This document shows positions 1 to 64,000 of a DNA stretch of 64,000 nt, piece after piece (position 1 is the stretch's first letter; the number at the start of each line of letters is the position of its first letter). The notes beneath the pieces were generated by a model. The model ran no database searches, was not told where the DNA came from, and worked only from the letters and a program-made list of their open reading frames with translations. Made by a program: the position numbers and the translations under genes. The stretch spans positions 25,047 to 89,046 of the forward strand of contig JAFGPW010000006.1 in the NCBI GenBank assembly GCA_016935985.1, in the 5' to 3' direction. The DNA is from Candidatus Woesearchaeota archaeon (GTDB lineage: Archaea; Nanobdellota; Nanobdellia; Woesearchaeales; JAFGPW01).

Positions 1-1
1 G

Positions 2-70
2 TCGCCGAACCTGGTCAACAACCCGAGCTTCGAAGTTATCCTCGGCTTGGGAGTCATCAGTCATTGGTAA
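2..70 (+). CDS. Possible C-terminal tail of an upstream gene (partial)
   Basis: Frame 2 is open from the window edge to a TAA and reads SPNLVNNPSFEV followed by a hydrophobic end. The codons resemble those of neighbouring genes, but only 22 residues are visible. The start lies outside the window. The frame-1 reading is also open to a stop overlapping the next start, so the assignment is weak. Confidence 0.25.
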   Translation, partial: SPNLVNNPSFEVILGLGVISHW

Positions 71-79
71 TATCATGGA

Positions 80-3000
80 ATGAATGAAGACCGCTGTCTT
101 GGCTATACCAACATGATGAGACGGACAACACATGGCGGAACCGGGCAGAACCTTCTCGTAGCCTGGGCGCTCATGAACCTGCTCTCGCTGCCGCTCGCGT
201 TCGCGTTCGACGGGCCCGGAGCGGCGGAGACGAGCATCGTCCAGGAAGAACGGTCGTCAGCCGGCGGTTTCTCGAAGGTCACGCCGGTCGATCTCCTGCC
301 GTTCGCCTCTCCCGAACCTGCGCACACGCCGGGAACTGGTGTCCCATATGTGCTGTATATGCTGTACCTTATCGTCATCGTGGCTCTTATGATAGGGCTC
401 GCCTATGTGAAGAACGGCCCGATCATCATGATGGTCGCTGGTGCGGCGCTGTTCATCATCCTTGCCGGAACGGCCGACGCCGCGGAGCTGTGGGTGGCCT
501 CGCCTGGAGGGACGCAGGATTGCCGAAGCATATGTTCATCGGCTTCATACAATATTTTTTACGGCTTCGAATGCCCGAATGGGATAGTCTGCCAGTTCGG
601 GACGACGACCGTCACTGCGGCAGGTGATGTCTCCAGCTGCGGCGAATACCGTACTAACTATGTGGGCTGCTGCTGCGGCTCAGACTCCGACACCCAAATA
701 TATTCCTGCTCTCAGAACAGGGCATACTTCGAGAACGCGATAATGCGGATCGACATGGATCATGCCTTCACCTGTGATGCCCTGATGCAATGTCCTCTCC
801 AGGGGGGGCCGCCAATCCTTCCGGCAGCATCGAGCGCGAGCTCCAATTATTATTGCGCATCAGAGGATGCCGGCACCAATATCGACTGCGAAGACGTCTG
901 CCTAAATCTCGTCGGCGGCTCTTCTGTTCCCTCTGTGTCAGTCTCCGCAGCATGCACCAATCCTGACTGCACGTACTGGGACGGCTCGAGAACTTACCTG
1001 ACTTTGAATACCACCGCGTGCGGGACTGGGAACATGATGACCGCTCTGGAGCAATGCTGCTGCGAACGGGATGTCATGCCGTGCGATCCTGACAACAACC
1101 TATTCTGCTGCAACGGGAACGGTCCCTGGATTCCCGGCACCTATACAGTCTATCATCCTGACAGGAGCGAAGCCCAGTTGGTCCCGCCTGCACCCGTTAC
1201 GGCTACTGGGATTGACCGCTGGGATATGATCGGCAATCAAGACCAGTGCTGCGGCGACGATCTGGGAGAATGGCCGTGGCGAGACACGGCGACTGGCGAG
1301 GACTACTGCTGTCTCGCGAAAGAAGGGTATCCTAACTGCGGGACATGCTCGGATTACATCGACAACGACGGCAACGGCCTGGAAGACGATGAGGATCCCG
1401 CATGCTCGCGGTCGGCATGGCTCGCTGAGCCGGCACCCGGCCACCCGCAGGAACTGTACCTTTTCAATACGACCGGCGGCGGCTGCGACGTGGCATGCCT
1501 TCCCTACGGCGGGCTGTCTGACCTGGGCTGCCCGGTCAACGGCGGCACCTACTTCTGCCAGAACTCAGGGGGGGCGTACTTCGCGGACCGCGAGGACTGC
1601 TTCGACGTCGACGAGCTGGCGTGCTGCTGCATGCAGCCGGACGGGTACACCTGGAGCCCACTATCAGGAGAAGTGCACTGCATGATGGATGTTCTGTCCC
1701 CTGGCCCCTATTATCAGGCCTTCCGGCATTTCCTTCCCAAGGAATTTATAGAGAATGATTTCGGATTATTTGGTACATATATTTTCTATCCTTACCATGG
1801 GCTTGTCGGGTATATGGACCCTAACTCGCCAGCGACGGATATGTGCGTCCCGACGACAGCGGTGACCGAAATCATGATGGACAACATCCCGACCCCCGGC
1901 CTGTTCGTCGGCGGCCACGGGCCAACACAAATAGCCTGCACCGCCACAGGGACCTATCCCTTCGCATGGAGGACCGTCTGCCCGACAGACACGCTATCGG
2001 GCATGAATCCACCACCAGTCAACCAGACCCTCCCCTTCACCTGGACCGATCCCGATTACCGGAACGCGACAGGCGTGCTTCCCGGAGAAATGACTTTTGC
2101 CTATATGGAGTCTCCCTGGTACCTCTGCACCTGGACCGGCGGCGACATCACCACAGCCGCCTCCACCAGGCTCTTCGTCGAGGAGGAGTACAGCCCCTCG
2201 TTGGCGACGAACCAGTACATGCTCCCTGCCGGCAACCAGACCTGCTGCGGGAACGACCCCGGCGAGCACCTCGTCAACGGATCCGCGCTCTTCGGCGAGC
2301 AGGCTCTGCAGGCGTGCTGCCAGAACGACCCGCCGTACCGGTACATCCAAGAATTCAACGAATCGGCGATCGGCGAGTATGTATCACCCCTGAACTGGGT
2401 CGTCGACGCTGACCTTAGGGACTGCGTCTACAGGGGAACGAACAGCGTCCATCGGTGCTATGCGAGCGACAATAATCTTACCGATGGCTTCTCAGGCGGC
2501 AATATAACTGTGTCAGAAACCGACTACGCCTGTTATAACAGCCAATGGGTCGATATGGACACGAACCAGGCCCTATGTCAAATCCGGGGAGGGACCTTCC
2601 AATCGAGCGCATGGACCGGGGACTACCCAAACCAGCACTGCTGCGGCGACCAATCAACTGAGCATCCCCAGGTTGGCAGCGGGGTCACCGCCTGCTGTTC
2701 AGGCGTTCCCCCCGCCCGCTGCATACAGGACAACGGGTCATGCGGGACCTGCTATGTCCTCGATGACAATCTTTGCCAAGCAGGTGAGGATTTCTCTACC
2801 TCTCCCAACGACTGCGGCCCTCTGGGTTGGGGGTATTCGCATCCCTCATACACTGAGCCAGGGAGCGAATATAACGTGAGCCTGACCACCGCGAATGTGA
2901 CCTCAGGCACGAGCGCGTTGCGGATCATCTTCGCGAACACTGAGGATAATGACACCTTCCATCTGGTCCAGCTGCTCCCTCTCGTCTCCAACCAGGGCTA

Positions 3001-5059
3001 CACGATCAGTTTTGATTACACCCTGTACAACTTCCATGGCATCATCAGCATCTATGAGAACGCGACGCTTCATGGTCTCGTCTTTTCCGGCGACCAGAAT
3101 GGAGTATCCAGGCAGCATGCCGTGGTCTCCTTCAACGCGACGGCAAGCGGTGGAAATGAACGGCCAATATCGATAAAATTCGGCCCGGACGGAGCGACCC
3201 CTGTCTCCGGACGCGTCTATCTCGACAGCGTCCAGCTCGTGGCGCACGACGCGCCCATGGACTACCTCGACCAGAACTACTCCGCCGGCTGCTGCTACAT
3301 CGACGAGTGCTGGAACGGGACGGGGTGCGTCCTCGCGAGCAACCGCTCGGGGCTCGCGGCAAGCCAGGTGTGGAACGCGAGCATCCCGCCGGTCATCTTC
3401 GAGCTCGACGCGGACGGCGACCCCACGACGACCGGCTTCCGCTGCAGCAACTATGACGCGGAGAGCCCAGACCCCTACGCGGCCTACCAGCTGACAGCTC
3501 CTGCGACGTGGCGGGTGAGCGAGCTGAAGAGCGGTCCGCGGACCAATTACGCCGGCTGGACCGGCGGCGGACAGCCATACTCCTCAATCGGGTGGTGCCC
3601 CTCGAACGCGATGTGCCTAGGCAACCCCGGAACGATACTGGCAGCGAATGCGCAGATCGGACCGCTCACCGATATTCATCATCTACCCAACGACGACGCT
3701 CTCACCACCGGAGACCTCGACAACTATGTCTGCATCAACGAGGGCGACTGGTTCGACGACTTCATCTGCCTCTCGGAAAATGGGCAGCCGGCTGCCTATA
3801 CGACCCGGACGAAGGAGATCGCCCTCAGGCTCCTCGGGCTTGTCGGGAACACCGCGGCGGAGAACTACACGCTCTTCTGCGGCGAGGGAAGCCGGGTCGC
3901 GGAATACGTGGCGGCATACAACCTCGTCGGCAGGTACAATACCGGTGAGGATTCGTACAGGAACCCTATGTGCGTACTCCTGCATGACGGCATGGTCCAT
4001 GGCGGCATCAGCTACACCTCTATCGGCGCTGGTTTCAAGAGCAGGATCGATTCCTTCAACTACTTCGACCTGGATGTCCAGGGGCCGAGCGGTTCCGCGA
4101 ACCAGCCGTGCAACACCTACCTATGGGCGGTCACGGACGGCTTTCTCTATTGCAACGAGGGCAGCATGCCTTCAGCAGCGGTCTGGTCCGAGACCCCGGT
4201 AGGCTTCATCGGCGTCGACCATGATCTCGGGGCGTCGTTCTTCTCGACCAACGGGAGCCTCACCTCATCAGATTTCGGCATAATGCAGCAGCCGAGCTTC
4301 CTCACGCTCTTCTGGAACGCGATCCGGGACGCGATCAGGGGGCTTTTCGGCTACCAGCCGGCGGTGAGCCAGATCGACCCCGATGTCCAGGAGTTCCTCG
4401 ACAGTGCCGAGTACCACGCGCTCATGATCAGCAGGAGGGGCGATGCGTCCATCAAAGGCATGATCGAGAATGAGTTCACCGGCTACACGTCAGAGGAGTT
4501 CCTCGTGGTGAGGCTTGACAACTTCTCGTCCGACATCTGCGGGTATGTGGAAAACGCCTTCCCCACCGATTCGAAATGCATGCAGCGCGGCAATTCCTCG
4601 TATATCGTCTATCTCACGGACAGCAGCGTCCTTGACAACTTCACGGCGATCGCGGCGATGCCGCGGATCAACGAAAGGACCGCCCTGCCAGGGAATTCCC
4701 AGCCCAACATCACGCGGGCGAGCGTCCTTGGGATACCCGGCAACTATGTTTCCGGAAGCGCCAATAATGGCATGATCATGCTGAACCTCAGCCAGGCGAA
4801 GACGTACATGACCAGCATGCTGATGCTCGTCATCGAGGGGCAGGACGGGGATGGCGATTCGCTCACCTACAACCTCTCCTCCTCGAGCGGCTTCTCGCCG
4901 GTGGATCCGACCTCGCCGATAGGCGCTGCGAACGATTTCATCACGCCGCCGGGAGGGATTGGTCCGCTGAAATTCACCGCCACCGCTTTCGACGGCAAGC
5001 TGTACAGCGCACCGGTGGCCCTATGCCTCTATGAATCTATCACTTACTGCAACTCGTAA
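80..5059 (+). CDS. Giant Cys-rich secreted or surface protein (1659 aa)
   Basis: I recognise no enzyme family. The N-terminus carries a signal-like segment (about residues 22-43, NLLVAWALMNLLSLPLAFAF), then a GGFSKV motif. A hydrophobic stretch follows at about residues 92-133 (VLYMLYLIVIVALMIGLAYV, then a second segment ending in AGTADA). The remainder is a long extracytoplasmic region with many Cys doublets and triplets (CCC, CCG, CCN), which suggests disulphide-rich modules, plus many N-x-S/T sequons. The motif CSDYIDNDGNGLEDDEDPAC resembles the Asp/Asn-rich Cys-bounded repeat common in DPANN surface proteins and may bind calcium. ATGs at 113 and 116 would give a more conventional signal peptide. 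It is the first of a same-strand series of large exported proteins. A structural or adhesive role is inference. Confidence 0.75.
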   Translation: MNEDRCLGYTNMMRRTTHGGTGQNLLVAWALMNLLSLPLAFAFDGPGAAETSIVQEERSSAGGFSKVTPVDLLPFASPEPAHTPGTGVPYVLYMLYLIVIVALMIGLAYVKNGPIIMMVAGAALFIILAGTADAAELWVASPGGTQDCRSICSSASYNIFYGFECPNGIVCQFGTTTVTAAGDVSSCGEYRTNYVGCCCGSDSDTQIYSCSQNRAYFENAIMRIDMDHAFTCDALMQCPLQGGPPILPAASSASSNYYCASEDAGTNIDCEDVCLNLVGGSSVPSVSVSAACTNPDCTYWDGSRTYLTLNTTACGTGNMMTALEQCCCERDVMPCDPDNNLFCCNGNGPWIPGTYTVYHPDRSEAQLVPPAPVTATGIDRWDMIGNQDQCCGDDLGEWPWRDTATGEDYCCLAKEGYPNCGTCSDYIDNDGNGLEDDEDPACSRSAWLAEPAPGHPQELYLFNTTGGGCDVACLPYGGLSDLGCPVNGGTYFCQNSGGAYFADREDCFDVDELACCCMQPDGYTWSPLSGEVHCMMDVLSPGPYYQAFRHFLPKEFIENDFGLFGTYIFYPYHGLVGYMDPNSPATDMCVPTTAVTEIMMDNIPTPGLFVGGHGPTQIACTATGTYPFAWRTVCPTDTLSGMNPPPVNQTLPFTWTDPDYRNATGVLPGEMTFAYMESPWYLCTWTGGDITTAASTRLFVEEEYSPSLATNQYMLPAGNQTCCGNDPGEHLVNGSALFGEQALQACCQNDPPYRYIQEFNESAIGEYVSPLNWVVDADLRDCVYRGTNSVHRCYASDNNLTDGFSGGNITVSETDYACYNSQWVDMDTNQALCQIRGGTFQSSAWTGDYPNQHCCGDQSTEHPQVGSGVTACCSGVPPARCIQDNGSCGTCYVLDDNLCQAGEDFSTSPNDCGPLGWGYSHPSYTEPGSEYNVSLTTANVTSGTSALRIIFANTEDNDTFHLVQLLPLVSNQGYTISFDYTLYNFHGIISIYENATLHGLVFSGDQNGVSRQHAVVSFNATASGGNERPISIKFGPDGATPVSGRVYLDSVQLVAHDAPMDYLDQNYSAGCCYIDECWNGTGCVLASNRSGLAASQVWNASIPPVIFELDADGDPTTTGFRCSNYDAESPDPYAAYQLTAPATWRVSELKSGPRTNYAGWTGGGQPYSSIGWCPSNAMCLGNPGTILAANAQIGPLTDIHHLPNDDALTTGDLDNYVCINEGDWFDDFICLSENGQPAAYTTRTKEIALRLLGLVGNTAAENYTLFCGEGSRVAEYVAAYNLVGRYNTGEDSYRNPMCVLLHDGMVHGGISYTSIGAGFKSRIDSFNYFDLDVQGPSGSANQPCNTYLWAVTDGFLYCNEGSMPSAAVWSETPVGFIGVDHDLGASFFSTNGSLTSSDFGIMQQPSFLTLFWNAIRDAIRGLFGYQPAVSQIDPDVQEFLDSAEYHALMISRRGDASIKGMIENEFTGYTSEEFLVVRLDNFSSDICGYVENAFPTDSKCMQRGNSSYIVYLTDSSVLDNFTAIAAMPRINERTALPGNSQPNITRASVLGIPGNYVSGSANNGMIMLNLSQAKTYMTSMLMLVIEGQDGDGDSLTYNLSSSSGFSPVDPTSPIGAANDFITPPGGIGPLKFTATAFDGKLYSAPVALCLYESITYCNS

Positions 5060-5087
5060 AATTAATCTGATCCCCTTCGACAAAACC

Positions 5088-5095
5088 TATATAAA
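5088..5095 (+). promoter_or_regulatory. TATA box of the 1105-aa surface protein gene
   Basis: TATATAAA is centred about 26 bp before the ATG at 5119. That spacing implies a leaderless transcript and argues against the ATG at 5107, which would lie upstream of the predicted transcription start. Confidence 0.5.
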
Positions 5096-5118
5096 CATGA
5101 TCGACCATGGCTGATCTG

Positions 5119-8100
5119 ATGGCATCATCGATGAGGAAGACGCTGCTCATCCCTATCCTCATGCTCCTCATCCTGCTGCCCTTCCATACCGCGGTCGCGC
5201 TCAGCGGAGAAGGTGATATGGTCTACTCCTCCACATCAGCAGGGACTATACGGGCCCGCGGCTTCGCGCAGGTCGCCCGTATCGACGGCCGCGCGGAATC
5301 CTCATCGTCGGGCGAGCGGCTCGCGCTCCTCGCGAGCAGCTTCAGGGCGAAAGGGATCGGCGATGAGCACGCGGTGGACGGCTTCCTCGCCCTCGGCGAG
5401 GACATGACCCTCGAGGTGACCGCCTTCGTCCCTGACGTGAGCAGCACGAACCTGCTCGATGCGGACAATCAGCCCTACTACTCCTGCCAGTGCGGAGTAT
5501 CGTCATCGGCGCCCACATGGACTGACTGCTCCTGCGGCCTCACCCATGCCCAGGTCAACCCCGGAGGTCATGAGCAGGTCGCTCTCCTCAAGCTCACGCT
5601 CGACTGGCCGGTCCAGCCGAACCCGATAACAGAAACCGACTATGTCATCATGAAGGTCGACGGGACGGCACCGCTCGTCGATGACGTCACCGCCGCTGTC
5701 GGCATGGACCGCGAGGTCGGCAAGGGCAACATCACGACCGCCTACACGATTCACGACCGACCTGCCGGTTCCTGCTCAGGCGTCAACCAGACGACCGTCA
5801 AGATCGAAGGCGGCCTCACGGTGAAGACGGAATCCATCGACGACGAGTCGTGCGCCGCATCGGTCAGCAGGGATGTCGTCTGGAACCCGTACGAGGTCAC
5901 GTCAGGCAATGCCGATGGCAATATATCAGTCTGCGTCTCAGGCAAGGACCGGCTCGGCCATGAGACGGACGATACCTCCAGGAAGTGCGACTGGTTCCTC
6001 CTCGACACGACGGCACCGGGCCCGTGCGACGTCGTCTTCGCAGGCGCCAGCGGTTTCGAGACGCATTACGTGAGGGACCATACCTCGCGCGCGGTCATCA
6101 TAGCGAACATCACCGACGCCGGCCTCGGCATCGACTATTCGAAGGTCACCGCCAACCTCTCCGACCTGGGGCTGGGCGCCGAGGTCCATCCGACGAACGA
6201 CTGCCCGAACGTCAGCCAGGACGTCTACCAGTGCGTCTGGAACGTCACCCTGAACCTCCCGACCTCCACCGATTCCTTCCTCATCGAGCTGCCGTTCAAC
6301 GTCTCCGATGCTGTCAGGAACAATGACAGCAATGTCTGCTCGCTCAGCTGGGACCTCTGGGTCGATGACGAGCCCCCGACCGTCGTCCAGGTGACGACCG
6401 AGGCGAACGGCTACATCGGGAAGGAGGTGAACAACACCCTCTGGGTCGAGTTCAGCGGCAGCGGCGACGACTTCGAGATAGAGGACGTGTTCATCAACAT
6501 CAGCGACATGACCAAGGACGGCGACCCGGCGCACGACCTGCACTTCGACGAGTGTCAGGGCGCGCAGTGCAAGATCGAAGGCCTGATGTGCGGCAGCCAT
6601 CAGCAGTGCAACACGACCCCAAGCACGGACATCGTGGTGAGCATCAAGGGCGTCGACATCGCGGGGAACACCATCGACAATATTTCTACCCTTCACAAAG
6701 ATTTCACGCCGCCGTCGCTCCCCTACACCTATTCGGTCACGAACGCCGCCAACAGGATATTCCATCGCACGGGGGATACGCTGGTATTTTCGCTCATCAA
6801 TTCATCGGATACCGAATCAGGAGGAGTGTGGGCGATAGGGAACTTCTCGGAGATAACGACCACACTCGCGTCGACCGGAGGCGAAAGCGAGGTTCTCTGT
6901 GATGATCTCAATAACAATTACACCTGCACATGGGCAGGGGCCGACGCGATCCTCGCGAATCGTCCACAGGCATTCCAAGGGAACCTGTCCTTCACCCTCT
7001 ACGACAGACTGATGAACCCGAGACCCTACAATGTGACCGTCGAAATCCTGCTCTTCAACGAGAGCCTCGATCCGGACAATTATTATGAGCTGTACAACAC
7101 CTCGATGTATCCCATCGAGATCAACACGCTCAAGGGCCTTAAGTCGAGCACCTACTACCAATATGTCCCCATCAAGCTCGAGAACAACGGGAATTGCCAG
7201 TACGAGCCGCTGTTCATCCTCACCTATAAGTTCGGCGGCGTGAGCTGCACGGGATCCGGCTCAGGCGCATATGTGACGCTCGTCGGACCCGATGAGGACG
7301 ACCACTACATAGGTTTCCTCGAGTTCGACATATCGACCTCTGCGATAGAGTCGATCGTGAACACGCCTTCCTTCACGGTCTTTCCCCTCTTCCCGACGCT
7401 CGGCGAATGCACGTTCGAGATGCTCGTGAGATGCGGCGACCAGGCGTACGTCGAGATCGAGAACGTGAGCTACAACATATCCCTCGTCGAGGACACGGTC
7501 CATACCGACGGCCCCGACACGGGCATGATCGACGAGATAAACCGCATCAAGGATAAGGTGAAGGATACGGGTTGGCAGACAGATATACAGGGCTGGATAG
7601 ACTGGGGAACGACACTGTGCCAGCTGAAATCATTGATTGCGTCGGTCCATAGCATTGTTGTAGGCGTCGGCATCGTCCTTGCGACATGCGCTGAAGCGGC
7701 TAATCCAGCTTCAGGCTTCTGTGAAGCGATCAACGTTAAGTTGTCGGGCGTCGCTTCGTTCCTCGAGAACTTCGAGAGCGATTCGACAGGGCTCTGGAAG
7801 ATCCTGAACTGGGCGTGCGCGTTCATAACCTGCAGCTATTCCGAAGTCCCTGACCTCGAATCGATCTCATGGTGCGATAATATCGCGAAGGACCTGGCCA
7901 GCTATGGAAATCCCCTGGCAGAACCGCCATCGACCCTCGAGATATGCAAGCAGAGCTGGCCCGTGTCAGTAGTCTGCCTCTGCTTGCCTGGAATAATCTA
8001 TCACCTGAACCAGAAACGGCAGACCGATTGCTTCAGGGCGTTCTGCTACCAGAACCTCACCACGGTCGGCTGGACGAAAAAGGATTGCGACAACACCTAT

Positions 8101-8436
8101 GATTACATGAAATGCCTGAACGACCAGTTGGGTAATTGGGGAGCCCCTATCATCGACATACTGATGTCCATCAGCGGCATCAACAAGATCATCGACATCA
8201 TATCGAACCCATTGAAATACGCTTGGCCTCTCGTGAAGGATACGGCGCTTACGGGGTGCAAGGGAGAACCTAAAAGTGTGGTGACTTGGATTGGGTGTGC
8301 TGTTTACCTGGGTCTTCTCGTCTTCGAGGCGATAGGCACGTTCGAGCAGATCAGCACGACCATGCAGGCTCTGGGCAGCCCGGACTACCAGCCGACCGAT
8401 TACTGCGAACTCCTGGGGGAGGGCTCCACATGGTGA
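5119..8436 (+). CDS. Large secreted multi-domain surface protein (about 1105 aa)
   Basis: The ORF track starts at 5107. I prefer 5119 (or 5131) because of the TATA spacing and because MRKTLLIPILMLLILLPFHTAVA then forms a clean signal peptide. After it comes RGFAQVARIDG, reminiscent of the GFSxV motif in neighbouring proteins. Residues of about 100-700 look like repeated Ig/cadherin-like beta modules, with recurrent phrases such as DTTAPGPCD, DDEPPTVVQV and DFTPPSLPY (the D-x-x-P-P type of bacterial and archaeal Ig-like repeats) and many N-x-S/T sequons. The last 300 residues are Cys-rich with hydrophobic helices and contain VCLCLPGI, shared in form with CLCLSGI of the 1989-aa protein. Its stop overlaps the next start (ATGGTGA). 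Function is unknown; surface display is inferred. Confidence 0.75.
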   Translation: MASSMRKTLLIPILMLLILLPFHTAVALSGEGDMVYSSTSAGTIRARGFAQVARIDGRAESSSSGERLALLASSFRAKGIGDEHAVDGFLALGEDMTLEVTAFVPDVSSTNLLDADNQPYYSCQCGVSSSAPTWTDCSCGLTHAQVNPGGHEQVALLKLTLDWPVQPNPITETDYVIMKVDGTAPLVDDVTAAVGMDREVGKGNITTAYTIHDRPAGSCSGVNQTTVKIEGGLTVKTESIDDESCAASVSRDVVWNPYEVTSGNADGNISVCVSGKDRLGHETDDTSRKCDWFLLDTTAPGPCDVVFAGASGFETHYVRDHTSRAVIIANITDAGLGIDYSKVTANLSDLGLGAEVHPTNDCPNVSQDVYQCVWNVTLNLPTSTDSFLIELPFNVSDAVRNNDSNVCSLSWDLWVDDEPPTVVQVTTEANGYIGKEVNNTLWVEFSGSGDDFEIEDVFINISDMTKDGDPAHDLHFDECQGAQCKIEGLMCGSHQQCNTTPSTDIVVSIKGVDIAGNTIDNISTLHKDFTPPSLPYTYSVTNAANRIFHRTGDTLVFSLINSSDTESGGVWAIGNFSEITTTLASTGGESEVLCDDLNNNYTCTWAGADAILANRPQAFQGNLSFTLYDRLMNPRPYNVTVEILLFNESLDPDNYYELYNTSMYPIEINTLKGLKSSTYYQYVPIKLENNGNCQYEPLFILTYKFGGVSCTGSGSGAYVTLVGPDEDDHYIGFLEFDISTSAIESIVNTPSFTVFPLFPTLGECTFEMLVRCGDQAYVEIENVSYNISLVEDTVHTDGPDTGMIDEINRIKDKVKDTGWQTDIQGWIDWGTTLCQLKSLIASVHSIVVGVGIVLATCAEAANPASGFCEAINVKLSGVASFLENFESDSTGLWKILNWACAFITCSYSEVPDLESISWCDNIAKDLASYGNPLAEPPSTLEICKQSWPVSVVCLCLPGIIYHLNQKRQTDCFRAFCYQNLTTVGWTKKDCDNTYDYMKCLNDQLGNWGAPIIDILMSISGINKIIDIISNPLKYAWPLVKDTALTGCKGEPKSVVTWIGCAVYLGLLVFEAIGTFEQISTTMQALGSPDYQPTDYCELLGEGSTW

Positions 8437-10151
8437 GATACACCCCATACACTGCTCTTTGCGTCCTGTTGATGCTCCTCACAACGCCGTGCACCAGTGG
8501 AGACCTATCAGTTTCGCACGACGTCACCATCTACCAAAGCGTCACCATCTACCAAAGCGACAGATTCTCTACCATACAGCCGATTGCATACAAAAAACAG
8601 ACGAAAGAAAAGAGCGAGTATCAACCATTGCTCCAAAACAATCAACCGCTTCCACCCGGCATTACTCTGAACTCAAAAGAAAAAAATATAGAAATATCGA
8701 GAACCTATTCACGAACGGGGGATACATTCAATGGCTATACATTTTATAACCTAATTTCAAGTACGAGCGACGGTTCTGATTCTACGGCAAAAGATCAATC
8801 AAACCCAAGATATAGCAAAATCCTGGTAAAAAATGATGATATCAACATTATCAGGTCGGGAACGAATCAGAATTTTGCGACTGAGTTCCAAATATCAGAA
8901 GCGAACAATGTCCAGCCAGGAACGACCTCTTATGAATGGACGACAAGGACGGGCAAACAATTGCAGGCATACCTCAATCGTCATCCTGAGGATCAAGCGT
9001 TGCTCAGCGGGGTTGTCAATCAAATAAACAATGATGTCCGTGCTGATATCTCTCAAGGACACTATACTGAAGCGAGAGAGAAGCTGGCTGAACTCAAGAA
9101 ACTTGTCGCAACGTATAGCGATAGTTTCCTGATCGATCAGGAGTCATATGCCATGTATAAGGAATTAACTACCGACATCGACAAGGCGATGTGGCAAATG
9201 AAGCAGGAGTATGTCGTTGATCAGGCCTTCTCAACACAGCACCTCCTCAACCCATCGCTGTCCGAGGAGGCAGGGGCCGATTTCGTCGGAAGGTGGATCG
9301 GCTGGGATAATCCGAAGGCATTCTACTACAGCGACGGCCTCTATGATGCGTTCAGGTGGGGGTTCGGGGCCAGGTATGCGATATGTGAGGATAAATTCAG
9401 GAACGGGCGCACCGACGTCCGTTCGGAGATAAGCTCTGTGGTGAGCGGCGGAAGCGGATACCCCGGCGTGAGTCCCCGCATGGTCGCCTGGGGATCACGC
9501 CTCGAGTTCAGGACAGCCGACGGCAGTCCCGGCCACGAGTTCTGCATCGATGCGGCTGGCGGCATCGTCGACTGCTCTGACGAGGGCGCAGTGCCATTCA
9601 ACTATCCGACAAGTCCAGGAGGGGCCGCTTGGTTCCCCGACGCTTCAACTGAGCCGAACGGGGTCAGGGGCTACCTCTATAGGCTCGAGGTATACATCAA
9701 GAACCCGTATACCACGCAGATGATCGACAACGAGAAGGACTATTTCGGGGACCCCATATGGCAAGATCTCCTCGATGATGATGGGAAGATGAATGTGACG
9801 CTGGAGCTATCCTGCAGCCTTTGCGGACCTCCTTCGAACCTCACCGGCCCGGAGGACACCACGATCCTGCTCAATTATGATGTCGCAGGCCCTATCGAAG
9901 TCGGGCCAGACGAGGAAAAGCATTTCGTGAGGGCGATCTATCTCCCCGGCTATTATGACACGATCTGCCTACGGTTCAATAATTATGAATATAGGGAAGC
10001 GGGCGGAAGCCGTTATAGGCAATACCCGCCGAACTGTCCTGTCAATATCTACGAGGTAGATTTCGGAAGCGAATACGGCCCTCGGAGCAGTACAGGGGAT
10101 ACTTCCGCTGCAGGAGGCACTGTGGATATCTGTGAAATATTCGGCTGCTGA
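8430..10151 (+). CDS. Secreted surface protein with short tandem repeat (573 aa)
   Basis: The true start is taken as the ATG at 8430, which overlaps the previous stop, rather than 8286 in the ORF track. It gives the signal peptide MVRYTPYTALCVLLMLLTTPCTSG. The mature N-terminus contains VTIYQS twice in tandem followed by DRFSTIQPI, a variant of the GFSxV motif of this locus. The segment at about residues 45-260 is Lys/Gln/Asn-rich and encoded by AT-richer DNA than the rest. Residues of about 260-530 form a globular domain with Cys pairs (CSLCGPPSN). No family is recognised. It probably belongs to the same exported assembly as its neighbours. Confidence 0.72.
   Translation: MVRYTPYTALCVLLMLLTTPCTSGDLSVSHDVTIYQSVTIYQSDRFSTIQPIAYKKQTKEKSEYQPLLQNNQPLPPGITLNSKEKNIEISRTYSRTGDTFNGYTFYNLISSTSDGSDSTAKDQSNPRYSKILVKNDDINIIRSGTNQNFATEFQISEANNVQPGTTSYEWTTRTGKQLQAYLNRHPEDQALLSGVVNQINNDVRADISQGHYTEAREKLAELKKLVATYSDSFLIDQESYAMYKELTTDIDKAMWQMKQEYVVDQAFSTQHLLNPSLSEEAGADFVGRWIGWDNPKAFYYSDGLYDAFRWGFGARYAICEDKFRNGRTDVRSEISSVVSGGSGYPGVSPRMVAWGSRLEFRTADGSPGHEFCIDAAGGIVDCSDEGAVPFNYPTSPGGAAWFPDASTEPNGVRGYLYRLEVYIKNPYTTQMIDNEKDYFGDPIWQDLLDDDGKMNVTLELSCSLCGPPSNLTGPEDTTILLNYDVAGPIEVGPDEEKHFVRAIYLPGYYDTICLRFNNYEYREAGGSRYRQYPPNCPVNIYEVDFGSEYGPRSSTGDTSAAGGTVDICEIFGC
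8523..8558 (+). repeat. Perfect 18-bp tandem repeat, two copies, in frame
   Basis: The 18-mer gtcaccatctaccaaagc occurs twice back to back and encodes VTIYQSVTIYQS just after the signal peptide. The period is a multiple of 3, so copy-number change would keep the frame. Confidence 0.85.
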
Positions 10152-10157
10152 TTGACG

Positions 10158-12833
10158 ATGAGGAACAGGCATACAAAAAGGGGTGAGCTAGGTTACCGGT
10201 CTCTCATAGCTCTCTATCTTGTCATCAATGTCATGGCTGTCCCCTTGATCTTCGCGGCACCGGAGGACAACCCGGAATCGATGGAGATCGAAAGGGATAT
10301 CCAGGAAACGCAGCATGGGTTCTCTTCGATAGTGACCTTAGAGGATGCTGCGGGGGTTCTGGACGGTGAGAGCCCAATCGGATTCTCTGACGGGCTCCTG
10401 CCGCTTGTGCTGCTCACCTTGATCATGAGTCTCGGCGCGGTATCATTCATCTTCAAAGGGACGAAGGGACAGGTGACGGTCTTCATCATCATCGGCATCA
10501 TCCTCCTCTTCTCGACAGCGCTTATATTCTATATCCGGAGCAGGATAACCGAAGAGACCTTGGCATCCGAGATAATCGTGACCGAGAAGATACCCATCCA
10601 GCTGCAGCCGATAAAGGAGTATGTCGAGGACTGCGTCGAGATCGAGGCGAAGGAGGCGTTGAAACGGCTTGGCGAGCAAGGAGGATACATCGATACGTCC
10701 TCATTGTACCTTGACCCCTTCTCCCCGACCGAATCTGAAGGCGTCGAGTTCTTCCCTGGGACCGGCTATATTATCCCTTACTGGCATTACATGACCGACG
10801 ATGATAGTTGCTTCTCGAACTGCGCCTTCTCGGGCGCCGAGGCAATCCCTCCCTTATGCAAGCCGACGAGCGGATGCATCTATGACGGTCCGGACTCCTT
10901 CGAGGTGAAGGCTGAGGCCTATATAGAGGAGAACCTCATCCAATGCCTCAACGGATTTCAGTCATTCGAGGAGCAGGGGTATACGTTCCAGATCGAAGGC
11001 GACCCCGAGGTCAATATGAACATAAAGGAGCGGGCGATCGACCAGGAGATGTCGACGGTTTCCGTGTACATGAAATTCCCCGTCAAAGTCACCCGCGGAG
11101 ATGCGTCAACCCGCGTCACCGAATACTATACGACCTTCGAGTCGGGCATCTATGACCTCTATGTCATGGCGATCGACCTCGTGCAGAGCGAGCGTGAGGA
11201 GTGCACGTTCGAGGAATACATCACGAACGCGCTCTCCTTTTACCAGGGGTTCGACGCCCACCAGCTCCCCCCGTACGCCGAGGAACGCATAGGCGAGTCG
11301 GTCGATACAACCTGGTTCCTCGATCAGGTGAAGGGGGATATCAAGCCCATCACCATGCGCGCCATCAGGCAGATGGGTTTCTATGGCGCCCTGAATTTCG
11401 CATGGCCTGAGGTCGAGGCGGACCAATATGAAGACATGCGACAGGCCATCCAGGACCAGCATGTGGTGTTCCCATTCGATGTGTTCTATGACGCAGACAT
11501 ACACGCGGAATATTTCGATTGGTGGGAACCTTACCTCCAGATAAACCCCAACGAGGGCGGCATGATAAAGCCAGATTCGCAGCGGTACAACGGGCCGGGG
11601 ATACTCGCGGTCCTCTATCAGGGGCTTTCCACAACCTACTACAACTTCATGTACCAGTATTCGTTCCCGGTCGTCATCCAGCTCAAGAAACGCCTCACCG
11701 ATGATTCCATCTACACGATGCGGTATGCCATCGAGGTCAATATCAGGAACAACCAGTGCCTGACGAGGGGGAGCGAGCTCACCTTAGAGGCTCCCATCAC
11801 GACCACCTTCATCTGCGATGAGGATGTGATGGGGCTCGGCGATGAGATGGCGATAAAGGTGACCGACAAGCAGACAGGGCAGCCGCTCGACAACGTATCG
11901 GTGATGTATTATGTCGGGCCGTCCTGCTATCTGGGCGTAACCGATGGGAACGGGTCGCTGGAGACGCACGTCCCTGACGCATTCGGCGGATTCATCTCGC
12001 TGTCGAAGGATGGATATCTCGAGAAGAGGATCCATTCATTCGATTTCTCTTCCACGCTCCAGGTCGAGCTCCTGCCGTTTGTTGATGTGAACATAACCTA
12101 CAAGACGATCGACCCGACACTCCTCGAACAGATGCAGACCGTGCCGTCGTTGCAGCAGGGGTATGCGCTCAGGGCGCAGCAGGGAGGCACACTCTATTCG
12201 AATGACAGCGTTATCACGAGCATCCGCCGTGTCCCGGCAGACTACTCGGAGGGAGAGCATCAGCTCGTCACGACCTACAACAACGGCACGAACATACCGA
12301 GTTCCATCGAACTCGTCCCCGGACGCTATCAGGTGGAAGCCCTCCTCTTCAAGAAGGAGTATAACATAACCATACCTGAAGAGCAGGACATCGTCTGCGT
12401 GGATCACACCGGTGACGGCGTCTCCTGCGAGAAACGGCCGGTGGACCCCAACTGCGGACCCGACAGGGGAAGCAGCGATTCCGCCTGGAAGGCCAGCGAC
12501 TGCGCCTATACGGGCGGTTATGAATGCTGGTGCGACACGCCCTGGTGGTGGGTGGCTTCCACGCCGAGCGTCAGCGAATGCTGCGATGCGCACGATGAGA
12601 TAGTCTATGAAGAGATGCCGCTCACCACATTCCCGAACGGCGGAGCGGTGCTGAGCAATGACACGACCTATTTCATCATACCCTCATACTCCTCGCTGTC
12701 GAGCTCGAATGAGATCGTCATCTACCTCTTCAGGGAAGACGTCCCGACACGGCACTTCCATCTCGAGGATTTCAACGCGTTCGAAGAGAAATCATCCCAA
12801 CATGTATGGATGATAGAGCCTGAGATACGATGA
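10158..12833 (+). CDS. QVTxFI-type membrane-anchored extracellular protein (891 aa)
   Basis: The ATG at 10158 is preferred to the TTG at 10152. The layout is: a signal-like helix (about 15-35), a HGFSSIV motif (about 53-60), a first membrane helix (LLPLVLLTLIMSLGAVSFIF), then KGQVTVFIIIGIILLFSTALIFYI at about 110-135. A roughly 750-residue extracytoplasmic domain follows, with Cys clusters near residues 215-260 and 755-820. KGQVTVFIIIG is the membrane signature of a widespread DPANN protein group and resembles archaeal class III (prepilin-like) signal segments; processing by a prepilin peptidase is only a possibility. The region from QLQPIKEYVEDCV onward is clearly paralogous to the 637-aa protein at 14542. 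A carboxypeptidase-regulatory-like segment (DNVSVMYYVG...GSLETHVP) lies near residue 590. It overlaps the next gene by ATGA, implying coupling. Confidence 0.78.
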   Translation: MRNRHTKRGELGYRSLIALYLVINVMAVPLIFAAPEDNPESMEIERDIQETQHGFSSIVTLEDAAGVLDGESPIGFSDGLLPLVLLTLIMSLGAVSFIFKGTKGQVTVFIIIGIILLFSTALIFYIRSRITEETLASEIIVTEKIPIQLQPIKEYVEDCVEIEAKEALKRLGEQGGYIDTSSLYLDPFSPTESEGVEFFPGTGYIIPYWHYMTDDDSCFSNCAFSGAEAIPPLCKPTSGCIYDGPDSFEVKAEAYIEENLIQCLNGFQSFEEQGYTFQIEGDPEVNMNIKERAIDQEMSTVSVYMKFPVKVTRGDASTRVTEYYTTFESGIYDLYVMAIDLVQSEREECTFEEYITNALSFYQGFDAHQLPPYAEERIGESVDTTWFLDQVKGDIKPITMRAIRQMGFYGALNFAWPEVEADQYEDMRQAIQDQHVVFPFDVFYDADIHAEYFDWWEPYLQINPNEGGMIKPDSQRYNGPGILAVLYQGLSTTYYNFMYQYSFPVVIQLKKRLTDDSIYTMRYAIEVNIRNNQCLTRGSELTLEAPITTTFICDEDVMGLGDEMAIKVTDKQTGQPLDNVSVMYYVGPSCYLGVTDGNGSLETHVPDAFGGFISLSKDGYLEKRIHSFDFSSTLQVELLPFVDVNITYKTIDPTLLEQMQTVPSLQQGYALRAQQGGTLYSNDSVITSIRRVPADYSEGEHQLVTTYNNGTNIPSSIELVPGRYQVEALLFKKEYNITIPEEQDIVCVDHTGDGVSCEKRPVDPNCGPDRGSSDSAWKASDCAYTGGYECWCDTPWWWVASTPSVSECCDAHDEIVYEEMPLTTFPNGGAVLSNDTTYFIIPSYSSLSSSNEIVIYLFREDVPTRHFHLEDFNAFEEKSSQHVWMIEPEIR

Positions 12834-13591
12834 GACCTCTTGCAGGAAGAATCGAATCATCTATTTTCGTGGCTTCGCTCCGTAGCCTCAACCTGAGGCA
12901 TCTCTACGCGGTCCTGTTCCAGCTTGGCTTCATCCTGGCCCTGTACCTATTCTCCTGGATCATGACGCGCGTGTTCCGGTTTTCGGCCATCATGCAGGAG
13001 AGTCAGCAGGCGATGACAGAAGCCCTTACTTCAGGGACGACTGACAGCCTCTCTTCGCTCCTTTTCCAGATGACCTTCCTTGTCATCGCGTATGCGCTGC
13101 TGATGCTCGCCCTCTTCGCGCTCTTCGAGCATTTCATCCTTTCTTATCTCATGAAGAGACGAATGTCGCTGATGGGGTGGCTCAAGGCCTCGCTGATCCT
13201 GCTGATGAACCTCCTTTGCCTGCTGCTGTCCTTCTTCGTCCTTCGGGCGATCATCCAGCAAGCGGCCCTCCCTTACCTTGTGTTGGCGGCGATCCTCCTC
13301 TTCGCTTATACGACCATCATCTCGCTTATCCATGCGTCGTATTCGGCCACGGTCATCTCCGCCGTTTTCGGCGGTTTCGCCATGGCGTTCAAGAGGTTTC
13401 GGGCTTTCCTTTCCTTCGCTGGAGTCATAGGGGTGATGTTCATCTTTCTCACTATCCTCTTCCTCCTGTATCTGCTGGGATTCGACTGGCATCCAATAAT
13501 ATCGTTCGTAGGGCTTCTTATCATCATGGTCTGGGCGAGACAGTACCTCGTCCTGTCATGCACGAGGAACGCCATTATCTCCACTAAATGA
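12830..13591 (+). CDS. Polytopic membrane protein (253 aa)
   Basis: About six hydrophobic helices cover most of the protein, starting at AVLFQLGFILALYLFSWIM, with a long loop after helix 1 (RFSAIMQESQQAMTEAL). The overall plan is a long first loop with FxAIM, then clustered helices. This matches the 272-aa membrane protein at 23972, which has FNAIMDEL in the same place, so the two may be distant paralogues. It is translationally coupled by ATGA to the 891-aa surface protein, suggesting it helps insert, export or anchor that protein. No named family is recognised. Confidence 0.75.
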   Translation: MRPLAGRIESSIFVASLRSLNLRHLYAVLFQLGFILALYLFSWIMTRVFRFSAIMQESQQAMTEALTSGTTDSLSSLLFQMTFLVIAYALLMLALFALFEHFILSYLMKRRMSLMGWLKASLILLMNLLCLLLSFFVLRAIIQQAALPYLVLAAILLFAYTTIISLIHASYSATVISAVFGGFAMAFKRFRAFLSFAGVIGVMFIFLTILFLLYLLGFDWHPIISFVGLLIIMVWARQYLVLSCTRNAIISTK

Positions 13592-13604
13592 TAGTCACAT
13601 AGGA

Positions 13605-13612
13605 TTTATATA
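13605..13612 (+). promoter_or_regulatory. TATA box of the 282-aa gene
   Basis: TTTATATAA lies in the 43-bp gap, centred about 26 bp before the ATG at 13635. This predicts a leaderless mRNA and a separate transcript start inside the locus. Confidence 0.5.
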
Positions 13613-13634
13613 ATTAGGGAGCCACTTCGCACCC

Positions 13635-14483
13635 ATGAACTTGATGAAACTTCTCTGGATCATCACCATCCTCATCTACCTCTCCGCCGGCATCATCCTG
13701 GTGATGAACATTCTGGGGGGGACGGCTATTACACAGTCTCTCGAACCTCTGACCGACGTTACTAATCCCAAGAGAATGATCGAGACTGTCCTGCTTCCAC
13801 CCTCCCGGTCCCAGAATGTCACGGTACCAGACAAGATTGAAATGGTGACAGCCGATAAGGGCACGACCGAGACATTAGTGACGAAAGCCCCGCGAAAATC
13901 AGGGATCAACTTCGAAGAGTTCAGCTTCACCAAGAACTCCAAGGTGATAATCCTCCAGGCGACTGTCGTCGGATTCACGAACGAATTACGGACCTTCCCC
14001 TTGCCTTCATTCCAGCCGATCTGCGTCCCATCCAATGATATGGATGTCCAGGAGATCAGGGCGTTCGACGTCCAAGACTACTATGATTCGTACGAGAACC
14101 TCACCGGTAAAAGGATGACAATCGAAGAATCACGGATCGACCAGATGAACCTCCAGATACAGGCTGCCCTCCTAGCTCGACAGAAAGAGATTGAAGAGTC
14201 TCCGCAATGCGAAGTCCAACAACAAGAATTTGAGGGTCTTAGGTATTTTTCCGGATATACACTCTCATTGTACACGACGCGAGACGGGCGTAGGATACCT
14301 GAGCTATCGAACTCAGCTCTCGTATCACGTGAGTTTATGGAAACCACGAAGAAGTCAGAGGATCACATCTCCAAGACGATCTCGCTGGAAAGACTCATAT
14401 CCGGCCGCTATATCATGAACCTGACATTGACCGATCAGGTTTCCGGGTCCTCAAATTCTCATATCGAGACTTTCACCATTTGA
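13635..14483 (+). CDS. Single-pass membrane-anchored exported protein (282 aa)
   Basis: An N-terminal signal anchor (LLWIITILIYLSAGIILVMNIL) leads directly into a beta-rich extracytoplasmic domain of about 250 residues. The C-terminal half (EFEGLRYFSGYTLSLYT... then RYIMNLTLTDQ) looks like an Ig-type sandwich. It lacks the many Cys residues of its neighbours. It sits between two large surface-protein genes, each with its own TATA box, so it is probably an accessory component of the same surface structure. No family is recognised. Confidence 0.7.
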   Translation: MNLMKLLWIITILIYLSAGIILVMNILGGTAITQSLEPLTDVTNPKRMIETVLLPPSRSQNVTVPDKIEMVTADKGTTETLVTKAPRKSGINFEEFSFTKNSKVIILQATVVGFTNELRTFPLPSFQPICVPSNDMDVQEIRAFDVQDYYDSYENLTGKRMTIEESRIDQMNLQIQAALLARQKEIEESPQCEVQQQEFEGLRYFSGYTLSLYTTRDGRRIPELSNSALVSREFMETTKKSEDHISKTISLERLISGRYIMNLTLTDQVSGSSNSHIETFTI

Positions 14484-14507
14484 AATGTACTTCTTTTCGA
14501 AGAGAAA

Positions 14508-14517
14508 AATATATATA
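14508..14517 (+). promoter_or_regulatory. TATA box of the 637-aa gene
   Basis: The run AAATATATATAC is centred about 27 bp before the ATG at 14542, as expected for a leaderless archaeal promoter. Confidence 0.5.
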
Positions 14518-14541
14518 CAGCAAGCCCGATGATTAGACGGT

Positions 14542-16455
14542 ATGGTAAAAAAGGGGCGACACCATAAGATAGATATATCACTCTTGAGAAGTAATGACAG
14601 AAAAGCCCAGGTGACCGCCTTCATCGTGATCGGCCTCATCTTCCTCTTCGCCATCGGCCTCTTCCTCTACATCAGGGAGCAGGTGACCGTCTTCGAGCCC
14701 GAGCAGGTGCTCCCTCCCGAGCTCCAGCCGGTGAAGCGGTATGTCGACGAGTGCCTCCAGCAGACCGCGCGTGAGGCGGTGCTCCTCGCCGGAGCGAACG
14801 GCGGCTTCATCGATATCCCCGATGAGATACTGCTTGACCCCTTCGCCGGCATCATGGCAGGGCCGTTCGAGTCGGCCAAAGTGCCCCTCTGGTACTTCGA
14901 GGGCGACAACCGCAAGCCGTCGCTCGACTACATCCAGTACGAGATGCAGTCCTACATCGAGGAGCATATCAACGACTGCCTCGGCGATTTCGAAGCATTC
15001 AGCGGGCAGTTCGAGATCTCGAGACTCGACCTCCCGGAAGCGGAGGTGACCCTCGCCGAGAAGGACATCGCGATAACGATGACGCTTCCCATCCGGCTCG
15101 AGTCGCTCGGCGCGCCTGAATCGAGCGTCATCGACCGCTACAGCGTCAAGATCCCAGTGCGGCTGAAGAAGGCCTACGAGCTCGCGAGCGCGCTCATGAA
15201 CTATGAGAACGAGCACCTCTTCATCGAGGACGTGGCGCTCGACCTCATCGCCATGGACCCTGAGATACCCTACACCGACTTCGAGTTCAGGTGCCAGCCG
15301 AGGATATGGTATGTCCAAGACGTCCATGACCGGATACAGACGCTGCTCGCGGTGAACCTGCCCTGGCTACGCATCAACGGCACCGATTTCGTCCCGATAC
15401 CCGGCGAGTTCGGCTACGCGAAGAACCACTACTACTACAGCATCGGGCTGGAAGAGCCGTATCCCTATCTCAAGGTGGCCTTCACCTACGACCCGTCATG
15501 GGACCTGGACATGTATGTGCGGCCGAACGACGGCGCGGTCCTGCGCTCGGATTCGCAGCAGGGGTCGGACATCCTCCGCTGGTTCTGCATGCACACCTGG
15601 CACTTCACCTATGACCTCGTCTTCCCGGTCATGGTGACGATCGTCGACGAGGGCGACCTCGACACCGAGCCGTTCGCCTTCTCCTTCGGCTTCGAGGCGC
15701 GCATCGACCACAACCGCGGCGTGCGGGAGGTCTATCCCCTCAGCGCGTTCGAGTTCACCGACCAGCCCCAGGCAGCGGCCTTCTGCAACGAGAATCCCGC
15801 AGGCATGGTCACCATCTACACCGTGAACAACGAGACGCGGGAGGATGTGGTGGGCGTGAACATCACCTACACCTGCCTGCGCTACGCCTGCGAGATGGGC
15901 GAGACCGAATGGCTCTCCTACGGCGCCGCCGCCGGCATGTCCAAGCAGTTCCCGCTCTGCATCAACGGCCTGCTCCGCGCGACGAAGGAGGGCTTCATGG
16001 ACTACGAGACCTTCCTCTCGACCGACTTCGACCGCTCCCTCACCATCCCGCTCACTCCGCTCAAGGCGCTCGACTATGACGTCATCAAGATGGACCGCGA
16101 TAACCCCACCTTCCCGCGGACCGTCTCAGGCGAGGAGTCGGCGCTCATCATGCTCAGGGCGAAGGATGATACCTACCGGCAGACCGCCTATTATCCCAAC
16201 GAGTTCGACGAGCCGCTCTACCTGCTCGCCGACAGGGACGTGACCTATGACGTGGATGTCTATATCATGGACGCCGACGGCATGACCGGCGGCTACAAGG
16301 GCGAGTGGGCGGTCGCCTGGGACGACCTGTACTACCATAATACGGTCAGGTTCTTCGTCGTCGAGGACACCGATATGGACGAGGACGAGATGTTCGAGTT
16401 CTTTTCAGACCTCGAGACCATCAGCGGGCTCGTCACCCCGCCGCAACTTATTTAA
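14542..16455 (+). CDS. QVTxFI-type membrane-anchored extracellular protein (637 aa), paralogue of the 891-aa protein
   Basis: The N-terminus is short and positive, with KAQVTAFIVIGLIFLFAIGLFLYI at about residues 20-44 as the only membrane helix. The following ELQPVKRYVDECLQ...GGFIDIP aligns with QLQPIKEYVEDCVE...GGYIDTS of the 10158 gene. Both then share a DPF...IPLWY-type segment, an ALDLI/AIDLV segment and a C-terminal Cys-containing region. The 637-aa form is the standard architecture, with the QVT helix at the N-terminus. The 891-aa form has extra N-terminal modules. A class III-like signal segment is possible but no prepilin peptidase gene is in the window. Its role is probably in the surface assembly. 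GC and codon use match the window. Confidence 0.78.
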   Translation: MVKKGRHHKIDISLLRSNDRKAQVTAFIVIGLIFLFAIGLFLYIREQVTVFEPEQVLPPELQPVKRYVDECLQQTAREAVLLAGANGGFIDIPDEILLDPFAGIMAGPFESAKVPLWYFEGDNRKPSLDYIQYEMQSYIEEHINDCLGDFEAFSGQFEISRLDLPEAEVTLAEKDIAITMTLPIRLESLGAPESSVIDRYSVKIPVRLKKAYELASALMNYENEHLFIEDVALDLIAMDPEIPYTDFEFRCQPRIWYVQDVHDRIQTLLAVNLPWLRINGTDFVPIPGEFGYAKNHYYYSIGLEEPYPYLKVAFTYDPSWDLDMYVRPNDGAVLRSDSQQGSDILRWFCMHTWHFTYDLVFPVMVTIVDEGDLDTEPFAFSFGFEARIDHNRGVREVYPLSAFEFTDQPQAAAFCNENPAGMVTIYTVNNETREDVVGVNITYTCLRYACEMGETEWLSYGAAAGMSKQFPLCINGLLRATKEGFMDYETFLSTDFDRSLTIPLTPLKALDYDVIKMDRDNPTFPRTVSGEESALIMLRAKDDTYRQTAYYPNEFDEPLYLLADRDVTYDVDVYIMDADGMTGGYKGEWAVAWDDLYYHNTVRFFVVEDTDMDEDEMFEFFSDLETISGLVTPPQLI

Positions 16456-16456
16456 A
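16447..16456 (+). promoter_or_regulatory. TATA box of the 1989-aa gene, overlapping the previous stop codon
   Basis: CTTATTTAAA is centred about 26 bp before the ATG at 16477 and includes the TAA stop of the 637-aa gene, so coding and promoter sequence are superimposed. Confidence 0.5.
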
Positions 16457-16476
16457 CAGGCAGAGCGAGAACGACC

Positions 16477-19400
16477 ATGATGCCCTCCCGGACCCGCATC
16501 ACACGGAAGCTGACCTTCTGCGTGGTCCTCATGCTGCTCACGATGCCGTTCACCCTCGCCGATCAGCGGCATGACGTCGCGGTCCTGACCGTCTCTGAAC
16601 GGATCAATTGGGGAGGGGGCTTCTCGCGCGTGACGGCGTTCGGCGGCGCCACGAGCCCAGGAAGCTCAGCCGAGACGCTCCCGCTCCTCCAAGGGTCGCC
16701 TGCGCAGCTCGGGTTCAGCGTGCCATCCGGGATACAGAACGGCGACACCTTCGCGGTCGACATCACCATCGACGGCGTCCAGGACCTCGATGCCTGGGAG
16801 CTCAAGGTCGACGTCGACGATACCCGTCTGGCCTATGTGTCTCTGGTCGAGGGCCCCTTCCTGAACGAGAATGGCGGACGGACGACCACCTGCCCCCTGC
16901 CGAGCGACCAAGGTGCCGGCACCTACCTCTTCAGCTGCTTCCACAACCCGCCGTTCGTCTCCGGGACCGACGGGTCGGGCGTGCTCGCCACCCTGACCTT
17001 GACTGCCCAGCAGGATGGCACCTCCTCGCTCATGCTCTCGGACATCCTGCTCAAGGACCCTTCCCAGGCGACACTTGCATATTCCAGCTCGACCGGCTCG
17101 GTGCTCGTCGGCGGCCAGCAGCCGGTGATACTTTCGGACATCATGGCGAGCCCGGGGCCGGCTTCAGCGACCGTCTCCTGGACGACGAGCGTCCCTGCGA
17201 CCTCGGTCCTCTATTATGGGACCGACATGCCGCCTTCCACTATGGTCGAGGATACCGCGCTTGCGACGAGCCACAGCGTGGCCGTGACCGGGCTCCAGCA
17301 GCAGACGGCCTACAACTACATGGTCCGGAGCTGCGACGCGGGCGGCGTGTGCAACTCCAGCTCGGTCCTCTCCTTCACCACGCTCCAGCAGTCCCAGGGG
17401 CCGATCTTCATCACGCTCGACGGGCTCCCGGTCGCGACGAACCAGCAGGATATCTGGATATCGGGCGCCACCAAGGCCTTCGCGACTGTGCAGACCTTCC
17501 TCAACGACGACCTGAGCTTCCCCAACCGGATGGAGCTTCCTGATGGCAGCCAGGCCTATTCCATCACCGTGAATGCGAGCGGGACATTCAACTATTCGAC
17601 CTACCTCCTCGAGGGCATGAACCGGCTCGCGGTCCGCGCGCGTGACACCGACCTCACCGCCGCCTGGGCCTACCACAACGTGTCCCTCGACGCCACCCCT
17701 CCTGACATCGACTTCGGCGACTTCGACCCGCTCACCAACAAGAGCGAGATCGACCTCTCTGGCACCGTCTCCGAGACGGCCCTCGTCGACGTCTCGCTGA
17801 ACGGAACCTCACTCTTCTCCGATACAGTCTCCTCTTTCAATGTCACGGTTTCGCTCGCCGAGGGCAGCAACAACATCACGGTCGACGCGACCGACCTCGC
17901 CGGCAACACGCGCTCCTGGGAGTTCATGACCGGAAAGGACACGACGCCTCCGCAGATCGAGAACATCACGCCCGCCCCGAACACCTTCTTCTACGAGGGC
18001 TTCGGCGGCAACCTCGCCGGCTTCAACCAGGCCCAGACGATCGTCGACATCGAGGGCGACACCGAGCCGTACGCCAACCTCTCCCTCTACTACGGCTCGG
18101 CGACCGGCACGCCGTACAAGACGACGACCGCTGACGCCAACGGCCACTTCATCTTCGAGCAGGTCGACATCGAACGGGGCATCTACGGCTTCTCGGTCAC
18201 CGACCGCTGCAACGAGACCTGCTACGGCCGCGAGACGCAGAGCTACCAGATCTGCATGCAGCAGTGCATCGAGCAGCAGCACAACCAGCTCAAGAGCGAC
18301 CAGGACAAGATTGCCGACCTCTACATCGTCGGCGTCGACCGCTTCGGGCTCACGAGCAGCCCCTACCACTTCCAGTACCGCGTCGGCAACTGCTTCTCAG
18401 GAGGCATGAACTACAACATCATAAATGACATCCAGTTCCAGTCGCCGTCCATGCTCTCCCCGGAGCGGATCGAAGGAGGCACGGAGATCATCCAGTTCCT
18501 CCTCAACCTCACCTACCAGGGGCCCGGTGTCGACCCCCAGCCGATCGACGTCTCGCTCGAGCCCGCCTGCGAGGCGGAGTACATGCTCGAGGACGAGCGC
18601 TACCAGTACGGCTGCGAGATGTTCTCCTCCTCGCCGATATTCAAGCTGCCGAACGAGCAGAAGAACCTCTGGCTCTTCAGGTACAACCTCAACCGGCTCG
18701 ACACGAACACGAGCTTCACCTCAAAGGTGTGGAAGGACCTCGGGAACGAGGTCGTCTTCCCGGTCAAGGTCAAGCTCCGCTACAAGCACACCCTCCCGAC
18801 CGCGACCTACAACCCGCAATCCGGCGGCTACCAGAACCGCATCCAGGAGGAGATCCAGGTCAAATGCATGACCATCAACTATGTGCTCGATGACTCCAGG
18901 ATAGACCCGCGGAAGGTGCTCCCCGACTGGCTCATCAACGGGACGATCGAGTTCGCCGACAAGCAGATATCGAACATCGACGAGATCCTGCCGACGCTCG
19001 ACAAGTGGGTGCGGTACGCGGCTATCGGGTGCATCGGCGCGTTCCTCGTCCGGACGGTCTGGATGATCTACCGGAAGGTGACCTGCGCCGTCTCCGGTTG
19101 CGACTTGCTCCTGAAAGCGCAGAACGGTGCCAAGATGGGCACCCCTCTCGGCGATCTCGGCACGGTTGTCGACCCAAAGGGCGTCGCATCCTGCACACCC
19201 TGCCAGTCGGCATGGGAATTCGAGGCGACGCTCTACAAGTACTACCGCTACGCGTGCGACCGCGTGCTCTGCCACGGTAGCGCTCAAGGCGAACTGACTG
19301 GTGAAATTTCGGATAACGACCAGAAAATGCTGAACTGGCTCGAAGCAGACAACCTTCTCGAATGCATCAGCAAACAAGACAAGATAGTGAGCCTGTTTCC

Positions 19401-22400
19401 GCGCCCGTGCACAGAATACAAAGGCGAAGGGAAGGATGAGGTGAGTCTTCCGGTATGCTACCAGATCAATGGCAAGTACTACCGGATACCAAGAGGGTAT
19501 GTCTTCAATCCCCAGTCGCCGGAAGGCACCCTCATACTCGTACCACAAAACGACCAACAGCTCAGTTCCAAAGATACAATCAATGTCACCTTCAATTCAG
19601 ATACTGAAGTCATGATGACAGAACTGCAAGCCATAACTGCACAGATAGCATTGCAGGACTTTCAAACGACATGCCAGAAGCAATGCGACAATAAATCGAA
19701 GAACGGCGAGAAATATATCGGCAGGTGTGTCGCATATGACCAATGCCGTGACATCAAGCAGTATCTCAAGGGAGGCTACTCCTTCTCCATGGGGGGCGGC
19801 CCCTTGGTGATAGGCACCACTACCGATTGTTGGACTGAGGACCTGCCCTGCTGCTGTATCCCGAAAGTCGAGAACAAAACCTTGCCTTTCGGATTGCAGG
19901 CGCGGCCAGCCATGCGCACCGAAAAATGGGACTACCGCCTGTGGAAGGAGGGCCTTGTCGTGTACTCCAAATATTGGTATTACGATGAGCGGGATTTCCC
20001 TGCCTGCTTCGGCCAGACCAGCTGGATAGACCCTGACGACCATTATCTCGACCCGTCCGAGCATGTGGCAGCGTTCCAATGCCTCTGCTTGTCAGGGATA
20101 CGCGCACGTCTTGTCGCGATCCGGGAGATCCTCAACGGCCTCAGGGGCTGCATGCAGCAGATCAAGGAAACAGGAGAGGCGAATGCCGGAATATGCAAGG
20201 AGGTCTTCACGCAGTACGTGTGCGAGCTCCTCTGGCGGATCATCGAGCATTTTACAGATGATAAATGCCCGAACCTAAACGCCGGTGCAACAGTAGAATA
20301 TGACCAGCAGGACGAGTTTAAGGCGACGATGAATGCCATTTTCGGCGGCACCGGCGTGTTGTCAGAGATGCAGCAGGAGCTGAGGAGTGAATATGGCAAC
20401 GCAGTCATCGATGACCTCTTCCAAGGAGGAGAAGGGGCGATCGCGAAGAAGATATGCCTCGGAGCGCTCACCGGCGATTGGGGGCTCGACCTCGAGGACG
20501 TTTTGGACGCCGCCTACGAGGTCTCGTACAATACGCTCGTCACCGCCTGGCCAGCGGAACGCGAGTACCTCGCGTTCAATCCCTCGGACAACCAGGCGAC
20601 CTTCGAGTACGGCATGGCGCTCGACATCTTCGCCGGCTGCGACATCAGCCAGTACACGGTGCAGCTCGCCTGCGTGTCTGGGACCGAGATGGCGAAGTAC
20701 AACCTCAACTGCCTCTCTTCCAAGATGTACGGAGAGCAGCATCCCTTCCCGAGCGCGTGCGACTGCCAGAACCGGCCTGACGGCGAGATCGTCTGGCCGG
20801 TCGTCCAGGGCTACGGCGGCCCAATCCAGCGCGGCAAGTATGTCGACCGCAGCATCCACGAGATTGTCTCGAGCCCCTACCGTTTCAGCCACGTGAAGGT
20901 GACGATCGTGCCGCAGGACACCCGTGAAGACAACCTCGCGAAGTGCATCCCGGAAGAGCACCGCCAGGGCATCACCGGCGTGTTCTATTTCCCGATCCAT
21001 GATAAGACAGCCAGGGACATCCTCTCCTGCGCCTTCGACCAGACGCAGGCGATGTTCATGTGCGACCAGGGGACGCTGATGTGGGATGAGCGCGGCAAGG
21101 CATATTTCGTCGACCACCAGATCAACAGCGTGACCTCACGAGATTTCGGCCAGGGATCGGTCCCGACCGTCGAGGTCGTCAGCGGAAGTGAGGAGGGGCT
21201 GAAGATAAAGCCCACCATCTGGCTCTCCGACGCCGAACGGCCGCAGTGCCTCTATATCTCGCTCACGAAGAACGGGAACTTCATCAGCCTCACTGGCGAT
21301 CTGACTTCGACGCCGCGCAATGAAGAGGATATCAAGACGCAAGGGACGAAGCAGTACGAGTTCACGCTGGTGAACCCCAACGCGGTGCATCTTATTGGCG
21401 ACAGGAAAGCGGCATTCCCTGCAGGCGTTTCGGGAGAGGTGCTCAACAACAACATCCCCACCAGGAAACAGTTCACTATCCAAATAGGAGATTCTGAAGG
21501 GAACGGCCTCGATATGACCTCAGGATCTACAGACAATTTTTCAATAGCCGGCACCTCGAACGCCCCCACATCAACGGTCATATCTTCATTTATTAATGAG
21601 GCCAAGAATGGAGAAGACAATACGAGCGAGAGCAAATGGGTCTGGATCGCGAATGGTAAGATGTATGTGAAATTCGATGAGGCGAAGGTGCGCATCGACG
21701 GTATCGCCCCGCCCGCCGTCCAGCAGGGGAAAACGAGCAGCATCTATCCTTACACCATCTCCGTCGAACCTGCTGAATCCGGCAACCTCCAAGACACATG
21801 GGACCTGCATTACGAACTTAGGCACATGCCAGAGAACGGGACCAGCTGCTCTGAATCGATCTCGAACGACGTCGTCTACCATCTCGGCGAGAAGCAGGCG
21901 AAGGACTTCGAGATACTCGTCAAGCCGCAGGGAGGGGCGTCCGGTCCGCAAATCTATGATATAAAAAAGAGAATCCGGGGGAACGACCTCAACTACAATC
22001 AACCGCTCTTCCTCGTCGAGGCGACACTCACCGGCCAGGAGATAACTTCTGCTGTGGCTAGGATCACCAAGGAGAAGGAGGTCACCGGCCAGATGCAGGA
22101 AGTGGTCTATCTCGAGACTCAGATGAACCTAGTCAACCAGAACCAGAACAGATATGAGGTGGACTTCGTCGGCACCGAGAACAGTGCAGTCCTCGGGACC
22201 TCACCATCCTGGAAAACCAGTAATAAATACGCGGTCACCGACGCGGAGATCGTGCTGCGGGTCAACTCCGTCGACAAGCACACCGGTGAGAAGGTGACGA
22301 TACAGTGCGGACCTTCCAAAGGAGGAAAATATGGTAAATGTGGAATCAAAATGTGCGCTCAAGAAAAATTAATTGTTGATCCCCTCCCAGGATTCGCCCT

Positions 22401-22446
22401 AGAATCTTTAAAATGTATACAAGGAGAATTTTGTTGTATTTCTTAA
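16477..22446 (+). CDS. Giant modular surface protein with cohesin-like and FN3-like domains (1989 aa)
   Basis: A signal peptide (about 1-28, KLTFCVVLMLLTMPFTLA) is followed by GGGFSRV. Residues of about 75-200 resemble a cohesin domain (FAVDITIDGVQDLDAWELKV...GSGVLATLTLTA). An FN3-like domain follows (about 215-300, SATVSWTTSVPATSVLYYG...AYNYMVRSC), then Ig-like beta modules to about residue 620. A likely membrane helix lies near 845-865 (YAAIGCIGAFLVRTVWMIY). The last 1100 residues are Cys-rich with CLCLSGI, echoing CLCLPGI in the 1105-aa protein. Cohesins bind dockerins, but no dockerin is evident here; in archaea isolated cohesin domains often occur on surface proteins, and the partner is unknown. 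The last 40 codons are AT-rich and the stop overlaps the convergent neighbour. Confidence 0.78.
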   Translation: MMPSRTRITRKLTFCVVLMLLTMPFTLADQRHDVAVLTVSERINWGGGFSRVTAFGGATSPGSSAETLPLLQGSPAQLGFSVPSGIQNGDTFAVDITIDGVQDLDAWELKVDVDDTRLAYVSLVEGPFLNENGGRTTTCPLPSDQGAGTYLFSCFHNPPFVSGTDGSGVLATLTLTAQQDGTSSLMLSDILLKDPSQATLAYSSSTGSVLVGGQQPVILSDIMASPGPASATVSWTTSVPATSVLYYGTDMPPSTMVEDTALATSHSVAVTGLQQQTAYNYMVRSCDAGGVCNSSSVLSFTTLQQSQGPIFITLDGLPVATNQQDIWISGATKAFATVQTFLNDDLSFPNRMELPDGSQAYSITVNASGTFNYSTYLLEGMNRLAVRARDTDLTAAWAYHNVSLDATPPDIDFGDFDPLTNKSEIDLSGTVSETALVDVSLNGTSLFSDTVSSFNVTVSLAEGSNNITVDATDLAGNTRSWEFMTGKDTTPPQIENITPAPNTFFYEGFGGNLAGFNQAQTIVDIEGDTEPYANLSLYYGSATGTPYKTTTADANGHFIFEQVDIERGIYGFSVTDRCNETCYGRETQSYQICMQQCIEQQHNQLKSDQDKIADLYIVGVDRFGLTSSPYHFQYRVGNCFSGGMNYNIINDIQFQSPSMLSPERIEGGTEIIQFLLNLTYQGPGVDPQPIDVSLEPACEAEYMLEDERYQYGCEMFSSSPIFKLPNEQKNLWLFRYNLNRLDTNTSFTSKVWKDLGNEVVFPVKVKLRYKHTLPTATYNPQSGGYQNRIQEEIQVKCMTINYVLDDSRIDPRKVLPDWLINGTIEFADKQISNIDEILPTLDKWVRYAAIGCIGAFLVRTVWMIYRKVTCAVSGCDLLLKAQNGAKMGTPLGDLGTVVDPKGVASCTPCQSAWEFEATLYKYYRYACDRVLCHGSAQGELTGEISDNDQKMLNWLEADNLLECISKQDKIVSLFPRPCTEYKGEGKDEVSLPVCYQINGKYYRIPRGYVFNPQSPEGTLILVPQNDQQLSSKDTINVTFNSDTEVMMTELQAITAQIALQDFQTTCQKQCDNKSKNGEKYIGRCVAYDQCRDIKQYLKGGYSFSMGGGPLVIGTTTDCWTEDLPCCCIPKVENKTLPFGLQARPAMRTEKWDYRLWKEGLVVYSKYWYYDERDFPACFGQTSWIDPDDHYLDPSEHVAAFQCLCLSGIRARLVAIREILNGLRGCMQQIKETGEANAGICKEVFTQYVCELLWRIIEHFTDDKCPNLNAGATVEYDQQDEFKATMNAIFGGTGVLSEMQQELRSEYGNAVIDDLFQGGEGAIAKKICLGALTGDWGLDLEDVLDAAYEVSYNTLVTAWPAEREYLAFNPSDNQATFEYGMALDIFAGCDISQYTVQLACVSGTEMAKYNLNCLSSKMYGEQHPFPSACDCQNRPDGEIVWPVVQGYGGPIQRGKYVDRSIHEIVSSPYRFSHVKVTIVPQDTREDNLAKCIPEEHRQGITGVFYFPIHDKTARDILSCAFDQTQAMFMCDQGTLMWDERGKAYFVDHQINSVTSRDFGQGSVPTVEVVSGSEEGLKIKPTIWLSDAERPQCLYISLTKNGNFISLTGDLTSTPRNEEDIKTQGTKQYEFTLVNPNAVHLIGDRKAAFPAGVSGEVLNNNIPTRKQFTIQIGDSEGNGLDMTSGSTDNFSIAGTSNAPTSTVISSFINEAKNGEDNTSESKWVWIANGKMYVKFDEAKVRIDGIAPPAVQQGKTSSIYPYTISVEPAESGNLQDTWDLHYELRHMPENGTSCSESISNDVVYHLGEKQAKDFEILVKPQGGASGPQIYDIKKRIRGNDLNYNQPLFLVEATLTGQEITSAVARITKEKEVTGQMQEVVYLETQMNLVNQNQNRYEVDFVGTENSAVLGTSPSWKTSNKYAVTDAEIVLRVNSVDKHTGEKVTIQCGPSKGGKYGKCGIKMCAQEKLIVDPLPGFALESLKCIQGEFCCIS

Positions 22447-23330
22447 CGAATTGTATTTAATTTTTCTACAAGTTTATTTGCCTCCTTAGTTTTGTCTTGT
22501 ACACCATATACTACTGCTAAACTATAATTTAGTATGAATGATTCTGGGAACATTTTTAGACCTTCATATAACACTTTTTCTGTCGTTTGATAATCTTTTT
22601 TTAAGAAAAACAGCTTTGCATATTGGTCATATGTGTATATATTTTTATTAATTGAGAACATCTGTTCAGCCAATTTAATAGTCTTCTCATCGTATTCTTT
22701 ATTCTCACATAATTGTTTTACTTTGAGATAAAGCCCCATCCACTCGAGGTCCTTCCGCAGCGAGCCATACTTCTGGGGCGTCAGCGCGTCGGCGATCTCG
22801 AGCAGCGCAGGTACGCCGACCTCGTCGAACTCGCGGAGGTCATGATAGCGGTCGTCGAAGAAGACGCCATTGATGTCCTTGATGATCTTGCCTGACCAGG
22901 TGGCATAATCAGTCGACGGCTTCCTCTCCTTGAGGTCCTTCGCGACCCCGACCGCCTCGTCGATCCTTCCCGCTTTCGCGTAGGCGTCGAGCATCCGTTC
23001 GAGGGTCGGGACGCCTGCCTTCGGCTCGAGGAATGCGACCATGGCATAGTTACGCCCAGCCTCGAGGAACCTTCCAGCACGATAGTCGATCGATGCCTTT
23101 CCGGAATAGTGGGCGATAGCGCCGTCGCGGTCCATTATCACCGGCTTTTCGACAGTCTTCTCGACAACGACGGTTTCGGTGAGCGGCTGCGGCAGGTAGA
23201 CGCGCTGCAGCTTATTGTTCTTGTCGTAATAGTCGATCCATGTCGTCTGCGCCTGCGCCGGCGACGTGAGGCCCATCAGCCCCCAGACGCCTACCGCCCC
23301 CACGATCCCCGCGAGCCCTCCCTTCCTCAT
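22443..23330 (-). CDS. Exported TPR-like repeat protein (295 aa)
   Basis: The N-terminal signal peptide is MRKGGLAGIVGAVGVWGLMGLTSPAQAQ. A Val-rich linker precedes helical repeats from about residue 65. Phrases such as AHYSGKASIDYRAGRFLEAGRNYA and AKLFFLKKDYQTTEKVLYEGLKMFPES have TPR spacing. It is probably a scaffold for protein-protein contacts outside the membrane. Its ATG overlaps the stop of the upstream 178-aa gene (ATGA), so the two form an operon. The C-terminal third (22443-22735) is strongly AT-rich compared with the GC-rich N-terminal part. That suggests recombination or transfer across the convergent gene ends. Confidence 0.7.
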   Translation of the reverse strand: MRKGGLAGIVGAVGVWGLMGLTSPAQAQTTWIDYYDKNNKLQRVYLPQPLTETVVVEKTVEKPVIMDRDGAIAHYSGKASIDYRAGRFLEAGRNYAMVAFLEPKAGVPTLERMLDAYAKAGRIDEAVGVAKDLKERKPSTDYATWSGKIIKDINGVFFDDRYHDLREFDEVGVPALLEIADALTPQKYGSLRKDLEWMGLYLKVKQLCENKEYDEKTIKLAEQMFSINKNIYTYDQYAKLFFLKKDYQTTEKVLYEGLKMFPESFILNYSLAVVYGVQDKTKEANKLVEKLNTIR

Positions 23331-23863
23331 CGCATCTCGCCTCCGACCGCCTGCGTCAGCCCCTCGAAGGTCGGTCCCGGCGGGTGCTTGAGCAGGTTCT
23401 TGGGAAGCATCGCCCTCTCGGAGGACACGAGCGCCGAGAACACGGGGAACGGGAGCGCGCCGATCGCCTGGTAGGCGTCCCAGTTGAGCGTGTGCGCGTA
23501 GACGAAGGTGCCGACGATGTCCTTGAAGTTCTCTGCCTGGGAATCGACGATCGCCCTGGCGAGTCTGCCATCGTCATGGGTGATGCCGGTATTGAGACTA
23601 TATTTGTTCGCGTAGCGGTGGAGCGCGCCATGCTCGATATCGATTATGTCTCTAGGATTGAACGAGCGGTCGTCAGCCTTGACCCCCGGCTCGAAGCCGA
23701 TGGGATACGAAACGTGCGAGGGCCCTTCCCAGGCGGTCCAGTATCTCGGGCTCGCGAGCCGATGGTAGAGCTGCCAGAACTCGATGGGAAAGCCCTCCCG
23801 GTACTGCCGGTAGATTCCCTTGTTCACCCTCCCGACCAGGTCATTGACCATCCTGCTGTCCAT
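23327..23863 (-). CDS. Hypothetical protein (178 aa)
   Basis: This is a soluble protein without signal peptide or membrane helix and with no recognised family. It contains aromatic-rich N-terminal segments (EFWQLYHRLASPRYWTAWEG) and an alpha-helical C-terminal half. A TATA element on the minus strand (ATATTTATAGG, about 23886-23896) lies 26 bp before the ATG. It is divergent from the 272-aa membrane protein gene and coupled by ATGA to the downstream TPR-like gene, so a shared task with that exported protein is likely but unknown. Confidence 0.65.
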   Translation of the reverse strand: MDSRMVNDLVGRVNKGIYRQYREGFPIEFWQLYHRLASPRYWTAWEGPSHVSYPIGFEPGVKADDRSFNPRDIIDIEHGALHRYANKYSLNTGITHDDGRLARAIVDSQAENFKDIVGTFVYAHTLNWDAYQAIGALPFPVFSALVSSERAMLPKNLLKHPPGPTFEGLTQAVGGEMR

Positions 23864-23885
23864 GGCCCTTTTCTCTGGATGACCT

Positions 23886-23950
23886 CCTATAAATATCTTT
23901 CTATATTTACTATTAAACGGTGACGAATTAATAGCGAAATATATAAATAC
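23886..23950. promoter_or_regulatory. Divergent promoter pair
   Basis: The plus-strand AAATATATAAATAC (about 23937-23950) sits 26 bp before the ATG at 23972. The minus-strand ATATTTATAGG (23886-23896) sits 26 bp before the start at 23863. Both predict leaderless transcripts from a short AT-rich intergenic region. Confidence 0.5.
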
Positions 23951-23971
23951 AACCCTTTTTAAAGGAAACCC

Positions 23972-24790
23972 ATGGCCAGCATCCTCTCAGACGCGTTCTC
24001 GGGCTCGATACGGCACCTTCGGGACCGGTGGTACCTGGCGCCTCTCCTCGCGCTCGGCGAGCTCATCTTCCTCGTCCTTTCCTCCTGGCTGTTCTTCGTC
24101 TACCAGGTCAGGATCCTTACTGGCTTCAACGCCATAATGGACGAGCTCTCGACCGTCCCCGAGAACCTCGACACCGCGAGCGCGATGGACCTGCTCGGCC
24201 AGGCGGACTTCGGCATGGTCATCAGGACTTTCCGGGAGATACAGGGCCACCTCATCGAGTCCATCCTGGTGATGCTCGCCGCCTTCATCGCCTTCGAGCT
24301 CCTCTCCTGGCTGCTCGCCTCAGGATTAGTACACTCAGAAATAGATATCGGAAAATATATCCTTGATTATGCCTATCTGACCCTCATCTTCTTCGTGCCG
24401 CTCGGGATCGTCTGGTACCTGTTCGCGAGCCCGCTCTTCTCCCTCTTCACCCTCATGGAGATGGGGATGGCTGACCTCTGGGTTCCGGCGATAGTATCGG
24501 TCCCGACGCTGTATCTCTACTATGTCGCGATCGCGCGGCTGCCGCAACGGATGAGAAATCCTTGGGAACGCGTGAAGGACGCCTGGCGGCTCGGCACGAG
24601 GAAGGCGGTCCCGCTCATCCTCGCGGACCTCGTGGTCATCGCGGCGATCGCGCTCTCGTCCTTGCTGGTGACCCTTTCGGTGGAGTCGAACCTGCTGCTG
24701 ATAGCCCTCACGGTGCTGCTGCTCGTCTGCGTCATCTGCTATTCCCGGCTGTTCTTCGCCGGATTCGTCAGAGAACTCGCGGAACGATGA
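23972..24790 (+). CDS. Polytopic membrane protein (272 aa)
   Basis: Five to six predicted helices, starting at APLLALGELIFLVLSSWLFFVY, with a long loop after helix 1 (residues about 45-95). The amphipathic stretch RMRNPWERVKDAWRLGTRKAVPLILADLVVIAAIAL resembles the pattern of archaeal membrane proteins in which a cytoplasmic WxxA/G-type helix precedes a membrane helix. The plan resembles the 253-aa protein at 12830, including FNAIM versus FSAIM after helix 1, so the two may be paralogues. No transport signature is recognised. Confidence 0.72.
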   Translation: MASILSDAFSGSIRHLRDRWYLAPLLALGELIFLVLSSWLFFVYQVRILTGFNAIMDELSTVPENLDTASAMDLLGQADFGMVIRTFREIQGHLIESILVMLAAFIAFELLSWLLASGLVHSEIDIGKYILDYAYLTLIFFVPLGIVWYLFASPLFSLFTLMEMGMADLWVPAIVSVPTLYLYYVAIARLPQRMRNPWERVKDAWRLGTRKAVPLILADLVVIAAIALSSLLVTLSVESNLLLIALTVLLLVCVICYSRLFFAGFVRELAER

Positions 24791-25771
24791 TCACGCGGCA
24801 GTAAGGTACTGAGAAGCGACCTCGTCGACCGGCGCTTCCTTCCGCGTGAGCGCCGAGGAGAGGTACGGCCCGAGCCTTCGCCTGAGGTCGCCTGCGATGC
24901 GCCTGATGTCCACCTGGTCCTTCGGGACGCCGTTCGCGATCATATAGGTCGCCGCCTGACCGATGTAATGGTTCATCGCGAGCTCTGCCATCGCGAGGTT
25001 CTCACGCCTCCCCTCCTCCGAATCGGCGTCGATCGCCTCCTGGAGCAGGTAGCGCGCGTGCGTGTAGGCGTTGTCGATCTCGACGAGCGGCATCCGCTCA
25101 GGGCTCGAGCCGTTCATCAGGACGCTCTTCGGCTGGGCGTTGTGGATGAGCTCGTGCTCGAGCACGAACCAGACCGCGAGCTCCTCGGCGCGCGCCTGCG
25201 ATATGCCGTAGCGGCCCCGCATGCCTGCGGCGACATCCTCCACATACCTCTGGAAATAGGACGAGTTGATGAGCAGGTTCTTCCGCGCCGCCGAAGGGAT
25301 CGTCGCCGCGACCGCCTCCCCTTCGACGTCGTCGGCGATGTAGACCTCGATGTCTGAAGGAAGGCCCTTGCCGTATGCCCTGCGGACATGGCGATCGAGC
25401 CTGGAGTGCCGGTCCTGGGCCTGGAGACTGCGGTAGGCGGCCTTGATCTCCGCGTTCTGGTAGACCTTGGAGAGGATGTCGCTCTTCTGCCCCTCAGGGA
25501 TGGCGGCGTTCCTGACCCGCTCCTCGAGGCCCTCGGGCTGCGGCATGCCGGGCTCGGGAACGTCCTGCGATTCCTGTATCACGGAATAGGTCCCTGTCTT
25601 CGGGTTGGGCTGCGCGACCGACATCCAGTACGCGAGGCCCGGATGGTATGATCCGAAGGGCCCAGGATACGGTGCGGTCGCGAAGTGGCGCCGCGGTGCG
25701 GCCTCACTGACGGCCGCCGCGGCGATGATGCGCGAAAGAGATCGCGCTGCGCATGAATCGGAGAGGCCCAT
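24791..25771 (-). CDS. Putative zinc-dependent metallopeptidase-like protein with HELIH (326 aa)
   Basis: Residues of about 205-212 read EHELIHNA, an HExxH zinc motif in a helical context (LAVWFVLEHELIHN). That is the arrangement of zincin active sites. Possible third ligands downstream are the E/D residues in EIDNAYTHARYLL or in EAIDADSEEGRRENLAMAEL. The N-terminal 90 residues are low in structure (Pro/Gly-rich) and may be a weak signal or linker. A minus-strand TATA-like GTTTTTAAGG lies about 28 bp before the ATG, so a leaderless start is plausible. No family is assigned and the substrate is unknown. The C-terminus ends next to the convergent membrane-protein gene. Confidence 0.6.
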   Translation of the reverse strand: MGLSDSCAARSLSRIIAAAAVSEAAPRRHFATAPYPGPFGSYHPGLAYWMSVAQPNPKTGTYSVIQESQDVPEPGMPQPEGLEERVRNAAIPEGQKSDILSKVYQNAEIKAAYRSLQAQDRHSRLDRHVRRAYGKGLPSDIEVYIADDVEGEAVAATIPSAARKNLLINSSYFQRYVEDVAAGMRGRYGISQARAEELAVWFVLEHELIHNAQPKSVLMNGSSPERMPLVEIDNAYTHARYLLQEAIDADSEEGRRENLAMAELAMNHYIGQAATYMIANGVPKDQVDIRRIAGDLRRRLGPYLSSALTRKEAPVDEVASQYLTAA

Positions 25772-25846
25772 GCAGAGCTGGAGTCATCGCTCCCTTAAAA
25801 ACTTTGTGGAACGGTCAGTGAAGGGAAAAAGAAGAAGAGGAAGCCT

Positions 25847-26482
25847 TCAGACTTCCTGCAGATACTTCTCGTACGCCTGCTGCGCCTGGGTGTAGGTCTT
25901 GATCTTGCTCGGATCGAAGCCCTTGAACTTCCAGGGATCCTTGTTCTGCTTGACCTTGAAGTCGAGGTACTTGCCGATCGACTGGAAGTCCCGTTCCTTG
26001 AAGTTCTGCTCGAAGAGGGCGCCCTGCATGTATCGGGTTATCCCTGAGAGGAGAGTTCCTGTCATCTCGTCCATGGTCTTCGCGTCGGCCCGCGCGGCGG
26101 TCATGACCTGGTCCATGAAGGTGTCCTTCTTTATCCCGAGGTACTGGGCCGCGATGTTGTCCCACATCGGCTCGCCTGCCTTGCCCTTGGCTTTCCTGAG
26201 ACCCTCGATCGTCTGGTCGTCGAGTTCCCAGTAGTTCTTCATGACATGGATGGCGGTCTTGTCCCACATCGCGGCCGCGAAGTCCTCGAACTTCTTGTCG
26301 TCCTTGATCTTCATGGTCTTCCGGTCGATGTTGTCCAGGTAATAGGACCTGAGCTCGAGGGTCGCCTGCTGGATGTAGTCGCTGCTCTGGAGCGATTTGA
26401 GCTTGGTTGTGAGCGTATCGATTCCCTTGGCGACATGCTCTTCGACGCCTCCATAGGGATCTTCCTTTTTCGGGGCTGGCAT
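25847..26482 (-). CDS. Hypothetical helical protein (211 aa)
   Basis: The protein is Lys/Gln/Asp-rich and predicted all-helical, without signal peptide or membrane segment. Repeating helices of the type DKKFEDFAAAMWDKTAIHVMKNYWELDDQTIEGL suggest a compact helical bundle. A GGTGA Shine-Dalgarno site with a spacing of about 6 bases precedes the ATG, so the mRNA has a short leader, unlike most genes here. No family is recognised. Confidence 0.65.
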   Translation of the reverse strand: MPAPKKEDPYGGVEEHVAKGIDTLTTKLKSLQSSDYIQQATLELRSYYLDNIDRKTMKIKDDKKFEDFAAAMWDKTAIHVMKNYWELDDQTIEGLRKAKGKAGEPMWDNIAAQYLGIKKDTFMDQVMTAARADAKTMDEMTGTLLSGITRYMQGALFEQNFKERDFQSIGKYLDFKVKQNKDPWKFKGFDPSKIKTYTQAQQAYEKYLQEV

Positions 26483-26712
26483 TTGATATCACCTGTGTTC
26501 ATGTATAGATAGGGTTATGTCCATTTCCCAGTGATTACTTCCATATAAACCTTTCGATTGATCGGCGTAGGGCTGCAGGAGAGCGCCGTCGATCCCCCGC
26601 ATCGGTTTTTCCGACGTGATGACGCCGAGATCGCCTTGCGATCCAAACACAACATTTAAATAGTTGGGTGGGTTCGCATCGGCATCTGATTTTCCATCCC
26701 TGAGGGGTTGTG

Positions 26713-28551
26713 ATGGCAAAGAAGCAGACCATAAAGAAGGACGACGATCCGGGGATAGTGGTGGAGAGAGACGAGCTCGCGAAGAAGCTGCCGCCCGACG
26801 CCCAGAAGAAGCTCGACCAGATCAAGGGGATCGTCGACAGGTTCCAGAAGAAGGCCATCGACAAGTTCGACAAGTACGTCTCAGGGATAGCTCTCCTTCC
26901 GCCCGACAAGAAGGAAGGGAGCGGCGAGCCGGACGTCGAGAAGATCAACCTGATGGTGCTCATCGACGACCAGGACTCCCAGCGGCTGCCGAAGGAGGAC
27001 CTGAAGGAGAAGATAACCGCGATCATCAACGGCTATGCCGCAGAGGTCGACAAAAGGCTCAGCCCCCAGATGCTGCTCCTCTCCGAGCTCTGGACGGCCT
27101 GCTTCGACGCGAAATACGACCTTCTCGACACCATCGCCATGGGCGCGCCCATCTACGACACCGGCATGCTCGCGGCGATCAGGATCGCGGAGGTCCACAA
27201 GAACATGGTCCTGAAGAAGTTCGAGAAGTATATCGTCTCCTACGTGCTCTCAGGATCGCTCATCCGCGGCGAGGCGACGCCGGACTCCGACATCGACGTC
27301 TTCATCGTGATCGACGACACCGACGTCAAGAAGATGACCCGCGCGGAGCTCAAGGACAAGCTGCGCGCGATCATCATCGGCATGGGGATGGAGGCGGGCG
27401 AGGTCACCGGCATCAAGAACAAGATCAACATCCAGGTCTACATACTCACCGACTTCTGGGACAGCCTCCGCGAGGCGAACCCGGTGATATTCACGCTGCT
27501 GCGCGACGGCGTCCCGTTCTTCGACCGCGGCATCTTCACGCCGTGGAAGCAGCTGCTCAAGATGGGCCGCATCAAGCCGAGCCAGGAGGCGATCGAGATG
27601 TTCATGTCCTCCGGCGAGCAGATGCTGAAGCGGGTCGAGTACAAGATCCGCGAGATCGGGATGGAGGACATCTACTACGCGATCCTCACCCCGTCGCAGG
27701 CCGCGCTCATGCTCTGGGGGATGGCGCCGCCGGCGCCGAAGGAGACCGCGAAGCTGATGCGCGAGATCTTCGTCAAGAAGGAGAGGATGTTCGAGGAGGA
27801 GCACATCAGGATACTCGAGAAGACCATCCAGGTGAGGAAGGACCTCGAGCACGGCACCAGGAAGGACCTGTCAGGGAAGGAGGTCGACGACCTGCTCAAG
27901 GACGCGCAGAAGTTCCTCAAGCGGATCGAGACGCTCTTCTCCGAGATCGAGGTCAAGCGCGAGAAGGAGTCGGTGACGCACATCTACGAGACCGCGATGA
28001 CGATCGTGCGCGACATCATGCGCATCGAGGGCATCGAGCGGCGAAAGGACCGCGACATCCTCGTCCTCTTCAGGGAGGAGCTCATCGAGGAGGGGAAGGT
28101 CCCTGACCGCTACCTGCGCATCCTCACCGACATCGTCGGCGCGAAGAAGGACTTCGACGCCGGCAGGCTCAGCAAGGCGACGATCGAGAAGGTCAAGAAG
28201 ACGAGCCAGGAGTTCATCAAGTTCATGATAGAGTACATGCAGCGCAAGCGCGGCCGCGAGATCGAGCGGTGCAAGATACGGGTCAGGCACGGCGAGCGTT
28301 TCGGCGAGATCCTCCTCCTGGACAAGACCGCGTTCATCATCCACGACATCGAGCATGAGGACAAGGAGATATCCAAGGCGCCGATCAGGAAGGACGGCTC
28401 GCTCGGCATGCCGACGCAGTCGAGCCTCGAGGAGCTCGAGAAGCACCTCGCCACGATCGAGATCCCGGAGAAGGCCTTCATCAAGGAGCCGATATTCGAG
28501 AACCTCAGGGAGCTCTTCGGGAAAGACGTCGAGGTGCTCATCAACTACTAG
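26713..28551 (+). CDS. Tandem nucleotidyltransferase-domain protein, first copy degenerate (612 aa)
   Basis: The start is the ATG directly after the GTG of the ORF track, with GAGGGG upstream. Residues of about 181-195 carry the polymerase-beta-type signature GSLIRGEATPDSDID, with metal-binding Asp at about 193 and 195. The usual third carboxylate strand reads INIQVYIL, so the third Asp may be replaced. Residues of about 52-160 repeat the same fold pattern (LMVLIDDQD...LKEKITAII...PIYDTGML versus VFIVIDDTD...LKDKLRAII...PFFDRGIF). In that copy the signature has decayed (EPDVEKIN) and the catalytic Asp positions are lost. The C-terminal half is a long helical/coiled region (about 340-510) plus a small terminal domain. 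An RNA- or small-molecule nucleotidyltransferase role is inferred. Confidence 0.72.
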   Translation: MAKKQTIKKDDDPGIVVERDELAKKLPPDAQKKLDQIKGIVDRFQKKAIDKFDKYVSGIALLPPDKKEGSGEPDVEKINLMVLIDDQDSQRLPKEDLKEKITAIINGYAAEVDKRLSPQMLLLSELWTACFDAKYDLLDTIAMGAPIYDTGMLAAIRIAEVHKNMVLKKFEKYIVSYVLSGSLIRGEATPDSDIDVFIVIDDTDVKKMTRAELKDKLRAIIIGMGMEAGEVTGIKNKINIQVYILTDFWDSLREANPVIFTLLRDGVPFFDRGIFTPWKQLLKMGRIKPSQEAIEMFMSSGEQMLKRVEYKIREIGMEDIYYAILTPSQAALMLWGMAPPAPKETAKLMREIFVKKERMFEEEHIRILEKTIQVRKDLEHGTRKDLSGKEVDDLLKDAQKFLKRIETLFSEIEVKREKESVTHIYETAMTIVRDIMRIEGIERRKDRDILVLFREELIEEGKVPDRYLRILTDIVGAKKDFDAGRLSKATIEKVKKTSQEFIKFMIEYMQRKRGREIERCKIRVRHGERFGEILLLDKTAFIIHDIEHEDKEISKAPIRKDGSLGMPTQSSLEELEKHLATIEIPEKAFIKEPIFENLRELFGKDVEVLINY

Positions 28552-28568
28552 GTTATAAGGTGACCGCC

Positions 28569-29117
28569 ATGAAGACCGGCTACAGGGTGGGTGACGCGAT
28601 GACCAAGCGTCCGGTGTTCGTCGCGCCGGGGACACTGCTCGAGGAGTGCGCGCGGCTGATGGCGGAGCACCATGTGGGCTCGCTCATCATCAAGGATGAC
28701 GGCGCGCTCCTTGGGGTGATCACCGAGCAGGACATCATCAGGAAGGTCGTCGCGAAGGGCGGTAACCCGGTCGGGAAGAAGGTGGAAGGGTATATGGTCA
28801 AGAAGGTCGTGACCATCTCGCCTGAGGCGGACATCTACGAGGCGCTCGTCAAGATGCGCGACCTCAACATCAGGCAGCTGCCGGTGCTCCACGGAAAGGA
28901 CCTCATCGGGCTGCTCACGCTGAAAGATATCCTCAAGATAGAGCCCTCGCTCTTCGACCTGCTCGTCGAGCGCTTCGAGCTCCGCGAGGAGAAGGAGAAG
29001 CCCATCTACCAGCCTTCGGAGAAGGAGGGCATCTGCGAGCAGTGCGGCGCCTACACGAAGGAGATCGTCGAGGTCGAGGGCTCGCTGCTCTGCGAGAGCT
29101 GCGCAAAGAACGTCTAG
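28569..29117 (+). CDS. CBS-pair protein with C-terminal zinc ribbon (182 aa)
   Basis: The ATG at 28569 is chosen over the GTG at 28560 because AAGGTGA lies 5 bases upstream of it. Two CBS motifs (about 8-60 VGDAMTKRPVFVAPGTLLEE...GVITEQDIIRKV and about 75-130 VKKVVTISPEADIYEALVKM...GLLTLKDILKIEP) form a Bateman module, which in known proteins binds adenine nucleotides. The last 40 residues hold CEQCGAY...CESC, a zinc ribbon. The CBS plus Zn-ribbon architecture is typical of archaeal regulators. It follows the nucleotidyltransferase gene by 17 bp, so the nucleotide sensor may regulate that enzyme; this is inference. Confidence 0.85.
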   Translation: MKTGYRVGDAMTKRPVFVAPGTLLEECARLMAEHHVGSLIIKDDGALLGVITEQDIIRKVVAKGGNPVGKKVEGYMVKKVVTISPEADIYEALVKMRDLNIRQLPVLHGKDLIGLLTLKDILKIEPSLFDLLVERFELREEKEKPIYQPSEKEGICEQCGAYTKEIVEVEGSLLCESCAKNV

Positions 29118-29199
29118 GCGCAGGCGCTAGGAAAATCATATACTGAACCAGGATAAAAGCCGCCTGGTATACTTTTTTCTATATCCATTTCGAAAGTTT

Positions 29200-29209
29200 T
29201 TTATAATAA
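29200..29209 (+). promoter_or_regulatory. TATA box of the paralogue-pair operon
   Basis: TTTATAATAA is centred about 26 bp before the ATG at 29229 and only 13 bp before the ATG at 29217. It supports the downstream start. Confidence 0.45.
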
Positions 29210-29228
29210 GCTCGCCATGGGCTGGAGC

Positions 29229-29750
29229 ATGGAAGTAGAGAAGGGGACAAGCTTCATCATCAAGTACAAGGGCATCTTCGACATGGACCGCCTCTACATC
29301 GTGTGCCGGCAGTGGTTCGAGGACAAGCTCATGGAGTTCCATGAGGAGACCTACAAGTACAAGGTCCCCTCCCCGCTCGGCTCGGAATACGAGCTCGCGT
29401 GGAAGGCGTGGCGCAAGCTCGACGAGTACGCCAAGATGTGGATCAACGTCGCCTGGAAGCTCTGGGAAGCGACCGAGGTCGAGGTCATGGTCGACGGCAA
29501 GAGGAAGAAGATGGAGAAGGCGCGCGTGCGGATCGTCATCGACTGGAAGATCGACCTCGACTACCAGAACCGGTTCGACAGCCCGTTCGGAAGGCATATA
29601 AACAGGTTCTACCTCAAGTTCGTGTACAAGAAGAAGCTCGACAACCTGGTGACCGACATGGCGCATTACAAGGCCCTCGAGCTCCAGACGCTCATCAAGG
29701 AGGAGCTCGCGATGGCGACGAGAGGCAACGAGTTCGCGAGCGTGTGGTGA
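29229..29750 (+). CDS. Hypothetical protein, first of a tandem paralogous pair (173 aa)
   Basis: The ORF track starts at 29217. The ATG at 29229 is preferred from the TATA spacing and because MEVEKGTSF then aligns with the start of the downstream paralogue. It is soluble, rich in Trp, Tyr and Lys, with alternating strands and helices (DMDRLYIVCRQWFED, WKLWEATEVEVMVDGK, INRFYLKFVYKKKLDNL). It aligns throughout with the 166-aa product 6 bp downstream. The shared pattern is KGIFD/EGLLD, then RQWF/DFWF, EYAKMWINVAW/DYLKIVMRVQF, then NRFYLKF/HQLFDHYV. No named family is recognised. A heterodimer is a reasonable guess. Confidence 0.7.
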   Translation: MEVEKGTSFIIKYKGIFDMDRLYIVCRQWFEDKLMEFHEETYKYKVPSPLGSEYELAWKAWRKLDEYAKMWINVAWKLWEATEVEVMVDGKRKKMEKARVRIVIDWKIDLDYQNRFDSPFGRHINRFYLKFVYKKKLDNLVTDMAHYKALELQTLIKEELAMATRGNEFASVW

Positions 29751-29756
29751 GGTTGC

Positions 29757-30257
29757 ATGGTTGAACGCAAGATACTCATCGACCAGGCGAGACTCCAGTA
29801 CGAGGGCCTGCTCGACGTGAACGAGTTCTACAAGATGACAGACTTCTGGTTCCGCGAGAAGGGCTACGACAAGTGGGAGTGGAAGAACTACGAGCACGTC
29901 TACAAGTCGGGAAAGCAGGTCGAGCTCGAGATAACCCCCTGGAAGAAGGTGACCGACTACCTCAAGATCGTGATGCGCGTGCAGTTCCTGATGAAGAACA
30001 TCAAGGATGTGGTGGTGACGAAGGACGGCGTCAAGGTCAAGCTCCAGCAGGGAAGCGTCCTCGCCGTGTTCACGACGTACATGGAGTCCGACTACGAGCA
30101 CCGCTGGGAGGCGCAGCCGATATTCTACTTCCTGCACCAGCTCTTCGACCACTACGTCTTCAAGATCAACACCGAGCGCTACGAGGCGCAGGCGGTGAAG
30201 GAGACGAACGAGATCCGCGACCTGATGAAGAGCTACCTCAACCTGTTCAGGTTCTGA
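29757..30257 (+). CDS. Hypothetical protein, second of a tandem paralogous pair (166 aa)
   Basis: This is a paralogue of the preceding 173-aa protein with the same length and order of motifs (YEGLLDVNEFYKMTDFWF, WKKVTDYLKIVMRVQFLMKN, IFYFLHQLFDHYVFKINTERY). It begins 6 bp after the upstream stop with GTGAGGTTGC as a weak Shine-Dalgarno context, so the pair is one transcript. Both have an unusually high content of aromatic and basic residues. The fold may be a beta-barrel or alpha+beta ligand-binding domain, but nothing in the sequence identifies a ligand. Confidence 0.7.
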   Translation: MVERKILIDQARLQYEGLLDVNEFYKMTDFWFREKGYDKWEWKNYEHVYKSGKQVELEITPWKKVTDYLKIVMRVQFLMKNIKDVVVTKDGVKVKLQQGSVLAVFTTYMESDYEHRWEAQPIFYFLHQLFDHYVFKINTERYEAQAVKETNEIRDLMKSYLNLFRF

Positions 30258-30302
30258 AAGCCGCGCAAACCTTTAATACGACCCCTTTCTTCCCCCGACC
30301 GC

Positions 30303-31805
30303 ATGGTCCACGAGACGATCATCAGGGTGCTCATCGCGTTCGGGATACTCATCGTCGGGTTCGCGGCGTCGCGCATCGGCGAGGGGATGATCACGCGGCA
30401 GTACCGCAAGCGCCACGGCGTGCGGCTGCGGAAGGTCGCGCCTGCCAGGCTCTTCGCCTTCATCGTGAACGTCATCTCCCTCATCCTCGCGCTGTCGGCG
30501 CTGAACGTCACCGTCGGCGAGGATACGCTGGGCCGTGCGCTCGAGCTCCTGCCGACAGCCATCTCTGCCGTTCTCCTGCTCGTCCTCGTGATCGTCCTCG
30601 TCGGCTTCATCATGCACGCGGTGCGCCTCTTCGTCGAGAACTCGGGGCTGCTGCGGCTGATCGAGGAGTACGACCGGACAGCCCTCTACGACCTCGGCCT
30701 CATCGCCATCAGGATCATCCTCTATGCGCTCCTCGGCATCGTCGCGCTCAGCGTCGCGGGCGTCGAGACAGGATACGTGACGCGCATCATCTCCTTCATA
30801 GCGTATCCGATCCTCATCTTCCTGCTCGTCGCGCTCCTCGTCGCCTGCCAGGACGCGCTTCGGAACCTCGCGGCCGGCTACTACTTCAGGCTGCATTCCC
30901 TCTTCCGGGAGGGGGAGCTCGTGAAGGTGGACGGCTCCCATCTCCAGATCAGGAAGAGCCATCACCTGGGAATCGAGCTCGAGGCGACCGAGCGGAAGAA
31001 CCAGCGCGACCGCGAATTCCTGCCCTACGGCCGGATCCTGCGCGACGGCGCCGCCTACCGGTCGGTCCATGTCGAGCTCGACTCGCTCGAGAAGATCAAG
31101 GCGCAGTTCATCGCCCAGCACCCGAGCCACTGCGGCCCGGCGTCGGCAGCCATGATCCTGCGCATATTCGGGTTCACGGTATCGCAGGAGGAGATCGGCA
31201 GGAGGGCGGGGACGATCGTCCCCGGCAGGCGCGGGATCCCCGGCGGCACGACCCCGGCCCGGCTCATCAGTGTCGTCGACGAGCTCACCGCAGGCGAGGT
31301 GGCGGGGGTCTGGATCGACGCCGACCGGATCGTCAACCTCCGCGATGAGGCGAAACGCTGGCTGAAGGACGACGCGCTGCTCATCGTGGACTACAAGAAG
31401 TCGGCGCTCTTCCCGAAGGCGTTGAAGGCCCATTATTCCGTCTGCCTCGCGGTCGAGGGAGACGAGCTGCTCATCCTCGACCCGTCGCAGAAGGCCGGCG
31501 GCGTCTTCTACGCCGACTACCGGCGCGTGCAGGCGGGCATGGACACCTATTCTGAGCTCATCGGTGGCAGGCGCGGCTATATCGTCCTCGCGCTCCGCGG
31601 CTCTGCCGCGCACAAGCGCATCAGGGACGGAAAGGTCCACTACGACCAGTATGTGCTGGGCAGGGGCATCTCGAGAAGGCTCGTCCGGCTCTACGACCTC
31701 TCGCAGGTGAAGGACGTGCTGCCGGCGAGGCTTCAGTCATATCTCGAGCAGGTCGACGGCAGGCCGAAGGTGGCGCGGCTGTGGCGGCCGGGGCAGCGGC
31801 GATGA
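30303..31805 (+). CDS. MscS-like channel domain fused to a C39-like cysteine peptidase domain (500 aa)
   Basis: The N-terminal 200 residues contain four hydrophobic helices. The fourth leads into CQDALRNLAAGYYFRLHSLFREGELVKVDG, the TM3-to-beta-domain transition typical of small-conductance mechanosensitive channels (MscS). A short beta domain follows, to about residue 255. From about 268 the sequence changes to SHCGPASAAMILR, a papain-like C39 signature with Cys at about 277. HYSVCLAVEGDELLILDPS (His at about 378, Asp at about 394) supplies the remaining catalytic triad. C39 domains normally cleave double-Gly leader peptides on ABC transporters; here the partner is a channel domain. A TATA-like CTTTAATAC lies about 30 bp upstream of the ATG. 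The fusion is clear in one uninterrupted ORF; function is inference. Confidence 0.78.
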   Translation: MVHETIIRVLIAFGILIVGFAASRIGEGMITRQYRKRHGVRLRKVAPARLFAFIVNVISLILALSALNVTVGEDTLGRALELLPTAISAVLLLVLVIVLVGFIMHAVRLFVENSGLLRLIEEYDRTALYDLGLIAIRIILYALLGIVALSVAGVETGYVTRIISFIAYPILIFLLVALLVACQDALRNLAAGYYFRLHSLFREGELVKVDGSHLQIRKSHHLGIELEATERKNQRDREFLPYGRILRDGAAYRSVHVELDSLEKIKAQFIAQHPSHCGPASAAMILRIFGFTVSQEEIGRRAGTIVPGRRGIPGGTTPARLISVVDELTAGEVAGVWIDADRIVNLRDEAKRWLKDDALLIVDYKKSALFPKALKAHYSVCLAVEGDELLILDPSQKAGGVFYADYRRVQAGMDTYSELIGGRRGYIVLALRGSAAHKRIRDGKVHYDQYVLGRGISRRLVRLYDLSQVKDVLPARLQSYLEQVDGRPKVARLWRPGQRR

Positions 31806-31814
31806 CCATCTCCA

Positions 31815-32018
31815 GGCCGGGCCCTCTATCGCCTCGAGAACCGGCCCGAGCAGGTTGTCGAAGATCCTCGTACCGTCAAGGCCTGCGGTGGAAATGCTCT
31901 CCTCCTGGTCCCGTATGCGTCCGAAGAACTCATGATATCGCCTGTTGAAGTCCCGCGGGCCGATGAGGGTTAGGGCTTCGTCCCCCACGAGCGACGGGTA
32001 GCGGAGAAGAGGTTAGGC
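31815..32018 (-). pseudogene. Gene remnant with coding signal but no proper ends
   Basis: The minus-strand frame reads LRYPSLVGDEALTLIGPRDF and then FFGRIRDQEESISTAGLDG...NLLGPVLEAIEGPAW, with strong third-position GC and sensible codon choice. It has no ATG (only a GTG inside), is preceded by a stop, and runs meaninglessly into the end of the C39-like gene. It probably is a fragment of a decayed protein gene. I do not recognise the family. Confidence 0.4.
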
Positions 32019-32159
32019 AATTTATTCTTCCGGACCTTATCATGGGCACCCTTTGTGCTGAGCGCATGAGTGGCAGGGATCATTCAAGCTTTCCGATGTA
32101 TACGACTAAGAGGTAGTGATATTCGAAATGTTTATTAATGATGATGAGAAAGGGAGGTC

Positions 32160-33050
32160 ATGGCTGTCATCAACCGCATCATCGACCATGAGCATCACCA
32201 GCTCCTCTTCGCCACCTACCCCCACAAGGTGTCCTGGATCATCAACGTGATAGCGCCACAGGGCTATTTCGACAGCATCGGCATCAAGGTCCTGCATCCG
32301 ATCGTCGGATGGTTCGAGGAGATAGGCTATGACTGGACCTGCTTCAAGGCAGGCGGCTACTACTCAGATGAAACCATCAGCATATTCGATGAGTCGTCCG
32401 GGACGAGCGAGCGGCACGAGCTCTTCCATGCCATGGTGGACGACATGCTCGGATCCACGCAGTACACTGCTCTCGAGGAGGGGATGGCGCATGCCTGGCA
32501 GTTCCTCCACAGCGATCCAGACAGGGAAGCCGGCCCCTTGTGGGAACGCTCGCTCGAGATAGCGCAGTACCTGCGCACAGCCCTCGCCAGTGCCGCCGAT
32601 ACGTATGATCCCGGCTTCCAGATTCCCCTCGACTGGACCGAGCTCCTCCTCGAGGCGGACCAGTACGCCTATTTCCCCCTCTGCTACGCGGTCTCGCGAG
32701 AGTACCGCAACGAGTCTGAGCTCAAGGACATATTCATCTCCTCGCTCGGCAGGGCCGCCAGGTACAACAATCTGAGGAAAGGGATAGATCTCCTCGTCAT
32801 GAAGACGGACATCCCGCAATCGATGAAGCGGTTCTACCGCAAGCTTCAGTTCACCGGCGCGTATGACCTCTCGCCCACGAACCAGCTGCAGGAATACGAG
32901 ACGATCGACGGCGCGGTCTACCAGATAGGCTTCCCGAGCGACGGGCAGAAGCGGTTCAAGAAGATCACCGAGATGCTCTACAGCGGCGAGGCGATCGCGA
33001 GCATCGGTGAGACCGTATCACCGCCGGCATTAGAGTTGCTCGATAGGTGA
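32160..33050 (+). CDS. Putative zincin-type metallopeptidase (296 aa)
   Basis: GGGAGGTC immediately upstream is a strong Shine-Dalgarno and fixes the ATG. Residues of about 82-100 read ERHELFHAMVDDMLG, an HExxH zinc motif in a helix. ALEEGMAHAWQF follows 12-15 residues later, where EEG/EE-AH supplies a candidate third ligand as in gluzincin-like peptidases. No signal peptide is visible, so it acts in the cytoplasm unless exported otherwise. The C-terminal half is helical. It has the same HEL[IF]H type of motif as the 326-aa protein at 24791, but the flanks do not align well. Substrate unknown. Confidence 0.62.
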   Translation: MAVINRIIDHEHHQLLFATYPHKVSWIINVIAPQGYFDSIGIKVLHPIVGWFEEIGYDWTCFKAGGYYSDETISIFDESSGTSERHELFHAMVDDMLGSTQYTALEEGMAHAWQFLHSDPDREAGPLWERSLEIAQYLRTALASAADTYDPGFQIPLDWTELLLEADQYAYFPLCYAVSREYRNESELKDIFISSLGRAARYNNLRKGIDLLVMKTDIPQSMKRFYRKLQFTGAYDLSPTNQLQEYETIDGAVYQIGFPSDGQKRFKKITEMLYSGEAIASIGETVSPPALELLDR

Positions 33051-33060
33051 TAGGACCGAT

Positions 33061-33072
33061 GCCTTTAAAAGG
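33061..33072 (+). promoter_or_regulatory. TATA box of tRNA-Leu
   Basis: GCCTTTAAAAGG lies about 38 bp before the mature 5' end of tRNA-Leu, leaving a short 5' leader to be removed by RNase P. Confidence 0.4.
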
Positions 33073-33104
33073 AGCAGGAGATTACAGCCCCCACTATGCC
33101 TCTT

Positions 33105-33232
33105 GAGGGGGTAGCGAAGCCTGGTCAAACGCGCAGGACTTAAGCGGCGAGGAATCCCCGGTTCCTGGGGTCTCCTCGGCGGAGACATCCTGTCCCCTAG
33201 CGGGTCCGAGGGTTCGAATCCCTCCCCCCTCA
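33105..33232 (+). tRNA. tRNA-Leu(UAA) with 42-nt intron
   Basis: The acceptor strands GAGGGGG and CCCCCTC pair fully; the discriminator is A. The T-arm is GAGGG-TTCGAAT-CCCTC. The anticodon stem CAGGA/TCCTG encloses CTTAAG and a following A, giving anticodon TAA (33141-33143). A 42-nt intron (33145-33186) sits after position 37 and folds as CGAGGA/TCCTCG with an inner CCCC/GGGG, as expected for a bulge-helix-bulge substrate. The long variable arm (TCCCCTAGCGGG) confirms a class II tRNA. No CCA is encoded. Confidence 0.9.
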
Positions 33233-33320
33233 TGCCTGTCGGGCCGAGCGAAGCGAGCGCCGGACATCGGTGTCGACGGACGAAACCATCGTTCCGGATC
33301 CCTCTCCTTATCATGGTCGC

Positions 33321-34898
33321 TCATCTCTTCCTGCGGATCTGCCCCTTGAGTATCCCGATCGCCCGCTGAACCTGCGGGTCGGTCTTCCTGTAGACAGAGA
33401 AGAGGCGTTCGCCGCGCATCAGCCTGAGCATCGTCTCGTACATGCGATCGGCATCGGCTTTGGGGATGCCTGTCGAGGTGTCCGGACAGGCGATGCCCGA
33501 GATCTCGCGGACTGGATCGAGGAGCGTCGTGTCATCAAGCGCCTGACTGAACGCTATCGGGTGGAAGAGGGAATAGATCGCCGTGAAATAATCTTTATGG
33601 CCGATATAGCCGGGAGCGATCGAGAGCCGTTCGTCAGGCATGATGCCGTTCCGGTCAGGGCCGATCGTGTCGCGCTTCACGTAATCGAACGCACCCATGA
33701 AATATTCCGTTATCGGGTACCGCAGCTCGCGCTGGATATGGTTCGGGGAATGGGGGAACATGACCTCGCCCACCGGGTACCTGAGGATGGTCCTCTTCCC
33801 CTTGCCTGCCGATGCTTGCGGCCTGCCATCAGCCAGGCAGACTCCCTCCATCACGATCCCTTTCCCATAGCTCGGCATGCCGACCGTGGTGATCGGATAC
33901 CCCTGGTCGTTGAGAACGCCGATGAATATCTCCGCTGCGCTCGCGGTCTCGGTGTCCATGAGGATGACGGTCGGAAGAGTCTTCGCCTTGATCGACCGGG
34001 GGATGTATAGGGACTCAAGGAGGCTGTCGAGCGAGCCGTCCGAGTCCCAGGTGACGATGTCGAGCACCTTCTGGTCTGTCTGGATGAGGGCGCTCAGCTG
34101 CCCCATCACATTCCCGAGGAAGCCGCCGCGGTTGCTGCGCAGGTCGATGATCCTCCCCTTCGCGCCGGCAGAGTCTGCCTCGGCGAGCAGCGACACCAGG
34201 GACGCTGTCGAGTCGTCCATGAAGGACTCGATACGGATATAGGTGATGCCCTCCTGCTGCTCTGCCCAGACCTCGGGCCGGTAGACATCGGCCTTGGGGA
34301 TGACCATCGCCTCCTTCTCCCGGGTGCCGGGCCTGATGTACTCGATGAGGAGCGAGTCGGTCCTCTCCTTCCTCGGATCGCTGACGAGCCTCCCCTTCTC
34401 GATGATGGTTCCCCCCCTGCTCTCCTGGAGGGTGTAGATGACGCTGCCGAGCGGGATGCGGTCGGCGTACTTCTCGGCGCGCCAGGTGATGACGAAGAGC
34501 GAGTCCTGGGTCGGCTGGCCCTTGAATCCCGGAGTCCAGAGGTCGCTCTTCCCAGAGGTCATCATATAGAGGTAGGGGTGCTTGCACGAGTCGATGAACG
34601 CCTCGATCGTCATGGTGGTGAAGACGTCGTAGATGTTGAGGGAACGGGTGCGGCTCGTCTGCTCCCAGTCAGTGTGGTGGTACCGCTTGATGACCTTGAT
34701 CAGGCTCCTGAGATCGGTCGGCAGGAAGCGTCCCTCCTCCTTCCGGTCCGATGCCGTCCTGTGTTCAGGCTGCCTCGCGTTGATCGCGCATGAGCCGAAC
34801 GAGAGCGAGAGGAGCAGCAGGAACATCCCTACCCTGTCCCGAACGCGGTCCGCCAATCCCATCATGCTTGTCGCCCTGGGCCTTGATGTCCCTATCAT
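33321..34898 (-). CDS. S41 family (C-terminal processing-like) serine protease, putative lipoprotein (525 aa)
   Basis: A hydrophobic N-terminal segment, GMFLLLLSLSFGSC, suggests a signal peptide with a lipobox-like Cys. The C-terminal half has the S41 core: GRIIDLRSNRGGFLGNVM (substrate-binding strand), then ILMDTETASAAEIFIG with the catalytic Ser, and GMPSYGKGIV with the catalytic Lys about 26 residues on. Family members are Ser/Lys proteases that cut exported proteins at C-termini. Here it probably acts on the outer face of the membrane. The ATG directly follows the TGA of the 274-aa gene (TGAATG), so the two are co-translated. The start is 25 residues before the hydrophobic core, so an internal Met is possible. 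Confidence 0.82.
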   Translation of the reverse strand: MIGTSRPRATSMMGLADRVRDRVGMFLLLLSLSFGSCAINARQPEHRTASDRKEEGRFLPTDLRSLIKVIKRYHHTDWEQTSRTRSLNIYDVFTTMTIEAFIDSCKHPYLYMMTSGKSDLWTPGFKGQPTQDSLFVITWRAEKYADRIPLGSVIYTLQESRGGTIIEKGRLVSDPRKERTDSLLIEYIRPGTREKEAMVIPKADVYRPEVWAEQQEGITYIRIESFMDDSTASLVSLLAEADSAGAKGRIIDLRSNRGGFLGNVMGQLSALIQTDQKVLDIVTWDSDGSLDSLLESLYIPRSIKAKTLPTVILMDTETASAAEIFIGVLNDQGYPITTVGMPSYGKGIVMEGVCLADGRPQASAGKGKRTILRYPVGEVMFPHSPNHIQRELRYPITEYFMGAFDYVKRDTIGPDRNGIMPDERLSIAPGYIGHKDYFTAIYSLFHPIAFSQALDDTTLLDPVREISGIACPDTSTGIPKADADRMYETMLRLMRGERLFSVYRKTDPQVQRAIGILKGQIRRKR

Positions 34899-35723
34899 TC
34901 ATCCCCTGCGGTCGGCCGCCCCTGCGGGAAGGGTAAGGTCGGCCTTGCTCGCCTGGAAGAGGAGGCCGTATATCGCCGGCGCATCCCGCTGGAAGTAGAG
35001 GAGATAGCGGACGACGCGCCGCTCGTCTAGGGGGTAGAGCATCTCCCCATTGAGTCCCATGAGCTCCCTCGCCTCGTCGAGGACCCGGGGGAAGTTCGCC
35101 TTCGACAGCTTCCTGACAAAAGGGTAGTCCCATCCCTTCTCCAATGAATGATGATGATGCTTGTTCGCCCAGAACACCTGGTTCCGGATGCCGCGCGCGA
35201 GGTAGTCGACGACCAGCCGGTATTCGGCGTCATGCTGGGTCTTAGTATCATATTCGGGGATGAGCGTCATCAGCCGCACACGCCTCTCCCTGATGAGGTC
35301 CCTGAGCCTCGCCTCACGCGCCGGGTACAGCGCATCGCGCTTCCCTTCCCGTTCAGACGCATCGACCGAGTTCTCGAGCGTCAGGATATACTGGCCGAGC
35401 GCGTAGAAGAAGCTCGGCAGGAAGGGGTGGAGCACCGGTTTTGGCGTGAATTCGACGAGCGGCGCGAGAGTGTATTTCACCCGTGTCCGCTGCGCTTCGG
35501 GCGAGTCCTTGTACTGGATGTTGCCGAGGTCGAGCCGGTACTCCCGATGGCCGAAATTGCGGATGAGCGAATCGACGATCCGGCCGAGGTCGGCCTTCGC
35601 GGTGAATGAGCCGAGGTGGAGCGCATCCTTGTCGGTGTGCAGGTGCAGGAGCACCCTGTTGACCGCTTCGCGCTCCCGTGACTTCTCTCGCCAACCCGGC
35701 CTGAGGTCGATTTTTCTTCCCAT
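34899..35723 (-). CDS. Hypothetical protein (274 aa)
   Basis: This is a soluble, Arg- and Leu-rich protein with predicted helices (for example EREGKRDALYPAREARLRDLIRERRVRLM) and a His cluster, NKHHHHSLEKG. No signal peptide is visible. A minus-strand TATA (AAGTTTTATTAA, about 35746-35757) lies near -26 from the ATG. It is directly followed by the S41 protease gene (TGAATG) and so is the first gene of a two-gene operon. It may supply a cytoplasmic partner for that protease. No family is recognised. Confidence 0.65.
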   Translation of the reverse strand: MGRKIDLRPGWREKSREREAVNRVLLHLHTDKDALHLGSFTAKADLGRIVDSLIRNFGHREYRLDLGNIQYKDSPEAQRTRVKYTLAPLVEFTPKPVLHPFLPSFFYALGQYILTLENSVDASEREGKRDALYPAREARLRDLIRERRVRLMTLIPEYDTKTQHDAEYRLVVDYLARGIRNQVFWANKHHHHSLEKGWDYPFVRKLSKANFPRVLDEARELMGLNGEMLYPLDERRVVRYLLYFQRDAPAIYGLLFQASKADLTLPAGAADRRG

Positions 35724-35859
35724 GCGAGCGCAGAGAGAGCCCCTCGTTAATAAAACTTACTGATTATTACCCCTTTATAGTGATAAATTAATTGGTTTGC
35801 GCAGATGAGAAACTTTTAAATACGCCCCTCCTTTTCGCCGGGACAGCCGAGCGCGGCGC

Positions 35860-35968
35860 GCCCCCATAGCTCAGCGGTAGAGCGTTACCTTGGTATGTTC
35901 CTTTCAGGAACATCTGGAACGGATCGACAGAAAGGTAAAGGTCCGGGGTTCAAATCCCCGTGGGGGCT
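35860..35968 (+). tRNA. tRNA-Thr(GGU) with 37-nt intron
   Basis: The acceptor GCCCCCA pairs with TGGGGGC and the discriminator is T, as usual for archaeal tRNA-Thr. The D-arm is GCTC-AGCGGTA-GAGC. The anticodon stem TTACC/GGTAA encloses TTGGTA plus A, giving anticodon GGT (35892-35894). The intron 35896-35932 lies after position 37 and contains a perfect TGTTCC/GGAACA hairpin. The T-arm is CGGGG-TTCAAAT-CCCCG. A TATA (CTTTTAAATAC) lies at 35814-35824. Its 3' end is repeated 270 bp downstream. Confidence 0.9.
35953..35968 (+). repeat. attL-like repeat: 3' end of tRNA-Thr
   Basis: aatccccgtgggggct, the last 16 bases of tRNA-Thr, recurs exactly at 36223-36238 in direct orientation. Integrating elements in archaea commonly use tRNA 3' ends as attachment sites. 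Confidence 0.6.
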
Positions 35969-36046
35969 TAAGTACAAAATGTACCCCAAAAGGGCTAACT
36001 TGAATCGTTCATAAAACATAATAACCCTGGGGATGGTGTATTCCTC

Positions 36047-36205
36047 ATGGGTATATGGCATGACATTGGGTTGGCATGGAATTCCCATTGGAGGACGTTG
36101 CTGCCCATCCTCCTGATTCTTCTTGCGCTCATATGGTTAGTAGTTGCGAGGGATACCGGTTTGGGGGCAAGATTAGATCAGTTTTTAGGATGGAAAGCCC
36201 CTTAG
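36047..36205 (+). CDS. 52-aa single-pass membrane peptide (below ORF-track length)
   Basis: The ORF starts MGIWHDIGLAWNSHWRT, continues LLPILLILLALIWLVVA (a perfect 17-residue membrane helix) and ends with a charged tail, ARLDQFLGWKAP. An AT-rich TATA-like element (AAACATAATAA, about 36014-36024) lies about 27 bp before the ATG, matching the leaderless pattern of real genes in the window. It is the only gene between the two tRNA-Thr end repeats. Small amphipathic membrane peptides on integrated elements can be toxins, holin-like proteins or membrane regulators; nothing here decides which. Confidence 0.55.
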   Translation: MGIWHDIGLAWNSHWRTLLPILLILLALIWLVVARDTGLGARLDQFLGWKAP

Positions 36206-36222
36206 GGGTACATATTTGGTTT

Positions 36223-36238
36223 AATCCCCGTGGGGGCT
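36223..36238 (+). repeat. attR-like repeat: second copy of the tRNA-Thr 3' end
   Basis: Exact 16-bp copy aatccccgtgggggct with no tRNA body upstream. It lies 12 bp from the convergent oxidoreductase stop. Confidence 0.6.
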
Positions 36239-36249
36239 CTCAGGTTTTC

Positions 36250-37593
36250 CTAGCGGGCGTATAACGCCGCCTCCGCGGCAGCGACCAGCGGATAGGTCGT
36301 CGGCGCTGGAGTGAGCTTAGGATGCGTCGCAAGCATCATCGTGACGAGCTCCTCCGCTGTCGTGCGCTTCTGTATCGCAAGGCTCAGGATGTTGACCATC
36401 TCGCCGACGCTGTCACCGCCTGCCAGCTGGCCGCCGAGGAGACGGTGCGAGCCCTTCGAGAACACCAGACGCGCACTGATGTTCTTCATGCCAGGGAGCC
36501 CGCCTGGATGCTTGTCAGGCGACTCGGCCTCGCCGATGACGACCTCGAAACCCGCTTCCTCCGCCCCCTTCGCCGTGAGCCCGGCGCATGCGAGAGAGGT
36601 CTCTCCGATCTTGGTCGAATAGCAGGCGACGGTTCCCGGATTCTGCCTGAGGAGCCCGATCGAGACGAGGTTATGGCCTGCGATGCGCGCCTCCGCTGTC
36701 GCGACAGAGGCGAGCCATGCGCCTGAGGGCCTGCCGGTTAACGCATCGCGTTTTGCCGCGCAGTCGCCGACAGCGAAGATGTCCGGATCGTCGAGAGACC
36801 GCTGGTACTCATCGACCCGGATTCCGCCGTACCGGTCCTTGGAAAGTCCTGCGTCGAGCGCGAGCTTCGCGTTCGGGCGTGTGCCGATGCCGAGGATCAC
36901 GACCTGCGCGGGGATGCTCGTCCCGTCAGAGAGCACGACCGTCGAGACGCGCTCGTCGCCCTCGAAGCGTTCCGCCTGGACACCGGTCCTGACCGTGACT
37001 CCTCGGGACTCGAGGGCGGCCTTCGCCTTATCGGAGAAGGGATCGTCGAACTGCCGAGCGAGCACCCGCGGCAGGGCCTCGACGATCGTGATGCGGGCAT
37101 CCTCGAGACAGGAGAGCTCGTCCGCGAATTCGATTCCTATGAACCCTCCGCCTATGACGACAACATCCTTCGCCCGGATGAGGTCCTCTTTCAGCCCGGT
37201 GAGGTAGGAAAGCTGTTTCCTGATGGGATAGATGCCCTTCTTATCCCTTCCGGGAAGCGGTGGGACGATGGGATCCGAGCCGGTGGCGATGACGAGCTTC
37301 GCGTAGGAATGGGTCGTGCCATCCGCTATCGTGACCGTGCGCTTCTCGCGGTCAATCGCGATCGCTTCCGCTTCGAGGAGTCCGATGCCGTTCTTCTGCA
37401 GCGGCTCATTGCCGAGCGCGTTCTTGGCCGGGTCGTCAAGACAGGTGAACATATAAGGGATGCCGCAAGGTATCACCCCGTCCGGGATGTTTTTTATCAC
37501 GAGTATCTTCGCCTCGGGCCGCCTCCTGCGTGCGGCGAGTCCGGTGATGAGCCCCGCAGGGCCGCCGCCGATGATGATGACATCTTGATCCAT
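36250..37593 (-). CDS. FAD/NAD(P)-dependent disulphide oxidoreductase, NADH oxidase/CoA-disulphide reductase type (447 aa)
   Basis: The start is placed at the ATG at 37593 (MDQDVIIIGGGPAGL), preceded by GAGGTAAG, instead of 37656. The N-terminal FAD-binding motif is GGGPAGLITG. At about residue 42 IPCGIPYMF carries the single redox Cys of the CoA-disulphide reductase / NADH oxidase / polysulphide reductase group. A second dinucleotide fold (VVVIGGGFIGIEFADEL, about 150) binds NAD(P)H, and IFAVGDCAA closes the FAD site. A dimerisation domain fills the last 110 residues. Family members reduce CoA disulphide, O2, peroxide or polysulphide; the sequence does not choose between them. It probably serves redox balance in the cytoplasm. 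Confidence 0.85.
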   Translation of the reverse strand: MDQDVIIIGGGPAGLITGLAARRRRPEAKILVIKNIPDGVIPCGIPYMFTCLDDPAKNALGNEPLQKNGIGLLEAEAIAIDREKRTVTIADGTTHSYAKLVIATGSDPIVPPLPGRDKKGIYPIRKQLSYLTGLKEDLIRAKDVVVIGGGFIGIEFADELSCLEDARITIVEALPRVLARQFDDPFSDKAKAALESRGVTVRTGVQAERFEGDERVSTVVLSDGTSIPAQVVILGIGTRPNAKLALDAGLSKDRYGGIRVDEYQRSLDDPDIFAVGDCAAKRDALTGRPSGAWLASVATAEARIAGHNLVSIGLLRQNPGTVACYSTKIGETSLACAGLTAKGAEEAGFEVVIGEAESPDKHPGGLPGMKNISARLVFSKGSHRLLGGQLAGGDSVGEMVNILSLAIQKRTTAEELVTMMLATHPKLTPAPTTYPLVAAAEAALYAR

Positions 37594-37855
37594 GGTGCTT
37601 ACCTCTTGTCTGTTCATATCAACATAAGGGGACCATCCGAAAACATATAAAAACATTAGTGAGGACTTAACTGTGATGAAACAGCGGGTGGGTTGCTCGC
37701 ATCAGGGGGTATCTTCTGAAGGGAGCGCCTCCAGACGCAGGCAGGCTCCTCGCATCCCCGCAGAGGCCAGCATTCCCTTCTCACGGGACTATGCAGCCGT
37801 GAGTGCATTTTCAGAGGAAAACGAGTAGATTGGCGCTGTCCATTAATGATCCTCC

Positions 37856-38224
37856 CTATCTCATCATGAGCACCATCTGCTCATGCCGCTCCTTCTCCTC
37901 GAAGAGGTCCTTCATGCGCTTCTGCACCTTGGGGTGCGCCTTCCCCTGGCCCTTGTGATAGACCTTCTGCAGGGCGAGGATCTTGCCGCGCGCCTTCTTG
38001 TGGATGGCGGGCTTGAGCTCAGAGCGCTCCGGCCGGTAGGTCAGGTGGAGCAGCCTGATGAGCGTCTGCGCGTGCTCCAGGGTGTCGAGCGTGAGCCGGT
38101 CGACGAGCCGCTTGTTCTCGCTGTAGTTGAGCCTGTCGATGTTCTCGACGAAGAACCTGATCGAGTCCAGCTCCTCGATGATCGCCTTCCTCAACACCCC
38201 CAGGTATCGCTTCTCGTCGTCCAT
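37856..38224 (-). CDS. Hypothetical helical protein, possibly ferritin-like (122 aa)
   Basis: I prefer the ATG at 38224 (MDDEKRYLG) to the GTG of the ORF track. The protein is four helices with IEELDSIRFFVENI, LDTLEHAQTLIRLLH and FEEKERHEQMVLMMR. The repeated E...E-H pattern resembles rubrerythrin/ferritin-like di-iron carboxylate helices but lacks a clean ExxH pair in each, so the assignment is tentative. A basic Lys-rich segment joins the halves. The neighbouring oxidoreductase would fit an oxidative-stress context. Confidence 0.6.
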   Translation of the reverse strand: MDDEKRYLGVLRKAIIEELDSIRFFVENIDRLNYSENKRLVDRLTLDTLEHAQTLIRLLHLTYRPERSELKPAIHKKARGKILALQKVYHKGQGKAHPKVQKRMKDLFEEKERHEQMVLMMR

Positions 38225-38296
38225 GGCATTCACAGTGCTCTTCGCGATAGCGCCGCATAAGAAGGTTTCCTTACCCTCCCCAGTGGGGACTGAAGA

Positions 38297-38500
38297 TCAC
38301 CGCTTCCCGAACATCACGCTGAGCAGGGGTATCGTCGCGAGCACGAACACGATGCCGTACGCCCACCAGGGGAGCGACAGCAGCGGCGGCCAGAGCTTCG
38401 CCGCCATCAGCGCGAACGCGAGCACCGACAGCTTCAGCAGCGACATATGGTGCCAATGCATGCGCCGCGCGCCCTTCTCGACCCAGGAGAGAATCCCCAT
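38297..38500 (-). CDS. Small two-helix membrane protein (67 aa)
   Basis: The ATG at 38500 is chosen because GAGGTGA lies 5 bases before it. The product has a basic N-terminus and two hydrophobic helices (LLKLSVLAFALMAAKLWPPLL and WWAYGIVFVLATIPLLSVMF). It begins 10 bp after the radical SAM stop, so it is co-transcribed with that gene. Similar small proteins occur in DPANN genomes without known function. Confidence 0.65.
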   Translation of the reverse strand: MGILSWVEKGARRMHWHHMSLLKLSVLAFALMAAKLWPPLLSLPWWAYGIVFVLATIPLLSVMFGKR

Positions 38501-38510
38501 TCGCATCACC

Positions 38511-40223
38511 TCACGCCCCGTCAGGGGCGAACCTCTTCTTCAAGGTCTCGGAGAATCCGCTCTTCCGGTACGCGGCGGTCCACCGCCTGACGATTGCGCC
38601 CGCGTAGGTCTTCACCGCGGTGTTGCGCCAGCGCCGCCTGATGTCGGCGAGCGCGCTCCGGAGACTTGCCGCGAAGATGTTCCCACGGGCGTCGATCGCA
38701 TGCTCCTTGATCCTCTGGCGCAGCCCATGGATGAACCTCTTCGTATAGAACACCGAGAACTCGATCGGGAACCCGACGGTCGCGAGGTATGCCCAATTCA
38801 TCCAGTTCCCGTAGTTGACGAAAGAGGTGAACCTGCTTCCGAGGTAGCGCTTCTTCATCAGCAGCCGGGGAAGCTCCTGCAGCTCATGCGGGTCGAGCCC
38901 CTCGGGCGTCGGGTCGTAGCAGAGGAACTGGCCGTCGTACTTGTCCCAGCCGACCATCTCCTGCGGCAGGATGCGCCCCTCGCATTCGAGCCTCGCGCGG
39001 AGCCGTGAGCCGGGCAGCGGCACGGCGTTGAGAACCTGCACGGTGTCGATCCGCGCCTTCCTGAAGAACCTGATGTACGCCTTCGCCCGTTCCGTGAGCG
39101 GAAGCGATGCCTCAGGGTCGCCGGCGAAACGCGGATAGCCGAAGATGAACATGCCGTGGATGTAGAAGTGCCTGGCAAGGATGCGCGACCGCCGCACCAT
39201 CGTCGCGACATCCACGCCTTTTCGCATGGCCCGGAGTTCGCTGTCGATGGGCGATTCGTAGCCGATGGCGAGGGTGTCGATCCCCGCGTACCTCATCGCC
39301 GCGATGAGCTCCGGATCCTCGGCGACGTCGGTCCGGACCTGCACGGTCATGATGAGCTTCTTCCTGAACCTCCGCGCATAGTCGCCGATCATCCTCGATA
39401 CACGGATCGCGGCCTGCGGGTCCTGGGCGAAGTTGTCGTCGACGATGAAGAAGCGCCGGTAGCCCATGTCCGCGTACCGCACGACCTGCTCGACGAATTT
39501 CTCCTCAGAGCAGGACTTGTGCCTGCCGTACTGGGTGTTGACCACGCAGAACTCGCACCTGAAGTTGCAGCCCCGCCCCCACGAGACCGGGATGGCCGAC
39601 CAGCGCTTCCGCAGGTGCTTGATGAGCGTGAGGTCCGGGTCGATGAGGGTATCGAGCTGCGCCACCGGCATCCTCTTCCCGGTACGACGGTATGAGCCAT
39701 CAGCGTCGAGATAGGAGATGCCGCTGATCCGCGTGAGGGCGTCGTACGGGAGCGGGCCCCCTCCGTCGCCGAGCGCCTCGAGCAGCTCGATCATCGCGTG
39801 CTCCCCCTCGCCGTGCACGACGATGTCGACGCCGTGCGCAAGCGCCTCCTCAGGGAGCGCGTCGACATGGCTGCCGCCGGCGACCGTCGTCGCGCCGAAG
39901 CGCTTGTACTCCCGGGCGAGCGAATAGAGCCGCGGGACCGCGTTGCTCATGCCGCCGTAGAAGAGGACGAGCGACGCGGGATGCCTGCCCTGCAGGAAGC
40001 CGTGGTCAGGCATGCCCTGGTAGTCGGTCGGGCCGGCGTAGTTGTTCTCGTCGATCGCGTAGGCATGGATGCCGGGCCGGTGCGCGACCTGCGAGAGGAC
40101 CGAGACGATCCCCACCGGCGGCATCCTGACCCGCGCGTAGATGTTCTGCTGGGAATGGAGCGGGTACTGCGGGATGATTCCGATGATCGTCCTCGTTCCG
40201 CCACGCCTATTTTCTGAGCCCAA
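38511..40223 (-). CDS. B12-binding-domain radical SAM protein (570 aa)
   Basis: The start is TTG at 40223, the only in-frame start near the minus-strand TATA (GATATAAATAG, 40243-40253) placed 26 bp away. Residues of about 10-170 form a cobalamin-binding-like Rossmann domain (VLFYGGMSNAVPRLYSLA..., VAGGSHVDALPEEAL, VDIVVHGEGEHAMIELL) that lacks a clear DxHxxG, so cobalamin binding is uncertain. The radical SAM motif CNFRCEFC (CxxxCxxC) lies at about 215-222 and is followed by FFIVDDNFAQDP. Such proteins catalyse methylations or other radical modifications. The substrate is unknown. The C-terminal 130 residues contain basic helices and a hydrophobic segment. Confidence 0.85.
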   Translation of the reverse strand: MGSENRRGGTRTIIGIIPQYPLHSQQNIYARVRMPPVGIVSVLSQVAHRPGIHAYAIDENNYAGPTDYQGMPDHGFLQGRHPASLVLFYGGMSNAVPRLYSLAREYKRFGATTVAGGSHVDALPEEALAHGVDIVVHGEGEHAMIELLEALGDGGGPLPYDALTRISGISYLDADGSYRRTGKRMPVAQLDTLIDPDLTLIKHLRKRWSAIPVSWGRGCNFRCEFCVVNTQYGRHKSCSEEKFVEQVVRYADMGYRRFFIVDDNFAQDPQAAIRVSRMIGDYARRFRKKLIMTVQVRTDVAEDPELIAAMRYAGIDTLAIGYESPIDSELRAMRKGVDVATMVRRSRILARHFYIHGMFIFGYPRFAGDPEASLPLTERAKAYIRFFRKARIDTVQVLNAVPLPGSRLRARLECEGRILPQEMVGWDKYDGQFLCYDPTPEGLDPHELQELPRLLMKKRYLGSRFTSFVNYGNWMNWAYLATVGFPIEFSVFYTKRFIHGLRQRIKEHAIDARGNIFAASLRSALADIRRRWRNTAVKTYAGAIVRRWTAAYRKSGFSETLKKRFAPDGA

Positions 40224-40249
40224 CAGGACGGATAAGCGCAGGCTGCTAT

Positions 40250-40725
40250 TTATATCTTCGTATGGCTGTGCGCGAGGAGCATGCTGAGCGTGAGCCCCTC
40301 GACCCTATCAAGGATATGCCCAAGGATGCGGATGAAGGACACCATCTCGTCGTACTCCGACGGCAGGATATCGTACCGATGCCGCACGACCGGCCCTTCC
40401 CCCATTCAGACCGCATGGCATCCTTGCCTTCATGGATCGCGACATGAGGATACTGGCACGTCGAATCGTCGCGGCAGAAGACGCGATCACCGCCGATCGG
40501 GTCATCGGCCTCAGGGAAGAAGAGCGGGAACAGCTGCCTGAGGTTGCCCTCCGTCCCGAGCGCATACCATTCGCAGTCATGCGCAGGATCGATTCCCGGA
40601 AGGATGGTGATGCAGGGAGGGAGGAGCGGGATCAGCCGGTCAAGGATCCTCGCTTCCGTGAGCGCGCGGTCGACCTTGAGGCGTTCAGGAAGGCTGGGAA
40701 CCAGGTCGATCGGCTTGACAATCAC
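40250..40725 (-). pseudogene. Hypothetical gene with an apparent frameshift in a G5 run
   Basis: The ORF track frame from GTG at 40725 reads sensibly through HEGKDAMRSEWG and then becomes Ser/Arg/Cys-rich nonsense. Adding one base to the homopolymer (C5 at 40399-40403 on the plus strand) continues naturally as EGPVVRHRYDILPSEYDEM...FIRILGHILDRVEG and ends at a TAA (40250-40252). The intact product would be about 158 aa. The start overlaps the upstream stop (GTGA), so it belongs to the operon with the 184-aa and 441-aa genes. A sequencing error, true mutation, or programmed slippage are all possible. A separate downstream ORF starting at TGAATG is a fourth reading. No family recognised. Confidence 0.65.
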
Positions 40726-41276
40726 GCGAGGCGCGTCCTGAACGGGCCGTAGCAGCAGCTGAGATCGAGCCCGATCGGGAAGGCATACCGCTCAGAGAGG
40801 ATGCGGACCGCCTCGTTCAGGCACCCGTGCCCGTTCGCCGGGTCGGACCAGTCATGGCTGACGAGGGCGTCGATCGCCGAATGGGTGATGATGCCGCCGG
40901 CGAGCAGGAGCCGCTTGCCCGGGAACTGACCGATGAACGAGGCGAATCCGTCCCAGCCGGCGCCGAGCGGTTCGGGATCCTGGTCGTCGGTCTCGACGAG
41001 ATAGGTGTCGCGCGGCATGCCGAGGGCCTTCAGGAACTGCTTGGTCTTGAGGGGGTGATGGTAATCGTTGAAGATGAAGAGCGGCCCGTCATGGCCGGTC
41101 ATGAACCGGTGGAGCCGCCGCAGGTACGTGTCCTTGGACGCCTTTGAGAACCCTGTCGAGCTATCCATGGTCCGGAGGTGCTCGTACCCATAGAAGGGGT
41201 GCATGAGGATCGCGATATCGCCCTGCCGGGAGGTATCCGCCATCCGGACCGGATGGATGCCGTGGACCGCTCCCAT
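40722..41276 (-). CDS. Hypothetical protein (184 aa)
   Basis: The protein is soluble with alpha/beta character: DIAILMHPFYGYEHLR at the N-terminus, GPLFIFNDYHHPLKTKQFLKALG, GKRLLLAGGIITHSAIDALV, and IGLDLSCCYGPF at the C-terminus. These hydrophobic strands alternate with helices, as in a Rossmann-like fold. The motif is not one I can assign. It follows the 441-aa gene by 4 bp and overlaps the next gene, so three genes form one operon. Confidence 0.65.
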   Translation of the reverse strand: MGAVHGIHPVRMADTSRQGDIAILMHPFYGYEHLRTMDSSTGFSKASKDTYLRRLHRFMTGHDGPLFIFNDYHHPLKTKQFLKALGMPRDTYLVETDDQDPEPLGAGWDGFASFIGQFPGKRLLLAGGIITHSAIDALVSHDWSDPANGHGCLNEAVRILSERYAFPIGLDLSCCYGPFRTRLA

Positions 41277-41280
41277 GGGC

Positions 41281-42606
41281 TCACCGCTTCATGAACACGA
41301 GGTCGATCGTGTACTTGGTCCCCTCTATCAGGGTCGTGACCGGGAGATTCATATGCTCATTATGGTCAGTCCATCTGGCATTCTCATACTCGATGATCGG
41401 ATAGGCGCGCGCGCCGCCGACCTTGACCTCCTTCTTGTACGGTTCCTCCTTGCGGACCTCCAACCTGATATCATAGGCGGTGCCATCTATCTCGAGGGAT
41501 GCATTGGCCGCGCTTCCGGATGACAGCATGCGGGGGATGAGGCCTTGGAGAATCCTCTCTGTCGTCGAGAGCCAATAGCCGCGCTCACGTCTGCTCCTTA
41601 ACCAGCGGTACGGCGCGATGTGCCCCTGCATCCTTTCGCTTCCGACAAAGAGAGCCTGGGACACCGCATCGTCGATCCGTATGACGTTCTCCCAGTCACC
41701 GAGAGGGATCCTGACATTCCCTTCGTTGACTAGCCATTCCCTGTCTTTCGGGAGGCTCGATATGTCAACATGGGTGTCAGGGCTGGTTCTCACAATATAG
41801 AACTCGACATCAGACGCGACCACATCCCCTCTCCGACTGTTCACCGCAGGGTGACGCGCCTCTGCATCCAGCGTCCTCTTGAGAGCGGACAGGCAAGCGT
41901 TCGCCGCATGGCCGTAGGTCTCGGCGAGCCGGGTGAAGAGGTCTGCTGCCAACAGCGAGGTCTGCACCCCGCTGCCCCCGACCGATGACTTCGACGTGTA
42001 TTTCAGGACCAGCCGTCTCCGGCCATCTTCCGAGGGACGGAACGAGTAGTTCGGCCTGCCGTGCACGACCGAGTCCCGCGCCTGGAAGAGGAACCCGATC
42101 ACCGGATGCGTATCGAGATACTCCTTGATATGTGCCTCGAGCCTCGGGTCTGCCGCTCCTGCTGCGATGGCGACCGATATGCGGAGGTCATGGTCTTCAG
42201 GGATGCCGAGATTGAGGTAATGGTTGATGAACCGATAGGTGGAATCGACCGCGATCCCGAGGTCCATGAAGAACCCCCGTACCGCCTTCTCGAGCCTGAT
42301 GTCATCGGGCATGCCTCTAGCGAGATCGGCGGCCGTACGGCCCGTTCCCTTCGCCCTGCTGACCGGTCGTCCCCTCAGTAACTTCGCCGCCTTCGGTTCG
42401 GTCCGCACAACGGTCTCGAGGTCGTCATAGGCTGTCCTGAAACCCTTGAGGATCGCATCGAACTGGACAGAGGCGAGTCCAGGATCGGTCTCGTCTGAAG
42501 GGTTTCTGATACGCTCTTCGAGGGCTGAGACGAGGGAATAGAGGCCCTGTGCAGTGTCAGAGAGGGAGCGCAGCGTCGCTCTCCTTGAGGGCTTGCGCGG
42601 TGCCAT
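41281..42606 (-). CDS. Hypothetical protein (441 aa)
   Basis: No signal peptide or membrane segment. The N-terminal half is helical (LRSLSDTAQGLYSLVSALEERIRN and later LDTHPVIGFLFQARDSVVHG) and the C-terminal half is mixed alpha/beta with many charged residues. A minus-strand TATA (GTTTATATAC, about 42630) lies at the leaderless distance from the ATG. It is the first gene of the operon with the 184-aa and frameshifted genes. The segment HPVIGFLFQARDSVVHGRPNY also has a counterpart in style in the 274-aa protein at 34899 (DAPAIYGLLFQASKADLTL). No function assigned. Confidence 0.62.
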   Translation of the reverse strand: MAPRKPSRRATLRSLSDTAQGLYSLVSALEERIRNPSDETDPGLASVQFDAILKGFRTAYDDLETVVRTEPKAAKLLRGRPVSRAKGTGRTAADLARGMPDDIRLEKAVRGFFMDLGIAVDSTYRFINHYLNLGIPEDHDLRISVAIAAGAADPRLEAHIKEYLDTHPVIGFLFQARDSVVHGRPNYSFRPSEDGRRRLVLKYTSKSSVGGSGVQTSLLAADLFTRLAETYGHAANACLSALKRTLDAEARHPAVNSRRGDVVASDVEFYIVRTSPDTHVDISSLPKDREWLVNEGNVRIPLGDWENVIRIDDAVSQALFVGSERMQGHIAPYRWLRSRRERGYWLSTTERILQGLIPRMLSSGSAANASLEIDGTAYDIRLEVRKEEPYKKEVKVGGARAYPIIEYENARWTDHNEHMNLPVTTLIEGTKYTIDLVFMKR

Positions 42607-42806
42607 GGCATGTCAGGGAACGAGTAAGTATATAAACCTTCCTATTTTGTTACTACTTATATGTGACATTCTCTTGCGGTTCAGGATGGTTTCCCTTCTC
42701 CATGAGGAGGGATACTGTTCTTCCTCCAGCCTGCCGATGGCAGGATAGAGCCTCCCAGAAGCCTATCATCAATCTCTGTCCGAGGCAAAAGGAGCAAGCG
42801 GGATCC

Positions 42807-43199
42807 CTACTTCAAGCCGTGATGCAGATCGGTCGTCCTGTCCGAAGCCTTCGCCGTGAGGAAGGAATAGATCGTGAGAGTCTCTCCTGCATCGGCCGCG
42901 GTCGCGTTCTCGGAGGTTGTGGTCAGGTTCGTCACCGATGCGCCGGTGAGAGCTGTTCCTCCCCATTCGGCCGGCACGGGCACGATGAAGACCGTCAGTG
43001 CGAGGATCGTCACGATGACGAGCACCCCTGGCATGATGGAGAAATCCCTGGTGTCGGAATAGGCGACAGTCGGCTGCACAAGGTGGTTCCGCGAGCGCTG
43101 GCAGGTCTCGCAGAGGACTGTCCCGTCTTCCTGTTGGATGAACCGTGCCGCGAAATAGGTGCGGCAATCCCTGCAGGGCCCTACCGCTTTCGAAGCCAT
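42807..43199 (-). CDS. Zinc-ribbon single-pass membrane protein (130 aa)
   Basis: The ATG at 43199 (MASKAVGPCRDCRTYFA) is chosen instead of 43307 because a TATA (CATTTAAATATATG) lies 26 bp upstream of it. CRDC...CETC in the first 35 residues forms a small zinc ribbon or treble clef. One membrane helix follows (IMPGVLVIVTILALTVFIVPV, about 65-85), then a Thr/Ser-rich extracytoplasmic tail with several N-x-S/T sequons. It is divergent from the winged-helix/coiled-coil gene across a 101-bp region with two opposed TATA boxes. Confidence 0.65.
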   Translation of the reverse strand: MASKAVGPCRDCRTYFAARFIQQEDGTVLCETCQRSRNHLVQPTVAYSDTRDFSIMPGVLVIVTILALTVFIVPVPAEWGGTALTGASVTNLTTTSENATAADAGETLTIYSFLTAKASDRTTDLHHGLK

Positions 43200-43214
43200 G
43201 GGGAAAGGGGAATT

Positions 43215-43281
43215 ATACATATATTTAAATGTAATCATTTTCACCACTTCATAAGGATAAAAATGGGAAATTATATATAGG
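43215..43281. promoter_or_regulatory. Divergent TATA boxes
   Basis: The minus-strand CATTTAAATATATG (about 43217-43230) serves the gene starting at 43199. The plus-strand AATTATATATAGG (43269-43281) serves the gene at 43301. Both are about 26 bp from their start codons. Confidence 0.5.
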
Positions 43282-43300
43282 AGCATCCCTTCCCCAGGGT

Positions 43301-44170
43301 ATGCCAAAATCCCCGACCACCATCGAGACCGGCGTCGACCGGCTACTCGACCTTCTCATATGCCATAAGGAGCTGGCCCTCACCGAAGCCGCCGCACGGC
43401 TCAATGTGCCGAAGCGGATACTCGACCATTGGTGCGACATGCTCGAGGAGGAAGGGGTCATCGCCCTCAAGCACACGCTCAAGGAGACCTTCATCGTCAA
43501 CAAGGAGCACCACGAGAAGAACGGTTCGAAGAGGAGCTCGGTCATCCAGAACCTGAGGTCGATAGCGCTCTCCACCAAGAGCTATGAGGAGAAGGCGATA
43601 GAGAAGAAGACGAAGGAGCTCGAACGGCAACGGCATCTCCATGACGAGAGCGTCAAGCGCCTGAAGGCGTATGAGCGGATGAAGCGGGAGGTCGAGCGGC
43701 GCAACGAGGAATTCCTCAAGGAGCACGAGATGCTCATCGCATCCATGAAGGAGATAGGCGCCGAGAAGCGCCGGCTCGAGGATCTTCGTGCGGCTCTCGT
43801 CGAGAGCGACGCGCGAATCGGCGACCGCGAGCGGATCCTGGAACACCGTGTGGCGACGTTCAGGAAGGATGTGGAACGGATTGTCGCCAGGCGGACCCGC
43901 CGCCTCGATGCCCGTGAGAGCGAGATAGCGTCTGCCGAATCCTCGCTCGCCAAGCGCGCCGAGGAGATATCGCGCCGGGAGCAGGAGCTCGTCGAGCGCG
44001 AGACCGATGTGCTCGACCGGGAGCAGGTCATAGGCAGCATCATCCGCATCATCAGGGACCAGAAAGACCTTCTCATGAGGGAGAAGGGCATCATCAGGCG
44101 CCATTCCGAGATGCTTGAGGGCATGGACGTGCGACGGGAGCGGGCGTCGCGCGCGGCGGTCCCTGAATAG
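43301..44170 (+). CDS. Winged-helix plus long coiled-coil protein (289 aa)
   Basis: Residues of about 5-65 look like a winged-helix domain (RLLDLLICHKELALTEAAARLNVPKRILDHWCDMLEEEGVI, with the wing ALKHTLKETFIV). From about 90 to 280 the sequence is a continuous charged coiled coil with heptad-like repeats (KKTKELERQRHLHDESVKRLKAYERMKREVERR...ASAESSLAKRAEEISRREQELVERE). No membrane segment. DNA binding joined to a long rod suggests a nucleoid, partition or sensor role; this is inference. The divergent neighbour is the zinc-ribbon membrane protein. Confidence 0.72.
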   Translation: MPKSPTTIETGVDRLLDLLICHKELALTEAAARLNVPKRILDHWCDMLEEEGVIALKHTLKETFIVNKEHHEKNGSKRSSVIQNLRSIALSTKSYEEKAIEKKTKELERQRHLHDESVKRLKAYERMKREVERRNEEFLKEHEMLIASMKEIGAEKRRLEDLRAALVESDARIGDRERILEHRVATFRKDVERIVARRTRRLDARESEIASAESSLAKRAEEISRREQELVERETDVLDREQVIGSIIRIIRDQKDLLMREKGIIRRHSEMLEGMDVRRERASRAAVPE

Positions 44171-44176
44171 GCATCC

Positions 44177-44707
44177 TCATCCCTTCTCTTTCGGCTCGCG
44201 CATGATGTACCCTGCGACCGCGATGAGCACCGCTGCCATGAGGGCGACTGCCCAGAATTCCGCATCGAAGAGGAACTCCGCCCAGCCGGGGATCGGGCCG
44301 CCGAGCCACCAGTACCCGACCGCCACGACGAGCAGGTCTGGCGTCAGGATATCGATGATGATGATGACGGATATGACATACGCGATGAACCTCTCGTCGA
44401 GGCGTACCCCGAAGGCGCCGGCGAGGAGCAGCGCGAGGAAGAGCGCCACGAGCACCGCGCCGAAGACCGGCGTCCACGTGGTTATGTACGGAACGACATC
44501 GAAGCCCGCGCCGGTGACGTGCGGCGACACCGTGATGAACGCCAATGCGGCGGCAAGCACGGTCTGGATGTTCTTCCTCCCCTCGAAGACCTTGCCCTTG
44601 AGGAGGCCCGCGTAGACGATCACGAAGACGAGTAGCCAGGCGTTGAGGATCTCATAGACGCCGCCGGCCTGCTTGCTGAGCAGGATGCCGATGAAGGATG
44701 CCATCAT
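44177..44707 (-). CDS. Polytopic membrane protein (176 aa)
   Basis: The ATG at 44707 is preferred over the GTG at 44713. Four to five hydrophobic helices (ILNAWLLVFVIVYAGLL, TVLAAALAFITVSPHV, VFGAVLVALFLALLLAG, YVISVIIIIDILTPDLLVVAVGYW, AVALMAAVLIAVAGYIM) span most of the sequence. No transporter motif is recognised. It is 40 bp downstream of the cation antiporter gene on the same strand, so may be co-transcribed. Confidence 0.65.
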   Translation of the reverse strand: MMASFIGILLSKQAGGVYEILNAWLLVFVIVYAGLLKGKVFEGRKNIQTVLAAALAFITVSPHVTGAGFDVVPYITTWTPVFGAVLVALFLALLLAGAFGVRLDERFIAYVISVIIIIDILTPDLLVVAVGYWWLGGPIPGWAEFLFDAEFWAVALMAAVLIAVAGYIMREPKEKG

Positions 44708-44746
44708 TGCCACAAGGGCGCTTCCCCTTGATAATTTTTTCCCTGC

Positions 44747-45739
44747 TCACACGAGCATGATGTCGGCGGGGAAGAAGCGCATCCTCATGAAGAGGTAGGC
44801 AATATAGAGGGCGATCAGCAGCACCCCCTGCCATTTCCTGAGCCGTCCCCTCCAGAGGAACGCGAATATCGCGATGCCGGTCGCGATCTTTATCGGCAGG
44901 TCGTATTCTACCACCACCGCAGGCACCGCATAGGTGGAGATGAGCGCGCCGAGACCGAGCGCGAGCATGGGATTCGTGATGTTCGAGCCGACGAGGATGC
45001 CGATCGAGACCGTCGTCCGCCCCTTGACGATCGCGAGGATCGAGGTGATGAGCTCAGGGAAGGCGGATGCCACGCCGAGGAGGATCACGCCGATGAATGA
45101 CGCGGAGAGCGGGAGAGCGTCGACGAGCACCTCGGAATGCGCGATCATCCGGTCTGCGGCGAACGCCATGACCGTGAAGGCCGCGATGAGGATCATCGCA
45201 TCGGCCAGAGGATGCGTGACGACCTTCGTCCGGGATGCGGACCTTTTCTCATCCGCCGAGACGAGCCCGTACCGCTTCAGGTACCAGAGGTAGACGATGT
45301 AGCCGAAGACGAGGATCGCGCCCTCTGCCCTGCTGACCGTGCCGTCGAGCGCGAAGATGAAGAGCAGGCACGAGGCGCCGACCAGGCCGCCGACGTCCTT
45401 GAAGAGGTCCTTCCTCGCGACCACGAGGACGCCGAGGAGCGCGACAAGGCCGAGCAGGAAGTTCTGCTGGAAGATGTCGGAGCCGATGTTCGCGCCGATG
45501 ACGAGGCCGGAGAGGGGGATATAGGATGCCTTGTCTCCGAGGATGGTGACGCTTCCCATGATGTGCGTCATGATCTCAGGGATGCTCGTCCCGATCGCGA
45601 GGACCGTCATCCCGATGAGCTCGTCCGACATGCCGAACCGCAGGGCGAGCCGGAGAGCGGCCTGTATCGCGAACTCGGCGGCGCCAAGGACGACCGCGCC
45701 GCTGACGATGACCCAGAGGAATTCCGCGATGAGCGCCAT
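44747..45739 (-). CDS. Ca2+/cation antiporter, CaCA family (330 aa)
   Basis: Ten to eleven predicted helices in two halves, each containing the alpha repeat of the sodium/calcium exchanger family: GMTVLAIGTSIPEIMTHI with GANIGSDIFQ in the first, and GVILLGVASAFPELITSI with GSNITNPML in the second. The acidic residues in SIPEI and AFPEL are the ion-binding ones in the family. A cytoplasmic loop of about 25 residues joins the halves. It would exchange Ca2+ (or another cation) for Na+ or H+ across the membrane. A minus-strand TTTTATATCC lies about 26 bp before the ATG. Confidence 0.9.
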   Translation of the reverse strand: MALIAEFLWVIVSGAVVLGAAEFAIQAALRLALRFGMSDELIGMTVLAIGTSIPEIMTHIMGSVTILGDKASYIPLSGLVIGANIGSDIFQQNFLLGLVALLGVLVVARKDLFKDVGGLVGASCLLFIFALDGTVSRAEGAILVFGYIVYLWYLKRYGLVSADEKRSASRTKVVTHPLADAMILIAAFTVMAFAADRMIAHSEVLVDALPLSASFIGVILLGVASAFPELITSILAIVKGRTTVSIGILVGSNITNPMLALGLGALISTYAVPAVVVEYDLPIKIATGIAIFAFLWRGRLRKWQGVLLIALYIAYLFMRMRFFPADIMLV

Positions 45740-45800
45740 GGCCTTCCATCCTGGCTTTGGGGATATAAAAGTATTGTTACTTACTGCGGGTAGTTGGGAT

Positions 45801-45811
45801 ACTTTTTAAAC
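45801..45811 (+). promoter_or_regulatory. TATA box of the glycosyltransferase-like gene
   Basis: ACTTTTTAAAC is centred about 28 bp before the ATG at 45835. Confidence 0.45.
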
Positions 45812-45834
45812 AGGGATGCCTCTGGTCGCGCAGC

Positions 45835-47148
45835 ATGGCGAAGGAGCGGCAGGCATGGGTAGTATCGGTCGACATGGGCTACGGCCACCAGCGGGCGGCA
45901 TACCCCTTGCGCGACATCGCCTATGAGCGGATCATCACCGCCAACAACGACAACATCGTGACCCCTGAGGAGCAGAGGGTATGGCGCAAGTTCCAGCGCT
46001 TCTACGAGTCGGTCTCACAGATCAGGGGGCTTCCGGTGATCGGGCCTGCCATGTGGGGGCTCTTCGATTACATCCAGTCGATCCAGCCCCTCTACCCCCT
46101 CAGGAACCTCTCCCGCCCGACGCTCTACTCGACACGGCTCCACCGGCTGATCAGGCGCGGGTTCATGCAGAGCCTGGTCACCTACACCAGGAAACGCGAC
46201 ATTCCCTTCATCTCCACCTTCTTCGCGCCGGCGATCGCGGCAGCGTACCACAAGCGGAAAGAGGTCTACTGCGTGGTCACCGACTCCGACATCAACCGCA
46301 TCTGGGTGCCGCAGGAGCCCCTGAAGACCGTCGTGCACTACCTCACCCCGACTGACAGGGCGGGAAAGCGCCTTATGGAATACGGCGTGCCGCGCGAGCG
46401 CATCTTCTTCACAGGGTTCCCGCTCCCCGAGGAGAACATCGGGAAGGACGCGAGCGTTCTCAAGCATGATCTTGGCCGGCGGCTGCCCAACCTCGATCCG
46501 GCAAGGAGATATCTCACGCAGAACCACGGCAACCTCAAGAAGACGCTCGGGAAGAGCCTCAGGAGGACGAGCGATCACCCGCTCACCGTCACGTATGCCA
46601 TCGGCGGCGCAGGAGCGCAGCTCGAGGTCGGCGCGCAGGCGCTCCAGGCGCTCAGGGACCACATCAGGAGGGGAAGGATCAGGGTGGTGATCTCATGCGG
46701 CACCAGGCCGGAAATCGCCCAGCTGTTCGAAGAGGAGGTCAAGGAACTGGGCCTTGCCGGCTGCCGGGGGAACGGGGTCCAGGTCCTCCATGCGCTCGAC
46801 AAGCGCTCGCACTTCACGCTCTTCAACCGGACGCTCCGGCAGACCGATATCCTCTGGACCAAGCCGAGCGAGCTCTCGTTCTACGCAGGCCTCGGGATCC
46901 CGATCATAATCGCCCCGCCGCTCGGCAGCCACGAGCAGATCAACATGAAGTGGCTCCAGCGCCTCGGCATCGGCTTCCCGCAGGAGCACCCTGCCTACTG
47001 CGACCAGTGGCTCTTCGACTGGCTTGAGTCCGGCATGCTCGCCGAGGCGGCGTTCGAGGGGTTCATGAAGGCGCCGACCTACGGGACCGAGAACATCAAG
47101 AGGCTGGTCTTCGCGAAGGACAAGGAGACGGTGGTTTTCAGGTACTGA
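45835..47148 (+). CDS. MurG/MGDG-synthase-like (GT28-type) glycosyltransferase (437 aa)
   Basis: The N-terminus has VDMGYGHQRAAYPLRDI, matching the glycine-His-rich acceptor loop of the GT28/monogalactosyldiacylglycerol-synthase type (GxGHxRAA). The C-terminal half contains TVTYAIGGAGAQLEVG (donor phosphate loop) and TKPSELSFYAGLGIPIIIAPPLGSHEQIN, the GT-B donor-binding signature that places the sugar nucleotide. A GT-B fold adding sugar to a lipid or glycan carrier at the membrane is therefore likely. It is well over 400 aa, longer than MurG, with an extra N-terminal insert at about 40-120. Confidence 0.72.
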   Translation: MAKERQAWVVSVDMGYGHQRAAYPLRDIAYERIITANNDNIVTPEEQRVWRKFQRFYESVSQIRGLPVIGPAMWGLFDYIQSIQPLYPLRNLSRPTLYSTRLHRLIRRGFMQSLVTYTRKRDIPFISTFFAPAIAAAYHKRKEVYCVVTDSDINRIWVPQEPLKTVVHYLTPTDRAGKRLMEYGVPRERIFFTGFPLPEENIGKDASVLKHDLGRRLPNLDPARRYLTQNHGNLKKTLGKSLRRTSDHPLTVTYAIGGAGAQLEVGAQALQALRDHIRRGRIRVVISCGTRPEIAQLFEEEVKELGLAGCRGNGVQVLHALDKRSHFTLFNRTLRQTDILWTKPSELSFYAGLGIPIIIAPPLGSHEQINMKWLQRLGIGFPQEHPAYCDQWLFDWLESGMLAEAAFEGFMKAPTYGTENIKRLVFAKDKETVVFRY

Positions 47149-47225
47149 TCGCGGGAAGGCCGATCCGCATGCCTTCTCTGGCGCGCCCGAGCGCCGACCT
47201 CCCCCTCCCTCAGCGGCCCTCCTGC

Positions 47226-47693
47226 TCACCGGCTGAGGGGGAGGATCGTCACCGCGTAAGCGATGGTGAGCGCCCCCCAGTTGAGCCCCATGAACCATTT
47301 CTGCCCCCAGCTGATGCCGGGGAAGGCCCAGTCCGATAACGGCCACAGGAACGGCGTCGGCAGGAAGTCGCGCGAGTGCGTCGGGATGTCGATCGCCAGG
47401 TGCAGCAGCCAGGCGAGAGTGTAGTAGGGGATCCTCCCGGAGAACGCCCAGAGGAGCACGAACACGACGGCCCAGACGAAGACGCTGTGCGTGAGGCCGT
47501 AGAGCACGTGGCTCCACCGCGGCACGCGCGCGAGGTCGGGCTTGCCTAACGGGATGCGCTTCGCGATGCCGTAGACCATCGTGACACCCCATGACGCGAG
47601 GTCGGGGAGCACGCCGAAGGCGAGCGCGAGGCCGAGATTGTCCGAGCGGCGGAACACGAGCAGCGTCCAGAGGAGATGGGCGAAGGTGTCCAT
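47226..47693 (-). CDS. Membrane protein of the YdjM/DUF457-like type (155 aa)
   Basis: Four helices with polar His/Asp residues placed within them (FGVLPDLASW, LTHSVFVWAVVFVLLW, LLHLAIDIPTHS). The pattern DxxxxH...HxxxD..H matches inner-membrane metal-dependent hydrolase-like proteins (YdjM, DUF457). That family's activity is only predicted, so function is uncertain. It follows the UPF0182 gene by 45 bp on the same strand. Confidence 0.65.
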   Translation of the reverse strand: MDTFAHLLWTLLVFRRSDNLGLALAFGVLPDLASWGVTMVYGIAKRIPLGKPDLARVPRWSHVLYGLTHSVFVWAVVFVLLWAFSGRIPYYTLAWLLHLAIDIPTHSRDFLPTPFLWPLSDWAFPGISWGQKWFMGLNWGALTIAYAVTILPLSR

Positions 47694-47738
47694 GGCCGTC
47701 TCTCCTGGCGCAGCTCGCCTCTCAGCCTGCCAGTCCGC

Positions 47739-50495
47739 TCACTCCTGGAGTTCCGCGATGATGCCGCCGAGCTCGGCGAGGGACGTGCCGATGCCTGCCC
47801 AGTCGCCGCGGCGCATCGCGTCCTGGACCGCCTCGTACGCCTCCTGGGCCCGGGTGAGGAGGCCGTCGCCGACAGCAGCGCCGGTCTCACCGGTCCCGCC
47901 GGCCCTGCCGCTTCCCCTGGGTGTCGTCGCGCCGAACAGCGTCGCGAAGGCCTTCTCGAGCGTCTCCTCCATCACGATGCTCTTGCCGTCGGATATGATG
48001 ACCCGCTTGAGCTCGGGCATCTGGCTCTTCTCGGCGATGATGAAGAGCGGCTCGACATAGAGGAGCGAGTTCTCGATCGGCAGCACCAGGAGGTTTCCCC
48101 GTATCACCGACGACCCCTGCTGGCTCCAGAGCGTGATCTCCTGGCTTATCTCCGAGTCCTGGTCGATGCGCGCCTCGATCTGCATCGGGCCGAAGACCAT
48201 CTTCTCCTTCGGGAACTTGTAGACGACGATCCTGCCGTAGTCGGAGTCCGAGTTCGCCGCCATCCAGGCGATCATGTTGTCCTTCTTCTGCGGGGTGAAG
48301 GGCAGCAGCATCATGAACTCCTCCCTATCCATGTCAGGGAGCTTCATGATGATGTAGTAAGGGTCGAGGATAACCTGCTCCCCCCTGCCGTAGATCTGTT
48401 TCGGGAGGTTCCAGAGGTCCTCCTTGTTGTAGAAGACCGTCGGATCGCGCATGTGGTAGCTCGCGTACATCTCGGCCTGGACGCTGAAGAGGAGCTCCGG
48501 GTACCTGACATGGGGCTTGAGCGGGTCCGGCATCTCCGCGAACAGCCTGAACTGCGTGGGGAAGAGGTTCATGTAGGTCCTGATGACCGGATCCTCGGTG
48601 TCCATGACGTAATAGGTGACCGTGCCGTCGTACGCGTCGACGACCGCCTTCACCGAGTTGCGCAGGTAGTTGATGCCCTGGAAGGGCTCGGAGTAGGGGA
48701 ACGACGAGGCCACCGTGTAGGCGTCCTGGATCCACCACAGCCTGCCGTCGGCGACGACGAGGTACGGGTCGGGGTCGAGCGTGAGGAACGGCATGACCTT
48801 GCCGATGCGCCGCTGGACGCTGCGGTCGAACATGATGCGCGTGTCGTCCTTGAGCTGGCCTGAGACCAGGAGCTTGTAGTCCTGGAACCGTATCGCGAAC
48901 ATGAGACGCTTGAGGGGCGTGTCGATGACGACGCCGCCCTTCCCCGCATAGGCGGTGTAGATGTTGGTGTCGCCCTTCGGATAGTCGAACTCCTGGGTCT
49001 GCGTGCGGGTGAGGATATACTCGTTCTCGTGCTCGCCATAATATATCCCTGGCTGCCTGACATCGAGCGCGGGGTCGCCCGCGATGTTCTTCGGCGGGAT
49101 GTCCTTGAGCAGGAATTTGGGCATGCCCTGGGCGTCGATGGTGTTCACCGGGCTCATGACCACGCCATAGCCATGGGTGTAGACGCTGTGCTGGTTGAGC
49201 CAGGTCTGCGCCTGGGAAGGCAGCTGCGACTGGCGTATCTCGCGCGGCGAGAGCATGACCTGCCGGTAGCTGCCGTTGATCGTATAGCGGTCGATGTCGA
49301 TGTCGATGAAATCGTAGTAGAGGCGTATCTCCTGGAGCTGCTTGTAGGAGTCGAGCAGCGGCCTCCAGTCGAGCAGCCTGATGTTGTCGACGGTCTGCTC
49401 GTTCATCCCAAGCATATCGGCGGTGATGCTTTCCTCCGCGGGGAACTCGAGCTCGTCGACGCTGTCGATGCCGTAGGCGTAGCGCGTGAGCTCGATGTTG
49501 CGCTCGATGTAGGGCGTCTCCAGCGTTATCTCGTTCGGCGAGACGATGATGTTCTGGACGAGGGCGGGGACGATCCCCTTGCCCAGCACGAGCAGGATGA
49601 CATAGGCGATGAGGATGCCCACCAGGACCGTGCGCCGCGTTCGTTTCCCCTGGCCGGAGCCGAGGGTGAGGTAGGCGACCGCAGCGATGCCGGCGACGAC
49701 CGAGAGCCCTGCCATGAGCACGAGCAGCGGGAGGGTGACGTTGAGGTCTGTGTAGCCGGCGCCATACACCGCCCCCATCCTGGAGAGGAGGATGCCGTAC
49801 CGGTCGAGCCAGTTCCTCACCGCGAGCAGCAGGAAGAGCCCGAGGACGAAGAGCCCGAGGTGGAGCTTGACCGCCCTCGGCACCTTCTGGAATGCCTTCC
49901 CGAGGCCGAGATCCTTCGGCGGCCGCGCCGGGAACTGGTCGAATGGCGTGTGCGGGAAGGAGGGGAACCGGAACGCTCCTTTGAGGACCGGCAGGTAGGC
50001 GATGGCCGTCAGCACGAAGCCGAAGAGGACGGCGAGCAGGAGGTATCCCCAGAGCGTCGTGTAGAACGGCAGGGTGAAGACATAGAAGCCGATGTCCTTG
50101 CCGAAGACCGGGTCGGCGAGGCCGAAGGGCTGCTGGGCGAGGTAGGTGAGGACCGTCTGCCAGGCGCCTGAGAGCGTGAAGCCGAGGACGAAGGAGAACA
50201 CGCCGAAGAGGACGAACCGCAGCCCCTTGGCAGAGTCCTCCTTCAGCGCCTTGTCCCCCTTGATGCGGCTCACGACGAAGAGGTTGGCGAGCGCGAAGAG
50301 GGCGAAGAGGACCGCCCCGATGAGGAAGAGGATGACCTTCGACCAGAAGACCGTGAGGAACAACGGCAGGTAGCCGAGCGCGTCGAACCAGAGGTAGTCG
50401 GTGTAGAACGCAGCTATCGCGGAGAGGGAGAGGAAGAGCGCGATGACGAGAGCGATGAGGGCAGAGCTTGCGAAGCGTTTCGGACCATAGGCCAT
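47739..50495 (-). CDS. UPF0182 family membrane protein (918 aa)
   Basis: Seven N-terminal membrane helices (about 10-300) are followed by a 600-residue extracytoplasmic domain. The segments FYTDYLWFDALGY, FGLADPVFGKDIGFYVF and LPFYTTLWGYL, then QNIIVSPNEITLETPYIERNIELTR and HGYGVVMSPVNTIDAQGMP, are hallmarks of UPF0182 (COG1615). The family is widespread and uncharacterised. The ATG at 50495 is chosen because GGGGGTG lies 6 bases upstream. A minus-strand TATA (GTTTTATATATTC) lies about 50530. The size fits the family (850-1000 aa). Confidence 0.88.
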   Translation of the reverse strand: MAYGPKRFASSALIALVIALFLSLSAIAAFYTDYLWFDALGYLPLFLTVFWSKVILFLIGAVLFALFALANLFVVSRIKGDKALKEDSAKGLRFVLFGVFSFVLGFTLSGAWQTVLTYLAQQPFGLADPVFGKDIGFYVFTLPFYTTLWGYLLLAVLFGFVLTAIAYLPVLKGAFRFPSFPHTPFDQFPARPPKDLGLGKAFQKVPRAVKLHLGLFVLGLFLLLAVRNWLDRYGILLSRMGAVYGAGYTDLNVTLPLLVLMAGLSVVAGIAAVAYLTLGSGQGKRTRRTVLVGILIAYVILLVLGKGIVPALVQNIIVSPNEITLETPYIERNIELTRYAYGIDSVDELEFPAEESITADMLGMNEQTVDNIRLLDWRPLLDSYKQLQEIRLYYDFIDIDIDRYTINGSYRQVMLSPREIRQSQLPSQAQTWLNQHSVYTHGYGVVMSPVNTIDAQGMPKFLLKDIPPKNIAGDPALDVRQPGIYYGEHENEYILTRTQTQEFDYPKGDTNIYTAYAGKGGVVIDTPLKRLMFAIRFQDYKLLVSGQLKDDTRIMFDRSVQRRIGKVMPFLTLDPDPYLVVADGRLWWIQDAYTVASSFPYSEPFQGINYLRNSVKAVVDAYDGTVTYYVMDTEDPVIRTYMNLFPTQFRLFAEMPDPLKPHVRYPELLFSVQAEMYASYHMRDPTVFYNKEDLWNLPKQIYGRGEQVILDPYYIIMKLPDMDREEFMMLLPFTPQKKDNMIAWMAANSDSDYGRIVVYKFPKEKMVFGPMQIEARIDQDSEISQEITLWSQQGSSVIRGNLLVLPIENSLLYVEPLFIIAEKSQMPELKRVIISDGKSIVMEETLEKAFATLFGATTPRGSGRAGGTGETGAAVGDGLLTRAQEAYEAVQDAMRRGDWAGIGTSLAELGGIIAELQE

Positions 50496-50660
50496 GCGGG
50501 ACACCCCCTACGCGGGCAACGGCGGGAATATATAAAACTTGGGAATCCCTTTTAATAGGTCCCTTGAGGCGGTATCAGATGGGGTGTTCTGTCATCGCGC
50601 CCATCGCGCACCACCCTTCCTAGTTTCATATCCACTGAAGAGTGGTGTACTTGGGAAAAG

Positions 50661-50667
50661 TATAAAA
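50661..50667 (+). promoter_or_regulatory. TATA box of the tldD-like gene
   Basis: TATAAAA is placed about 32 bp before the ATG at 50696 and 20 bp before the ATG at 50684. This makes a start downstream of the GTG at 50672 more likely. Confidence 0.4.
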
Positions 50668-50695
50668 AGGAGTGAGGGTAGGGATGCTCAGCAGC

Positions 50696-52318
50696 ATGGC
50701 AGAAACGGCGATGAGCGGACTCGACAAGGAGATATTCGATGCCATGGGGAACCAGCTCAGGAGATGGCAGCAGGTGCGGCTGCCGGTTCCGGAGAGCGAC
50801 AAGACCCTCGGCATCATGCATGCAAGCGTCTCCTACACCCGCACCAAGAGCATCGGCTTTGCCAGCGACTTCGGCGGGATGACCTCGCATCCGGGACTCG
50901 AGTCAAAGGCCTATCTCGTGGTCGAGATAAAATTGGGGTCGCCGACCTACTTCTCTGACGCCTGGGCGAGCAGCTCGGCGCCGATCGACACCCCCCGGTC
51001 CCTGGACCGGATCCTGCACAACTGCTTCGACCGGGCGATGAAGAGCGCGTACATCTACTACCATCATGACATCGGCGATGACATCCTCTCGATACCGAAA
51101 TTCAGGGGGGAGGAGAAATGGCGGACGATGGGAGCGAGGATCCACCACGACGCCGCGGTCGGATTCTCCATCGATGAGCAGGCGATCGCTGCCGTGGTGA
51201 AAGAGCTCACCGAGAAGGCCGGATCGCTGCCGTTCGAGCTGCATATCGCGAACGCCTGCTACACCCCGATGCTCGCAGAACGGTACTACATCGACACCGA
51301 AGGGAGCGGCATCTATTCTGCCGACGCACGTAACAGCCTCGCCATGACGGTGATGGCAAAGAACATGAAAGGGAACCTCTTCGCGTACGGCACCACCGTC
51401 TACCGGCACGGTCTCCTCAGCATCCCCTCGGCCGCCGAGATGGGTGCGATGGTGCGCGGGGCGGAGCGCCGCTTGCGGCTGCGGGAGAGCATCAAGGACG
51501 AGGAATCGGATTCGGCGACCGTCATCCTCGGCCCCTCAGCGAGCGGCACCTTCGGCCATGAGGGGGTCGCCGGGCACCTGGTCTCTGCGCCGTACATCGA
51601 TTCCGGCATGACGACGACATTCGCCGACTCCATCGGCAGGCGCATCTGCCCGGAGTTCATCTCTATGGTCGACGATCCGACCCTCCCCGGCCTGTGGGGG
51701 TCGTACGCCTATGACCATGAGGGCATCAAGACCATCCCCAACGTGATCATCGAGGACGGCGTGCTCAGGAATTACATGCACACGCGCTCGACCGCCCATC
51801 GCCGCGGCGTCCTGCCGACCGGGCACTCCCGCGGCGACAACTCCTCGCTCCTCGACGAGGACGGCAACCAGCGGCGGGCGGTGTACGAACCGCGCTCGGC
51901 GAACCTGATCATCTCGACGAAACCCGACCATTCGCTCCCGTTCAAGGAACTCGTCAGGAAAGCCCAGGGGATCAAGGACCCTGACAAGGAGTACATCCTC
52001 TTCGCCGACGGGCTCGCCGGAGAGGTCAACCCCTCGACCGGCCATTTCGAGATAACGCCGGCGCGGATGTTCCGCATCTATGAGAGCGGTTCCGTGGAGC
52101 CGGTGGGCAGCGCGGTGCTCCACGGCACGCCGCATAACCTCCTCAAGAACATCGTCGCCGCATCGAAGGCGGTCAAGACGAACGACGGTCTGTGCGGCGC
52201 GTATTCGGGGTGGGTGCCGACGACGATGCGCTCGCCGTGCCTGCTCATCAGCAGGATGGACGTGAACAAGATCGATCTTGAGAGGTTCACGCCGCAGCTC
52301 ATACCCTATGATGGCTAG
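50696..52318 (+). CDS. tldD: TldD-type modulator of DNA gyrase/zinc metalloprotease family (540 aa)
   Basis: The ORF track begins at GTG 50672. The ATG at 50696 is preferred from TATA spacing and gives MAETAMSGLDKEIFD. GTFGHEGVAGHLVSA at about 285-300 is the HExxxH zinc motif of TldD-type proteins (PmbA partners lack it). Downstream LPGLWGSYAYDHEGIKTIPNVIIEDGVLRNYMHTRSTA is the family's conserved C-terminal barrel. E. coli TldD/PmbA (TldE) degrade peptides such as microcin precursors; archaeal homologues are known but their substrates are unknown. No PmbA partner lies in the window. It overlaps the convergent 131-aa gene by the stop codons. Confidence 0.85.
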   Translation: MAETAMSGLDKEIFDAMGNQLRRWQQVRLPVPESDKTLGIMHASVSYTRTKSIGFASDFGGMTSHPGLESKAYLVVEIKLGSPTYFSDAWASSSAPIDTPRSLDRILHNCFDRAMKSAYIYYHHDIGDDILSIPKFRGEEKWRTMGARIHHDAAVGFSIDEQAIAAVVKELTEKAGSLPFELHIANACYTPMLAERYYIDTEGSGIYSADARNSLAMTVMAKNMKGNLFAYGTTVYRHGLLSIPSAAEMGAMVRGAERRLRLRESIKDEESDSATVILGPSASGTFGHEGVAGHLVSAPYIDSGMTTTFADSIGRRICPEFISMVDDPTLPGLWGSYAYDHEGIKTIPNVIIEDGVLRNYMHTRSTAHRRGVLPTGHSRGDNSSLLDEDGNQRRAVYEPRSANLIISTKPDHSLPFKELVRKAQGIKDPDKEYILFADGLAGEVNPSTGHFEITPARMFRIYESGSVEPVGSAVLHGTPHNLLKNIVAASKAVKTNDGLCGAYSGWVPTTMRSPCLLISRMDVNKIDLERFTPQLIPYDG

Positions 52319-52710
52319 CAGATCCCCTCGCCTGCACGGAGCTCGCTCCAGAGCCGCTCCTTCCAGGCGCGGTCGAGCTCCTCGTCGTAGCCGTAGTAGG
52401 TCCTGCCGTCGATCTCGCGCTTCCAGTTCTTCGTCATCTTCCTGATGCAGCGGTCGAGCTCGGCCAAGTCCTCCTCGAGCGCCGCGACCGCGAGGTTCCG
52501 CTCTCCGGACGGGCGCGTCGGGAGGGGATGGTGCATGACGCGGACCTGATAGGAGGGGACTGCCCTTTCCCCGAGGACGACCACCGCTCCTCCTGCCGGT
52601 CTTCCGGGAGCGTCCGGGATGAGGGACCAGACGAGCGCGCAGAGCGAGACGAGGAGAGCGATGACGATGAAGAGGTCCTGGACTGTACGCATGCCTGCCG
52701 CCTTGCCCAT
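52315..52710 (-). CDS. Membrane-anchored small exported protein (131 aa)
   Basis: A signal anchor (TVQDLFIVIALLVSLCALVWSLI, about 8-31) leads into a Pro/Gly linker and a helical charged domain with EEDLAELDRCIRKMTKNWKREIDGR. A TATA box on the minus strand (GTAATATTTATATCC) is 26-29 bp before the ATG. The stop overlaps the tldD-like stop in convergent arrangement (4 bp). No family is recognised. Confidence 0.6.
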   Translation of the reverse strand: MGKAAGMRTVQDLFIVIALLVSLCALVWSLIPDAPGRPAGGAVVVLGERAVPSYQVRVMHHPLPTRPSGERNLAVAALEEDLAELDRCIRKMTKNWKREIDGRTYYGYDEELDRAWKERLWSELRAGEGIC

Positions 52711-52781
52711 CAGAAGCCCCGTTTGACCTGTGTGGATATAAATATTACTATTTGTGCTACTTATAAGTGAAAAGAAGGGTA

Positions 52782-52796
52782 ATATTTATAAAGGAG
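52782..52796 (+). promoter_or_regulatory. TATA box of the M23 peptidase gene
   Basis: AATATTTATAAAGG is centred about 26 bp before the ATG at 52816. Confidence 0.5.
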
Positions 52797-52815
52797 CTGG
52801 TCACACCAGCCGGCC

Positions 52816-54402
52816 ATGCCCTCCGATACCCCTCTCTCCGACTTCTTCAGGAGGCTCGAGCGCCGCCGTTTCTGGAAGCAGGAGGACAAGATGGTCAAGA
52901 GGACCCTCAAACCATACCTCCGCGAGATGGACGAGGCTATGCATCCTGAGAAGTACAGCAGGCGCAGGTTCCTCCAAGCCCTCGGGTTGACCGCCGCGGC
53001 TGTCGGCGGCGGGATGACGATCATCGATAATTGGGAGGATATCATCGGCCTCGGCGAGGTCGCGCGCCGGCTCTACCGCACGCATGCGGTCTCCCAGGAA
53101 GGGCTCCTCGTCGCAGAAGCCATGTTCGGCAAGGCCGCGTATGGGATAGCCCGAGGGGAGCGCAAGGAGACGTTCTCAGGATATGACCTCACCGGCTTCA
53201 ACCGGACCGACGATGTGCCTCGCCTCGGGCCTAAGGGCATCAAGACGCTGAATGCCATCTACAGCATCAACAAGGACTTCTACAGCACCAGGATCGAGGT
53301 CCCGTTCTGGGGGGTGGTCGCGCTCTATGCGCTCGCTGAGAGCAGGGGGTTCGACGAGAAGGACCTGCTCTGGCTCGACCGCGACTATCCTGACGACCCG
53401 TCGCTCGGGTCGCTCGAGGACGTGCTTTCCGGGAAGACGAAGGAGAATGGCACATATAGCCACAACCCCCTGATCGCCATGCTCGAGGAGGGGGTCAGCA
53501 ATATCGACCATGCCATCGCAAGGCTCGTCACGCAAGCGCTGTCGGACAGCTCGCGCAGGCAGGTATGGGACGCGCTCTCGAAGGGGCGGGTGCCGCTCCA
53601 GGACGCCGATGCGATCCTGGGGTTCATCATCAGCAACAGGGCCCGGTTCCTTGAGGTCGACGACCGCATACGGGGATTCGCCCACCTGATGCAGCGCAGG
53701 AGCGAGTTCGAGATCGAGAGGAACATCAGGCTCGGCCTGCTCAACATGCGGCGCGCGGTCGACTATGGCGCAGGTTCGGCCGAACGGATGCTCGCCTACC
53801 ACCTCTATGGCATCGCCGGACTGAAGAAGCGGCGGAGCGAGCTTCAGGCCTGCGCAGGAGCGCTCATCGATGCTGCCAGGCGGCATGAGGAGACCTTCGA
53901 CGAGAGCAGGATGCGCAGGTTCCGTCTCACCCTCACCAACCCCATCCGTGGGGAGGGCCCTATCCCTGGGCTCACCGACAACGGCGACTATGATGACTAT
54001 CGTCCGAACAGGTACGGCCAGCATCTCGCGCTCGACATACAGGCGCCGATCGGCACCGCGGTCTACCCCGCAGCCGAAGGGATGGTCACGTTCGCCGGGA
54101 CGAACGGCGAGAGCGTCAGGGGCGAGAAGCTCGGTATTTTCATCTATGTATTGCACGATACGCGGCTCTTCTCGGTCTACGGTCATCTTCATCCGGGCAA
54201 GCTGACGATGGAGACGGTGCGGCGCCGGCAGCAGGAGGGCCCGTTCTACGTGAGCGAGCGCCGGCCGTTCGCCGAGGTCGGCGACACGGGAAATGCGCAA
54301 GGGAAAGAGCCGCACCTCCATTTCGCGCTCTTCAAGGAGCCGAAAGCCTACCTTAACCCCCAATCGTTCCTGCCGCCGATGACCAAGATATCCAGCGCCT
54401 GA
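52816..54402 (+). CDS. Tat-exported M23 (LytM-type) metalloendopeptidase (528 aa)
   Basis: At about residues 47-65, SRRRFLQALGLTAAAVGGG is a twin-arginine signal (S-R-R-x-F-L), preceded by an unusually long 46-residue charged N-region. The final 130 residues hold the M23 core: YGQHLALDIQAPIGTAVYP (HxxxD zinc ligands), VYGHLHPG and EPHLHFALF (HxH). All ligands are present, so the domain should be active. M23 enzymes cut peptide cross-links of peptidoglycan or related peptides. A middle helical domain (about 80-390) is not recognised. Exported in a folded state. The next murein-hydrolase-like gene is 2 kb away. Confidence 0.82.
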   Translation: MPSDTPLSDFFRRLERRRFWKQEDKMVKRTLKPYLREMDEAMHPEKYSRRRFLQALGLTAAAVGGGMTIIDNWEDIIGLGEVARRLYRTHAVSQEGLLVAEAMFGKAAYGIARGERKETFSGYDLTGFNRTDDVPRLGPKGIKTLNAIYSINKDFYSTRIEVPFWGVVALYALAESRGFDEKDLLWLDRDYPDDPSLGSLEDVLSGKTKENGTYSHNPLIAMLEEGVSNIDHAIARLVTQALSDSSRRQVWDALSKGRVPLQDADAILGFIISNRARFLEVDDRIRGFAHLMQRRSEFEIERNIRLGLLNMRRAVDYGAGSAERMLAYHLYGIAGLKKRRSELQACAGALIDAARRHEETFDESRMRRFRLTLTNPIRGEGPIPGLTDNGDYDDYRPNRYGQHLALDIQAPIGTAVYPAAEGMVTFAGTNGESVRGEKLGIFIYVLHDTRLFSVYGHLHPGKLTMETVRRRQQEGPFYVSERRPFAEVGDTGNAQGKEPHLHFALFKEPKAYLNPQSFLPPMTKISSA

Positions 54403-54460
54403 ACGAGGTTGTGGAAACACATAAATAGGTGTCCATCCTAGAGTGGTGCAGGTGGCATCC

Positions 54461-55474
54461 ATGAGACATCCCTTCCTCCTCACCGGAATCGCATTGCTCA
54501 TCCTGGTCGCCGTTGCCGGCTGCGGGAGAGAGGCGGCAGAGGTGCTGCCGCCCGAGACGTCTGAAACGCCTCCAGCTGGGCCGGTGGGGGAGATGCTGCC
54601 TGCGGACCTCGCTGATCCGGAGCCTGAGGAGGCCCTTGAGGACTGCCCGTTCGAATGCTGCAGCGCCGGGCACGGGTATGTCGAGAAGCCCTGCAGCAAG
54701 GGGCTCACCTGCTACGAGTTCGTCTGCCAGAAGCCCAAGTGCCCGTTCGAGTGCTGCACCGACCCGCAGTACCGGGCGAAGACCTGCGAGGATGACTATC
54801 TCTGCGTCGGCGGCGACTGCCTGCAGAAGGACACCGACAGCGACGGCATCGGCGACGTCGACGAGCGCAATCTCAAGACCAATCCCGAGGAGCGCGACAC
54901 CGACGGCGACGGGCTGAACGACTACCTGGAAGCCATGCTCCTCGAGTCCGACCCGACCGAGGTGAACACCGACGGCGACCGGTACGACGACGGCGAGGAC
55001 CCTGACCCGACGCGGGTGAACGAAGCCGACATTGTGGTAAAGACCGCGAACCTGCAGTACAGCGTCTTCTCCGAGAACCTCGACGCCTTCGCTGAGGCGG
55101 TCCTCGCGGTATGCACGCTCCCGCCATGCGACAAGGACGCGATCCGCGAGCGCATCGACGAGGACGAGAAGCTCTATGCCATGTCGTTCGACGCGCTCAT
55201 CGCGAACCAGGGAGATGACTACAGCTCGTTCGTCGACTTCGCGCCGGTCATCATGGTCATGCAGGGGAAGGAGAAGGACATCATCTGGACCGGGAATACT
55301 GAGGAGTTCGGCAGGCTCGACATCTATGGGTCGGTCCAGAAGAGCTATTCGCAGACACTGACGGTCGGCGATTTCCTCAGGCTTGACGACCCTTTCCTTC
55401 TCAAGCTCGCCCACGAGAAGCGTATCATCCTCCTCGAGGATGTAAGGAACATCGAGTACGAGGAGTTCCCCTGA
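54461..55474 (+). CDS. Secreted lipoprotein with thrombospondin type 3 repeats (337 aa)
   Basis: The ATG at 54461 replaces the GTG at 54443 and yields MRHPFLLTGIALLILVAVAGCG, a signal peptide ending in a lipobox (VAGC). Two Cys-rich modules follow (CPFECCSAGHGYVEKPC and CPFECCTDPQYRAKTC), about 30 residues apart. Next come TSP3-type calcium loops (DTDSDGIGDVDERNLKTNP, DTDGDGLNDYLE, NTDGDRYDDGEDPDPT). The C-terminal 150 residues are a helical/beta domain without recognised family. It is anchored on the outer face and the repeats probably bind Ca2+. It lies just downstream of the M23 peptidase gene, 58 bp away. Confidence 0.75.
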   Translation: MRHPFLLTGIALLILVAVAGCGREAAEVLPPETSETPPAGPVGEMLPADLADPEPEEALEDCPFECCSAGHGYVEKPCSKGLTCYEFVCQKPKCPFECCTDPQYRAKTCEDDYLCVGGDCLQKDTDSDGIGDVDERNLKTNPEERDTDGDGLNDYLEAMLLESDPTEVNTDGDRYDDGEDPDPTRVNEADIVVKTANLQYSVFSENLDAFAEAVLAVCTLPPCDKDAIRERIDEDEKLYAMSFDALIANQGDDYSSFVDFAPVIMVMQGKEKDIIWTGNTEEFGRLDIYGSVQKSYSQTLTVGDFLRLDDPFLLKLAHEKRIILLEDVRNIEYEEFP

Positions 55475-55486
55475 GGAAAAATATTT

Positions 55487-55497
55487 AAAGGCACGAC
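55487..55497 (+). promoter_or_regulatory. TATA box of tRNA-Val
   Basis: AAATATTTAAAGG lies about 30 bp upstream of the mature 5' end of the tRNA. Confidence 0.45.
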
Positions 55498-55523
55498 GAT
55501 TTGTCGGGATTAGGTATGGCCAG

Positions 55524-55633
55524 GGGCCTGTAGTCTAGTGGCTATGACGTCGCCTCGACATGCACCGAAGTGCGACCAGCACCGCAGGTGCTCGGTACGG
55601 CGGAGGTCCCCGGTTCGAATCCGGGCAGGCCCA
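55524..55633 (+). tRNA. tRNA-Val(GAC) with 37-nt intron; C33
   Basis: The acceptor GGGCCTG pairs with CAGGCCC; the discriminator is A. The T-arm is CCCGG-TTCGAAT-CCGGG. The D-arm is GTC-TAGTGGCTAT-GAC. The anticodon stem TCGCC/GGCGG (one T-G pair) encloses T-C-GAC-A plus C, giving anticodon GAC and an unusual C at position 33 instead of T. The intron (55561-55597) sits after position 37 and pairs ACCGA with TCGGT. Valine fits the general sequence of archaeal tRNA-Val. The identity rests on the canonical intron position. Confidence 0.75.
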
Positions 55634-55821
55634 GTATCCTTTTCGAAAGTATAGAACCCAAAGGAAATCGGCGGGGCAGGGATGGTCTCTGGTCCCGCGG
55701 TCTGCGGCGGCTTCGGTCAAGGCGAATGCCCGCCCGCAGTGTCGATGGAGGGAACCGTCGTTCGGATCAGGGAAGGTCCGGCGGTATTATTTTAAAAAAA
55801 AGAGGTCGAGAGGTCCCAGGC

Positions 55822-56388
55822 ATGAATCCCCCGCAGTACGAGGTCAGGCAGTCGCTCGGGCGGATCATCATCCCCTCCTTCTTCCATCTCGTCATCCTCT
55901 GCATGGTTCTCTATCTCGGTATCTGGATCAACCTTTATCTCCTGAAGATCAAGGTCGGGACCGATGTCCATATCATGATCATCCTGGCTATCGACGCGCT
56001 GATGATCGTCCAGCTCCTGATCGTCTGGTTCAGGCACAAGGGCGTGCGCTATGACTTCTTCCTCAACCGTATCGACATCATGGGCGAGGATCCGAAGGAG
56101 ATCTACTACGCGCAGGTCCAGTATGTGAACATGAAGCGCGACCTTTGGGACAAGGCCTTCGGGACCGCGACGCTCGAGCTCTCCCCGAGCTTCGCCATGC
56201 CCTATGTCCGGAACTACCCTGGCGTCTACACCTACCTGACCAAGCTCATCGCGTATGCCCGATCGATGGGTTTCGCGCCGCAGGCGCAGGCCTACCGCCA
56301 GGGCACGATCCTGGCGCAGCCCGTCCACCAGGTCCCGGACGGCAGGGGGTATGCCGTATCCTACAACCACCAATTCTATCACCACTAA
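55822..56388 (+). CDS. PH-domain (bPH2-like) membrane protein (188 aa)
   Basis: The ATG at 55822 is chosen; the ORF-track start at 55570 runs through the tRNA. Two membrane helices (IIIPSFFHLVILCMVLYLGIWINLYLL and IIILAIDALMIVQLLIVWF-like) are followed by a domain RYDFFLNRIDIMGEDPKEIYYAQVQYVNMKRDLWDKAFGTATLELSPS. That is the strand pattern of bacterial/archaeal PH-like (bPH2, DUF304) proteins. It is probably cytoplasmic-side membrane-associated. A TATA-like run (TTATTTTAAAAAAAAG, about 55787) lies upstream. Confidence 0.72.
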   Translation: MNPPQYEVRQSLGRIIIPSFFHLVILCMVLYLGIWINLYLLKIKVGTDVHIMIILAIDALMIVQLLIVWFRHKGVRYDFFLNRIDIMGEDPKEIYYAQVQYVNMKRDLWDKAFGTATLELSPSFAMPYVRNYPGVYTYLTKLIAYARSMGFAPQAQAYRQGTILAQPVHQVPDGRGYAVSYNHQFYHH

Positions 56389-56442
56389 GAAGGAGTGAAA
56401 ATACGAAACATTTAATAAGGAGCGTTGACATCAGGAGAGCAG

Positions 56443-58536
56443 ATGGCAGCGCTCGAGGAGATTCTCAACGGACAGCAGGAAGGCTCCTGGCTCCTGAAGG
56501 ACCGCTATGAGTCACTCCTTTCCCATATCAGGAAGAACCGGCTCGACCGGTGGGAGTATCGGCTCCTGAAGGCATTCCTCGATGCCAGGAATGACGAGCC
56601 GGTCGGAAGCTCAGGGTATGCCAGGAAGAGGGATGAGGCCTACCGGCGGCTCGGGAAACGGCTCCTGACACAGGCGAAGCGATGGGGATACTCTCCCCTC
56701 CCCGATACGCACCTATCGAAGGAACTGGGTGATATCATGGACGGCACCGGCGGACGCGAAGGGAACTGGCTTCTCGAGAACAGATTCACAAACCTGAATA
56801 ACTATGTGACAAGCCAGCAGAGATCAAAGGAGGAGCTCGAACAGGTGATAGGCTATATCGAGCGGTATCTCAAGAGGTATGAGCCGATACTCCAGAACGC
56901 CGCCCCCGGCTCTCAGGACCGTATCGCGAGGAAGGTACACACCATGTGGAAAGTCTATGCTGAGACGAACGAACGCCTCAATGCCATCTATCGCCAGGAA
57001 GAGGCCGAGCAGGAGGCCACGGCAGCGAGAAGCCTCACTGGCAGGATCAAGGACAGCTATTCCCGCGTCAGGCGATTCCTGGACGAGAAGAACCCGATCC
57101 CCTTACCTTACCGCCCGGTATTCAACCTTGCGGCCTTGAGCGCGCTCATCCTCGGCGCGTCAGCAGCGAACGGCGGGAAGGATGCGCCAACCGACCCGGC
57201 GCTGTTCCTCGCACCGAGCTCGACCCATGTCGCCGCATCGGCAGCCCCCATGCCTGATCCGGCCTGGACCTTGCCGATCCCTGACACCGGCGTCGCCTAT
57301 GTCTATTTCAAGGATGACGGGAAGCTCGGCTTCAAGACCCATGAGCAGGCGTTCTGGGAGGACAACCGGTTCGCCAACCGGTACCGACACCGCGCCGAGC
57401 AGGTCGAGAAAATTGTCAGGGAAATCATCCCGCATTGGGTCGACATCTTCAGCAGGAAGAACCCCCGCGACCTCGCCGACACCAGGCGCTTCGTCGATCC
57501 TAAGAAGGCGAGACGCTACGTCACCGCGCTCTTCTGGGCAGAGAACTCGCTCCATCACTATGATGTCGACGAGAAGGGGAATGCGAAGGTGCCGATCGGC
57601 GTCGAGTATGTCGACGGCGAGAAGGTGAGCGTCGGCGCAGCCGGCCTCGCACAGATCAAGCGGTCTACTGTGGACCTCATCATGCAGATATTCGAGACCG
57701 ACTCCACAGATCACCTGAAGGTGATCAATCCCGACTCGGCGGTCTATGGGACTTCGGACCTCGCGATCAACGCGAACGCCGGCGCCGGCATCGCCTATTT
57801 CCTGCACAACGCGCGCCGGCTCGGCCTCGACAAGGCGATACCCGCCTATTATGGCGGCACGGGGGATGTCATCGACGCCCTCGACACGCTGGTCAAGAAC
57901 GGTGCCGATCCGCGCAGCGTCCCCGCCGACTCGCTCATCAAGCATGTGAACAGCCCCGAGCGCTCCGGAACCCATTATGGCAACACCATCGAACGGAAGC
58001 GGAGGCTCGAGAAGAAGGGCGAGGAGAAGGTCATCGGCGAGCTGAAGGCCCACTATGCGATCGACTCCATCATCAGGCCAGGGCTGAAGCACGCCCAGAG
58101 TCTCGCCAGCAGGCAGAAGATTTCCTACCTCTCCGACCTCGTCGCGTTCCAGGAACGCATCCTGCAGGACGAGACCGCAGGACCTGACTATGTATGGTCG
58201 GAGAAGAGGCTCCTCCTCCAGGGGTACCTCACCCTCGGCGACGCGCTCGAGTCCTCAGGCGCCTCGGGCGATCTCGTCCAGGCGAAGGCGGTCTACGAGA
58301 AGGCGTATGGGCTCGCTTCCGGCGACCCGGCGGTGCAGCAGGCACTCACCCGCACCAAAAAGACGCTCGAGGAGGATGAGGTCAGTCCGAAGATAGGAAA
58401 GGATCTCGCGATCGGGCCGCTCTCTTCGCTGCAGGAGCCGGCGTACACCAGGCCGCCGAAGGAGCTGGATGGAGTGAAGCAGCGCTATCAGGCGCGCGCC
58501 CCTACGAAACGGCATTATCGCCGGCAGAAGGCCTGA
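56443..58536 (+). CDS. Membrane-anchored lytic transglycosylase-like (SLT) protein (697 aa)
   Basis: The ATG at 56443 is chosen because GGAGAG lies 5 bases upstream. About 225 residues of helical N-terminal region precede a hydrophobic segment (FNLAALSALILGASAANGG, about 230-250). The C-terminal part holds an SLT/lysozyme-like fold: ALFWAENSLHHYDV (candidate catalytic Glu in AENS), VSVGAAGLAQIKRSTVD (the family's GLMQI-type motif) and NANAGAGIAYFLHNARR...AIPAYYGGTGDVIDAL (the N-A-Y-N-G-G-type motif). A tetratricopeptide-like tail follows. Such enzymes cleave the glycan of peptidoglycan; an archaeal substrate is unclear. It is near the M23 peptidase gene. Confidence 0.75.
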   Translation: MAALEEILNGQQEGSWLLKDRYESLLSHIRKNRLDRWEYRLLKAFLDARNDEPVGSSGYARKRDEAYRRLGKRLLTQAKRWGYSPLPDTHLSKELGDIMDGTGGREGNWLLENRFTNLNNYVTSQQRSKEELEQVIGYIERYLKRYEPILQNAAPGSQDRIARKVHTMWKVYAETNERLNAIYRQEEAEQEATAARSLTGRIKDSYSRVRRFLDEKNPIPLPYRPVFNLAALSALILGASAANGGKDAPTDPALFLAPSSTHVAASAAPMPDPAWTLPIPDTGVAYVYFKDDGKLGFKTHEQAFWEDNRFANRYRHRAEQVEKIVREIIPHWVDIFSRKNPRDLADTRRFVDPKKARRYVTALFWAENSLHHYDVDEKGNAKVPIGVEYVDGEKVSVGAAGLAQIKRSTVDLIMQIFETDSTDHLKVINPDSAVYGTSDLAINANAGAGIAYFLHNARRLGLDKAIPAYYGGTGDVIDALDTLVKNGADPRSVPADSLIKHVNSPERSGTHYGNTIERKRRLEKKGEEKVIGELKAHYAIDSIIRPGLKHAQSLASRQKISYLSDLVAFQERILQDETAGPDYVWSEKRLLLQGYLTLGDALESSGASGDLVQAKAVYEKAYGLASGDPAVQQALTRTKKTLEEDEVSPKIGKDLAIGPLSSLQEPAYTRPPKELDGVKQRYQARAPTKRHYRRQKA

Positions 58537-58551
58537 GCGGTTTCAACAAAG

Positions 58552-58563
58552 CTTATATATGCG
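58552..58563 (+). promoter_or_regulatory. TATA box of the permease gene
   Basis: GCTTATATATGC is centred about 30 bp before the GTG at 58588 and drives the permease-AMP phosphorylase operon. Confidence 0.45.
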
Positions 58564-58587
58564 ACGCGTCTTGGGAACACCAAAGAG

Positions 58588-59670
58588 GTGGCATTCCCCG
58601 TGAAGGCGGCGCATCGCACCAGGCTCTTCCTGATATTCTTCATCGTCATAGCGGCGCTCGCCTTCCTCATCGTCCGGCCCTTCATCGTCGCCATCATCCT
58701 CGGCCTCATCCTCGCCTACCTCCTGATTCCGGCCTATGACCGCCTCGACGGAATCGTCAGGCAGAAGACAGTCTCGGCGATCCTGCTCTCGCTTGCGGTC
58801 GTGCTGGTGGTGGTGGTCCCGCTCTCGCTCTTCTCGAACGCGCTCATCAGGGAGTCCTACCTCTCCTACATCCACATCAAGCAGCAGATCTACAGCGACA
58901 ACGTCCTCGGCATCGACTGCACCAACCAGACCGGTCTCGTCTGCGGGGTGAACAGCCTCATCGTCGATCTCACCGGGCAGCCGCAGGTCAAGGCGTCGAT
59001 CGACAGCCTGCTGGAGCGCGGGACCGAGTATGTCATCGGGAAGGCGACGGACGCGATCGTCCAGGCGCCGCTCTTCTTCCTCAACATCTTCATCATGTTC
59101 TTCGTCATGTTCTTCACCTTCATCGATGGCAGGGCCTTCTACCGGAAGACGGTCAGCCTGCTGCCCCTGTCGCGGAAGCACAGCGAGCAGCTCACCCAGC
59201 GCGTCTCGTCGGTCATCTACGCGGTGATCGTCGGGCAGCTCGTCACCGCGATGGCGCAGGGCTTCATCGCCGGGATCGGCTATTACCTCTTCGGCCTCTC
59301 TTCAGTCATCCTGCTGACGGTGCTCACCGCCTTCTTCGCGCTCATCCCGGTCCTCGGGACAGCGGTCGTGTGGGCGCCGGCGGCCGTCTTCCTGGCGCTC
59401 CAGGGGCTCCAGACCGGCGACCTGAGCATGATGGCCAAGGGCGCAGGCCTCCTCCTCTACGGCATCTTGATCATCGCGACGATAGACAACATCATCAAGC
59501 CGAAGATCATCGGCGACCGGTCGGGGATCCATCCGGTCCTCGCCATGATCGGCGTTCTCGGCGGCATCCATCTCCTCGGTATCGCAGGCGTGATCATCGG
59601 CCCGCTCATCATGGCGCTCCTGGTGTCTACGCTCGAGATCTATGAGGAGCTGAACGGGGTGGCGCAATGA
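58588..59670 (+). CDS. AI-2E family (TqsA/PerM-like) permease (360 aa)
   Basis: The start is GTG with AAGAGG directly upstream. Eight predicted helices are arranged as in the AI-2E transporter superfamily: three N-terminal (FLIFFIVIAALAFLIVRPF, VAIILGLILAYLLIPAYDRLD, ILLSLAVVLVVVVPLSLFS), an extracytoplasmic stretch of about 90 residues, then five more with GYYLFGLSSVILLTVLTAFFALIPVLGTAVVWAPAA, the family signature. Substrates differ between members (autoinducer, Na+/H+ and others) and cannot be read here. Overlaps the AMP phosphorylase ATG by ATGA. Confidence 0.85.
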   Translation: MAFPVKAAHRTRLFLIFFIVIAALAFLIVRPFIVAIILGLILAYLLIPAYDRLDGIVRQKTVSAILLSLAVVLVVVVPLSLFSNALIRESYLSYIHIKQQIYSDNVLGIDCTNQTGLVCGVNSLIVDLTGQPQVKASIDSLLERGTEYVIGKATDAIVQAPLFFLNIFIMFFVMFFTFIDGRAFYRKTVSLLPLSRKHSEQLTQRVSSVIYAVIVGQLVTAMAQGFIAGIGYYLFGLSSVILLTVLTAFFALIPVLGTAVVWAPAAVFLALQGLQTGDLSMMAKGAGLLLYGILIIATIDNIIKPKIIGDRSGIHPVLAMIGVLGGIHLLGIAGVIIGPLIMALLVSTLEIYEELNGVAQ

Positions 59671-61169
59671 AGCTCAAGGCGCAGGTGAAGCGATATGAGA
59701 CCGGCGGTCCGCTCGTCTCGGTCCTCTCGGCAAGCGATGCGCAGCTCCTCGACCTCCATGTCGGCGACCGCATCCGGCTCACCAAAGGCAGGAACGAGGC
59801 GACGGCCATCGTCGACATCGCGCGCAGCGCAGGGGTGAGGACGGGGACGGTCATCGTCTTCGATGAGACCGCTAAAAAGCTCGGATGCGCGAGCGGCGAT
59901 GCGCTCACCATCACTCTCCAGAACAAGCCGGCGTCGGTCGGCTATATCAGGAAGAAGCTGGCGGGAAAGACGCTTTCGAACCAGCAGATCGGCGAGATCG
60001 TCCAGGACATCGTCAGGAACCGGCTCGACTCGGTCGAGGCGACATACTTCGTCGCCGGCTGCTTCACGCGCGGGATGAGCATGCGTGAGACGATCGCGCT
60101 CACCAACTCGATGGTGCGCTACGGCGAGATCCTCAGGCTCGACGAGCGCCCGGTCATCGACAAGCACTGCATCGGCGGTGTCCCAGGGAACCGGACGACC
60201 ATGGTCATGGTGCCGATCATCGCGGCCGCCGGCCTCACCATCCCCAAGACCTCCTCGCGGAGCATCACGAGCCCGGCAGGGACCGCAGACACGATGGAGG
60301 TTCTCGCGCCGGTCGCGTTCCCGGTCGATCAGCTCAAGCGGATCGTCGGCAAGCACAAGGGGTGCATCGTCTGGGGCGGCGCGATGAACCTCGCGGGCGC
60401 CGACGACATCCTGATCCACCTTCGCCATCCCCTCTCCCTCGACCCGCAGGGCATGCTCCTCGCCTCCATCATGGCGAAGAAGAAATCCGTGTCGGCGACG
60501 CATATCCTGATCGACATCCCGGTCGGCCACGGCGCGAAGATCGAGCGCAAGCGGGAGGCGCTCGCGCTCAAGAAGCAGTTCCTGACGCTCGCGAAAGAGC
60601 TCCGCATGAAGGCGAAGGTCATCCTCACCGACGGAAGCCAGCCGATCGGGAACGGCCTCGGCCCGGCGCTCGAGGCCCGCGACGTCCTCTATGTCCTGCA
60701 GAACCATCCCGCCGCCCCGCGCGACCTGCGGGAGAAGTCCCTCCTGATGGCAGGGCTCGTCTTCGAGATGGCGAAAGCGGTGAAGAGGGGCATGGGCTAC
60801 GACCTCGCGCTCGGCATCCTCGATAACGGCGAGGCGTGGCTGAAGATGAAGGCGATCATCGAGGCGCAGGGAGGAACGGTAACCGACCCACGGCAGATAC
60901 GGCTCGGCAGGTATTCGAAGGACGTGTGCGCGACCAGGCCAGGGACGGTCAGGTCCTTCGAGAACCGGATCATCGCGAAGACCGCGAGGATCGCCGGAGC
61001 GCCTGAGGACAAGGAAGCGGGGATCTACCTCCGCAAGAGGGTAGGGGACCAGGTCCGGAAAGGCGAGCCGCTCTTCACAATCTATTCAGATTCGAAGGAG
61101 AAGATACGCTTCGCGATGGAGTATTACCAGCAGAACCAGGGCATCATCCTGCGGAACCGGTCTCATTGA
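59667..61169 (+). CDS. deoA: AMP phosphorylase (archaeal thymidine-phosphorylase-like)
   Basis: The length (500 aa) and the extra N-terminal domain of about 80 residues before the phosphorylase core are typical of archaeal AMP phosphorylase, not of bacterial thymidine phosphorylase. The core has GMSMRETIALTNSMVRYG and then DKHCIGGVPGNR (family usually DKHSIGG) at the phosphate-binding loop. TSSRSITSPAGTADTMEVLAPV follows, the archaeal-specific signature. The reaction is AMP + Pi to adenine + ribose 1,5-bisphosphate, feeding RuBP formation and type III RuBisCO in archaea that have them; neither enzyme is in this window. Translationally coupled to the permease gene. The C-terminus overlaps the convergent 150-aa gene. 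Confidence 0.92.
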   Translation: MKLKAQVKRYETGGPLVSVLSASDAQLLDLHVGDRIRLTKGRNEATAIVDIARSAGVRTGTVIVFDETAKKLGCASGDALTITLQNKPASVGYIRKKLAGKTLSNQQIGEIVQDIVRNRLDSVEATYFVAGCFTRGMSMRETIALTNSMVRYGEILRLDERPVIDKHCIGGVPGNRTTMVMVPIIAAAGLTIPKTSSRSITSPAGTADTMEVLAPVAFPVDQLKRIVGKHKGCIVWGGAMNLAGADDILIHLRHPLSLDPQGMLLASIMAKKKSVSATHILIDIPVGHGAKIERKREALALKKQFLTLAKELRMKAKVILTDGSQPIGNGLGPALEARDVLYVLQNHPAAPRDLREKSLLMAGLVFEMAKAVKRGMGYDLALGILDNGEAWLKMKAIIEAQGGTVTDPRQIRLGRYSKDVCATRPGTVRSFENRIIAKTARIAGAPEDKEAGIYLRKRVGDQVRKGEPLFTIYSDSKEKIRFAMEYYQQNQGIILRNRSH

Positions 61170-61596
61170 GGATATACCATTTCCTGACGCTGCCGCAGAC
61201 GTAGGTCGCGTTCAGGTACTTCTCGAGGGTGCCGAACTGCGCGTGATAGGCATAGCTCCTGTTCTCCGGATGCAGATGCCACTGCCTGATCGCGTCCGTG
61301 AGCGAGTCGCTGTAATAGTTCTCATACGCGTAGTCGACAATCACCTGGTTGTAGGAGCGGTAGGTCCCGCGTTCGGCGCACAGGCAGCCGATGACCTCGG
61401 CATGGGCATTCGACCGCGCGATCTCGATCTCGCCGAGGCGCAGGGAGAGAGGAGCTATATAATAATCCGTATAGCAGCTCCGGCAATCCTTCTCCTCGAA
61501 GCATTCGGGGTGCGGGATGCCGAAGAGCAGCAGGTATCCTGCAACGAGGAGGATGACGACAATCGCCGATGCCACGCCGATGATGCGCGCCTGCAT
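61144..61596 (-). CDS. Signal-anchored exported protein (150 aa)
   Basis: The N-terminal membrane helix IIGVASAIVVILLVAGYLLLFGI is followed by ECFEEKDCRSCYTDYYIAP, with several Cys and an aromatic-rich domain. Two further Cys pairs (IGCLCAERG, TYVCGSV) suggest disulphides in an extracytoplasmic fold. No family is recognised. It is convergent with the AMP phosphorylase gene, overlapping by 26 bp. Confidence 0.6.
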   Translation of the reverse strand: MQARIIGVASAIVVILLVAGYLLLFGIPHPECFEEKDCRSCYTDYYIAPLSLRLGEIEIARSNAHAEVIGCLCAERGTYRSYNQVIVDYAYENYYSDSLTDAIRQWHLHPENRSYAYHAQFGTLEKYLNATYVCGSVRKWYILNETGSAG

Positions 61597-61644
61597 ACTG
61601 CTGCTTGAGATGGATGAATATTAAAAGGTTTGGATGGGGAAAGG

Positions 61645-61866
61645 ATGGCGCGGGGGCCGGGATTCGTTCCCGGCGATGGTTCTGTCCATCGATGTTCGGC
61701 AATCGGAGAGTGCAGGCATCCCAGCAACGGGTTGCGCCATTCGTGACACCGAGGGTCGGCGTGCGCTGCCGCTTAGCCGACCTCTTGTTCGGAAAGTTCA
61801 GTCCGTGAGGCTGGAGCGGAGCGGAACGCCCCGCTTGAGCCGCCTCGGATTCTAACCTTGCCGAAG
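61645..61866 (-). ncRNA. Hairpin-rich region downstream of tRNA-Ser, possible structured RNA
   Basis: On the minus strand, directly behind tRNA-Ser, there are AACCTT-CGGC-AAGGTT, GTCGGC...GCCGAC, CGATGG-ACAGAA-CCATCG and CCGGG-AACGAAT-CCCGG. The last resembles a tRNA T-arm but has AA at positions 54-55 in place of TT. No standard tRNA fits: the acceptor end CCCCCGC has only an imperfect partner (GCGGGGC) about 180 bases upstream. It may be a structured RNA or a decayed tRNA co-transcribed with tRNA-Ser. No known RNA family was recognised. Confidence 0.3.
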
Positions 61867-61871
61867 GTTAG

Positions 61872-61970
61872 CGCCGGAGCTGGGATTCGAACCCAGAGAC
61901 CCCGAAGGGAACTGGCTTTCGTGGGATCAGCACTCAAGGCCAGCGCACTACCAGGTTATGCGACTCCGGC
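61872..61970 (-). tRNA. tRNA-Ser(UGA) with 15-nt intron
   Basis: The acceptor GCCGGAG pairs with CTCCGGC; the discriminator is G as in archaeal tRNA-Ser. The T-arm is CTGGG-TTCGAAT-CCCAG. The anticodon stem CTGGC/GCCAG encloses C-T-TGA-G plus A, giving anticodon TGA (plus strand 61934-61936). A 15-nt intron occupies 61918-61932 after position 37. The variable arm TTCCCTTCGGGGTCT marks a class II tRNA. A minus-strand TATA (TTTTATATATG, about 61994-62004) lies about 28 bp upstream. Confidence 0.88.
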
Positions 61971-62025
61971 ATGAGGGCGAGGTCAGGCGGCCGCATATAT
62001 AAAAGTTGCCCGGCGTGGCCAAGGA

Positions 62026-62211
62026 TCAATCCTTCTTCTCAGGAGGGAGCAGTATCGGCACGCCGTCCTTCACCGGATACCTCTGGTCGCATTTGGTGCA
62101 GAAGACGTTCCTCTTGCCGTCATCCCATCTCAGCTCGCCCTTGCAGACCGGACAGGAGAGCATCTCGAAGAGCTCCTTCGGGATCGGATCGGGCTTGGTG
62201 GTCTCGCTCAT
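62026..62211 (-). CDS. Trm112-like zinc-binding protein (61 aa)
   Basis: The protein has CPVC (about 20-23) and CTKC (about 38-41), a four-Cys zinc site, and ends RYPVKDGVPILLPPEKKD, the closing motif of the Trm112/UPF0434 family. In eukaryotes and archaea Trm112 activates several methyltransferases acting on tRNA, rRNA and translation factors by binding them. It sits beside tRNA-Ser and divergent from TFB. Length is normal for the family. Confidence 0.82.
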   Translation of the reverse strand: MSETTKPDPIPKELFEMLSCPVCKGELRWDDGKRNVFCTKCDQRYPVKDGVPILLPPEKKD

Positions 62212-62325
62212 GCTGGTACCTATGAACTGAGAACCTGCTCGCGTTTATATACATTTCGCAATGATTTAAATCGATTTTCTGGCATGAAGTGACGATATTT
62301 TTAAAAGATTATCCTGGATAAACAA

Positions 62326-62360
62326 AAAGTTTATATATGAAACCTGACTCCTCTTTATAT
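62326..62360 (+). promoter_or_regulatory. Two candidate TATA boxes for TFB
   Basis: AGTTTATATATGAAA (about 62328-62342) and CTTTATATAG (62352-62361) face the TFB gene. Either would give a leader of about 125-160 nt before the ATG at 62513, long for this window. Confidence 0.4.
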
Positions 62361-62403
62361 AGTTATCGACAAAGTGACGTTTGGGGGTTCCACACATCGA
62401 TAT

Positions 62404-62427
62404 CATGCCATGCAGGATCGTGGCATG
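62404..62427 (+). promoter_or_regulatory. Inverted repeat in the TFB 5' leader
   Basis: CATGCCA and TGGCATG are perfectly complementary across a 10-nt loop. In the RNA leader they form a 7-bp hairpin; in DNA they could be an operator. The rest of the leader (62428-62512) is GC-rich without an ORF. Confidence 0.45.
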
Positions 62428-62512
62428 CACTGACATCCTCACGGGCTAAGCGCGCGGCAGGACCGCGGATAGCGACCGGATCCCTGACCCATCACACGCA
62501 TCGGTGATAGCA

Positions 62513-63451
62513 ATGCCACAAAGCGGATATGTCAAGAAATGCCCCGAATGCGGGAGCATCAACCTCTTCCTGAACCGTGAGAAAGGCGAGATCATCTGCA
62601 AGGACTGCGGCCTCGTCGTCGAGGAGAAGATGGTCGACTTCAGCCAGGAATGGCGGGAGTTCGATTCAGAGGACGGCGAGAGCAGGCGTAGGACCGGCGC
62701 GCCCATGACCTACACCCAATATGACCAGGGTCTCGGCACCGAGGTCGGGAGGAAAGCCGACCTCTACACCCTCGATAACAAGGACCGGAACAAGTTCTTC
62801 CGCCTGCGGAAGTGGCAGTACCGGATCAGCACCGCGATTGAGCGCAACCTCAAGCTCGCGCTCGCCGAGCTCAAGCGGGTCTCGAGCTACCTCAAGCTCC
62901 CCAAGTCGGTGGAGGAGGAGGCTGCACGCATCTATACCCTAGCGGTGCAGCGCGGGCTCGTCAGGGGGAGGAGCATGGAATCCGTCGTCGCCGGCGCGCT
63001 CTACGCCGCCTGCAGGCGGCATGACGTGCCGCGGACGCTCGACGAGCTCTCCGAAGCCTCCGGCATCGAGAAGAAGGAAATCGGCAGGACCTACCGGTTC
63101 GTCACCCGCGAGCTCGGGATCACGATCCTGCCCTCGAACCCGGCAGACTACATCGCCCGGTTCAGCTCTGCGCTCAAGCTCACGGCGGAGACCCAGAGCA
63201 GGTCTATCGAGATCCTCGAGTCCGCCCATAAGGCGGAGCTCACCTCAGGCCGGGGCCCGACCGGCATCGCCGCAGCGGCGCTGTATGTCTCCGCCCTCAT
63301 CCATGGCGAGAAGCGGACCCAGCGCGAGGTGGCGGACGTCGCGGGCGTGACCGAGGTCACGATCAGGAACCGCTACAAGGAGCTCCTCGACAAGCTCAAA
63401 CTCGAGAAGGAGATCAAGAAGACCAAGAAGAAGCGCAAGAGCGAGGAGTGA
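62513..63451 (+). CDS. tfb: Transcription initiation factor IIB (TFB)
   Basis: The ATG at 62513 is chosen because GGTGAT lies 5 bases upstream. The N-terminal zinc ribbon is CPECGS...CKDCGLVVEEK (about 10-32). The B-finger/linker (EWREFDSEDGESRRRTGAP) follows, then two cyclin-fold repeats: first SYLKLPKSVEEEAARIYTLAVQRGLVRGRSMESVVAGALYAACR, second RSIEILESAHKAELTSGRGPTGIAAAALYVSALI. The basic recognition helix VADVAGVTEVTIRNRYKEL contacts the BRE. It recruits RNA polymerase to TBP-bound TATA promoters, matching the TATA boxes of the window. 312 aa, normal length, ending in a Lys/Arg tail. Confidence 0.96.
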   Translation: MPQSGYVKKCPECGSINLFLNREKGEIICKDCGLVVEEKMVDFSQEWREFDSEDGESRRRTGAPMTYTQYDQGLGTEVGRKADLYTLDNKDRNKFFRLRKWQYRISTAIERNLKLALAELKRVSSYLKLPKSVEEEAARIYTLAVQRGLVRGRSMESVVAGALYAACRRHDVPRTLDELSEASGIEKKEIGRTYRFVTRELGITILPSNPADYIARFSSALKLTAETQSRSIEILESAHKAELTSGRGPTGIAAAALYVSALIHGEKRTQREVADVAGVTEVTIRNRYKELLDKLKLEKEIKKTKKKRKSEE

Positions 63452-63496
63452 TCCCAGCGATCCTTCATCATTGGTTTCCGTTCTGAAAAAGGGGTG

Positions 63497-63868
63497 ATGA
63501 GAGAGCGAGAGTGCTCTACCATGCGAGATACCCCCTATGGCAAGAGAGGCCAGCTGCTGGTCGGCGTGCTAGTGATAGTAATAGTTCTCATAGCGATCGC
63601 CTGGCTCGTCAGCGTGGCGAAGCGGGAGTGCGGCTCGAACGCTGACTGCGGGACGAACCAGTACTGCGGTTCCGACGATGCGTGCCATGACATGCCGATC
63701 ATCACCGAGACGGTCTACCGGAACAGCCTCCTCGGCCCGGCGTTCATTATCGGCATCGCGATCATCATAGGGTTCTGGATCCACGCCCGTCTCGGCCGCG
63801 ATCAACCGCCGCAGGGACGCGTGCCCCCTACTGAACCGCGCAGGTCACGGCTGCCGATGCGCAAGTAG
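63497..63868 (+). CDS. Small membrane protein with RGQ prepilin-like N-terminus (123 aa)
   Basis: The start is uncertain (ATG at 63497 or 63521, GTG at 63494). KRGQLLVGVLVIVIVLIAIAWLVSVA forms a membrane helix right after a basic RGQ, similar in form to the KGQVTVF segments in region 1 and to class III signals. A Cys module follows (ECGSNADCGTNQYCGSDDACHD), then a second membrane helix (GPAFIIGIAIIIGFWIHARL) and a basic Pro-rich tail. No family recognised. Confidence 0.6.
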   Translation: MRERECSTMRDTPYGKRGQLLVGVLVIVIVLIAIAWLVSVAKRECGSNADCGTNQYCGSDDACHDMPIITETVYRNSLLGPAFIIGIAIIIGFWIHARLGRDQPPQGRVPPTEPRRSRLPMRK

Positions 63869-63901
63869 GAGTGATCGGCAGGGACGTGAGGACCATCGTT
63901 A

Positions 63902-64000
63902 TCAGAACGCATGGCGTTTCCTTTCGAAATCGACGACTCTTCCGTCCCGTATCAAGACCCCTTCTTTCTGCAGCATCGCCTCCTTCGAGCCGCCGCCAGA
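63902..64000 (-). CDS. C-terminal end of an unidentified gene (partial)
   Basis: The minus-strand frame entering from the window edge reads SGGGSKEAMLQKEGVLIRDG and then RVVDFERKRHAF before a TGA at 63902-63904. The codon choice is that of real genes here. It is too short to identify. Confidence 0.55.
   Translation of the reverse strand, partial: SGGGSKEAMLQKEGVLIRDGRVVDFERKRHAF

Follow-up and report, generated by a model that had tools for sequence, protein, structure and literature searches.

A single forward-strand gene of the window (the whole 64,000-nucleotide stretch of a Candidatus Woesearchaeota contig that was analysed) encodes a protein of 500 amino acids in which five membrane helices and an MscS beta-domain are followed by a C39/phytochelatin-synthase-like domain and a conserved tail. 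The ORF runs without interruption from an ATG at 30303 to a stop codon that ends at 31805, contains every motif cited in the original prediction, and is present as one copy in the genome (G000; 1.4 Mb, 92% complete). The features of the gene are:

30272..30278, + strand: TATA-like element tttaata, centred ~28 nt 5' of the ATG
30303..31805, + strand: whole fusion gene, 500 aa (five TM helices, MscS beta-domain, C39/PCS-like domain, conserved tail)
30306..30893, + strand: five predicted membrane helices (aa 2-38, 46-67, 77-114, 126-151, 157-197)
30897..31052, + strand: MscS beta-domain, aa 199-250
31086..31595, + strand: C39/phytochelatin-synthase-like papain-fold domain, aa 262-431
31116..31118, + strand: Gln272, oxyanion-hole residue
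31131..31133, + strand: Cys277, predicted nucleophile
31431..31433, + strand: His377, predicted catalytic residue
31479..31481, + strand: Asp393, predicted catalytic residue
31596..31802, + strand: conserved C-terminal tail, aa 432-500

Given the position of the TATA-like element, the mRNA would be nearly leaderless. Directly upstream lie two similar-looking genes (29217-29750 and 29757-30257, + strand, 177 and 166 aa), neither with a Pfam match, and further upstream are a 613-aa protein that has a nucleotidyltransferase domain and matches HEPN weakly (26710-28551, + strand), followed by a CBS-pair protein, and a 326-aa protein with an EHELIH motif and no Pfam family (24791-25771, - strand). 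The gene 355 bp downstream (32160-33050, + strand, 296 aa) carries HELFHA...EEGMAH, which resembles the HExxH metallopeptidase motif; it has no Pfam match and no detectable similarity to MATCAP. In one clade of Woesearchaeota, large secreted CARDB-type proteins and exported proteins of ~480 aa recur just 3' of the fusion (L083, L087, L088, L089; L084, L086, L093, L095).

The fusion of an MscS-like membrane half with a C39-type peptidase domain is confirmed as real. One continuous ORF had been proposed to join an MscS TM3-beta transition to a C39-type triad, and the motifs, a catalytic tetrad and both folds were all found. Under Pfam cut-offs the window protein alone falls short (Peptidase_C39_2, 21.5 bits versus 24 required; no MscS match), and a domain search on both halves over five members of the family detected MS_channel_2nd (5e-12), Peptidase_C39_2 (6e-8) and Phytochelatin (2e-7), with the MscS beta-domain (PF00924) present in three of the five (best 5.4e-12). 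Against solved structures, the A1 profile of the family matched MscS (~5e-7, columns 81-247) and Alr0975 (~1e-4, columns 264-422). An AlphaFold model from 55 sequences lacks neither fold (mean pLDDT 84.5; 85-97 in the C39 part, mostly 92-97 in its core), and Foldseek assigned its C-terminal half to Alr0975, PeiR, ComA and PCAT1 and the other half to MscS/YnaI. The probability that two genes were joined by an error of assembly or at read level is practically nil: the continuous ORF recurs in dozens of independent genomes (about 25 + 25, in two lineages, complete and long contigs among them), and the two halves of the gene share a GC3 of 0.92, by which this explanation is refuted.

By fold and residues, the C-terminal half is a clan CA (papain-like) cysteine peptidase of predicted activity. 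The label C39 stood as to papain fold and triad, but the domain is nearer to phytochelatin synthase and C39_2 than to the C39 domain of ABC exporters. Phytochelatin synthase ranked nearest by Foldseek, with the C39 peptidases of ComA and PCAT1 next. The best structural match was Alr0975, a glutathione-handling enzyme of the phytochelatin synthase family (C83, PF05023; E 7e-8, TM-score 0.68 over the target), which shares a sequence-profile match and the C/H/D triad with the fusion at ~20% identity, whereas the fusion is membrane-tethered; this likeness is one of fold and profile. The ABC-exporter peptidases (ComA, PCAT1; PF03412) and Peptidase_C39_2 (PF13529) have the papain-type fold and the order Q..C..H..D in common with the fusion ORF, which, unlike the exporters, includes no ABC transporter part. 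Conservation is highest in the C39 half (mean 0.69, versus 0.45-0.48 in the membrane and beta parts). C-terminal to the domain, the tail carries the motif K-[IV]-x-R-[LV]-W-[KR]-P; in the family alignment Arg439 is kept in all members and Trp494 in all except one truncated member.

The membrane half, judged by its beta-domain, is evidently MscS-derived. It has in common with the MscS family (PF00924; E. coli MscS, YnaI, MSL and the mini-MscS of DPANN archaea) a beta-domain after the last TM helix, the TM3-beta junction N..AG....[FL]..G and a C-in topology, but differs from it in having five TM helices, a longer and aromatic last helix, and a peptidase domain in the place of MS_channel_3rd. Thus the beta-domain and junction of the predicted MscS half were borne out. 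There are five helices, not three, and neither a canonical TM3 nor the cage was seen: the C-terminal alpha/beta cage (MS_channel_3rd) had no Pfam match in any of the five members. Because these two structural features of canonical MscS are missing, the name MscS channel is withheld. In a profile alignment the last helix, the equivalent of TM3, is 8 residues longer than TM3 of Helicobacter pylori MscS; across the family it is rich in aromatic residues (0.25, with Gly+Ala 0.17) and has no Gly/Ala zipper, and in the AlphaFold model it forms one continuous helix of 41 residues. Its form is closest to that of the standalone mini-MscS proteins of 180-200 aa common in the order of the window genome. 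Proteins of this kind (L006-L020, L044-L048, L058-L073) are mostly of 170-210 aa without a C-terminal cage domain, and more than half of the genomes of the order have profile matches to them. Loop charges (negative on the N side, +4.5 in loop 1-2, about neutral in loops 2-3 and 4-5, and +2.6 after TM5) indicate an N-out, C-in topology, so the peptidase domain, whose side of the membrane the original prediction had left to topology analysis, is predicted to face the cytoplasm. The membrane module is probably oligomeric.

A first scan of genome contigs with the single window protein as query gave no match, and a search of the first 60 relatives identified four full-length orthologues (34-39% identity). 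With the A1 profile, 25 of the 353 genomes in the window's own order yielded an orthologue (24 full-length, the window counted, and one contig-end fragment), and in the Nanohaloarchaea the fusion is present in 25 of 28 genomes, being absent from G533, G534 and G535; the recurrence in related genomes that was to be looked for is therefore established. On GTDB contigs, 39 loci were recovered from Woesearchaeota, Nanohaloarchaea, Aenigmatarchaeota and Nanoarchaeota. Searches of IMG/VR, INPHARED and PLSDB yielded no match that would indicate a viral, phage or plasmid origin, and no PADLOC model of anti-phage defence matched.

The gene order of the Nanohaloarchaea is S6e-eIF2gamma-FUS-ATPg1-ATPg2, FUS being the fusion, and the last three genes stay together in 23 of 23 loci, even in one (L101) with different outer genes. 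ATPg2, a RimK-like ATP-grasp protein (1e-36 range), is always encoded on the same strand, ~0.8 kb downstream of the fusion, and accompanies the fusion in all 25 genomes that have it, both genes missing from the remaining three of the 28 (Fisher 3e-4, uncorrected for phylogeny); in 6 of 8 genomes checked, this adjoining RimK is the only one at E 1e-5. ATPg1 has lost most of the residues conserved in ATPg2 (L193, L103, L107 and 18 other Nanohaloarchaea loci) and is likely a degenerate paralogue, a pseudo-ligase. Further partners are variable: GCS2, a YheCD-type ATP-grasp protein, AstE/AspA and MATCAP, as well as FGase and GSH-synthetase. The fusion of L109, whose long branch groups with the Nanohaloarchaea clade in the tree, adjoins FGase and a glutathione-synthetase-like ATP-grasp gene. 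In L103, L107, L110, L112 and others, eIF2gamma directly precedes the trio; CDC123, a eukaryotic ATP-grasp-like protein, binds eIF2gamma (PMC4431377), a parallel that is possibly a coincidence.

Ligase and peptidase are paired in known systems: tubulin ligase pairs with a MATCAP-type carboxypeptidase, and RimK is reported to pair with the retropepsin RimB (PMC11957791). As in RimK/RimB and other systems of an ATP-grasp ligase and a peptidase, a RimK-like gene is here in an operon with a peptidase, and the type of partner varies (MATCAP, AstE/AspA, FGase), but the fusion differs in that its peptidase is of the cysteine type and built into an MscS-like membrane protein, and in that its pair of ligases includes a degenerate one. 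The coupling holds in 25 of 25 Nanohaloarchaea genomes and is not seen in the window's own neighbourhood, where no ligase was identified by Pfam within ~6 kb upstream and 3 kb downstream of the fusion.

Most Woesearchaeota orthologues likewise have no conserved amidoligase neighbour. The only strong RimK of the window genome (C8:109202-110266) is encoded beside a retropepsin-like ORF that we read from its sequence as a putative RimB; of 338 genomes in the order, 225 have a RimK of this type, which is therefore not diagnostic, and the adjacency of a RimK to the fusion in L099 was dropped as evidence of a ligase link for the same reason. FGase adjoins the fusion in one genome (G324, locus L109) and is close by in another (G176, locus L105), and its co-occurrence with the fusion in the order is weak (6 of 25 fusion genomes versus 31 of 313 others, p 0.04). 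We infer that the ATP-grasp link of the Nanohaloarchaea carries over to the window lineage, which would use a ligase encoded elsewhere in the genome.

All 40 non-identical proteins of the first sets have the Gln/Cys/His/Asp tetrad without change, and in a wider alignment of 56 members, 46 retain Gln272, Cys277, His377 and Asp393 together, the window protein and all sampled Woesearchaeota among them. The ten others, all from Nanohaloarchaea, have lost Cys277, mostly together with His377 or Gln272, yet still keep E349, W353, D393, R439, the tail and the operon. The tree indicates at least two independent losses, one in the G540 lineage and one in the G541-G554 group, within which the order of losses is poorly resolved. 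A MATCAP-type metallopeptidase gene lies beside the operon in 7 of 10 decayed and 0 of 15 intact cases (Fisher 2.5e-4, ignoring phylogeny; these statistics and those of the operon draw on a single order and on roughly two independent events). Both loss groups have an adjoining MATCAP, the two being only 26% identical to each other. Two decayed genomes (G552 and G554) have no MATCAP match, and three Nanohaloarchaea with an intact C39 domain have a weak, distant homologue elsewhere in the genome. We read this pattern as an apparent swap of one peptidase for another within the same pathway, which would imply that catalysis by the C39 domain serves the ATP-grasp pathway.

As a mechanism, the ATP-grasp ligase (RimK/GshB-type) would act on a small molecule or on the end of a protein and form a bond there of the amide or isopeptide kind; the MscS-derived module would hold a ring of C39/phytochelatin-synthase-type domains at the cytoplasmic face of the membrane; and these domains would hydrolyse or transfer the product, which may be a short peptide, an isopeptide or a C-terminal amino-acid tag. 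The C39 domain would thus supply the step of hydrolysis or transfer in a make-and-break cycle comparable to RimK/RimB or to tubulin tyrosine ligase and carboxypeptidase. That the fusion is a membrane-anchored peptidase or amidase which trims or removes a peptide or tag made by an ATP-grasp ligase is given about an even chance (roughly 0.5); the ligase-made peptide or tag is the presumed substrate, and a coupling of the peptidase to the state of the membrane is conjectured. A bolder version, in which a heptameric MscS-like scaffold with a peptidase ring serves throughout DPANN archaea as an eraser undoing, according to membrane state, the tagging of proteins or small peptides by ATP-grasp enzymes, a non-homologous metallopeptidase being swapped in upon active-site decay, is doubtful.

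The interpretation in the original prediction, which offered tension-gated proteolysis or a device for peptide maturation and export, is partly supported, and the evidence points to a pathway with ATP-grasp ligases. If the protein were a working MscS-type channel, gating by hypo-osmotic shock would move or expose the C39 ring and a cytoplasmic substrate would be cleaved. The conserved beta-domain and TM3-beta junction and the predicted C-in topology agree with this, as do the TrkA/TrkH-like genes a few genes from the fusion in Nanohaloarchaea; in cultivated Nanohaloarchaea MscS genes, treated under osmotic homeostasis, are numbered four genes from Trk (PMC10266531), and these genes, annotated simply as MscS channels, appear from the fitting gene order to belong to the fusion family. 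Such gating is nonetheless rather improbable, as the pore helix is longer than in H. pylori MscS, aromatic-rich and without a Gly/Ala zipper, the peptidase decayed twice while the remainder of the protein was kept, and the neighbours are peptide ligases and peptidases, the osmotic genes being none but Trk, which may reflect backbone synteny.

The same decay favours a C39 domain that serves an MscS-like channel chiefly as a cap for binding or regulation, with catalysis secondary, for which the degenerate C39-like domain of HlyB is a parallel: since the domain persists without its catalytic residues, with fold residues, tail and operon retained in 10 of 56 members, it may have a partly structural role. 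As the principal function, a cap is unlikely when the full tetrad remains in 46 of 56 members and, where it is lost, a second peptidase usually adjoins the operon. In ABC exporters, C39 peptidases cut double-glycine leaders, and the fold matches to ComA and PCAT1 would suit a fusion whose C39 domain removes such leaders and whose MscS-like part exports the product. This is very improbable, because the fusion has no ATPase, its sequence profile is nearer to phytochelatin synthase/C39_2, and across the window and 39 orthologous loci no GG-leader was found among 6486 small ORFs (shuffled control, 0.35), against the double-glycine kind of maturation and export.

The ligase-linked peptidase thus remains the preferred reading of a new domain architecture that is made from known parts and conserved; a literature search found no paper on a peptidase built into an MscS-type protein. 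DPANN archaea are tiny and often host-dependent, and the fusion family is old and widespread among archaea of largely unknown biology. That the active site has decayed repeatedly, with another peptidase adjoining, provides a testable link from a membrane sensor-like module to peptide-ligase chemistry, and the operon with peptide-bond-forming enzymes in the salt-loving members suggests a membrane-bound eraser for their peptide product.
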